Virus record (IMG/VR): IMGVR_UViG_3300027969_000231
Location: 1 to 36,432 of that record
Length of the DNA: 36,432 nucleotides
Strand: one strand, 5' to 3'
From: a virus
This document shows positions 1 through 36,432 of the stretch, piece by piece. The notes below the pieces were generated by a model. The model had not been told where the DNA came from, did no database searches, and saw only the letters and a program-made list of their open reading frames with translations. The position numbers and the translations under genes are program-made. Every line of letters starts with the position of its first letter. The first letter of the stretch is position 1.

Positions 1-50
1 ATTTGTATTGTTCTTATTTGTTTTCTTTATTGGATTGACGGAGGGCTTTG

Positions 51-227
51 ATGATTGAAATTGATATGGGCGCTGTTATGCGTTGCGCTATTCAGCACAT
101 GGACGCAGAGAATGATTTGCGTTGGTCTATTGGTATGGCACTAGAAGAACTGTATGCAGATGTGGTAATTCCTGTGCAAAAGCAGATGGTCGTTGAATGG
201 TTAAAAACACGAGGAGAAATCAAGTGA
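51..227 (+). CDS. Small hypothetical protein, 58 aa
   Basis: An uninterrupted reading frame begins MIEIDMGAVMRCAIQHMD and ends GEIK. It has a GGAGGG ribosome-binding sequence about 5 bases before the ATG. Its stop overlaps the GTG of the next gene (GTGA), which is the coupling used throughout this block. The product is acidic and probably helical, without a recognisable domain. Bases 1-50 upstream are T-rich and hold no complete gene, so the operon may start or continue to the left of the window. Function unknown. Confidence 0.6.
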   Translation: MIEIDMGAVMRCAIQHMDAENDLRWSIGMALEELYADVVIPVQKQMVVEWLKTRGEIK

Positions 228-388
228 TTAAGAAGGGAGACAACGCTGACTTGCTTTGCCAAGACTGCTATGTCCCATTGTTCCGATGGTTCTTGTCGCG
301 TGTGGACTGGGTGCGTATACTCAAGACACAAGGCGACGAACCGCTACGAAAAGAAATAGAAACCGTAAAAACTGGAGAGACTAAATGA
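224..388 (+). CDS. Small CxxC protein, 54 aa, GTG start
   Basis: The GTG at 224 overlaps the previous stop and has GAGGAG 7 bases upstream. An in-frame ATG at 197 would lie deep inside the preceding gene, so GTG is preferred. The protein contains a C-x2-C pair (LLCQDCYVP, about residues 11-14), which could bind a metal together with a partner chain. It is otherwise unrecognised. It overlaps the next gene by ATGA, indicating translational coupling in the same transcript. Confidence 0.55.
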   Translation: MIKKGDNADLLCQDCYVPLFRWFLSRVDWVRILKTQGDEPLRKEIETVKTGETK

Positions 389-573
389 TTGAGATAAGTA
401 TTAGTGAGATTGTTCTGTTCGCATGGGCGTCCCTTGCGACTGGTCTGTATCTTAAAACCAAACAGGAGGAAACAATGGTGCGCAAACTGTTCATGCACAT
501 GATCGAGAACGACGAGGCGCGTGAGGAGATGGTCAAGCAATTCAAACTAGCACAAGACAGGGGTGATGTATGA
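385..573 (+). CDS. Small protein with N-terminal membrane-like segment, 62 aa
   Basis: Residues 4-22 (ISEIVLFAWASLATGLYL) form a hydrophobic stretch long enough for one membrane pass. A charged, helical tail follows (MVRKLFMHMIEND onward). It starts in an ATGA overlap with the gene upstream and ends in another with the gene downstream. The layout suggests a single-pass membrane peptide with a cytoplasmic helix. No family is recognised. An internal ATG at 475 (residue 31) has GGAGGA before it, so a shorter soluble form is possible. Confidence 0.55.
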   Translation: MIEISISEIVLFAWASLATGLYLKTKQEETMVRKLFMHMIENDEAREEMVKQFKLAQDRGDV

Positions 574-863
574 AAGTATTAGTCGTATTTGAGTTCGAGA
601 ACATTGCTAATCCCGATAGCGAGGAAGCAACCACGAAGGTCGAAGAGATCACGGAAGCGTGCGAGACCATGCAAGTAGCGTTCGACGCCAATGCGTGTTG
701 GGTGCAAGAAGTATTTGGGGGCGAGACAGACACCGCAGACTTTGCTTTGGTATCAGAGTACGCAGAGAAGCAACACGCTATGGAGTTGGAGGACTACGAC
801 CAGTTCAATCGCGACAACACCGACCCCATCGCCAAGATCACAGGACAAACTGACAAACTGTAA
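570..863 (+). CDS. Hypothetical acidic protein, 97 aa
   Basis: The protein opens with a beta-strand-like MKVLVVFEFENI. A long acidic helical region rich in Glu and Thr follows, and the C-terminus is AKITGQTDKL. It overlaps the upstream stop by four bases (ATGA). The start MKVLVVFEF resembles small alpha/beta phage proteins, but no family can be named. The stop codon (861-863) lies inside one of the 27-bp inverted repeats described separately (844-870). Function unknown. Confidence 0.6.
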   Translation: MKVLVVFEFENIANPDSEEATTKVEEITEACETMQVAFDANACWVQEVFGGETDTADFALVSEYAEKQHAMELEDYDQFNRDNTDPIAKITGQTDKL

Positions 864-870
864 GTATGTC
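844..870 (+). repeat. 27-bp inverted repeat, copy A
   Basis: Arms GACAAACTG (844-852) and AAGTATGTC (862-870) are separated by 9 bases and span the end of the 97-aa gene. Seven of nine positions pair; arm position 5 is an A/A mismatch. There is no T-run downstream, so it is not a standard terminator. The same arms with the same 9-base spacing recur at 1943, 4408 and 7338. Confidence 0.55.
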
Positions 871-889
871 TCAACAGAAAGGAAATCAA

Positions 890-1942
890 ATGCCAGTAAA
901 ACCAAACGATAAATGGGCGCGTGGTAACAACAACGCCTACTGCTTCATGGCAGATAACATACCCCGCCTAACAACATACCAAGAGGCGCTCATTCACTTC
1001 AATGCAGTCAAGCCGTTCAGCAAGGGTGCAAGCAAGGGCAAGAAACCATTGGGCTTGAACCGCAGATACGACCGCACGCTGATACGCATGGGTGAGTATG
1101 TACAGGAACAGGAATACGAAACGCAATACATCAGAGAGGATCGCCCAATCATCATCAAGTACTACGAAAAAGACATTGCTACCTATCACTCGCATGGTGG
1201 GTTCACCTTCAGCACGGGCGGGTACGACTCCATAGCAACTGTCCAAATCTTGCAAGAGTTGTTGGGTGTTGGTAAGTTTGCTAGGCGCAATGGCAAGGCT
1301 TATTACTTTGATGGGATCGGTCATGCCTACCTTATCGGGAACAAACTTTATGTTTCGTCGGACGGAACAGTAAGCACCGAGGACATGACTAACGAATCCC
1401 GCCAAGTAATCGCCAAGGAAGCATTCAAAGCAATCAAAGAACGCTTTGCTGTATTCACCGACTACGCCAAGATGGTTACCTCACTTACGCTAGGCGGAAA
1501 GGGAACTGGTATGGACTTATGCCGTGGTGCGTACAAACCTGACCACTACCAACCAAGAAGCAGTCGCTATCTTTTGGTCTCTGATACCAACGCGTTGAAC
1601 TGGAACAGGCAGATACAGGCGAATATGCGCAACGAGTTCTTTGAACAAATCAATGATGCTATGAAGATAGCAGACGAGACCAAGCGCATGGAGGAGATGC
1701 TACCGCTAGTTGAATTCCTATCTTTCTGCGCATCAACAGACTACGACTCACAAGGGTTGCCGAATGGCGATCGTGACTACACATGGAAGATGGACAACAA
1801 GCGTCTTACCTATTTCTTCTACGAGTTAATTAAGTTTCAGTTTTACAAGGAGGTATTCACCATAGAGGAAGTGCCAATCGGCACGATACAGCACGACAGC
1901 AATAAGAAGTACCACGAGTTCTCGACAGAGAAGTGTTTGTAG
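890..1942 (+). CDS. Hypothetical phage protein, 350 aa
   Basis: The ATG at 890 is chosen because AAAGGAAA lies 4-5 bases upstream. An in-frame ATG at 866 would add eight residues but has no good ribosome-binding sequence. The N-terminus (MPVKPNDKWARGNNNAY) is basic. The middle contains YHSHGGFTFSTGGYDS and later a basic region, KPDHYQPRSSRYLLV. There is no Walker motif, signal peptide or obvious catalytic triad. It sits just upstream of the AAA+ gene and ends against an inverted repeat. Function unknown. The length and good codon structure make it a real gene. Confidence 0.75.
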   Translation: MPVKPNDKWARGNNNAYCFMADNIPRLTTYQEALIHFNAVKPFSKGASKGKKPLGLNRRYDRTLIRMGEYVQEQEYETQYIREDRPIIIKYYEKDIATYHSHGGFTFSTGGYDSIATVQILQELLGVGKFARRNGKAYYFDGIGHAYLIGNKLYVSSDGTVSTEDMTNESRQVIAKEAFKAIKERFAVFTDYAKMVTSLTLGGKGTGMDLCRGAYKPDHYQPRSSRYLLVSDTNALNWNRQIQANMRNEFFEQINDAMKIADETKRMEEMLPLVEFLSFCASTDYDSQGLPNGDRDYTWKMDNKRLTYFFYELIKFQFYKEVFTIEEVPIGTIQHDSNKKYHEFSTEKCL

Positions 1943-1980
1943 GACATGCTTTCAATTTGTAAGTTTGTCTTTATTTTGTT
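1943..1980 (+). terminator. Inverted repeat copy B, possible terminator or attenuator
   Basis: Arms GACATGCTT (1943-1951) and AAGTTTGTC (1961-1969) begin immediately after the stop of the 350-aa gene. They have a 9-base loop, one G-U pair and one T/T mismatch at arm position 5. TTTATTTTGTTT follows, which makes a weak intrinsic terminator or attenuator plausible before the AAA+ gene. The arms match copies A, C and D, so a protein-binding site is an alternative. Confidence 0.45.
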
Positions 1981-2000
1981 TAATTAAATTGGAGTGAGTT

Positions 2001-3062
2001 ATGGAAGTTCGTATGACAACTGAGGTATCTTTGGCAGAAGCAGAGGACGCGATCCTTGCTTTCGGAAATCAGAATGCAATCCATTTGGTAGGTGAACCCG
2101 GAGTTGGTAAGACAGCCATGTTTGAACGCTTAGTAGCAAAGACAGGGTTCAAGGGTATCTATATCGACACACCGAACACAGAGTTGGGTGACATTGGTAT
2201 CCCTATGCCTAACCATGAGACTAAGACTACTGCTCTCTACCCCAATGAGAACTGGGGTTTCCACTTACGAGAGGCTTGCATGATATTCATTGACGAGTTC
2301 ACTAAGCCCTCAAGTATGGCTGTGCAGAATATGTTGCACCCATTGCTCAACGAGAGACGCATTGGTGGATTCAGTTTGCACCCTGACTCTATCGTAGTAA
2401 CAGCGGGTAACAATTCAACTGACGGGGTAGGCGACATGCTCAAAGCACACAGCCTTAACCGTATCACGATACTGCCAGTACGCAAGCCAACTGCTGAGGA
2501 GTGGATTGAATGGGGTGCTAACAACGATATCGCGGCAGAAGCATTGGCATGGGTGAAAGCGTACCCACACGCATTGGCATCTTACAAGCACGCGGGGCAA
2601 GAAGAGAATCCCTACATCTTCAACCCCAAGATTCCACAGAGATCATTCGTATCTCCACGCTCATTGCACCGTGCATCTAACATCTTGTTGAAGCGTCACC
2701 TCATTACCCGCAATGCTTTGATAGCAGGCTTGACTGGTTCTATCGGTGAAGCAGGTGCAAGAGATATGTTGGCGTATGTAGAAGTAGCAGACTCATTACC
2801 TACATGGCAAGAAGTTATTGATGATCCAAAGGGTTGCAAGTTACCGAGTTCTCCCGCAGCCTTAAACATCATGGCTTATGGTGCTATGCAACGGATAGAT
2901 CGCGCCAACATTAGCAAGTGGTTCGAGTACTTGAAGCGTACACCGAAAGAATTGCAGAGCGTGTTCTGCTTGTCAACAAGCAAGCACCCTGAGAAGAAGC
3001 AGATCCTGATGACAAGCGGTGCGTTTGTCACTTGGATGCGCGAGAACCAATACTTATTCTAA
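2001..3062 (+). CDS. MoxR-like AAA+ ATPase, 353 aa
   Basis: A Walker A loop GEPGVGKT is at residues 31-38. A Walker B IFIDEF ends at E99. A sensor-1-like segment VVTAGNNSTDG lies near residue 135, and an arginine-rich stretch follows at SFVSPRSLHRAS. This order fits the MoxR/dynein-related branch of AAA+ ATPases, which remodel proteins together with a VWA-domain partner. Such a partner is encoded at 3879, five small genes downstream. TTGGAGTGAG precedes the ATG by 2-3 bases. That spacing is short, and an in-frame ATG at 2013 is possible. The role in the phage is inferred: chaperone-like activation or disassembly of a complex. Confidence 0.88.
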   Translation: MEVRMTTEVSLAEAEDAILAFGNQNAIHLVGEPGVGKTAMFERLVAKTGFKGIYIDTPNTELGDIGIPMPNHETKTTALYPNENWGFHLREACMIFIDEFTKPSSMAVQNMLHPLLNERRIGGFSLHPDSIVVTAGNNSTDGVGDMLKAHSLNRITILPVRKPTAEEWIEWGANNDIAAEALAWVKAYPHALASYKHAGQEENPYIFNPKIPQRSFVSPRSLHRASNILLKRHLITRNALIAGLTGSIGEAGARDMLAYVEVADSLPTWQEVIDDPKGCKLPSSPAALNIMAYGAMQRIDRANISKWFEYLKRTPKELQSVFCLSTSKHPEKKQILMTSGAFVTWMRENQYLF

Positions 3063-3071
3063 GGAGAGAAC

Positions 3072-3200
3072 ATGACACCGACGCAACTTTACGATCTGCT
3101 TGAGAAGGCAGAGGTTGAATACGAAATCGTGGAGATATTTGATGGGGTGCGTATCTTAAGCATTGAAGTAGACGATGACAAAGAGGAGGAAACCGAATGA
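3072..3200 (+). CDS. Small acidic protein, 42 aa
   Basis: The frame begins MTPTQLYDLLEKAEVEYEIV and ends DDKEEETE. AAGGAGAGAA directly upstream is a strong ribosome-binding sequence. The stop overlaps the next ATG (ATGA). The composition is very acidic, with a likely N-terminal helix. Function unknown. It is kept because of the coupling and the strong translation signal. Confidence 0.55.
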   Translation: MTPTQLYDLLEKAEVEYEIVEIFDGVRILSIEVDDDKEEETE

Positions 3201-3367
3201 CTAAGCCAATTCATCTCATTGCATTCACCATGATTGGTGTTTTGTTTATCGTGTTTGGATTCTCAGGAGGGGGCTACTTGCACCAAGCGTGCATATTGTT
3301 CGGGGGTTTGTACATTGGCAATGTATTAACGGAGGCACTTAACTACGACGAAAGGGAGGGTGATTGA
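3197..3367 (+). CDS. Small two-segment membrane protein, 56 aa
   Basis: There are two hydrophobic stretches. Residues 5-24 (HLIAFTMIGVLFIVFGF...) and residues 28-45 (QACILFGGLYIGNVL) are joined by a glycine-rich turn, and the tail is charged (NYDEREGD). This predicts a hairpin inner-membrane protein. It starts in an ATGA overlap with the 42-aa gene and has GAGGAGG about 7 bases before its ATG. A holin-like role cannot be argued, because it lies in the early block far from any lysis gene. Confidence 0.55.
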   Translation: MTKPIHLIAFTMIGVLFIVFGFSGGGYLHQACILFGGLYIGNVLTEALNYDEREGD

Positions 3368-3368
3368 A

Positions 3369-3605
3369 ATGCATGTCACGAATAAGCAAATGCGTGAGAT
3401 CAAAGAGTTAAAGAGCCAAGTGGGGCAACTCATGGAGGGGGCGAACGGCACTATGTTTATGTGTGTGCTTACTAGCCTGATAGGAGACGCGGGTGTGCAA
3501 TGGCGTGATGGGACAACCAAGCAAGCGTTCATTGCCGAAACTGTGGAAGCAATCAGTATGTGGTACGACTGGTATTTAAAAGAACTGGAGGAAGATGATG
3601 AGTGA
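3369..3605 (+). CDS. Hypothetical helical protein, 78 aa
   Basis: The ATG at 3369 has AGGGAGGG about 9 bases upstream. The in-frame GTG at 3360 directly abuts that sequence and is less likely. The N-terminus (MHVTNKQMREIKELKSQVGQ) is a probable coiled coil, followed by a mixed hydrophobic segment and an acidic end (ELEEDDE). It overlaps the next gene by several bases. No family is recognised. Confidence 0.6.
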   Translation: MHVTNKQMREIKELKSQVGQLMEGANGTMFMCVLTSLIGDAGVQWRDGTTKQAFIAETVEAISMWYDWYLKELEEDDE

Positions 3606-3726
3606 GAAAGACTTTGTATTAGCGTGGCTACTTGCGTGTGCCGTACATGGGCATGTGTTCGTAGACGAGGAGATAAAACTTGCGTCTGAGGCTTATAAAA
3701 AACTGGAGGAACTATATGACACCTGA
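3598..3726 (+). CDS. Small hypothetical protein, 42 aa
   Basis: Of two adjacent ATGs (3595 and 3598), the second is 6 bases from GGAGG and is preferred. The product, MSEKDFVLAWLLACAVHGHV followed by a charged helix, has a short hydrophobic segment with one Cys and two His. It overlaps both neighbours. The motif GGAGGAAGATGATGA at its start is repeated exactly at the start of the VWA gene (3868-3882). Function unknown. Confidence 0.5.
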   Translation: MSEKDFVLAWLLACAVHGHVFVDEEIKLASEAYKKLEELYDT

Positions 3727-3895
3727 CGAGATTAAGCATCACTTTGGTGAGGAAGCATTGAACATGCTATACGACTGCTTGCTAGAAAACCCAGTTCACT
3801 ATCTAGCGGACTGGATTCTTTCATACCACTCTGAGCAAGAGATCGGTGCATGGATATTAAATCTTAAGGAGGAAGATGATGAAATTAACGGCTGA
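3716..3895 (+). CDS. Small hypothetical protein, 59 aa
   Basis: The ATG at 3716 follows GGAGGA by 4 bases. Upstream in-frame codons overlap the preceding gene and lack a ribosome-binding sequence. The sequence MTPDEIKHHFGEEALNMLYD is helical and ends in an acidic tail (KEEDDEING) that overlaps the VWA gene start. No domain is recognised. Its place between the AAA+ and VWA genes suggests co-expression with them. Confidence 0.55.
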   Translation: MTPDEIKHHFGEEALNMLYDCLLENPVHYLADWILSYHSEQEIGAWILNLKEEDDEING

Positions 3896-5141
3896 ACAAC
3901 GCATAGAGCGTGCGCATGTACGACTCATGCAAAACCCTGACTTCTGTTTATTCTCAGGAGTATTCATGGTGGGTAAGGTTACTGTATCGGAGAAGTGTAA
4001 GTCTGCGCGTACCAACGGGCGAGATGTAGAGTACGGGCGTGCATTCGTGGATATGCTCACCGACAAGCAACTCGCCTTCCTTGTTGTACATGAAGCAATG
4101 CACAAAGCCTATCGTCACATGACGGTGTGGAAGTTTCTCGCGAACAAGCAAGTAGCAAATCAGGCTATGGACTTTGTTATCAACTTACAGATCAAAGACA
4201 CCGACATAGGCGAGGTTGAGGTGGCTATGCCACGCGACCCCCAGACTGGTAAGTTGATCGGTTTGCTTGACGAGAAGTATCGCGGTATGGATACCAAGCA
4301 AGTCTACGACCTACTCATGGAAGAAGAGGGTGAGGACGGTGGCGATGGTGACGATGACGGAGATGGACAAGGCAAGGGCGGGATCGGTCATTCCTCCTCG
4401 GGCGGTGGACAAACTTCCAATACGAAAGTATGTCCTGATCAACTTGACGAACACGACTGGGAAGGCGCACGCGAGATGACGCAAGGCGAAGTCGAAGAGT
4501 TGGAACGCGAAATTGATTCAGCGTTGCGTGAAGGTTCAATGCTTGCGGGAAAGATGAAAGGCAAAGTGCCTCGCGGTATTGAAGAGATCCTTCACCCCAA
4601 GGTTGATTGGCGCGAAGCGTTGCGTGAATTCATCAAGACTGCTACACGCGGTGGTGATCAATCTACATGGCGCAGACCTAATCGTCGCTATCTTGCAAGC
4701 GGAATCATCATGCCAAGCGCAGAGACTCACAAAGCCGAGTGTATTGCTATCGGGATAGATGCGTCAGGTTCTATTGGTCCCGTAATGGGGCGCTTTCTCG
4801 GAGAGATGCAAGCAATCTGCGACGAGGTAGCACCCGAGAAGATCGAGTTGATGTATTGGGATAGCCATGTCGCAGGACATGAGACTTACTCAGGTGGTGA
4901 GTTGCAAAACATTGCATCACTTACACAGCCCAAAGGCGGTGGTGGTACTGAACCCGCTTGTGTTCCCGCGTACATGCAGAAGATGCGCATAACGCCTCAA
5001 TGCACAGTAATGCTAACTGATGGTTACTTCTACGGAGATGGTTGTGGTGACTGGTCATCAAGCAATGCCCCAGTATTGTGGTGTGTGGTAGGTAACAAGA
5101 ACTTTGTTCCTACTGTTGGTCAATCTGTTTTGGTGGAGTGA
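3879..5141 (+). CDS. VWA-like/metallopeptidase-like protein, 420 aa
   Basis: The N-terminal part carries HEAMH at about residues 71-75, in a helix (LVVHEAMHKAYRH) typical of zinc metallopeptidase-like domains. A very acidic, glycine-rich linker follows (about residues 150-185). The C-terminal von Willebrand A-type domain has a complete-looking metal-ion site: DASGS at about 294-298, a Thr in GGGGTEP and an Asp in LTDGYF. This domain order matches bacterial DUF2201-type proteins, which are commonly encoded with MoxR ATPases; the ATPase here is at 2001. The start at 3879 is preferred over 3876 because GGAGG is then 6 bases away. It is probably the substrate-recognition partner of the ATPase. 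One inverted repeat copy lies within it at 4408. Confidence 0.82.
   Translation: MKLTAEQRIERAHVRLMQNPDFCLFSGVFMVGKVTVSEKCKSARTNGRDVEYGRAFVDMLTDKQLAFLVVHEAMHKAYRHMTVWKFLANKQVANQAMDFVINLQIKDTDIGEVEVAMPRDPQTGKLIGLLDEKYRGMDTKQVYDLLMEEEGEDGGDGDDDGDGQGKGGIGHSSSGGGQTSNTKVCPDQLDEHDWEGAREMTQGEVEELEREIDSALREGSMLAGKMKGKVPRGIEEILHPKVDWREALREFIKTATRGGDQSTWRRPNRRYLASGIIMPSAETHKAECIAIGIDASGSIGPVMGRFLGEMQAICDEVAPEKIELMYWDSHVAGHETYSGGELQNIASLTQPKGGGGTEPACVPAYMQKMRITPQCTVMLTDGYFYGDGCGDWSSSNAPVLWCVVGNKNFVPTVGQSVLVE
4408..4434 (+). repeat. 27-bp inverted repeat, copy C, inside a gene
   Basis: Arms GACAAACTT and AAGTATGTC are separated by 9 bases within the linker region of the VWA gene. The pairing extends one base on the outside (G/C). 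Arm position 5 is an A/A mismatch, as in copy A. It is coding sequence here, so the match to the three other copies is notable. Confidence 0.5.
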
Positions 5142-5143
5142 GT

Positions 5144-5314
5144 ATGGAGAAAGGAGATAGACGCACACTAAGTGTGAACGCAGTAGCGTATGAGTACTTG
5201 ATAGTTGTACAAACAAGGCTTGAGGGGGAGATTGGTTTTAAACCATCAATGTCTCAGGTGATTGTGTATCTTGCAAGCAAAGTGGACACCTATAAATCAA
5301 TGGAGGAAGTATGA
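5144..5314 (+). CDS. Ribbon-helix-helix-like protein, 56 aa
   Basis: The pattern is basic MEKGDRRTLSVNAVAYEYL, then a helix, then PSMSQVIVYLASKV. It fits the ribbon-helix-helix fold: a short beta-strand (RTLSV), helix A, a turn with Ser (SMS) and helix B. Such proteins bind DNA as dimers, usually at short inverted or direct repeats. GGAGTGAGT before the ATG overlaps the end of the VWA gene, and the stop overlaps the next ATG. It may regulate this operon. The assignment rests on pattern only, because the protein is short. Confidence 0.55.
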   Translation: MEKGDRRTLSVNAVAYEYLIVVQTRLEGEIGFKPSMSQVIVYLASKVDTYKSMEEV

Positions 5315-6183
5315 CGACAGAAAGCATAAGCATTGCAACAAGTGCAATGATGGTGGAGTTGAACATCTCATGTTGGACAGCACGCAAGTTGGACAAGCGT
5401 GTATCTGAAGAGGTGGACTCAGCGAAGAACACGAAGGTTAAAGCGGGCAACTACCACAAGCATTTGCTTGCAGGCAACCCACACCACGAAGCCGTGATCC
5501 GTTATGCGGCATCATCTCGCTTGTGGAATACCAAACAGACTATCCCTTGGTCTGACTCAGGTCCTCGCATCGTCACTATGGAAAACTTATTCAACGGTGG
5601 ATACAAGCGCACGCTTGACGAGAGGAAAGCAGAGTTCGACCGCTTGGTTGATGTGTTTATAAATGTGTACCCTACGCTGATATCAGCGGGTGCATTCCAA
5701 CTCGGTGACTTGTTCGATCGTGAAGAGTATCCCGCACCCGAAGAACTCGCTAAGAAGTTTCGCTTCTCGTATACGCTTACGCCGATTCCAACGGCTGGTG
5801 ACTTCCGCATAGAGATAGGCGAGCAAGCAAAGGCAGAACTGGTAGCACAGTATGAAACTGCATTCAACGAGCGACTCAACCATGCCATGCGTGATGTGTG
5901 GCAACGACTGTATGAATGCTTGACTCACATGAGCGAGCGCCTATCGAGTGATGACGAAGGCAAACGCAAAGTGTTTCACGGCACGATACTCACCAATGCA
6001 CACGAGTTGGTTAACTTGTTGAGCCGACTCAACATTACTAACGACCCCAAGTTAGAGCAAGCGAGGCGCGAACTTAACGCAGCGCTAACGCATACTGATC
6101 TTGATACTCTGAAAGAGAGTGATTACATTCGCGAGAATGTGAAAGCCAAGGTTGACGATATCCTCAAACGCTTTGAATGGTAA
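5311..6183 (+). CDS. Hypothetical protein, possibly DUF3150-like, 290 aa
   Basis: The protein is soluble and mostly helical. A conserved-looking segment RKLDKRVSEEVD is near residue 26, and AGNYHKHLLAG near 45. A long helical C-terminal half ends in VDDILKRFEW. Size, composition and position next to a MoxR ATPase and a VWA protein resemble phage proteins annotated DUF3150. That match is from memory and is unverified. It is translated through an ATGA overlap with the RHH-like gene. It is probably the third component or substrate of the ATPase/VWA module. Confidence 0.6.
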   Translation: MTTESISIATSAMMVELNISCWTARKLDKRVSEEVDSAKNTKVKAGNYHKHLLAGNPHHEAVIRYAASSRLWNTKQTIPWSDSGPRIVTMENLFNGGYKRTLDERKAEFDRLVDVFINVYPTLISAGAFQLGDLFDREEYPAPEELAKKFRFSYTLTPIPTAGDFRIEIGEQAKAELVAQYETAFNERLNHAMRDVWQRLYECLTHMSERLSSDDEGKRKVFHGTILTNAHELVNLLSRLNITNDPKLEQARRELNAALTHTDLDTLKESDYIRENVKAKVDDILKRFEW

Positions 6184-6193
6184 GGAGATAGAT

Positions 6194-6421
6194 ATGAAAG
6201 TAGAAATGGGTGGAGACAAACTCCAACAAGTATCGGGGCAGATCATTGATGTGATGCGTAGGGCAGAACTCAAACCTGACGAGGTGCTAAACATCTTAAT
6301 AAACATACTGGCGCGATCGTCAATCATTGCTTGTGTAGAGAAAGAAGAGATTGTCGGTGGGCTAGCGCTAGCCTACGACATGCACCTCTCGCAAGAGAAC
6401 AGTAACGAGACACTTAACTAA
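6194..6421 (+). CDS. Small hypothetical protein, 75 aa
   Basis: The ATG at 6194 has AAGGAGATA upstream. Longer in-frame starts overlap the previous gene without a ribosome-binding sequence. The sequence MKVEMGGDKLQQVSGQIIDV and the following IIACVEKEEIVGGLALAYDM look like an all-helical small protein. No family is recognised. It is transcribed with the genes on either side (10-base and 7-base gaps). Confidence 0.6.
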   Translation: MKVEMGGDKLQQVSGQIIDVMRRAELKPDEVLNILINILARSSIIACVEKEEIVGGLALAYDMHLSQENSNETLN

Positions 6422-6428
6422 GGAATAT

Positions 6429-7313
6429 ATGAGCGAACCTATGGACTTTACAAAACTACCATACAAGTACGACCCGAAAGGCAGACACGAGTACAGCATT
6501 CACCCTGACTTGCATATCATTCTATGTGACCTCACTATCAAGTTACCAAAGATTGCATTCGAATCCAACGCCGTGTCGCTTCATCGTAAAGCCGATGGTA
6601 GTCATGGCGACCGTGCGATAGGCGAGGTAACCGTATACAACAACGAGGAGAAGATTGGCAAGATCAGCATACAGCAAGACTATATAGATGGTAAGTACAT
6701 AAATGTGTATCAACTCGACTCGCCTAGGATTCAACAACAACGCGGTATGCGCAACCGAAAGAAAACGAAGCACTACAAGATTGCATTGAGGAGTGCGCTA
6801 GATGCGTTCAAGGAGTTTCCCCCTGACGAGATAGCAAAGACCATGATTACTGACGCGGGATATCGAATGAGCGCTCTGCGACAGAATGCAAATAGTCAAG
6901 TGACCTCATGCGTGAACACAACTGTAGTCGCGGCTTCCGTACTACAGTACCTAGTAGATGTAGAAGAAAACGGACCGCAACCTATGCCGACCCTCATGAT
7001 TGACCCCAAGTGGCGGGATAACCTATCGACATACAAGATTGTCGATAGCGTGTTTAGAGCGTGGGAGAACAGGACTGGTGTGTTGGTTAAACTACAACCG
7101 AGTGGGGTTATGACGGTGGTGGACTTGACAATCGGAGAAGTGGTGATGGTGACATCTAATACTTACGATTTGCCTGTAGAGTATCAAGAGAAGTTGGCGA
7201 TACTCAAGATCGTGGAGACTAACCAAGCGATCGAAGGCATGGGTGTTAAGGTAGAAGATACTCACATACCACACATCTACATGACTGCGGGGGCTATAGA
7301 GACTACTTGCTAA
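6429..7313 (+). CDS. Hypothetical phage protein, 294 aa
   Basis: This is the last gene before the double terminator. The N-terminal half (MSEPMDFTKLPYKYDPKGRH onward) is mixed alpha/beta with many basic residues (RMRNRKKTKHYK-like cluster near residue 106). The C-terminal half contains a hydrophobic strand-rich region (VMTVVDLTIGEVVMV). It has no nucleotide-binding or catalytic motif. AAGGAATAT lies 6 bases before the ATG. Function unknown. Confidence 0.7.
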   Translation: MSEPMDFTKLPYKYDPKGRHEYSIHPDLHIILCDLTIKLPKIAFESNAVSLHRKADGSHGDRAIGEVTVYNNEEKIGKISIQQDYIDGKYINVYQLDSPRIQQQRGMRNRKKTKHYKIALRSALDAFKEFPPDEIAKTMITDAGYRMSALRQNANSQVTSCVNTTVVAASVLQYLVDVEENGPQPMPTLMIDPKWRDNLSTYKIVDSVFRAWENRTGVLVKLQPSGVMTVVDLTIGEVVMVTSNTYDLPVEYQEKLAILKIVETNQAIEGMGVKVEDTHIPHIYMTAGAIETTC

Positions 7314-7336
7314 CATAGTTAAACCTTAACTACTAG

Positions 7337-7372
7337 GGACATACTTTCAAATCGAAAGTATGTCCTTTTTTT
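7337..7372 (+). terminator. Rho-independent terminator; inverted repeat copy D
   Basis: A perfect 12-bp stem (GGACATACTTTC and GAAAGTATGTCC, 5-base loop) is followed by seven T residues. It closes the first plus-strand block. The inner arms (7338-7346 and 7356-7364) are the perfect version of the inverted repeat seen at 844, 1943 and 4408. Confidence 0.9.
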
Positions 7373-7373
7373 C

Positions 7374-7400
7374 GCCCGACCTATTGTGTCGGGCTTTTTT
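7374..7400 (+). terminator. Second tandem rho-independent terminator
   Basis: The stem GCCCGAC/GTCGGGC with a 7-base loop is followed by six T residues. It comes one base after the previous terminator's T-run. The two in tandem give a strong block between the left gene set and the promoter that overlaps the second one. Confidence 0.85.
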
Positions 7401-7412
7401 ATGTGCTATACT
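7384..7412 (+). promoter_or_regulatory. Sigma70-type promoter with extended -10
   Basis: TTGTGT (7384-7389), a 17-base spacer and TATACT (7407-7412) are preceded by TGC, giving an extended -10. The -35 lies inside the second terminator hairpin. It would drive the VRR-NUC gene and the small genes after it, with a leader of about 25 bases. Confidence 0.6.
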
Positions 7413-7443
7413 GTGTAAACACTAAACAAGTAGGAGAGAGTAC

Positions 7444-7740
7444 ATGGCTACGACACCCGAAGCAAAAGTTAAGAAGAGAGTAAAAGAGATTCTAGATAGG
7501 GCACAGGCTTATTACTTTATGCCTGCTACTGGTGGTTATGGGCGTAGTGGAATCCCCGATATCATTGGTTGCTTTTGTGGAGTATTCTTTGCGATCGAGT
7601 GTAAGGCGGGTAAGGGTAAACCGACTGCATTGCAAGAACGAGAGATTAACAAAATTAGAAATGGCGGGGGGCAGGCATGGTTAGTGAACGAAGAGAATGT
7701 CGAACAGTTGCACGATCTGTTGATCGGGCTTTACCCATAG
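7444..7740 (+). CDS. VRR-NUC domain nuclease, 98 aa
   Basis: A compact PD-(D/E)xK-type domain starts with TPEAKVKKRVKEIL (Glu6), then GIPDIIG with Asp39, then FAIECKAG with Glu52 and Lys54, and a C-terminal TALQEREINKIRNGGG. These are the core residues of the VRR-NUC family, which includes phage nucleases thought to cut branched or structure-containing DNA. Stand-alone small VRR-NUC genes are common in phage early regions. AGGAGAGAG lies 4 bases before the ATG. It is the first gene after the promoter at 7384. Confidence 0.85.
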   Translation: MATTPEAKVKKRVKEILDRAQAYYFMPATGGYGRSGIPDIIGCFCGVFFAIECKAGKGKPTALQEREINKIRNGGGQAWLVNEENVEQLHDLLIGLYP

Positions 7741-7892
7741 TGACCGTTCCCCACAAAAGCGCAAAAGCGAATCGTGGTACGCCAGTTGTCGACTGGCCTT
7801 TTCCTACGCACCCACTAAAACCGTGGACTAAGAAACAAGAAGAGCAATACCAACAACAGCAGAGAAACAAACTACCCGAGGCACCCCTATGA
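7677..7892 (+). CDS. Small basic protein, up to 71 aa, start uncertain
   Basis: The frame is open from an ATG at 7677 that overlaps the nuclease gene by 64 bases. A GTG at 7740 overlapping the nuclease stop would give a 50-aa product. Neither start has a clear ribosome-binding sequence. The C-terminal half is proline-rich, then Gln-rich (KKQEEQYQQQQRNKLP). It ends in an ATGA overlap with the next gene, which favours a real gene. Function unknown. Confidence 0.45.
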   Translation: MVSERRECRTVARSVDRALPIVTVPHKSAKANRGTPVVDWPFPTHPLKPWTKKQEEQYQQQQRNKLPEAPL

Positions 7893-8140
7893 CTAAGTTA
7901 CGCCCTTTAGGTAACCGCCGCGCAATAAATGTTGGTGGTCTTATCTTTAACATACGCGAAGGCTCGGGTAGTTTGAAAATGGCTTCCGAGTTTTTTATTG
8001 CTGACAGTAATACCCAGTTAAACCTATTGGAAGACTGGATTAACGCTTTAGAAATTATGTACAACGCAGAAGTAAAACAAGAAGGGGCTTTGCGTGAACG
8101 ACTAAAAAATCCAAGACAAATACGCCACTATGAAGAATAA
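7889..8140 (+). CDS. Hypothetical protein, 83 aa
   Basis: It is translated from an ATGA overlap with the preceding gene. The sequence MTKLRPLGNRRAINVGGLIF has a strand-rich start. A helical region (LNLLEDWINALEIMYNAEV) and a basic end follow. It overlaps the next gene by 11 bases. No family is recognised. Confidence 0.6.
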   Translation: MTKLRPLGNRRAINVGGLIFNIREGSGSLKMASEFFIADSNTQLNLLEDWINALEIMYNAEVKQEGALRERLKNPRQIRHYEE

Positions 8141-8552
8141 CCCCATGAACATCGTTTGCCCTAACTGTGAGTATCACAAACAACGCGCACAGATATGGCG
8201 TGACGAAGCATACAGACTAGCGGGGCATCCACTGCCTAGAAAGGAAACCATGACTGATTTTTTATACACTGACGCTAGGTGGACAGAACACTTTGTTGAA
8301 GTAAGTGACCCGCACAAAGAAGGGCATCATGTTAGGTTTTATTTTGAACCACCACACAAAGAACAGATTGCCAAGTTGACAGAGATGTTACAGATACAAC
8401 AAAAGTTGCATGAGACAGCGATAGATATGCTCAAGCCAGCGATAGAAGCAGAGCGTGAGGCGTGTGCAAAGATTGCAGACGAGTGGGCGGTGGGTTGGCC
8501 TCACCCATCACAAGTTATTGCAGAACGAATCAGAGCAAGGGGACAAGCATGA
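8130..8552 (+). CDS. Hypothetical protein with N-terminal CxxC, 140 aa
   Basis: CPNCEYHKQ at residues 10-13 gives a C-x2-C pair that could bind zinc or form a rubredoxin-like knuckle. The C-terminus (EREACAKIADEWA... IAERIRARG) matches a short tail motif often seen at the ends of small phage proteins. The middle has DPHKEGHHVRFYFEPPHKEQ. An in-frame ATG at 8145 (residue 6) is an alternative start. It is coupled to the next gene by an ATGA-type overlap. Function unknown. Confidence 0.6.
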   Translation: MKNNPMNIVCPNCEYHKQRAQIWRDEAYRLAGHPLPRKETMTDFLYTDARWTEHFVEVSDPHKEGHHVRFYFEPPHKEQIAKLTEMLQIQQKLHETAIDMLKPAIEAEREACAKIADEWAVGWPHPSQVIAERIRARGQA

Positions 8553-8716
8553 TTCTTAACCAAGGCAAAGTCGCTGGCGGTTTAGTAGATGAACTGCTAG
8601 AAGTGATACACAAGTATGACGAGACGCTGTACACATCCACTGTGATTGGCGTATTAGAGTTAGTAAAACGTCAGTTAATTGACGAAGCAATGTGGGGAGA
8701 AACAGAAGATGACTAA
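8549..8716 (+). CDS. Small hypothetical protein, 55 aa
   Basis: The ATG at 8549 overlaps the previous stop and has AAGGGG about 6 bases upstream. The product MILNQGKVAGGLVDELLEVI is helical and acidic at the end (WGETEDD). The stop overlaps the next ATG. No known family. Confidence 0.55.
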   Translation: MILNQGKVAGGLVDELLEVIHKYDETLYTSTVIGVLELVKRQLIDEAMWGETEDD

Positions 8717-8900
8717 AAGCATAGAAATAGAGTACGAATTAAAAGCAGAAGAAGACGATGACATCCAAGACTACAAGCGACCTTGGGTTGGTTTGTCTGA
8801 GAAAGACATCAACGAACTTAAATTTAACCTACCCGACCTCTACTACTGGGTTGACGTAGTTAGGGCAACGGAGAAAAGATTAAAGGAGAAGAACACATGA
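8709..8900 (+). CDS. Small acidic protein, 63 aa
   Basis: The ATG at 8709 is preceded by GGGGAGAAACAGAAG. Earlier in-frame starts overlap the upstream gene. The N-terminal half is strongly acidic (EYELKAEEDDDIQDY) and the C-terminal half has an aromatic helix (LPDLYYWVDVVRATEKRL). The stop overlaps the next gene. Function unknown; it is retained on the basis of coupling and length. Confidence 0.55.
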   Translation: MTKSIEIEYELKAEEDDDIQDYKRPWVGLSEKDINELKFNLPDLYYWVDVVRATEKRLKEKNT

Positions 8901-9109
8901 CTAAACGAGAAACACTAATCGCGTTCATCAAAGATATGTTGCGACCAAGAACGCTTAAAGAAATTATTGAGATAGAGATGCGCGATGCAACCATATCCAA
9001 GATGCAAGCAGAGAAATCGCTTGAGTATGCAATGAGCGTTGTTGAATACAACCGTCAACGCATTCGTAGACTGGAAGAGAAACTTATAGAGATAGGAGAG
9101 ATGGAATGA
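8897..9109 (+). CDS. Small coiled-coil protein, 70 aa
   Basis: After MTKRETLIAFIKDMLRPRTL the sequence is heptad-like (IEMRDATISKMQAEKSLEYA then RRLEEKLIEIGEME), predicting a dimeric coiled coil. AAAGGAGAAG lies 5-6 bases before the ATG. It is coupled to both neighbours by four-base overlaps. No catalytic features are visible. Confidence 0.6.
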   Translation: MTKRETLIAFIKDMLRPRTLKEIIEIEMRDATISKMQAEKSLEYAMSVVEYNRQRIRRLEEKLIEIGEME

Positions 9110-9423
9110 CACCCGAAGACGAAGAATTTAACCGTGTCGAGATGGAGTCTCGCGTTAAACAAGAATACGTACAGTCTATGAACCGCAAGCGTCAGATAGC
9201 CGAACCACGAGACGCCGTAGTTCACTTGATGGACGAGTTAGCCATAGCAAGGATTGCTGTCAGAGAGTTAGGCGATAGGCTTTCAAATGTAGAGAAGAGC
9301 AACATTCAAGTTAGAAACGAGACGCTAGAAGAGGCGGTAAAAGAAGTAGAGTATCTTGCCGTTGTTTTAGGCGCAGATACGGTTCATGTTTTTATGACTT
9401 TGTTAAGGAGTATGAAGGAATAA
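9106..9423 (+). CDS. Helical hypothetical protein, 105 aa
   Basis: It is highly charged and helical (MTPEDEEFNRVEMESRVKQE onward), with a middle coiled coil (ELAIARIAVRELGDRLSNVE) and a hydrophobic end (VVLGADTVHVFMTLLRSMKE). AGGAGAGATGG spans its start. It is the last gene of this cluster; its stop forms part of the hairpin region at 9421-9474. Function unknown. Confidence 0.6.
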   Translation: MTPEDEEFNRVEMESRVKQEYVQSMNRKRQIAEPRDAVVHLMDELAIARIAVRELGDRLSNVEKSNIQVRNETLEEAVKEVEYLAVVLGADTVHVFMTLLRSMKE

Positions 9424-9474
9424 TACGAGAGCGTATTACTGGTTAAACCAAGTGCCCAACATGGGCGCGTATTA
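9421..9474 (+). promoter_or_regulatory. Structured intergenic leader with alternative pairing
   Basis: TAATACG (9421-9427) can pair with CGTATTA at 9432-9438 (4-base loop) or with an identical CGTATTA at 9468-9474. Between them lie two smaller hairpins, TGGT-taa-ACCA and GCCC-aacat-GGGC. No T-run follows, so this is not a simple terminator. It sits directly upstream of the DUF3310 gene. Confidence 0.45.
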
Positions 9475-9498
9475 AATTTAAATCTTAAAGAGGAAATT

Positions 9499-10005
9499 AT
9501 GGCAAAGAGATCATCAGCAATGAGCACAAAAGTGCGTAAGTATTTAGCAAAATCACCAAACGCAAAAGCACAAGTCGTAGCCGAAGCTACTGGTGCAACA
9601 GTGCAATACGTCCACAACATTCGGTACATGGATAAGAAGAATGGTGTGGCTAGCGCACCGGCAGTGAAGAAGACTTCATGGAAACTGTTGGGTGTATCAA
9701 CTAGCAAAGAAGCGATACGCTTGAAAGAAAGACTAGTAGAACTCAAAGTAGAAGCGCAAGAAGACATAATTGCCACACACCACACCGATATGGTTAACGA
9801 ACCACCACACTACAAGATGGGCGGTATCGAGACTATCGACTTCATTGAGGCGAAACAGTTTGGTTACAACTTAGGAAACGTAGTCAAGTACATCAGCCGT
9901 GCTGACCTCAAAGGTAGCCATTATGAAGACTTGCTTAAAGCACGTTGGTATCTGAATCGTGAGATTGCTAAGTTCTCACCAGACACAAAGGTAAAAACGG
10001 GATGA
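9499..10005 (+). CDS. HTH-like N-terminus fused to DUF3310, 168 aa
   Basis: Residues 1-48 (AKSPNAKAQVVAEATGATVQ followed by YVHNIRYMDKKNG) resemble a small helix-turn-helix. Residues about 100-160 (VNEPPHYKMGGIETIDFIEA then NVVKYISRADLKG and LLKARWYLNREI) are a clear DUF3310 domain. T7 gp1.7, a nucleotide kinase acting on dTMP and dGMP, belongs to that family. Stand-alone DUF3310 proteins are shorter, so the N-terminal extension is unusual. AGAGGAAATT precedes the ATG. It overlaps the DNA polymerase gene by four bases, which fits a role in nucleotide supply during replication. Confidence 0.8.
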   Translation: MAKRSSAMSTKVRKYLAKSPNAKAQVVAEATGATVQYVHNIRYMDKKNGVASAPAVKKTSWKLLGVSTSKEAIRLKERLVELKVEAQEDIIATHHTDMVNEPPHYKMGGIETIDFIEAKQFGYNLGNVVKYISRADLKGSHYEDLLKARWYLNREIAKFSPDTKVKTG

Positions 10006-11858
10006 ACCTAATCACCCTTGACTTCGAAACGTTCTACGATAAAGACTTCTCTCTATCCAAATTAACAACTGAAGAATACATTCGCGATGACCGTTTTGAA
10101 GTTATCGGTGTAGGAGTAAAAATAAATGATGACGAAACACAATGGTTCACAGGAAATCACGCCGACACCAGTGAATTTCTATCTCGCTTTGACTGGGATA
10201 GTTCTTTTCTGCTTGCTCATAATTGCATGTTTGATGGTGCTATCCTTTCTTGGCGGTTTGGTATTAGGCCAAAAGTACTTCTCGATACCCTAGCAATGCT
10301 ACGTGCCATTGATGGCACAGAGGTTGGTAACAGCCTAGCAAAAGCCGCCGAGCGTTATGGCTTAGGGGTGAAGGGTACTGAGGTAGTCGCGGCTATGGGT
10401 AAACGCCGTGCCGACTTCACCAAGGCAGATATAGATCAGTATGGCGCATACTGCAAGAACGACGTCAAGCTGACGTACGACTTGTTTAATATCTTGCAAG
10501 CAAACTTCCAGAAGCCAGAGCTAAAGCTAATAGACATGACTCTCCGTATGTTCACAGAGCCGACGCTACGTCTTGATCTACCTGTGTTGGAGCAACACCT
10601 TGTACTTGTACAAGAGAAGAAGGAAGCCCTGATTGCCGAGGCTTGTGCTGACAAGGAAGTGCTCATGTCGAATCAGAAGTTTGCTGAGAGACTGGTTGAG
10701 TATGGTGTTCCACCACCCATGAAGGTTAGTCCTACGACAGGCAAATTGGCTTTGGCTTTGGCTAAGAGCGACGAGGGGTTTAAAGCACTGGCAGACCACT
10801 GGGATGAGCGAGTGCAAGCACTTGTCGCCGCGCGTCTTGGGACAAAGTCCACACTAGAAGAGACACGCACCCAACGGTTCATTTCCATTGCCAAGCGTGG
10901 TAGCCTCCCAGTCCCCCTCAGATATTACGCCGCGCACACAGGGCGTTGGGGCGGGGACGACAAACTAAACCTACAGAACTTGCCACGCAAGTCACCCCTC
11001 AAGACTGCTATCGTAGTACCCGAAGGCTACATCATGATTGACGCCGACTCTTCACAGATTGAAGCGCGGATCGTTGCATGGTTGGCGGGGCAAGCCGACT
11101 TGGTAAGCGCATTTGCAAAAGGTGAAGACGTTTATAAGATCATGGCAACAAAGATATACAACAAACCTCTTGGAGAGATTGACGACTCTGAGAGATTCGT
11201 GGGTAAGACTACGATTCTTGGTGCGGGCTACGGCATGGGTTGGCGCAAGTTTCAGATACAACTCAAGAACTTTGGGGTAAGTTTGGATGACAACATGTGC
11301 CAACATATCTTGAAGGTGTATCGCCAAGAGTTTCCATATATCCCTGCGCTATGGGACGAAGGACAAAAAACCTTAGATGCACTGGCAAGCCCTAAACTTG
11401 TTACTACTCCGTTTGGGAAACAGGCACAGGCAGTGAGTGTACTCCCCGGAATTGGATACGATCTTCCTAGCGGTTTGCCCCTCAAATATATGAACTTGCG
11501 TGCCCCTGAGATTGACTTACATGGTCGACCACAGTACGTCTACGATACCCGCAAAGGTGAAGTCCGTATCTATGGCGGTAAGGTAGTCGAGAACTTATGC
11601 CAAGCACTTGCACGCTGTGTGATTGCCGAGCAGATGCTACGGATAGCGAAACGCTACAAACCAGTTCTGACTGTGCATGATGCTGTGGCGTGCGTAGTAT
11701 CCGAATCAGAGCGCGATGAAGCCATTAAATATGTAAACGAATGTATGCGTTGGCGACCCAAGTGGGCTGAGACGCTACCACTAGCGTGTGAGATTGGCGC
11801 AGGAAAAAGCTACGGCGACTGCGGTAAGAAAATGTCTATTGAGAAATGGGGGCTGTAA
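10002..11858 (+). CDS. polA-like: Family A DNA polymerase with 3'-5' exonuclease, 618 aa
   Basis: The exonuclease motifs are LDFETF (Asp7, Glu9), AHNCMFDG (Asp78) and YCKNDVKLTYD (Asp154). The polymerase domain has motif A DADSSQIEAR (Asp349), motif B from Arg398 through Lys402 to Tyr410-Gly411, and motif C VHDA (Asp560). The position equivalent to Phe762 of E. coli Pol I is Leu406. Motif C ends in Ala rather than the usual Glu (HDE). There is no 5'-3' exonuclease domain, as expected for a phage replicative enzyme. It overlaps DUF3310 upstream (ATGA) and a small gene downstream by one base. It is the replicative polymerase of this phage. Confidence 0.95.
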   Translation: MNLITLDFETFYDKDFSLSKLTTEEYIRDDRFEVIGVGVKINDDETQWFTGNHADTSEFLSRFDWDSSFLLAHNCMFDGAILSWRFGIRPKVLLDTLAMLRAIDGTEVGNSLAKAAERYGLGVKGTEVVAAMGKRRADFTKADIDQYGAYCKNDVKLTYDLFNILQANFQKPELKLIDMTLRMFTEPTLRLDLPVLEQHLVLVQEKKEALIAEACADKEVLMSNQKFAERLVEYGVPPPMKVSPTTGKLALALAKSDEGFKALADHWDERVQALVAARLGTKSTLEETRTQRFISIAKRGSLPVPLRYYAAHTGRWGGDDKLNLQNLPRKSPLKTAIVVPEGYIMIDADSSQIEARIVAWLAGQADLVSAFAKGEDVYKIMATKIYNKPLGEIDDSERFVGKTTILGAGYGMGWRKFQIQLKNFGVSLDDNMCQHILKVYRQEFPYIPALWDEGQKTLDALASPKLVTTPFGKQAQAVSVLPGIGYDLPSGLPLKYMNLRAPEIDLHGRPQYVYDTRKGEVRIYGGKVVENLCQALARCVIAEQMLRIAKRYKPVLTVHDAVACVVSESERDEAIKYVNECMRWRPKWAETLPLACEIGAGKSYGDCGKKMSIEKWGL

Positions 11859-12316
11859 TGCAGATAGGAGTTAATCAATACTTTTTAAGAACTAAACCCG
11901 ATGTGATTGACAGCAAAGGGCCGGGCTGGTCAGTAGAGAGAATCAATACGGCGATAGCAACAGAACTATCAAATCAAGATGGAACTTATTTAACAAGGAA
12001 GGCAAAAATGATTTCAACAGACTATGAAAAAGCGTCAGAACTTACCGAGACCGCCGACAAAATGTTTAAGCGCAATGTAAGTAACCTGATGATTACCACA
12101 GAAGAACTACAAACCAACATCAAGAAAGTCTCAGGCAATGTGCGTAAGGCGGCAGATGATTTGGCGGCAGGGCTATCCAAGGTTGAGAAAACCGCAAACT
12201 TTGCAAACCTAGAACGCTACGTCAACTTACTTGAGCGTGCGGCAACTGCAATGTCAACTCTTGCTGAGTTGGAAAAAGAAGGTAAGTTAGACAAAATTTC
12301 GAGCGCACTCAAATGA
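11858..12316 (+). CDS. Helical hypothetical protein, 152 aa, possible internal start
   Basis: The ATG at 11858 overlaps the polymerase stop by one base, with GGGGG upstream. An in-frame ATG at 12008 (residue 51) has a better AAGGAAGG. The N-terminal 50 residues (MQIGVNQYFLRTKPDVIDSK onward) differ in character from the helical remainder (ELTETADKMFKRNVSNLMIT to the end), which looks like a coiled-coil bundle. It overlaps the nuclease gene by four bases. It could be a replication accessory factor; no family is named. Confidence 0.65.
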   Translation: MQIGVNQYFLRTKPDVIDSKGPGWSVERINTAIATELSNQDGTYLTRKAKMISTDYEKASELTETADKMFKRNVSNLMITTEELQTNIKKVSGNVRKAADDLAAGLSKVEKTANFANLERYVNLLERAATAMSTLAELEKEGKLDKISSALK

Positions 12317-12978
12317 ATTACACATGGTCGTATTCCAGCATCTCGCTGTTTCAGCAATGCCCACGCAAGTACCACAGGATGCGTATCGTCAAAGATATCG
12401 TCGAGCCACCACAGGAACACTTGCTCTATGGCAGTGCGGTTCATAAGGCAGCAGAAGAATACATCCGTGATGGTACTGCGATACCAGAAAAGTACGCTTA
12501 TATCCAGCCGTTCTTAGACCCATTGAAAGCCTTGTCAGGTGAGAAGTTATGTGAGCACGAGATGGGGCTAACCAAGGACATGCAACCATGCAAGTTTAGA
12601 GACAAGAATGTTTGGTTTCGTGGTATTGCCGACCTGCTTGTTATTGATGGCGAGAAGGCACGGATCGTTGACTACAAGACTAGCAAATCCAGTAGGTACG
12701 CGGACAAGAAGCAACTAGAATTACTGTCCCTTTTGACCTTCAAGCACTTCCCGCAAGTTAAAACAATCAAGGCTGGCTTGATGTTCTTGGTAGTCAAAGA
12801 CCTAGTTGCCGCCGAATTCAATGCAGATCAACAGACCGAGGCTTGGGGCAAGTGGATACCCGAGACAAATCAGTTAGAGAGTGCGATGATTACAGATGTT
12901 TGGAACCCTAGACCAAACTTCACATGCCGTGGTTGGTGCCCTGTCACCGACTGCGAACACAATTCAAAAAGGAGTTGA
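12313..12978 (+). CDS. RecB/Cas4-like PD-(D/E)xK nuclease, 221 aa
   Basis: It opens with SYSSISLFQQCPRKYHR, the typical start of PDDEXK_1 nucleases. His44 (GSAVHKAAEEY), Asp107 (RGIADLLV), and Asp120 with Lys122 (VDYKTSK) form the nuclease core. Cys16 at the N-terminus and Cys205, Cys209 and Cys214 at the C-terminus are placed like the four Cys ligands of the Fe-S cluster in Cas4 and AddB. The C-terminal spacing (C-x3-C-x4-C) is slightly unusual. Such phage proteins act as single-strand or end-processing exonucleases in recombination. It overlaps the preceding gene by four bases. Confidence 0.85.
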   Translation: MNYTWSYSSISLFQQCPRKYHRMRIVKDIVEPPQEHLLYGSAVHKAAEEYIRDGTAIPEKYAYIQPFLDPLKALSGEKLCEHEMGLTKDMQPCKFRDKNVWFRGIADLLVIDGEKARIVDYKTSKSSRYADKKQLELLSLLTFKHFPQVKTIKAGLMFLVVKDLVAAEFNADQQTEAWGKWIPETNQLESAMITDVWNPRPNFTCRGWCPVTDCEHNSKRS

Positions 12979-12979
12979 A

Positions 12980-13372
12980 ATGCCATACGTCTACATTGCT
13001 AATGGGAAAATGAATCCATTGGGAGATATTCCCGAAGAAATAGAAAAAGTTTGCAATGAGTACCCCAACTTAACTGGTCACGGGTTAAAAAAATATAAAG
13101 AAGATTCCGTTCACCAACCACCTAATCCTAATGGAGTGCAGTTGTGTATGCGGTGGCTGTTAGAAAATGATGGGTTTAAACGAAGAATTACTATAAACAC
13201 TAAAAGAAGTAGCTACGGCTGGAAACATATTGTAGAAAAAAGTTGTGGCGAATATGTCAGTAATGGCGAGTTTATATGCGCCGCACTGTTGTTAGGATAC
13301 AAAATGAAGCACCATGCTGGTTCACCAAATGCGTATTTCAACATAAAGGAACAAAATGCCATACGTAAATAA
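12980..13372 (+). CDS. Hypothetical basic protein, 130 aa
   Basis: AAAAGGAGTTGAA precedes the ATG at 12980; upstream in-frame codons lie inside the nuclease gene and were rejected. The protein begins MPYVYIANGKMNPLGDIPEE and later has a basic segment (GFKRRITINTKRSSYGWKH). It is followed by SCGEYVSNGEFICAALLLGY, which resembles a small DNA-binding or adaptor fold with aromatic residues. No family can be named. It overlaps the HNH gene by 17 bases. Confidence 0.65.
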   Translation: MPYVYIANGKMNPLGDIPEEIEKVCNEYPNLTGHGLKKYKEDSVHQPPNPNGVQLCMRWLLENDGFKRRITINTKRSSYGWKHIVEKSCGEYVSNGEFICAALLLGYKMKHHAGSPNAYFNIKEQNAIRK

Positions 13373-13622
13373 ACCAAGACCATACAAGCACGAATACGAA
13401 ACATACGACGGCACACCCGCCGTTAAGAAGAAACGTGCGGCAAGAAACAAAGCACGCGCAATCATGGAAAAAGCAGGGCTAGTCCACAAGGGTGACGGCA
13501 AAGACGTCGACCACAAAAAGCCGTTAAGCAAGGGCGGAACTACTGTCCGAGGCAATCTCCGTGTGAAAACCGCTAGCGATAACCGCTCTTATGCCCGCAA
13601 GTCAGACCACACAATTAAATAA
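13356..13622 (+). CDS. HNH-like endonuclease, 88 aa
   Basis: Residues 45-78 contain GDGKDVDHKKPLSKGG, then RGNLRV and DNRSYAR. These are the DH, the N and the final N/R of a short HNH module of the kind found in phage-encoded nicking or terminase-associated nucleases. The N-terminal third is very basic (KKKRAARNKARAIMEK), suited to DNA binding. AAAGGAAC precedes the ATG, within the end of the gene upstream. It sits between a PD-(D/E)xK nuclease and a helicase, consistent with recombination or host DNA breakdown. Confidence 0.8.
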   Translation: MPYVNKPRPYKHEYETYDGTPAVKKKRAARNKARAIMEKAGLVHKGDGKDVDHKKPLSKGGTTVRGNLRVKTASDNRSYARKSDHTIK

Positions 13623-15163
13623 TGCAAGTTGTTGAAAACAAATACTTAGTCATACAGACTGAAGAGCCACAGAAGATTCTCTCGACTATCGCTAAGAGTG
13701 CCGAGTACACCGAGGATTCGGTGGCTGTTCATTGGGGGCTGAAGGAAGCACAGATGCTAAAGACGCTTGGTTGGGAAAGCGTGCCGTCCCCGATTAACCG
13801 AGACTATGACTGGCCCGGACTTCATAGGCCAATGAACCACCAAAAGGAAACTTCATCCTTTCTAACCCTACACCCCCGCGCTTTTTGTTTTAACGAACAA
13901 GGGACTGGCAAGACTGCATCAGCTATCTGGGCATCGGATTATCTAATAGCGCAGGGATACATCAGCCGTGTTCTGGTCATCTGCCCTGTATCCATCATGC
14001 AAGCCGCATGGCAAGCCGACCTATTTAAGTTTGCTGTTCACCGCCATGTGGATGTAGCGCACGGAGATCGCAAGAAACGCAAGGCTATCGTAGAAGGTGT
14101 AGCCGAGTACGTCGTCATTAACTACGACGGTGTGAGCATTGTTGAAGAAGAACTCAAGGCTGGTGGGTTTGATCTCATCATCATTGACGAAGCCAATGCC
14201 TACAAGAACTCTAGGACTGAGCGTTTTAAAACGTTGAGAAGAGTGATCACTCCTGATACTTGGATATGGATGATGACTGGTACACCCGCAGCTCAATCAC
14301 CATTAGATGCCTACGGCCTTGCCAAACTATGCGTACCCGCAAGAACCCCACACTTATACACGGCGTTTCGTGATGTAGTTATGTATCAGTTCTCACGGTT
14401 CAAGTGGATTCCAAAACCGCAAGCCCAAGGCATAGTGCACAACCTACTGCAACCTGCGATTCGTTTTGAGAAGAAGGACTGTATTGATCTGCCTGATGTG
14501 ACACACACTTCACGGTTTGCACCACTGACACCACAACAGTCGAAGTACTACAAAGACCTTAAGAAAGAGATGCTGATTGAAGCAGTTGGCGATGAAGTCT
14601 CTGCTGTAAATGCGGCGGCTCAGTTGAATAAACTATTACAAATCTCCTGCGGGGCTGTGTACACCGATACTAAGAATGTTATAGAGTTTGATGCGTCAAG
14701 CCGACTAAACATTTTGTTAGAAGTTATAGAGGAAGCAAGCCATAAAGTTCTAGTATTTGTGCCGTTCACACATGCACTAAATCTAGTTCAAGATTTCTTA
14801 AGAAAGAACAAAGTAACGTCAGAGATTATCAATGGCTCCGTAAGCGTGTCAAAGCGTACCGACATCTTTAAAAGGTTTCAAGAACAAGATGAACCACGAG
14901 TACTTTTGATTCAACCACAAGCGGCGGCACATGGGGTAACCCTTACTGCGGCTAACGTAATCGTATGGTACGCTCCCGTCACTTCGATTGAAACATACTT
15001 GCAAGCAAACGCACGTATTGATAGGCCGGGACAACGTAACCCTATGACAATCGTGCATCTTGAGGGTAGTCCAGTAGAAACAAAACTCTACTCAATGTTG
15101 CAAAACAAATTGGACTTCCACAACAAGATTATTGATCTGTATAAAAGTGAAATTAACTCTTGA
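13622..15163 (+). CDS. SNF2-type superfamily 2 helicase, 513 aa
   Basis: Motif I NEQGTGKT has Lys97. Motif II is IIIDEAN (Asp189, DEAN rather than DEAH). Motif III is WMMTGTPAAQSPLDAYGL. The second RecA-like half has KVLVFVPFTHALNLV (motif IV region), and motif V/VI is AANVIVWYAPV followed by YLQANARIDRPGQ. The pattern matches compact phage SNF2-like translocases without extra domains. The start overlaps the HNH stop by one base and has no strong ribosome-binding sequence. It is likely a DNA translocase in replication or recombination. It ends just before the promoter at 15160. Confidence 0.9.
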   Translation: MQVVENKYLVIQTEEPQKILSTIAKSAEYTEDSVAVHWGLKEAQMLKTLGWESVPSPINRDYDWPGLHRPMNHQKETSSFLTLHPRAFCFNEQGTGKTASAIWASDYLIAQGYISRVLVICPVSIMQAAWQADLFKFAVHRHVDVAHGDRKKRKAIVEGVAEYVVINYDGVSIVEEELKAGGFDLIIIDEANAYKNSRTERFKTLRRVITPDTWIWMMTGTPAAQSPLDAYGLAKLCVPARTPHLYTAFRDVVMYQFSRFKWIPKPQAQGIVHNLLQPAIRFEKKDCIDLPDVTHTSRFAPLTPQQSKYYKDLKKEMLIEAVGDEVSAVNAAAQLNKLLQISCGAVYTDTKNVIEFDASSRLNILLEVIEEASHKVLVFVPFTHALNLVQDFLRKNKVTSEIINGSVSVSKRTDIFKRFQEQDEPRVLLIQPQAAAHGVTLTAANVIVWYAPVTSIETYLQANARIDRPGQRNPMTIVHLEGSPVETKLYSMLQNKLDFHNKIIDLYKSEINS

Positions 15164-15187
15164 CAATGTCAACAAAAAGAGTATAAT
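15160..15187 (+). promoter_or_regulatory. Consensus sigma70 promoter for the structured RNA
   Basis: TTGACA (15160-15165) and TATAAT (15182-15187) are both exact consensus hexamers, 16 bases apart. The expected start, 7-8 bases downstream of -10, falls at 15194-15195, the first base of the RNA stem. The -35 is also the left half of the perfect palindrome TTGACA-A-TGTCAA (15160-15172), a candidate operator. Confidence 0.85.
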
Positions 15188-15194
15188 GATTTTT

Positions 15195-15283
15195 GTTGGT
15201 AACGCGTAATACGGGTTAGCGCCGTATTATTCCTGTGCACAAGGAAGACGAACACCACTGCTTTATGTGAGCGCGTTACCAAC
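15195..15283 (+). ncRNA. Structured RNA or 5' leader element, 89 nt
   Basis: The two ends form a perfect 12-bp stem (GTTGGTAACGCG with CGCGTTACCAAC). Inside are a hairpin with an 8-bp stem TAATACGG/CCGTATTA and a 7-base loop (15207-15229), and, directly abutting, a hairpin with stem TTCCT/AGGAA and loop GTGCACA (15230-15246). A 25-base stretch with a weak CAC/GTG hairpin follows. The result is a multibranched junction starting at the predicted transcription start. No terminator follows, so it could be a cis-acting leader for the gene at 15311 or a processed RNA. It has no tRNA features and no known riboswitch was recognised. Confidence 0.65.
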
Positions 15284-15310
15284 ACCTATAAAAAATAATT
15301 TGGAGTGAGT

Positions 15311-15706
15311 ATGGAATCAGATTTTTCTATTGAGAAAGTCGTTGAGGCTTACATTAAGATTCGCGACACTAAAGAAAGCATTTACGCAAAGTACAAAGCC
15401 GACACTGCCGAGTTAGAAGAGCAGATGACTACTCTAAAGCACAAGTTACTTGAGGTCTCAAAAGAGACTGGCGTGACTAGCTTTTCAACACCGCAGGGCA
15501 CTGCGTATCGAACCGTCAAAGACCGCTTCTGGACTAATGACTGGGAAAGCTTCTACAAATTTATGCAAGAGCATGAAGCAATGGGGCTACTAGAGAAACG
15601 TATTCATCAAACGAATATGAAAGAGTTCCTAGAGAACAACCCTGATGTCGAGCCTATGGGTTTGAACATTGATCGTGAATATGAAATTACTATTCGGAGG
15701 AAATAA
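15311..15706 (+). CDS. Hypothetical coiled-coil phage protein, 131 aa
   Basis: TTTGGAGTGAGT immediately precedes the ATG; the same sequence precedes the AAA+ gene. The first half (VVEAYIKIRDTKESIYAKYK, then LEEQMTTLKHKLLEV) is a coiled coil. The second half has FSTPQGTAYRTVKDRFWTND, DWESFYKFMQEHEAMGLLEK and GLNIDREYEITIRRK. This layout recalls a common phage early-gene family seen near ssDNA-binding proteins, with unknown function. It is the first gene after the structured RNA and the likely target of any control by it. Confidence 0.7.
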   Translation: MESDFSIEKVVEAYIKIRDTKESIYAKYKADTAELEEQMTTLKHKLLEVSKETGVTSFSTPQGTAYRTVKDRFWTNDWESFYKFMQEHEAMGLLEKRIHQTNMKEFLENNPDVEPMGLNIDREYEITIRRK

Positions 15707-15885
15707 TGGACATTGAAGAATTAGAGTTCCGCAGGGAACGCGACGAAATGTTCTACCGAGAGCGTGCGGTAGATCAGGCACTTACTCAAATGAAACAGAG
15801 TAAGTACCCCGAAGGGTCAGTTGAAGAACTGCTCTTTAACGCAAATGCTATATACAACTTTATTAAAGGAAAATCAAATGAGTAA
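15706..15885 (+). CDS. Small charged protein, 59 aa
   Basis: ATG overlaps the previous TAA by one base, and CGGAGGAAAT lies upstream. The sequence MDIEELEFRRERDEMFYRER is a charged helix, followed by KYPEGSVEELLFNANAIYNF. The stop lies inside the next gene, whose ATG is at 15878. No family is recognised. Confidence 0.6.
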   Translation: MDIEELEFRRERDEMFYRERAVDQALTQMKQSKYPEGSVEELLFNANAIYNFIKGKSNE

Positions 15886-16744
15886 CGACCTCGCACTTTT
15901 CAGTAACAATCTCCCCGACTACCTCAAGGAAGTTGGCCTCGATGACATGACCAAGGCTCTTGCTGGTAACACTGGCATGAAGCGCATCTCCATCCGTGGT
16001 GGTGTGTTCCGCATGATGGTCAGCGGTGAGGAAATTGCAAAGAATGAAAGCCGTTCAATGAACATCGTCATTGTTAACGGTGCGACAAAAGTATCGCGTT
16101 CTTTTTATGCTGGTAAGTATGTTGCTGGTGAGGCTTCGCACCCTGACTGCTGGTCTAACGACGGCGACAAACCCGATGCAAGCATCGAGTACCCACAACA
16201 CTCTTCTTGCGAAGGCTGTTCACAAAACATCAAAGGTTCCGGTCAAGGCGATTCACGCGCCTGTCGCTATCAGCAACGCTTGGCTGTCTTGTTGGCCGAC
16301 GACGTTGGAGGTGATGTGTTTCAGTTGGTGTTACCTGCCAAGTCAATCTTCGGTCGTGGTGATGTGGACAAGATGCCGTTCCAGCAATACGCTAAGTATG
16401 TTGGCGCTCAAGGCAAGAGCCTTGGTACTTTGGTAACAGAGATGCGTATGGACAGCGATAGCGATACTCCCAAGTTGACCTTCAAGCCTGTGCGCTTCCT
16501 GACTAAAGACGAGTGGTTGTCTGCTAAAGAGAAGGGCGATAGCCCCGCAGCAAAGTCAGCCGTTGTACAGACTCCATCACAAACTGATGGTTTGAAGAAG
16601 AAAGCGATTGCCGCTCCTGCGCCTAAAGCTGAAGTAGAAGAAATACTGCCTGAGCCAACTAAGCGCACTGCTAAGAAAAACGCTGAACCTGCCCCTAAAA
16701 AGGAGTTTAATGATGTACTGAAACAGTGGACTGAAGACGAGTAA
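15878..16744 (+). CDS. Putative ssDNA-binding-type protein, 288 aa
   Basis: AAAGGAAAATC precedes the ATG. The N-terminal half contains strand-rich segments (KRISIRGGVFRMMV, SMNIVIVNGATKVSRSFYAG) and four Cys (91, 111, 114, 129) that could hold zinc. The C-terminal region is a flexible Ala/Pro/Lys linker (about residues 225-275) ending in KQWTEDE. A flexible linker with an acidic tip is typical of ssDNA-binding proteins that recruit partners. The position between helicase and primase fits replication. The functional call is an inference; the fold could not be confirmed. Confidence 0.55.
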   Translation: MSNDLALFSNNLPDYLKEVGLDDMTKALAGNTGMKRISIRGGVFRMMVSGEEIAKNESRSMNIVIVNGATKVSRSFYAGKYVAGEASHPDCWSNDGDKPDASIEYPQHSSCEGCSQNIKGSGQGDSRACRYQQRLAVLLADDVGGDVFQLVLPAKSIFGRGDVDKMPFQQYAKYVGAQGKSLGTLVTEMRMDSDSDTPKLTFKPVRFLTKDEWLSAKEKGDSPAAKSAVVQTPSQTDGLKKKAIAAPAPKAEVEEILPEPTKRTAKKNAEPAPKKEFNDVLKQWTEDE

Positions 16745-16986
16745 TGGATAACAGAGGTTACGCATCTCGAATCGTCCGCGCCAACCAAGATGCAGATATT
16801 AAAAGTCCCGGCGTAAAGCTGGGGCGTTTCTGTATTAAGAGAGAATATTCCGTTCGTGAAGTTTCCGAGTACTTTGGAGTCAGCCGCATGACCATCTACA
16901 AATGGTTTACAGGCGAGTGGATTCCACGCAAGGTACACGAAAACAAAATTAACGAAATGCTTTCCAAGGTTGGGTTTGTTCAGTAG
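16744..16986 (+). CDS. Small helix-turn-helix DNA-binding protein, 80 aa
   Basis: Residues 36-60 (SVREVSEYFGVSRMTIYKWF) are a clear helix-turn-helix with a typical GVS turn, followed by TGEWIPRKVHENKI. The N-terminal 30 residues are basic. It overlaps the preceding stop by one base and ends at a strong GC-rich hairpin. It is probably a phage transcription regulator or an origin-binding helper. No autoregulatory site was identified. Confidence 0.75.
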   Translation: MDNRGYASRIVRANQDADIKSPGVKLGRFCIKREYSVREVSEYFGVSRMTIYKWFTGEWIPRKVHENKINEMLSKVGFVQ

Positions 16987-17020
16987 CGTTCGGACGGGGC
17001 CTACCGCGCCCCTCCGACGC
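16986..17020 (+). promoter_or_regulatory. GC-rich hairpin between HTH and primase genes
   Basis: GCGTTCGGACGGGGC pairs with GCCCCTCCGACGC through about 12-13 base pairs with two single-base bulges and a 7-base loop. It begins at the HTH stop codon. ATTTCTTA follows, too weak for a confident terminator. It could attenuate or stabilise the primase-helicase message. Confidence 0.5.
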
Positions 17021-17037
17021 ATTTCTTAGAGGCGGTT

Positions 17038-19854
17038 ATGACAAGAGCAGATTTACTGTCGACGGTGCTATCGTCTGACGGGTGGTACTGCGTGGTGGGT
17101 CTAAAGAAGACAGGCCACCCCCGACAAATATTTGTTGAGGACATGCAGGGAGTAGAAGATGCCGTTCAGACTTTACTGGACGAGAAGTTCGACGTGTACT
17201 TTGCGTGTGCAAAGTACGAAGAATCAGGTTCACGTACTAACGATAACGTGAAAAACATTAAGTCGTTTTGGCTTGATATTGACTGTGGAATAGGTAAGCC
17301 GTATGCCGATCAAGGTGACGGACTAACCGCGCTTAAAGCATTCTGTAAAACTGTTGGCTTACCAAAGCCGACGATTGTGAACTCTGGTCGTGGGCTACAT
17401 GTCTACTGGCCTTTGACTGAACCGATCTCCCGTAAAGAGTGGGTTAACACCGCTAAGCGTTTAAAAGTTGTGTGCAATCAGGAAGGCTTGGAGGACGATC
17501 CCGCTAGAACTGCCGATGCCGCGTCTATTCTGCGGATGCCTGACACGTTCAACCATAAGACTGAGCCACCACTACCAGTAACAGTTATGGTGATGGGCGA
17601 CGAGATATCGTTCAGTGAGTTTAAAGACAAACTGGGCGTGATAGATGAGACGCCGGATTATCTGCCTACATTTGCAGATGACATGACCAAGGCGTTGATG
17701 GGTAATCGTCAGCACCGATTCCAAATCATAGTAGACAAGAACGTAAACGGAACAGGCTGCCTGCAGTTGGCTAGAGCGATTGCTGACCAAAAGGTTTTAG
17801 ACGAACCACGTTGGCGTGCCACGTTATCTATTGCTAAGTTTTGCACAGATGCCGAGACTGCTATACATGACGTATCTAGAGATCACCCCGACTACCATCC
17901 TGACGAGACAGTCGCCAAGGTACAACTAATAAAAGGCCCTTATACATGCGACTCGTGGGAGTCTATCAATCCATCAGGTTGTGCAGGTTGTATTCACAAA
18001 GGCAAGATTAAAAGTCCTATTGTTCTTGGCGCAGAGATTGCCGCCGCTACAGCAGAGGACAACACGGTTGAGTACGTGACGGAAGAAAAGACGGTTATCT
18101 ACGATATCCCTGAGTACCCCTTTCCATACTTCAGAGGTAAGAACGGCGGCGTCTATCGCAAGTCAGACGACGAGGATGACCCCGAAGCCGACTTGATTTA
18201 CGAACATGACCTGTATGTGGTCAAGCGACTGAAAGACCCGCAAGCGGGTGAAACCATTTGGATGCGTCTGCACACCCCTCGTGACGGCGTAAAAGAGTTT
18301 GCGTTGCCTGTAGTGGATTTGCTGACAACAGATAAGTTGCGCGAGAAGTTGGCTTGGTTTGGTGTCGTAGCACTGAAGAAGCAAATGGAAAACATCATGG
18401 CTTACATCGTTCGCTCGGTGAAGGAGATGCAATACAAACAAGGAGCAGAGATTATGAGGACGCAGTTCGGTTGGACCGAAAAGGATAAATCGTTTATCTT
18501 GGGTGAGCGGGAGATTACCGCACAGGGTGACAAGTACAGCCCACCATCTAGTTACACAGCAGATCTTTCAGATTGGTTTAACCCAGTCGGTGACTTTGAC
18601 GAATGGAAAAGTGTAATAAATAAGTATGACATGCCGGGGTTTGAGCCCCATGCGTTTGGATTCTTTACTGCGTTTGGCGCACCGCTAATGAAACATCTGC
18701 ACCTCAAAGGCGCAATCATTAACATGATTAACAATGAGTCTGGCACAGGCAAGACAACAGCAATCAAGGCTATGCACAGCGTGTATGGGCACCCCGAAGA
18801 ACTGATGCTGATCGAGCGGGACACTATGGCTGTGCGACTACACCGACTTGGTGTGATGAACAACATTGGATTAGGCTGTGATGAGATTACCAAGATGAAG
18901 CCAGAAGACTGTTCTGACTTTGCTTATGCAGTTTCTCAAGGCCGAGGCCGTGGACGGATGAACTCCAACTCGAACTCTGAGCGCAAGAACTTTGCTAAGT
19001 GGCAGACTATGCTTCTCTGTTCGTCAAACGCATCGATCGTAGACAAGCTTAAGTCCTTGAAGTCCACACCCGACGGTGAGTTGATGCGGGTAATTGAGTA
19101 TCAAATCCCTGAGACTAAGCTAATCACTAAGGAAGAAGCCGACGATCTGTATCCCAAACTCTACACAAACTATGGGCATGCAGGGTCTATCTACATCCGT
19201 GACTTGGTAGAAAACTTGGAAGAGCGCATCCTAGAGGTTAAAGAACTACAGCGCATCATCGATAAGCAGATTGGATTTACAGGCCGTGAGCGGTTCTGGT
19301 CAGGTGTGGCGGCGTGTAACATAGCTGGTGCTTTGTTTGCCAAGCGTTTGGGCATCCATGATATTGACGTAGGCCGCGTACTCAAATGGGCAGTCGCCGA
19401 GTTTGGTCAAATGCGTACAGAGATTAAGCCACCAGCCACAACCCACAGCAGTGTGATTGGCGAGTACTGGAGTGAGCACCGTCGCAATACCTTGGTGATT
19501 AACGATCAGGCGGACAAACGAACGGGAGTAGAGATGCTCCCTATCTTAGAACCGCAAGGTGAACTAATCATTCGGATGGAGCCTGATACCCGCAAGTTGT
19601 TCATCATCAGTAAGAAGTTACGGGCTTGGTGTGCCGAGCATCAGATCACGATTAAGGATGTGCTGACCTCGCTTACCAAAGACGGTATCTATGTTGGCAC
19701 CGTGAAGAAACGCATGGCTAAAGGCACAAAGATTAGCGGCATCCCGCCAGTTGATGCATTTGTATTTGATTGTTCTAAGGGCGACTTCCTTGACCCTGAT
19801 GCTTTCATAGGTACTACAGATACGGATGAGGCGCAAGCCGATGAGGATAAATGA
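17038..19854 (+). CDS. Primase-helicase fusion, 938 aa
   Basis: The N-terminal domain has an archaeo-eukaryotic primase pattern: FWLDIDCG (Asp80, Asp82), then NSGRGLHVYWPL (the sxH motif) and a basic/Asp segment RTADAASILRMPDTFNHK. A Cys cluster (Cys304, Cys315, Cys318) sits in the linker. The C-terminal ATPase has Walker A NESGTGKTT (Lys572), Walker B GLGCDEITK (Asp615, Glu616) and SQGRGRGRMNSNSNSERKNF, resembling DUF927-type helicases. Such fusions prime and unwind DNA at phage forks. The start at 17038 has TTAGAGGCGG upstream. It is preceded by a GC hairpin and followed by a small overlapping gene. Confidence 0.88.
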   Translation: MTRADLLSTVLSSDGWYCVVGLKKTGHPRQIFVEDMQGVEDAVQTLLDEKFDVYFACAKYEESGSRTNDNVKNIKSFWLDIDCGIGKPYADQGDGLTALKAFCKTVGLPKPTIVNSGRGLHVYWPLTEPISRKEWVNTAKRLKVVCNQEGLEDDPARTADAASILRMPDTFNHKTEPPLPVTVMVMGDEISFSEFKDKLGVIDETPDYLPTFADDMTKALMGNRQHRFQIIVDKNVNGTGCLQLARAIADQKVLDEPRWRATLSIAKFCTDAETAIHDVSRDHPDYHPDETVAKVQLIKGPYTCDSWESINPSGCAGCIHKGKIKSPIVLGAEIAAATAEDNTVEYVTEEKTVIYDIPEYPFPYFRGKNGGVYRKSDDEDDPEADLIYEHDLYVVKRLKDPQAGETIWMRLHTPRDGVKEFALPVVDLLTTDKLREKLAWFGVVALKKQMENIMAYIVRSVKEMQYKQGAEIMRTQFGWTEKDKSFILGEREITAQGDKYSPPSSYTADLSDWFNPVGDFDEWKSVINKYDMPGFEPHAFGFFTAFGAPLMKHLHLKGAIINMINNESGTGKTTAIKAMHSVYGHPEELMLIERDTMAVRLHRLGVMNNIGLGCDEITKMKPEDCSDFAYAVSQGRGRGRMNSNSNSERKNFAKWQTMLLCSSNASIVDKLKSLKSTPDGELMRVIEYQIPETKLITKEEADDLYPKLYTNYGHAGSIYIRDLVENLEERILEVKELQRIIDKQIGFTGRERFWSGVAACNIAGALFAKRLGIHDIDVGRVLKWAVAEFGQMRTEIKPPATTHSSVIGEYWSEHRRNTLVINDQADKRTGVEMLPILEPQGELIIRMEPDTRKLFIISKKLRAWCAEHQITIKDVLTSLTKDGIYVGTVKKRMAKGTKISGIPPVDAFVFDCSKGDFLDPDAFIGTTDTDEAQADEDK

Positions 19855-20035
19855 CCTTGACTATCAGATTAACTGGCGCAAATTTAAAAGGGGCACGTCG
19901 TTCTTCGTGCCTTGCCTAAAACTAGAGGAAAGTAAAACAATGGTGTTGGCTGTGACCAAGCGTCTTGGTTTCAAGGTAGCAATAAAGGCCGTCATTGAAG
20001 ACGGCATTAAAGGTTTGCGGGTTTGGCGTAAGTAG
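19841..20035 (+). CDS. Small basic protein, 64 aa
   Basis: The ATG at 19841 overlaps the end of the primase gene and has GAGG 10 bases upstream; an in-frame ATG at 19826 is an alternative. The product MRINDLDYQINWRKFKRGTS then FFVPCLKLEESKTMVLAVTK is basic and resembles a short DNA-binding or T4 MotA-like fragment only in charge. No family is named. It is the last plus-strand gene; its stop touches the stop of the giant minus-strand gene with no spacer. Confidence 0.6.
   Translation: MRINDLDYQINWRKFKRGTSFFVPCLKLEESKTMVLAVTKRLGFKVAIKAVIEDGIKGLRVWRK
19886..19911 (-). terminator. Possible minus-strand terminator after the late genes
   Basis: Read on the minus strand, GGCACG (19911-19906), an 8-base loop, CGTGCC, CC and TTTT lie about 125 bases past the giant gene's stop, inside the opposing 64-aa gene. 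The stem is only 6 bp, so this is tentative. Confidence 0.35.
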
Positions 20036-23000
20036 TTACTTGATTTTCCTAGCGCCCGACAATAACGGTGCAACTTCGGGAAGTATGGCATCTGGTATAT
20101 CAACGCCAAAGTTTATCGCCGCGTCAGCCAGACCTTGATATTTCTTCTCAAAGCTATCTTCAATGGTTTTTTCTGGATCATCTATAAAGTTGGGGTGCCT
20201 AGCAGCAAACTTATAAAACTCCTTACGCGCTACGTTTTCGGCTGGACTGCCAGCCAAGCGTTCTACCCAAATGCGATCAAGCAACGCTGATTTTTTAGCG
20301 TTTAACTTGACTATTTTTTCATCTGCATTAGAAGCCGCACGCTCTCTTAAAGTTAACTTTTCTGGGCGAATACCGATCGCTGTTGATGCAATATCCCATT
20401 TAGTGAAATCTTCTTTGTTCATAATCGTTTTGCCTGAGAGACGTTTAGCCCCTTCTGTTGCAAAACGGTGTGCCTGTGCTGGTTTAGTTATAGCTGCAGG
20501 GAACGCCTTTTCGTACGCACGCTCGTAATGACCTTGTTGGACAAGGCTCCATGCTGTAGGTAGGGTATTGAGCATGTAACTTGGGAACGCACCGAGGTTG
20601 TTTGAAACAAACTCTTGTACTTCACGAGTAGCATCGGCAAAGAAACGAGCATCACGGAACAACATTTCCCCGGGGTTAACACCAATACGCTCGGTCAAAC
20701 TCCAATTTAATGCAGCCGATGGGATACCGCGTGCGGTCGCATGCGCTACTTTATATCCCATATCTCTAGCAGACTCTTCGTCCATACCAGATTGAATCGC
20801 TAGTTCAGCAACAGCGCCGCTAAAGTCACGCATCAGCATATTGAAGAACCATATTTGAAAGTCTTCCCACTCGTCGCCGTCTGGAGCAAATACCCTAGCA
20901 ATAGCCCACAGTCCTGATGCTAAGAAATACAAAGGCGTCCCCTCTGCGCCAGCCATTAAGAACGCAGTTACGTTAATGATCATAACTTTGCGGAAGGCTT
21001 CGCGGTGTATTTCCTTTTGGTATGCGTCGTACTCGTTCAGTTGCTGCTCTATGATTGCCGCATTGTTAGGAGCATTCTTATACTGGTCTTCCAAGAATGT
21101 TTTCATCTCTTTACGTTCTGCCGACGTCAATGGCGCACCAAAAGCTAACCACATATCTCGATAGATAGCACGGAGAATAGTTAAACTAACCTGTTTAAAT
21201 TGCAGCAAGAGAGCGCCGATTGGGTGCGAGAACGCACGGCCTTTAAGTTGGCGTAGGTATTCACCAAGGGAAGCGGCGGCTGCATCTCGCGCATCTTCTA
21301 TAGCCCGCTCAAATGCTTCTTCTTCGGTGTACTTTAATGGGTCGCCTGTGTTTAGATCGCGCTGAATAATGCCACGCTCATCACGTTTGTCAGCAGTTAA
21401 GTACTGCTCATACGCTAAATCGAACACCGACATTAGCGTTACTTCGCGGGTTAGGCGATCTAACTGATGGAAAGGCGCTAGAACGGCTTCTACAACTCGC
21501 TTTACTTTTCCAGTAGTGTATTGGTCAGTCGGCCCGCGTGCAAAGTCAAATGCGTCACTAATTTGCGAGATTTGTACGTCGCCATCGTCAATATACTTTT
21601 GCGCAGCACGGGCAGATGCACCCTTTAGGTAGCCACCTTCCATAATGGAAGGCCACCTAATTTGGGAGCGCATGCCTTTACCCAATGGGAGTAGCGTACG
21701 CTTTGGCATTGTCCGCATGTACTGACCAAAGTATTTAGCAATTACTTTATTTGCTTTAACAACACCATACTTACCGCCGATAGTACGTTCCGCCATGATA
21801 GGAAACGCAATCACGTTCATCAATGCGCTAGCGGGTGCAGTTAAGTTAATAGCAACTGAAAACTGGTTCACACCACCAACGAATCGAGCGCCCGGGCTTG
21901 TGTCTTCCATACCAAACATGTACTTGTAGCGCTTTTCAACTTCGTTAATGTTGTCGATAGCGGAAGTTTGGCGTTTTCCTTTTACAAACCTTCGCACATA
22001 GTCGTGCGCGTTTGTCATGTTGTTAAGAAATGGTTGGACATACTTGAACCGAGACTGCTGATAAGCGGCACGCACAGACGTTTCTGCAAACACGCGTAGC
22101 ATGTCACCACTTGCACCTTGGACAGCACGGCGGTTAATAAACATCTTGCGCATGCTTTGTTGTGGTAACAAGATATAGACTAGCTGATCCACTGCGCCTT
22201 TAATCTCTTCTTTAATTGCATCCGCCGACTTCTGAGTAGTGTGTGGTTGCCCGCCTTGAACTGTAGTTACAGTATCAGAGATAGCATCAATTAACTCTTT
22301 GACGTCCTTGAGCGCACCACCAATATCTTTGTTGTCAGTGTATAACTGAGAGATAGAGTTGCCAGCCCGCATGTCTTTAGCGGCTTGTTGCTGAGTTGCG
22401 TTACCTTTTGATAACTCTTCAAAACGTCTGTCATACGCCAAGTCACGGTTGATGTGGCTATCAAATGTATAGAACTCAGAGCGACCATTAGCAGTCACTT
22501 GGAACCAGAACTCACCGAAACGCCGTAATGGGAAGTACGGACGGTCAAAGTTTTCTTCAGCAAATTGCTTGTTGATCTTGCGTATCAAGTCTTTCTTTTC
22601 TGCTGATGTCTTACCACTCGATAACACTCGCAGTTTCATTTCACGAATAGTAGCTTTTAACAGATCGGTGTAATAGTTACGGACGGTGCGATATAACTCT
22701 TGAAACTCAGGCAAAAGTTTGTTCCATGCGTCAACAAGCTGCTGCGGTGCAACTTTATCGTCAGGTTTAGCAGTTACTGGGTCTATGTAGCCGGGGCCTA
22801 GGGGGTCGACTTCAATCCCTTGAATAGTTGCTTCCAACATGATGCGTGACATTAAGCGAGACTGCGCAGGTTTTTTCAACTGCATCTCTGCCCACTTAGT
22901 TATTATCTTATCGGCTTCGTTAACAATGCGTCCACGATAAGACGACATTTGCCCAATGATCTTGACGGCGGCACCGATGTAAGGGTTACTTTGCTGCACA

Positions 23001-26000
23001 TCTTCTTTAAGCATCCGCAGCCCAAGCATTGGAAGCTCTAGATTGCGTAGTGAATAAACACCACGGCGTCGTACAGCATTTGATAGCTTAGACAACTCAG
23101 GAATACTGGTCATCGCCGCTTTAAAAGTTTCACCTATACTTACTGCTATATCTTCAGCAGTGCGCCATTTGCTTGTAAGCGGCCCGTGTCTGTATCTAGC
23201 CTTCTTACCCTTGATTGGCGAGCTAAACCGCAACGACCCAGAAACTGCACCGGCTGGACGGACTGCAGAAAATACTTCGTTAGCTTGGATTATTGTTGCG
23301 CCTGCTACGTTGTCGGCACCAAACATCTTCATTGCAAAACGCAATAGTGAGTTATAGATTGACCCTTGGGTTGGCCCTTCTTCTGGCTCATACTTAACGC
23401 CACGTAGTTTCTTTTGGAAGTCAGCGTTAGTTAGTGCTTCAGCAACAAACTCAAATACGTTCTTGAACCCGTAGGCTTCAATATTTAATTCACTCTTTGC
23501 GTAGTTATACAGCACATATAACTGAGTCACGCCCTCACGTTGCCGTTGGTTTAAGCCCGTGGTGCTACGCAATACAAATTCAGTAGCGGCGTGCACTACT
23601 TCATGCAAGAACACACGGTTAGTTAAACCAAATTGCCCGCCAGTTCTAAGGCTGATTGCGTCGGAGCTAGGCATGTACAACCCAGAATGCACGAGGCCGG
23701 GCATGGTTTTATCAAACTCATCGCGTACTAACGCCAACTGCAACGTCAATGGAGATGTGTTGTACTCAGGCTTGTAAAGTTCTTTTAGTCCTTGATAGAC
23801 CAGTTCTAAACTCTCAGGCTTGTCGTAGTTTTTAAAGTACTTTTCATACAGCGCGGGATACGCACGGCGTACGTAGGTAAAGAGTTGGACTTGCTGCTGA
23901 CTAGACCTGCTGTCTATGTGCTGGCGTACCAATTCTCTTTCACGGTTAAAGCCGATCGTAGTAGGCAGGTCTAGTTCTGCTAACCGCGCAGCAAGTACAG
24001 AGTACAGGCCGGATGTGTTTTTCGCTACAGCACGTAGGGCACCGCTAATGTCGTTGTTATTTATTGCTTCGACTACGGAAGGGTGCAAGCCCTTTTGAAT
24101 GATCTGTCTAAATGTCTGATCGGCTTTACCTTCTACAAGCATGTCTCTGGATACAAAAGTACCATCACCACGCAAGACTGCATTTAGACCTTGGATGATT
24201 GGATCGTCGCTAGTTATGCCAAACACCGACTTGAGCATTTCAATGAACTCACGCAGCCATTGTTTTGCTTTCTGGAACTTAGTACCGACATAGTAACGAT
24301 CAGATAAAAGATTAGAGCCGTTAACCGCCCAGAACTCTGAAGGGTTAAACAACGCATACATTTCGTACGGCACATCGCCATTTTGGATAGCCTTAGATGC
24401 AAGCATCCAAGCATCCATATCTTGCTCAGTATTGGCTTTGATTACATTGTTTAAATAGAACTGAAGAGCTACGTTTTTAGTTTTAGCCGCTTCTTTTAAT
24501 TTGTTTCTAATTTGGCGCGACCACTCGTTGCGGATCAAGCGGCGTACTTGCACAGGCAACATGCGCTCAAGGTGGTGCAATATTTCGTGAACAGCCGTTT
24601 CTTCTTTAGTTGCAGCGTAGCGTCCAGTTTCTTTATCGGTCTCAAACGGAGTCGGTGCTTTGCGCGTGACTAAGCGAACTATTCTTGCAATATGGTTGTA
24701 CGACCCAGCAGTGCCTTCAGCAGCTTCTTTTTCCCTCTTTGTTTTGGGGAGCGCAACTTCAATAGCTAGGTCATCTGCAAGCGCAGGGTTCTGAATCAAG
24801 AACCAAATAGCAAAGTCGGCAGTCTCTGGGCTAATACGCCCCGCTTTCTTGGCATCTTCTAACGCCGATACAACACGACCAAACCCACGTTGCTTGCTCT
24901 TGCCATAACGATTTCTATCTGCACGCTCTTGAATGCTTTCGTTAATCTTGAGCATTGCCTCTGCGTATTGCTCTGGGGTAATCTTGCCTTCTTTGTACAG
25001 CGCATCTAGTTTGTTTACGCCCCTTCTGTTGTGAGCAATAGATTCGGCAAGGTTTGGCTCAACAGTCCCTGTTGGAAGTGCATTAGCAACGATGCTTCTA
25101 AACATGTTCCTGCGTCTATCTGCAGCCGCAGCAGATGCAAGGTTTGGAGTTGTAGTAGCAGAATCAATAGTTCTATTGACAGTCTTTGTGGGGGGCGTGA
25201 ATACATTACGCTCAAGCCCGTCGCGGTTCTCTGGTTTGCCTGATAAGAGAGACGCCAGATTTGCAGGATTGTCAGGGACGATAAAGACCGACGAGCCGTC
25301 CATCTGCTTGAGATGGTTGTCAATCAGGAACTTGTATGTTGGTTTGTTTACGTTGATGCAACCAAACGAATAACGTGAGTCTGTCTCGCTATCGCTAGCA
25401 ATAGCCTTTGCCCGCATTGAAGCATCAGATTCATTAAGCCACACCGAGTGCATCAGCGTCATGCTGTACTCGCCACTAAAAACTTTATCTAGTACAAATA
25501 CCTTACCAAAGTCATACTCACCAGCAGTTGTTGCTTCCCCAGCGCTACGTAATGCATCACGAAGACCGAATGTGAAGAACCCTGCGGGGGTAATACGGTT
25601 TTGTGGGAGGGTATTGTTACCTTTAAAGAAGTCCCCGGGGGCCAATCCTGTCAGCGTCTTGGTACGCAACAATAGAGTCCCGTTAGGCTTAAACAAATAC
25701 GTGTGGCCTTTGGGCTTATCTACGATGGTAAGGATCTTGTCGTCTGCTTGCAGCTTGTCTTTGATTGCTGGATACAGAACTCTGTAGGATTCCTTAGCAC
25801 CGTCCGACATCATCTCCGTGCCTTCTGGCAGGTCGGCAAGTACTTGTTCCGTTATGGCAATCGTGGCTGTTGGGTAGGTAACGAACTCGGCGGTGCTTAC
25901 GTTTGTCGGGTTGAGGATGATTGCTGCGGCTAGAACACCCGCATGCAATTTACCAATAATGTCGCGAATGGCTTCGGCAACGACCTCGGCACCTTCATTG

Positions 26001-29000
26001 GCGTAGCGAACAATGTCTTCTTTGACTTTGAGAATAAAGTCACGCGATCCTGCGCTTAAGCCGTAATGTTTCTCTAGGCGATCTATATCTGGTGCAGGGA
26101 GTGCCGCAAGCTGTGGTGCTACGGTTTCTTCTACGATACGGGTTTCACCTTCGATGGTGTAGGGCTCATGAGTAAGCGCAGTAAATGCGTTCTCGGCTTC
26201 TTTCTCTAGCACTTCCCATTCGGCATGCGCTTTTTCTCGTGCGTCAGATAGTTGCTTTAGTTTTACAGGAGAAGGCTGGCTACCATCAGAAGGGTCTTCT
26301 TCTTCCGACAACGCTTCATCAGCAAGCGATAGAACTTCCCACGCCTTCTTTGCTTTGGCAGTAGCAGAATCGTAGAGCGCTTGTAAGTCAGGCGATGCTT
26401 GGTCAGGTGGCGGCAGTGCAGGTACTTGCTGTACGGTTGCAGGTGGAGTTATAACTACAAGGTCAGTAACTGGAGGGGGCGTAACAGATCTGCTGTATAT
26501 GGTTTCTTTTTCTGCATCACGACGCGCAGTCTCCCGACGCTTTAATTCTTTAACGGCTTCTTCTTTGGTATCGCCAAGATAGGCCATGTCGGTTGGATGA
26601 AACTTATTAGCGTCATGCCATCCGGGAAGCCCCATTGATTCCGTAGTATTGAGACGTACGATTTGGTACGCAGCACCATTAGTGAAGGTTAAGTTTGTAA
26701 CCGTATTGCCGTATGGATCTTTGGCTCTTGTTGCGCTAACAAGATCAATCGGCGTATCTGCAGTTATCTCTGTGTCATCACTTATCTCTGGAGGTATATC
26801 TATAGTCTCTGGCTCATCTGTGCCAAACGACTCCCCGAATGCAGATTCAAATACCTCTGCAGTCTCTTCATATTTTGGTGTTTCTTTCTTAGCAATTTCG
26901 GTTTCTAATCTTGAAACTTGTCCCCACAATTCGTTTATCTGTCGGGTAAGCGTCGCCCACTCTCTACCTTTTTTGCTATCAGGTTTAGGTTCCTTGCCTG
27001 TGGGCGTAAGCAATTTATTGCGTTGACCCTTTAGTTTTGCAATTTCTTGCTCAAGTTCAGCGACAGTTTTTGGCTCTTGTCTTTCTAACGCACGCACCTG
27101 CATTCCTGCAGCTTTTGCTTTCTTTGCATCTTCAAGGTTAGTAATAAGTCTAGGGTTAGACGGTTTGTCATACCTACTAGTACTTGGCACAATAGCGTAG
27201 TAGTCGTAGCCCGGCCATAAATCACCCGTACTTGGGTCTATATCATCTTCATCTTCTATATCAAAATAAATACCTTCATCGTCTATTTTTTCGGCTATTT
27301 CTTGTTCGTTTTCAACAGGTGCAAGACCACTACTATCTGCAATATATTTCTTCTCAGCCTTAGCTATATTTTTAAGCGCTTGCGTACGCTTGTCTTTTAA
27401 CGCATCAACTTCTTGTTCTGCAGCTTCAATCTTGTCTTGTAGTGCTTCACGTTTAGAAATAGGTAATGTAGATAAGCCTTCTGATAGTTCATCTTCAAGA
27501 GCACCGAGTCTTTCTTCGGCAGCATTGAGTTCATCTTGTACTTGTTGGCGTTGCTGTTTAAAGTTAGGTGCAGTAGTTTCAGCTTTGGTCTCTTTAGCAG
27601 GTGCAGGTTGTGGCTGTGTTTTTGTTACCTGCGGTAGCTCTAATCCTTGGATATCGTCAAGCGATAGCCCGTGCTTTTCTTGGCCTTCTTTTATGGAGGC
27701 TAGATAGGCTTCAAACTCGGTAATCTCATCTTCTGTGTAGCCTCTTAGTCTGGAGAATTTTTTCCAGTCACCACTGTCGTAGGCAGCTCTTTCCTCGGGT
27801 GTCCAATCTTTGGGATTGCTGTCCTTCTCTTTGGCTGCTACTTTGTTAGAGAGCTCAATGTGTTTTGCTTCCCACTCTTTAACTGATTGGGTAGGTAGCG
27901 GAGCCCCATCAAAATCGGTAGGTGTTCCGTCTGCGGGGGGTGCAAAAATATCAGGAGACTCTGGAACCCCAGATTCATCTAAAGGAACAAACTCGTGCGT
28001 GGCTTGAATTGCTGCGCGTTCATCGGCGGCTTCCTGAGCAACAAGTTTGGCGTCGGCGCTTTCTGCTTTAGTATCCTCGGCGTCTATCTGATCTTGGTTG
28101 TACTTATCTAAGTCGGCAATCAAGTCGTCTTCAGATTTTGTTTCCTTACCTTTTTCTTTGCGTAAGAATCCTTTTGACTTGGCTAAGTCTTCCGCTGACA
28201 TCGGACGCTGGTCAACGATGCTTTGGGCAAACTTAGCTTTCTGTTCTTCTACAATTTCACCAGTGCGCTGTAGTGCTTTAGAGATTACTGCGTGCCCGCC
28301 ACCCATACCAGCACCAGCCATTAAACCTTGCGCTGCGGCTTCTTCAACACCTTCGCTCCAAGGGCGACCTGTAGCAAGATTACTAAAAATCTTTTCTTGT
28401 GCCGACTGAGGCATCTCCTCAAGCACGCCTTCTTTAAGTAACTCGCCCGCTACAAACTTAGCAAAAGATTTGTTGGTGTCACCAATGCCAGCACCTGTAT
28501 TTTTAAACCCAGCAGCGCGAGCGGCGATTGCGGTGTCAACGTCACCAATACCTAATCTAGAACCTAGCTTACCAGCACCAACCCCGATAAGCCCAGTGCC
28601 AACCCCAGCACCTAGAGCGGGGAGAACATAGTCTTCCCAATCCACACCTTGTGCGCGGGCTTCGTCGGCAATACTACCTGCGGTCAACGCGCCTTCAGCG
28701 GCATGACTTGTAATCCTAGCTACTCTATTTACTTTGTTTTTAATAAATGCTTCAGCGGCTTCGCCTGTAAGTTTTAACGTCGCCGCTTCTTTAGCGGCTT
28801 TAGTAACCCACATACGAGTAACGCCACCAGCAGCAACGCCGCCAGTAATCATGCTTGGAATTGACCCCAAAATGTTGTCAACCAACGCAAGTGGGTTTAG
28901 CCCCAGCGCTTTTACTGTATTGAAGAACCCTTTAGCTTCTTCGACGTTACCTAATTCTTTTTGTAGTTTGGCAGATTGAAACCCTGTTAAGAATTTATTT

Positions 29001-29668
29001 GAATCTTCAAAGTTAAAACCAAATTGTTGGTTTAACCTATCCATCATCTTCCCCCATTGCCCAATCTGCAACGGGTTAATATTTTTATCTCCGGGAATCC
29101 ATCCAGTTGCTAGTTCGCCAAGACCTACTAAACCTTGCACCGCATTCATACCGCCTTTACCAACAAGACCGATTGCTGCATCTTTATAGAAATCAACGGC
29201 CTTGCCAAACGCACCTTGATTTTGTTCTTGCTCTTCTTGCTGGTCTAATTTAGCTCTGCGCTCAGCAGCCAACTCTGCTGCTTTTTGGGATAGTCTGCCT
29301 TTGCGTGCTTCACCACGCATGATTTGTTGGTCAATAGCTTCAAGCTGACGACCGGGGGTAAACATAACCGACTCAGGACTACCGCTCTGGCGCATAGTCT
29401 CCAAGTTCTTTTGGTAGTCAACGGTGGGCGGCTCCATCTTGACGCCGCGCTCAAATATAGATTTGCCTTTAGGAGCAGTGCGAGTAGGCATCTCCTCGGC
29501 TTCAGCCATGCTAACGCCAGACGTCCCCACGCTCGTAGGAACGATCATTCTTTCTTTTATTGGCGGCTTTGCGTTAGCTAACGGGACAAACGTAAACTCG
29601 CCACCTTCTCCTTGGCCTTTTGCCTCTTCGGGTTCGGCCTTGGAGAGAGGAACGAATTCATATGTCAT
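20036..29668 (-). CDS. Giant multidomain virion-type protein, 3,210 aa
   Basis: The N-terminus has two FVPL tags (residues 5-8, 27-30) and a third at 560-563. A Gly/Ala-rich hydrophobic region (about 165-480) contains EEMPQSAQEKIFSNLATGRP, a phrase typical of large phage polyvalent or internal virion proteins. A coiled coil spans about 700-760. Residues about 1308-1450 form an L,D-transpeptidase-like domain with His1407 (MHSVWL) and catalytic-type Cys1437 (YSFGCIN). Two zinc-peptidase-like motifs follow: HEILHH at 1694 and HEVVHAATE at 2022, the second followed by FEFVAEALTN. The C-terminal third has further hydrophobic stretches. It is probably ejected with or before the DNA to breach the cell wall and act on host targets. 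It overlaps the 850-aa gene by four bases (ATGA). Confidence 0.85.
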   Translation of the reverse strand: MTYEFVPLSKAEPEEAKGQGEGGEFTFVPLANAKPPIKERMIVPTSVGTSGVSMAEAEEMPTRTAPKGKSIFERGVKMEPPTVDYQKNLETMRQSGSPESVMFTPGRQLEAIDQQIMRGEARKGRLSQKAAELAAERRAKLDQQEEQEQNQGAFGKAVDFYKDAAIGLVGKGGMNAVQGLVGLGELATGWIPGDKNINPLQIGQWGKMMDRLNQQFGFNFEDSNKFLTGFQSAKLQKELGNVEEAKGFFNTVKALGLNPLALVDNILGSIPSMITGGVAAGGVTRMWVTKAAKEAATLKLTGEAAEAFIKNKVNRVARITSHAAEGALTAGSIADEARAQGVDWEDYVLPALGAGVGTGLIGVGAGKLGSRLGIGDVDTAIAARAAGFKNTGAGIGDTNKSFAKFVAGELLKEGVLEEMPQSAQEKIFSNLATGRPWSEGVEEAAAQGLMAGAGMGGGHAVISKALQRTGEIVEEQKAKFAQSIVDQRPMSAEDLAKSKGFLRKEKGKETKSEDDLIADLDKYNQDQIDAEDTKAESADAKLVAQEAADERAAIQATHEFVPLDESGVPESPDIFAPPADGTPTDFDGAPLPTQSVKEWEAKHIELSNKVAAKEKDSNPKDWTPEERAAYDSGDWKKFSRLRGYTEDEITEFEAYLASIKEGQEKHGLSLDDIQGLELPQVTKTQPQPAPAKETKAETTAPNFKQQRQQVQDELNAAEERLGALEDELSEGLSTLPISKREALQDKIEAAEQEVDALKDKRTQALKNIAKAEKKYIADSSGLAPVENEQEIAEKIDDEGIYFDIEDEDDIDPSTGDLWPGYDYYAIVPSTSRYDKPSNPRLITNLEDAKKAKAAGMQVRALERQEPKTVAELEQEIAKLKGQRNKLLTPTGKEPKPDSKKGREWATLTRQINELWGQVSRLETEIAKKETPKYEETAEVFESAFGESFGTDEPETIDIPPEISDDTEITADTPIDLVSATRAKDPYGNTVTNLTFTNGAAYQIVRLNTTESMGLPGWHDANKFHPTDMAYLGDTKEEAVKELKRRETARRDAEKETIYSRSVTPPPVTDLVVITPPATVQQVPALPPPDQASPDLQALYDSATAKAKKAWEVLSLADEALSEEEDPSDGSQPSPVKLKQLSDAREKAHAEWEVLEKEAENAFTALTHEPYTIEGETRIVEETVAPQLAALPAPDIDRLEKHYGLSAGSRDFILKVKEDIVRYANEGAEVVAEAIRDIIGKLHAGVLAAAIILNPTNVSTAEFVTYPTATIAITEQVLADLPEGTEMMSDGAKESYRVLYPAIKDKLQADDKILTIVDKPKGHTYLFKPNGTLLLRTKTLTGLAPGDFFKGNNTLPQNRITPAGFFTFGLRDALRSAGEATTAGEYDFGKVFVLDKVFSGEYSMTLMHSVWLNESDASMRAKAIASDSETDSRYSFGCINVNKPTYKFLIDNHLKQMDGSSVFIVPDNPANLASLLSGKPENRDGLERNVFTPPTKTVNRTIDSATTTPNLASAAAADRRRNMFRSIVANALPTGTVEPNLAESIAHNRRGVNKLDALYKEGKITPEQYAEAMLKINESIQERADRNRYGKSKQRGFGRVVSALEDAKKAGRISPETADFAIWFLIQNPALADDLAIEVALPKTKREKEAAEGTAGSYNHIARIVRLVTRKAPTPFETDKETGRYAATKEETAVHEILHHLERMLPVQVRRLIRNEWSRQIRNKLKEAAKTKNVALQFYLNNVIKANTEQDMDAWMLASKAIQNGDVPYEMYALFNPSEFWAVNGSNLLSDRYYVGTKFQKAKQWLREFIEMLKSVFGITSDDPIIQGLNAVLRGDGTFVSRDMLVEGKADQTFRQIIQKGLHPSVVEAINNNDISGALRAVAKNTSGLYSVLAARLAELDLPTTIGFNRERELVRQHIDSRSSQQQVQLFTYVRRAYPALYEKYFKNYDKPESLELVYQGLKELYKPEYNTSPLTLQLALVRDEFDKTMPGLVHSGLYMPSSDAISLRTGGQFGLTNRVFLHEVVHAATEFVLRSTTGLNQRQREGVTQLYVLYNYAKSELNIEAYGFKNVFEFVAEALTNADFQKKLRGVKYEPEEGPTQGSIYNSLLRFAMKMFGADNVAGATIIQANEVFSAVRPAGAVSGSLRFSSPIKGKKARYRHGPLTSKWRTAEDIAVSIGETFKAAMTSIPELSKLSNAVRRRGVYSLRNLELPMLGLRMLKEDVQQSNPYIGAAVKIIGQMSSYRGRIVNEADKIITKWAEMQLKKPAQSRLMSRIMLEATIQGIEVDPLGPGYIDPVTAKPDDKVAPQQLVDAWNKLLPEFQELYRTVRNYYTDLLKATIREMKLRVLSSGKTSAEKKDLIRKINKQFAEENFDRPYFPLRRFGEFWFQVTANGRSEFYTFDSHINRDLAYDRRFEELSKGNATQQQAAKDMRAGNSISQLYTDNKDIGGALKDVKELIDAISDTVTTVQGGQPHTTQKSADAIKEEIKGAVDQLVYILLPQQSMRKMFINRRAVQGASGDMLRVFAETSVRAAYQQSRFKYVQPFLNNMTNAHDYVRRFVKGKRQTSAIDNINEVEKRYKYMFGMEDTSPGARFVGGVNQFSVAINLTAPASALMNVIAFPIMAERTIGGKYGVVKANKVIAKYFGQYMRTMPKRTLLPLGKGMRSQIRWPSIMEGGYLKGASARAAQKYIDDGDVQISQISDAFDFARGPTDQYTTGKVKRVVEAVLAPFHQLDRLTREVTLMSVFDLAYEQYLTADKRDERGIIQRDLNTGDPLKYTEEEAFERAIEDARDAAAASLGEYLRQLKGRAFSHPIGALLLQFKQVSLTILRAIYRDMWLAFGAPLTSAERKEMKTFLEDQYKNAPNNAAIIEQQLNEYDAYQKEIHREAFRKVMIINVTAFLMAGAEGTPLYFLASGLWAIARVFAPDGDEWEDFQIWFFNMLMRDFSGAVAELAIQSGMDEESARDMGYKVAHATARGIPSAALNWSLTERIGVNPGEMLFRDARFFADATREVQEFVSNNLGAFPSYMLNTLPTAWSLVQQGHYERAYEKAFPAAITKPAQAHRFATEGAKRLSGKTIMNKEDFTKWDIASTAIGIRPEKLTLRERAASNADEKIVKLNAKKSALLDRIWVERLAGSPAENVARKEFYKFAARHPNFIDDPEKTIEDSFEKKYQGLADAAINFGVDIPDAILPEVAPLLSGARKIK

Positions 29669-32217
29669 GATCTACCTTTTGCGTACCCGATCAGTTTACC
29701 GCTAGAGTCAAGGATTTCATATCCTTGGATGGTTTGTCTTCCAATCGTAGCACCAGCAGGGGCCCCTGTAACACTCTTAATATCCGGTGCCCCTGTCGCA
29801 CCAGTAGTTGCTTTTGCTGGTGCAGCGTTAGGGTTTGCTTGGCTAGGATTTTTAAGCCCATGCTCTGGCATAGTTGTATTTTCAAGAATCTTGCTTTTAT
29901 CTATGCCGATCGTAGTAGCGTGTTCGCCTATGCGATCGTTGTATATACGCTTATAGATCTCGTCGAGCTTGGCTTGTTGATCTTTAGCCCCCCAGAGATC
30001 TTTATTTGTCATCTCCACATTTGCAGCTTTACGTGCAAAGTCCGCAGCTTTTTCGGATGCGTTACTAAGGATTTTCTGGGTATCGACACCCAGTTTGTTA
30101 GCGCCAACATCAGAAGTCTTAGATTCAGCCACCGCTATCTTGCTTGCTTCACGGGCAATACGAGCATTAAACGCTGCAGGTGATTCGCCTTCTTTTGGTT
30201 TTTGAGTAAGCTGCAAGTCTGCCAGAATGTTGTTGTAATTTTGTTCAGCAACTTTAGGTGGTTTAGGTGCACTGCCTACTGCACCACGAGGCTGGCGTAG
30301 AGCCGTTGTCATCTTGGCATAATTAGCGCCCTCTGCAGACGTACGAGCACGAGCTTCTTTAACCGCATTAAGTCTTGCGCTTTCGGCGTCTTGTACATCC
30401 TTGCGGGCTTCGCCAAACAGACCCATGTTTTCCTTGCGCTTAGCGTCAGCCAAGTGAAACTGCATCTGGTTAAGGTAGCGTTTCTCGGCGCGGTCGGATT
30501 TAGCAGCCTCTGCAAACCCAGCACCGAGTGCTCCTGCGCCAGCACCAATACCACGAAGTGCGTTTCCGCCTTGAAGAACAGCGGGAATTGCTTGCAAAGC
30601 AGCAAAACCTTTGTTTTGTTCTAGGACCCTAGCACTAGTTTCTTTATCTTCGGCTACTGACTTCTCAAACGCACCATATGGATCGGGGCCAGCCATTTCT
30701 TTTAACTCTTCAAAAGATCGCCTTTGCGCAGATGTCCTACCCGCACGGGTTAAAGGGTTGTACTGTGGAGCATTTTGTAGCCTTGCTTGCGAAGCCATGA
30801 ACGCTTGAGCCATAGCGTTTTGCGTAGGCGTGCCAGTGTAGCCAACTGAACCATCATCTTGGGGTTCAGACAGTCTTTCATCATCTTCTTCGGCGTCTTC
30901 TGGCGCTACAAAGCTAGTGTTCTTACCACTAAACGCCAAAATGCCGCCACCAGCGGCACGGACTACACCGTCTTGAGTTTCGGGCGGTAGGCTATTAAAC
31001 GCACTGCCAAGGCCACGGTCGATAGAAGCATTCTCTGATAGGCGTTTGTTTTCAGCCATTTGTTTTTGTAAAGCAACTTCGGCATCTAAGTCACCACGCG
31101 CCGCCGCCATCTGATAGGAAGCGGGGAGTTGCTTTGCGGGTAGGAATCTGGAAATGCTTCTGACGTTGTCTTCGCTAGTTACCGACTCTTGGTTACCTGC
31201 ATAGTATTTAATTGCACCGCCGTCGGCGTAGTCATGAACTGAACCACCATCTGCTTTGCTTAACTGATTGATACCGTATGCACCAAGACCCAAAGCACTT
31301 GCAGTTTGCAGCCCAGAAGGAGGAGCCTGATACATTTGCGTAGTAGATTGCTGACCAAGTGGTAGGCCACGGATCATGTCGGACATAAAGCCCAACTGCT
31401 TGTATGGATAGTTTTGCTGGTTGACAAAATCTTGGTACGCAGTATCCAAACCTTTTTGCATCTGGGCTTGTTGCTGACCGCCGTACTGCGACTGCAACTG
31501 ATTGATACCCATTTCTTGACCGTACTGATTCTGACCAAGCTGACCTAGATTAGCAGCAGATTGATTCATTAAGCCGAACCCTGCAAGCTGGTTCTGTAGT
31601 CCTTGGTTGTATTGGTTCTGTGCTTGACCAAACGCGGTGTTTAGTCCCTGACCATATATTTGGTTTAGACCCGTATTACGATTACGCTCATTCTCCGCAG
31701 CCATGATCGCTTCACGGGAACCACCAAACGCGCCCGCCTGTGTTGCCGCGCTCTGTTGTCTAGTCGCACCAATATCATATTGACGATTAGCCTCCGCTAG
31801 TTGAGGAGCCAGAATTTGGTTCATGTACGGGTTCATGTACCCGCCAACTTGTTGTTGAAACCCATAGGGGTTAGCCTGACCCGCTACACCCATACCGCCA
31901 AGTCCAGCCATAGTTGCGCCAGCAGTTGCTTCACCCGTTTGTGGGGCTACAGACATACCTTGGGCGTTCTGCATAGCCTGCTGCTGCATTGGGGAAAACC
32001 CTGCAATACGGTTTTGGTCGTAGGTCTGATATGGGTTCTGATTGACGTCGGTTAACGCCTGCCCCTTAGCCAGTACGTCTTTAGCATACGGTTTCGCCCA
32101 TTCGGGCAGTTCTGTAGTAGCCTTTTGTTCCGCCGCTGGCTTATCGTTACCCATATCAAGGAAGTAAACCCGACGCCCATCGCGGGAGTAACCGTTGTGT
32201 TTATTTGGAATCAACAT
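29665..32217 (-). CDS. Gln-rich internal virion/structural protein, 850 aa
   Basis: The region from about residue 60 to 300 is extremely rich in Gln, Asn, Gly and Ala (GLNTAFGQAQNQYNQGLQNQ as an example). Two ADGG motifs near residue 325-335 (KADGGSVHDYADGGAIKYYA) follow. The C-terminal half is charged and helical, ending GKLIGYAKGRS. Low-complexity Gln-rich segments followed by helices are common in internal core or ejection proteins of short-tailed phages. AAGGAG lies 7 bases before the ATG on the minus strand, inside the preceding gene. The assignment rests on position and composition, not on a domain match. Confidence 0.65.
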   Translation of the reverse strand: MLIPNKHNGYSRDGRRVYFLDMGNDKPAAEQKATTELPEWAKPYAKDVLAKGQALTDVNQNPYQTYDQNRIAGFSPMQQQAMQNAQGMSVAPQTGEATAGATMAGLGGMGVAGQANPYGFQQQVGGYMNPYMNQILAPQLAEANRQYDIGATRQQSAATQAGAFGGSREAIMAAENERNRNTGLNQIYGQGLNTAFGQAQNQYNQGLQNQLAGFGLMNQSAANLGQLGQNQYGQEMGINQLQSQYGGQQQAQMQKGLDTAYQDFVNQQNYPYKQLGFMSDMIRGLPLGQQSTTQMYQAPPSGLQTASALGLGAYGINQLSKADGGSVHDYADGGAIKYYAGNQESVTSEDNVRSISRFLPAKQLPASYQMAAARGDLDAEVALQKQMAENKRLSENASIDRGLGSAFNSLPPETQDGVVRAAGGGILAFSGKNTSFVAPEDAEEDDERLSEPQDDGSVGYTGTPTQNAMAQAFMASQARLQNAPQYNPLTRAGRTSAQRRSFEELKEMAGPDPYGAFEKSVAEDKETSARVLEQNKGFAALQAIPAVLQGGNALRGIGAGAGALGAGFAEAAKSDRAEKRYLNQMQFHLADAKRKENMGLFGEARKDVQDAESARLNAVKEARARTSAEGANYAKMTTALRQPRGAVGSAPKPPKVAEQNYNNILADLQLTQKPKEGESPAAFNARIAREASKIAVAESKTSDVGANKLGVDTQKILSNASEKAADFARKAANVEMTNKDLWGAKDQQAKLDEIYKRIYNDRIGEHATTIGIDKSKILENTTMPEHGLKNPSQANPNAAPAKATTGATGAPDIKSVTGAPAGATIGRQTIQGYEILDSSGKLIGYAKGRS

Positions 32218-32659
32218 CTAAATGCTCCTTGCGGTAGTCGTCGAACCGCTCGTAAAAAATTGTTTTCCACATGTCAGGCAAAAACTCCTTTGCCTTTTCT
32301 GGGCCAACACATACATGAACCGCATATGCCATGATGTTCCCAGCAGCGTATCTCAAACCGTGGGCAATCTCAATGCCATGAGGATCTTTTTTAGATTCAA
32401 AAGAATTAGCAGTTTCATACGCAGAAACCACAACAAGCCACATAGGTAGGATTTGTTCTTGAATACTGCGATAAAACGGATTGGCTGGCAAATAAACCAA
32501 ACATGTCAAAAAGGCACGGTTGATCTCATCCGCCGAAACAGGATTGTCTTTGTCTATAAGGTCGTCCCAAATGTGTGCCAGATCAGCAAACGCATGGTAC
32601 ATGTTCAAGGCATCTTGGTTGCCCCCGAACCACTCTAGTTGTCCTCGACTACCCTTCAT
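32201..32659 (-). CDS. Conserved-type hypothetical protein, 152 aa
   Basis: The sequence begins MKGSRGQLEWFGGNQDALNM and continues LAHIWDDLIDKDNPVSADEI, LVYLPANPFYRSIQEQILPM and HGLRYAAGNIMAYAVHVCVG. The WDDLIDKD...NPFYR arrangement recalls a family of helical phage proteins found among structural genes, with unknown role. The start lies in an ATGA overlap with the 540-aa gene and lacks a strong ribosome-binding sequence, indicating coupled translation. It overlaps the 850-aa gene by 17 bases. Confidence 0.7.
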   Translation of the reverse strand: MKGSRGQLEWFGGNQDALNMYHAFADLAHIWDDLIDKDNPVSADEINRAFLTCLVYLPANPFYRSIQEQILPMWLVVVSAYETANSFESKKDPHGIEIAHGLRYAAGNIMAYAVHVCVGPEKAKEFLPDMWKTIFYERFDDYRKEHLDVDSK

Positions 32660-34278
32660 GCGGGTAAGTACTTATCTGCTCGGTTGTTTTTTGCAACCTT
32701 GCCCTTACCGACTGTGTGTTTTCGTGACGCTTGAACTCTGTCTAGCATAGCGTATAGTTTGCGTGCGCCAGCCTCGGTTGAGCCGTTACCCAACTCTGAC
32801 ACGATACGGGCAGGTACAACAAATTCACCGTCGGCTAAACGAGCAGGTTGCTTCTTACCGATTACGGCAGGGATCGAATCAGATACGCCATCTCCCGGCC
32901 CACGAAGTAAGCGACCGCCGTCAGAATAACCGCCCAAGTTATATCGCGCATCGGAGATACCTCCTGTCGCCTGCTGTTGAACGTACTGTTCTTGATCTTG
33001 GTTGTAGGCGTACTTAAGTCCGGGATTTTCATCTTGTTTCTTTGGTCGTACACCAAATGAACGCCCCACCGCAGCTAAGAAACTATTGTCTTCGGCCTCA
33101 CCACCTTCAGCCATTTGGTCGGGTGTGCCGTAAGAAGATGTGGAGATGTTTGCCATAGGGTACATAGTGTTTACCCCCATCATGGCGTTATTAGACATCT
33201 GCTCAACAGGCATACCGCCATCAGCAAAATTGTATAACCCTTTAGCCGCATCCGCTGAAATTGGCGAATATGTTGGCTGTTTAAAGTACTTTTGTTGGCG
33301 TCCAAAGTTACCGCCCCCATACATCATTTGATCGTAGGTTGGTACGTCTGGTGCAGGTGCTGGCTCATATTTTCCGCCAGTGAAACTATACCGCTGACCC
33401 ATATCTTTGTCGGGCTCTACCTTTACAGGGTCTTTTTTCATACCCATAGCAACGCCTGTGGCGGCAACAAGGGAAGATTTGGGGTTTGCAGCAGCATAAT
33501 CGTAAGCGTTTTCAAACGACGCACCGCGCCCCATAGCTGATATTCTTTCCGAAGGGGTCATATTTGCAAAAGATTTTGGTGCTACTTCATATGTCTGTGT
33601 TGGAATTCCTTTTGTAGCGCCGTCGGAATACATGGGGTCGCTTAACGGTCTACCTGTTACATCGGGCGTAGTTTCAAAGCCGGGGGGTCTTCCAGAACCT
33701 CCATATCCTGCAGTTTCGTATGGATCTGTATAGTTGGTCATAGGTCCGTTACCTATAGGTTGACCAACCACTGATGATTCGGAAATGGGGCTGACTTGTG
33801 AGAGCGAAGAGCCCGATACATTTTGGACAGCACTAGGATCAGGCGCAACAGAAGTTGGAGCTACAGGTGTAGGGGGCGGATTAGCTATAGCAGAACCGTC
33901 AAGTGTTGTAGTAGAACCAGCGCCCGCAGCGCCAAATGAGCTAGCCAAACCTGCGCCGCCATAAGCACCAAAGCCAGCCATGATGCCTTTCTTTAAGTCT
34001 CCAGATTGCGCGGTTCTTAACCCGCCAACAATTAGACCAGCCATCATAGGGTTAGGGACACCCATAGCCATTAAACCTGCACCAGCTATCATGGGAAGCA
34101 TAGCGCTAAGGAAACCAGCTTCGGGCAATCCTGTGTGTGGGTTAATAGTTAAAGACCCACCGTTAGCTTTTGCAATTTGTTGAAGACTTGCAATCTCTCC
34201 CTTATCCATGTGAATAAGTTCGGTGTCTTTACCACGACCGTGGGCGGCTAAATGTTTGGCAGCTAGTTGTAGGCTCAT
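32656..34278 (-). CDS. Gly-rich virion structural protein, 540 aa
   Basis: The N-terminus (MSLQLAAKHLAAHGRGKDTE, then GGSLTINPHTGLPEAGFL) leads into hydrophobic Gly/Met-rich segments (MLPMIAGAGLMAMGVPNPMM). The middle is Pro/Ser/Gly-rich and disordered. FADGG and SDGG motifs lie near residues 354 and 451. The C-terminus has GPGDGVSDSIPAVIGKKQPA then RLADGEFVVPARIVSELGNG, a repeat-type module found in several phage structural proteins. Its position between small structural genes and the giant protein fits a virion core or tail component. GAGG lies 6 bases before the ATG. Confidence 0.68.
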   Translation of the reverse strand: MSLQLAAKHLAAHGRGKDTELIHMDKGEIASLQQIAKANGGSLTINPHTGLPEAGFLSAMLPMIAGAGLMAMGVPNPMMAGLIVGGLRTAQSGDLKKGIMAGFGAYGGAGLASSFGAAGAGSTTTLDGSAIANPPPTPVAPTSVAPDPSAVQNVSGSSLSQVSPISESSVVGQPIGNGPMTNYTDPYETAGYGGSGRPPGFETTPDVTGRPLSDPMYSDGATKGIPTQTYEVAPKSFANMTPSERISAMGRGASFENAYDYAAANPKSSLVAATGVAMGMKKDPVKVEPDKDMGQRYSFTGGKYEPAPAPDVPTYDQMMYGGGNFGRQQKYFKQPTYSPISADAAKGLYNFADGGMPVEQMSNNAMMGVNTMYPMANISTSSYGTPDQMAEGGEAEDNSFLAAVGRSFGVRPKKQDENPGLKYAYNQDQEQYVQQQATGGISDARYNLGGYSDGGRLLRGPGDGVSDSIPAVIGKKQPARLADGEFVVPARIVSELGNGSTEAGARKLYAMLDRVQASRKHTVGKGKVAKNNRADKYLPA

Positions 34279-34312
34279 TTTTGCCTCGTAAATGGGGGGT
34301 TAATCGAGTTTA

Positions 34313-34636
34313 TCATGCCTTAATCCTTAATGGGTAACTTGTTGCAGACCCACCAGACGTATCGTAGTAAATATCACCAGAGCGCAAATTAGCAAAATCA
34401 GCCTGTGTTGGAAGACTAATAGTGGGAGCGCCTGTAGTGCTGGGTTTAGCACAACTTAGAGCAGAGATAACTTCTGTAGGGTTTGTTGTTCTTTCTGTTG
34501 CAGCAAGAACGGGTCCGGGGTTGTCTAGCGCATTAAAGTACTGACGCAAAATGCCAAGCAACGCATCCATAAACCTTTGGTCATACTCAACTGGAGCAAG
34601 TGGTAGTCGTGGGGCTACTACGCCTTTTGTTGCCAT
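34313..34636 (-). CDS. Small structural-region protein, 107 aa
   Basis: TAGGAGATAGGC precedes the ATG, so translation is strong. Residues 17-42 (VEYDQRFMDALLGILRQYFN) form an amphipathic helix, and the C-terminus (LRSGDIYYDTSGGSATSYPL) resembles the short strand-rich end common in phage fibre or appendage accessory proteins. It ends 34 bases before the 540-aa gene. Its start is two bases after the stop of the large virion protein upstream. Function unknown. Confidence 0.6.
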   Translation of the reverse strand: MATKGVVAPRLPLAPVEYDQRFMDALLGILRQYFNALDNPGPVLAATERTTNPTEVISALSCAKPSTTGAPTISLPTQADFANLRSGDIYYDTSGGSATSYPLRIKA

Positions 34637-34638
34637 GC

Positions 34639-36432
34639 CTATCTCCTACCATCAGGTCTAACGTCAATACGTGGGACACCCAACTGCCAGCTTGTACCAA
34701 GGTCGGTTGACTCAATCTTAAAAGCCATCTGCCTGCCACGAATGCGTACATAAACCTGTTCAGTAAACAGTTGGACGTTATAGACAGTTGTACTGGTGTA
34801 GTTTTGAGCGCTAATTACTGCTCTATCGTCAGCCGAACCATAGTTGGCACCGGGGAAAGTACGTGGGCGTACCGAGAAGTTTGCGGCTGGGGCGGCTGAT
34901 GTTGAGCCGTTGAACGTAATGTCTGGAATAAGTCTCCAAACAAAACCAAAATTATGACCGTCACCAATATCAAAATCCGAGGATTGAACATAGGCATCGA
35001 TAGCAGTGGGTGTGCTAGTCTCGTTGTTGTCTACGGTAGTCTCATGGTAGACCACATCTGCGTTTTGATACACATTACTAGAGTTATATGCAATGCCAGC
35101 AATCGGTTGAGCGCGTAGCGGGCTGTCTAGCCAAGCAGTACGTGGGCGAGCGCCAGTGCAGTTCCAAGTACCGTAATACCAGATTTTCTCTAAATGGTTA
35201 TAGATAACGTAGCGGTCAAGCATACGGTTAGGTGCTGCTGGTGTGCCTGTGCTATTTCCCCCAGTAGAGGTAGTACCTGTCATAGAACAGTAGAACCACC
35301 ACACTTCGCTGTAACCCTCGTTTGTGCCAGCACAGAACTGATACGACTCAGTCAAGTTAATGTTGTCAAATACAAATTGGCGCAAAGAACAAGGGAGGGT
35401 TTCAATCCGTCCAGAGTAGACGTAGAACTTATCTGCGCCCATCCAGTAAGTGACGTTGTTTACCACAGCAACCGTGTTAGGCCCTGCAATAGAGATGTTG
35501 TCACCAAGAAGTTGATTACCCCAAACATACGGCGCACCGAGGTACTGGAACGAATAAAGTGCGGCATCGGTAAAGACCAAGATTTCTTGGCGTGTCTGTA
35601 TGGCAGTAATAATCTGTGAGCCGTGGCTTAACTTTATACCGCCCGCTTGGTTAGTAATTGCTGGTGTCCATGTAGCTACAGTGTTTTGGTCAGACCAGCG
35701 CACTTGCATTGGGTCTTGCGCGGTTGATGCGTACACACCGGTTGGGTCGTTAGTTCCAAAAGCAAAGGTAAAGCGTGACGAGTCTGAAATCAACACAAAA
35801 TTAACAAGCGAAGGGCAAGTTGTGTCTGGCGTTATTGTGCCCGCTTTGGTGACTATGCCTGTAGATGCTTTAATGATTTGGCAACGGTCGTAGATGTTAG
35901 CGCTGGCGTTATTAGCCCAGTAATACATTGCTCCACCACGGGGGTTGATAACTAAATCTTCCCCGTAGTTAGATTGGCTCCACAGACGCAGTTGAATACC
36001 GATACCTGTAGTTGCAGGAGAACCCCAGCCAGTAGCCGTAGCAGGGTATTGGTATACCGCATCGCCGTTAGTGTGCGCCGCCGCTGTAGTGTTTACACCG
36101 CGAGTTATCGTGCCAGCAAATGTGGTTGCTGTTACAGCCGTGAAACTTATACCCTCAGAGCCAACGTACATTGTTCCAACGGTAAAACCTGTTGTAGAGG
36201 TAACGGCTATAGCCGCAGTAGAACTACTATTAATACTTGCGGTTAACGCAGTCGTAGCACTTGGCCCAACCGAGCCGCCCCAGCCACCAGCGCCCCAGCC
36301 CGTACCTAGCGTAAATGTTGTGAAACCAGTGGTTAATTGATAGTTGCCAATCGTAGCCGCACCACCAGTACCAGTATCGCTACCGTTAGCGGCGACAGAA
36401 GATGTAATTGTGTATGTGTTGTTACTTGTAAC
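34639..36432 (-). CDS. Large virion protein, 5' end beyond the window (597 aa visible)
   Basis: The frame is open from the right window edge to the TAG at 34639-34641. An internal Met at 36171 is not the true start. The sequence is rich in beta-strands, Thr, Ser and Gly. Segments include RFTFAFGTNDPTG, MQVRWSDQNTVATWTPA, QEILVFTDAALYSFQYLG and NNVTYWMGADKFYVYSG. This recalls beta-propeller-like packaged-DNA-stabilisation proteins such as P22 gp10, with about 15-residue repeated sheet segments. The family match is inferred from pattern, not proven. It is followed after two bases by the 107-aa gene and belongs to the late operon. Confidence 0.6.
   Translation of the reverse strand, partial: VTSNNTYTITSSVAANGSDTGTGGAATIGNYQLTTGFTTFTLGTGWGAGGWGGSVGPSATTALTASINSSSTAAIAVTSTTGFTVGTMYVGSEGISFTAVTATTFAGTITRGVNTTAAAHTNGDAVYQYPATATGWGSPATTGIGIQLRLWSQSNYGEDLVINPRGGAMYYWANNASANIYDRCQIIKASTGIVTKAGTITPDTTCPSLVNFVLISDSSRFTFAFGTNDPTGVYASTAQDPMQVRWSDQNTVATWTPAITNQAGGIKLSHGSQIITAIQTRQEILVFTDAALYSFQYLGAPYVWGNQLLGDNISIAGPNTVAVVNNVTYWMGADKFYVYSGRIETLPCSLRQFVFDNINLTESYQFCAGTNEGYSEVWWFYCSMTGTTSTGGNSTGTPAAPNRMLDRYVIYNHLEKIWYYGTWNCTGARPRTAWLDSPLRAQPIAGIAYNSSNVYQNADVVYHETTVDNNETSTPTAIDAYVQSSDFDIGDGHNFGFVWRLIPDITFNGSTSAAPAANFSVRPRTFPGANYGSADDRAVISAQNYTSTTVYNVQLFTEQVYVRIRGRQMAFKIESTDLGTSWQLGVPRIDVRPDGRR

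Follow-up and report, generated by a model that had tools for sequence, protein, structure and literature searches.

Locus and promoter

The window (the whole stretch of DNA analysed here) is an IMG/VR virus record of 36,432 bases. A SNF2-type helicase gene and a gene for a 131-aa protein are separated in it by a gap of 147 nt, which holds a promoter and a structured RNA module (Table 1). The two promoter hexamers match the consensus at 12 of 12 positions; this is the sole perfect TTGACA-16-TATAAT pair in the 36 kb (0.01 expected from shuffles) and the sole 12/12 site within 12.8-20.1 kb. The initial annotation, which had described both hexamers at 15160-15187 as exact and 16 nt apart and so strong a promoter as rare in the window, is borne out. 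Seven nucleotides lie between TATAAT and the helix P1 of the module.

For the downstream gene, the ATG at 15311 preceded by GGAG is the likelier start, rather than the GTG at 15305 chosen by the ORF caller. Its product yielded weak matches to DUF7307 and to Mu Gam/Gp157-like proteins, all below cut-off; its homologue in the Xanthomonas phage Xp15 (NC_007024), gp41, carries the annotation 'minor head protein'. An ORF of 3210 aa on the minus strand (20036-29668) occupies about a quarter of the window.

Table 1. Features of the promoter and RNA module (window positions)
Feature	Position	Strand	Remarks
SNF2-type helicase gene	13622-15163	+	Upstream; syntenic partner
-35 hexamer TTGACA	15160-15165	+	Overlaps the helicase stop codon
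-10 hexamer TATAAT	15182-15187	+	16-nt spacer to TTGACA
Expected transcription start	15194-15195	+	Predicted from the -10 distance and the family-wide -10-to-P1 spacing; coincides with the first base of P1
Whole structured RNA module	15195-15284	+	Fold; covariance-model (R1) match 15199-15280, 68.9 bits, E 9e-19, the window copy (L001) being one of the 61 sequences behind the model
P1, 5' strand	15195-15207	+	Pairs with 15271-15283; fold and covariation
P2 hairpin, 7 bp	15208-15228	+	15208-15214/15222-15228; conserved loop GUUAGCG, 15215-15221
P3 hairpin, 5 bp	15230-15246	+	15230-15234/15242-15246; variable part
P4 hairpin CAC-UGCUUUAU-GUG	15256-15269	+	15256-15258/15267-15269; stem covaries family-wide
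P1, 3' strand	15271-15283	+	Fold and covariation
Shine-Dalgarno GGAG	15302-15305	+	19 nt past P1
Gene for 131-aa protein	15311-15706	+	Downstream, from ATG; homologue of Xp15 gp41

Fold of the element

P1 encloses three hairpins, P2, P3 and P4. The initial annotation had described an 89-nt element with a 12-bp stem around an 8-bp and a 5-bp hairpin without spacer. Its enclosing stem, the 5-bp P3 and the beginning at 15195 stand, whereas P1 has 13 bp, P2 has 7 bp, one base separates P2 from P3 and the element spans about 90 nt; P4, which together with the P2 loop forms the most conserved part, had been missed. The 90 nt fold with -36.9 kcal/mol (z -5.0), and none of 200 shuffled sequences was equally stable; folded with its flanks the element reaches -37.5 kcal/mol (z -3.7). 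The start of transcription is predicted on the first base of the stem, as had been annotated, and the -10-to-P1 distance suggests that this recurs family-wide. By prediction from that distance and the fold, the first transcribed bases are thus paired, as in 5'-terminal stabilising stem-loops.

RNA family and covariation

The window element is a member of a real RNA family. Its layout consists of a closing P1, a P2 with the loop GUUAGCG, a variable middle and a short P4 with the loop UGCUUNAU; the P2 loop and the P4 hairpin CAC-UGCUUNAU-GUG are shared by more than 100 phage contigs of IMG/VR. IMG/VR was scanned for two conserved strings from the module, first singly and then jointly (at least 119 stretches per scan), and a structural finder recovered at least 178 distinct copies, at least 94 of which remained after filtering and thinning at 80% identity. 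Compensatory changes keep P1, P2 and P4 in 94 distinct copies among the matches listed. In an alignment of 61 diverse sequences, 84% of cells were paired (65% shuffled, at most 43% slid) and the covariation score was 0.485 (0.155 shuffled, at most 0.175 slid), the controls being slides and shuffles, the latter ignoring relatedness, rather than R-scape. Changes on both sides occurred in 15 of the 18 pairs, spread over P1, P2 and P4; the P4 stem, for example, is CGC/GCG, CCC/GGG, CUC/GAG or UGC/GCA in different members. Among 18 close relatives 97.8% of cells were paired and 14 pairs covaried, including P3, which covaries in a subgroup with the loop core UGUGCA.

The window copy carries the features that define the covariance model R1, namely P1, the P2 loop NUUAGCN and the P4 loop UGCUUNAU, all of them covarying, and R1 found no second copy in the window. 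It had no match in four loci with only a chance copy of a 15-mer (L110, L138, L153, L174); a search of the whole L138 record yielded one weak match elsewhere (E 3e-4). G-U pairs in the helices far outnumber A-C (45 vs 3 in the structure-blind alignment A2, 148 vs 19 in the model-fitted alignment A3), a relation that is reversed on the complementary strand, so selection acts on the RNA of the + strand.

The initial annotation had proposed a new structured RNA, to be refuted if homologues showed no covariation. The covariation proved very strong, the +1 position is recurrent, and no Rfam 15 family matched the element at the gathering score or under relaxed settings (best E about 6). The absence of a tRNA likewise agrees with ARAGORN, which found neither tRNA nor tmRNA. 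The family is new, being absent from Rfam 15 and from the open papers searched (subscription literature lay outside that search). An RNA with near-invariant loops in more than 100 phage contigs and without an entry in Rfam 15 marks a sizeable gap in phage RNA biology.

Occurrence in bacteria and isolate phages

When 84,980 bacterial and archaeal species were scanned for the pattern, nine matches emerged. Five were Burkholderiales or beta-proteobacterial records, others came from one contig common to Vreelandella and two MAGs, and one, in Staphylococcus (L298), was dropped as an apparent chance match that the structural finder did not recover. The shared stretch is present in records assigned to Vreelandella, an Aeriscardovia MAG and a Clostridia MAG (L299, L297 and L300), the two MAGs probably being contaminated; the L299 copy is flanked by terminase-like and portal-like genes. 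With model R1, matches came from 2 of 399 genomes in Burkholderiales and 1 of 369 in Gammaproteobacteria, the genome on which each search was centred being counted. One of the few bacterial copies is chromosomal (L302:3263-3353, Curvibacter sp. CHRR-16) and lies 67 nt ahead of an ORF of 781 aa, which is divergent from a gyrA-like gene. The module is chiefly a phage RNA, and the few bacterial cases point to Burkholderiales as the main hosts. BLAST of the element against named phages returned only chance matches (15-base motifs). Five syntenic isolate records, found by protein and searched whole with the model, gave one weak match (a Rhizobium phage, 16 bits, E 0.012); the module is absent from the helicase/131-aa locus of Rollin, Effie, HHU4 and a Rhizobium phage.

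Genomic context of the copies

Among the matches listed, 40 of 114 non-redundant copies have a -10-like hexamer whose end lies 5-7 nt ahead of P1, compared with about one copy per other offset, so that P1 tends to begin at +1; about 60% of the copies have no -10 at this spacing. A Shine-Dalgarno sequence with ATG follows 12-35 nt past P1 in about 70 of 178 copies, and the proteins encoded within 120 nt downstream fall into 19 unrelated clusters (both among the matches listed), including glutaredoxin, acyl carrier protein, LexA-like and YdaS-like HTH proteins and Gam-like proteins. Many copies lie inside operons or noncoding arrays, and the whole phage records checked contain one or two copies each.

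A tRNA starts 4-10 nt downstream on the same strand in L108:2098-2175, L137:4484-4558, L143:4296-4370 and L330:3212-3298. A general association with tRNAs was rejected, since only 5 of 165 loci among the matches listed contain one.

Evolution at the helicase promoter

With the helicase gene as query, 80 related loci were collected and their leaders read. The same promoter is followed in relatives by the module, by a plain hairpin or by nothing. In the helicase tree the module occupies the same place in deep clades, with helicase identity down to 53%, and because it is kept there between the homologous helicase and 131-aa genes, the proposal of a leader for the gene at 15311, among those of the initial annotation, fits best here. 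Within the window's own clade the module alternates with plain hairpins at helicase identities of 93-99%, and L007-L009, L012, L014-L016 and L023 have only a simple hairpin at the expected +1. All replacement hairpins begin at the same distance from the -10, and most keep the outer GUUGG of P1. The clade L025-L050, except L033, has no leader structure. Xp15 shares the gene order of the window; its syntenic leader (L347:4973-5055) is an unrelated, perfect helix of 16 bp that begins at the expected +1 (z -4.2) and offers a naturally occurring comparison where the function of a 5' helix is concerned. In L051:3057-3245, as in L052 and L054, the leader behind the same promoter is longer (about 190 nt) and unrelated; it was dropped as a structured element because its fold was no better than shuffles (z 0.0). 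The most persistent feature at the helicase locus is the 5'-terminal helix; across the family it is the loop pair. Natural exchanges of alleles at one promoter (module, plain hairpin, nothing) would allow the role of the 5' helix to be separated from that of the loops.

Possible functions

In the window and in many relatives, the position of the module is such that it would make up the 5' end of the downstream gene's mRNA. The preferred explanation, to which we assign a probability of about 0.45 (any single mechanism stays below one half), is a 5'-terminal protective RNA domain to which the conserved loops would add a specific contact. P1 would pair the first transcribed bases and the module fold compactly, perhaps with the AGC of loop 2 paired with the GCU of loop 4; both triplets are invariant and the pairing is possible. 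The sealed 5' end would exclude enzymes that need a single-stranded 5' end, such as RppH and RNase E, and the operon transcript would be stabilised with its ribosome site left free, while the loops may contact a protein, the ribosome, the polymerase or a tertiary core. This explanation was chosen because the effect of a 5'-terminal helix has a precedent: since RppH and RNase E require single-stranded 5' ends, mRNA is stabilised by 5' secondary structure (PMC3997798). The persistence of a sealed 5' end at the locus, as plain hairpins or as the Xp15 helix, favours protection. Simple protection needs no invariant loops, so the mechanism is incomplete, and the near-invariant loops demand a specific partner; the clade without leader structure indicates that the leader role is dispensable, and a 5'-end role is less obvious for copies inside operons or noncoding arrays. 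The module resembles the stabilising stem-loops of E. coli ompA and papA in that its helix starts at the very beginning of the transcript and stops short of the ribosome site, and a plain hairpin can replace it at the helicase locus. It differs from them, where a helix alone suffices, by two near-invariant loops and three hairpins in a closed junction. If the loops do contact polymerase or a nuclease, the module would represent a general phage tool for transcript control.

HK022 put RNA suppresses terminators via the beta' zinc-binding domain. The most interesting and best-argued alternative to protection is that the module acts likewise, its nascent RNA binding the elongating polymerase so that pauses and terminators, Rho-dependent or intrinsic, would be ignored; by this analogy antitermination here is hypothetical and rather unlikely. 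The two kinds of element share a length of 70-90 nt, a position at or near +1 of a phage promoter, a supposed action in cis and the absence of a known dedicated protein. PutL lies directly after its promoter and pairs from the third base, and putR lies further down (PMC9378689), a distribution similar to that of the module. One or two copies per genome (records checked) before many unrelated genes are as expected of an operon-level element, copies precede untranslated RNA that would be exposed to Rho (the four tRNA loci above and noncoding arrays), and the conserved loops call for a specific partner. However, put consists of two stem-loops in a V rather than an enclosed junction, its sequence is different, R1 has no match in HK022 (NC_002166), plain hairpins stand in for the module in near-identical phages, and no terminator is demonstrated as overcome in the window operon. 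More broadly, the module might act in cis as a phage RNA whose paired loops bind the host's RNA polymerase, or some other host machine, and reprogramme it for all RNA made downstream. Exchanged as a cassette between promoters, operons, tRNA genes and noncoding arrays in uncultured phages, it would form a second, unrelated put-like class; this too is a conjecture with the odds against it.

A regulatory leader, with the P2/P4 core as the binding site for a metabolite, a phage protein or the ribosome and a switch in downstream translation or termination as the outcome, is similarly doubtful. Riboswitches and operators typically show near-invariant loops on a covarying scaffold and a fixed position, here 12-35 nt ahead of start codons, and L301 has a terminator-like hairpin directly after P1; leaders of the purine-class kissing-loop riboswitches also have a closing P1 and two hairpins with conserved loops that might pair. 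Against it, many copies have no gene after them, pairing between the module and the window ribosome site is not predicted, and the module, unlike the purine class, has no Rfam match or visible switching partner; a metabolite riboswitch was set aside because no common pathway links the downstream genes. A reading in which the module is a stable small RNA of its own, or one domain within a larger noncoding RNA, and the leader serves as its gene would suit copies in gene-free noncoding units (L263, L292 and similar loci) and the T-run after P1 in 9 of 130 copies among the matches listed. It is improbable, as in the window no terminator follows directly and the ribosome site and ATG come within 30 nt of P1, and elsewhere many unrelated proteins follow at the same spacing. 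A DNA element (a replication or packaging hairpin) or an insertion element would account for the long perfect inverted repeat and for the presence or absence of the module among near-identical phages, but the strand asymmetry largely refutes it and copies are co-oriented with the promoter or gene where present. Its chance is very slight; a DNA hairpin was rejected on the G-U excess, and the packaging- or replication-linked RNA of the initial annotation found no support.

Module B and noncoding loci

A second conserved arm, CAGTCCCCAGCCGTGTTGG ('module B'), forms the left flank in 36 of 130 copies among the matches listed, in many cases within noncoding arrays (L263 and L219, for example). These loci (L263:6293-6970, L219:2950-3700) are several hundred nucleotides of noncoding sequence between phage genes; L263 has the order promoter, module A, module B (...AUGAGGAUUGA...CAGUCCUCAUUCUUGUUGG), module A and further structured-looking RNA. 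They may be large phage RNAs assembled from modules. An Rfam search of the long noncoding loci found no match except tRNA. Location in long noncoding loci recalls GOLLD and ROOL, structured noncoding RNAs that are partly phage- or lake-derived, but the module measures only 90 nt and can also occur as a leader by itself. Habitat and host group recall Polynucleobacter-1 (RF01718; the fresh-water Burkholderiales motif), which unlike the module has an Rfam accession and was not matched in the Rfam searches.

In L158, L172, L173, L189, L199, L211, L219, L227, L272, L310, L322 and others, a terminator-like hairpin arm with T-run (AAGUGGC-UUUUUUGUUUUU) directly precedes module A with no evident promoter between them, so that module A would be made only by read-through. 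In L033:5550-5815 module B lies between promoter and module A, and GUUGGUGU could pair with an upstream or a downstream CACCAAC, a possible alternative pairing.
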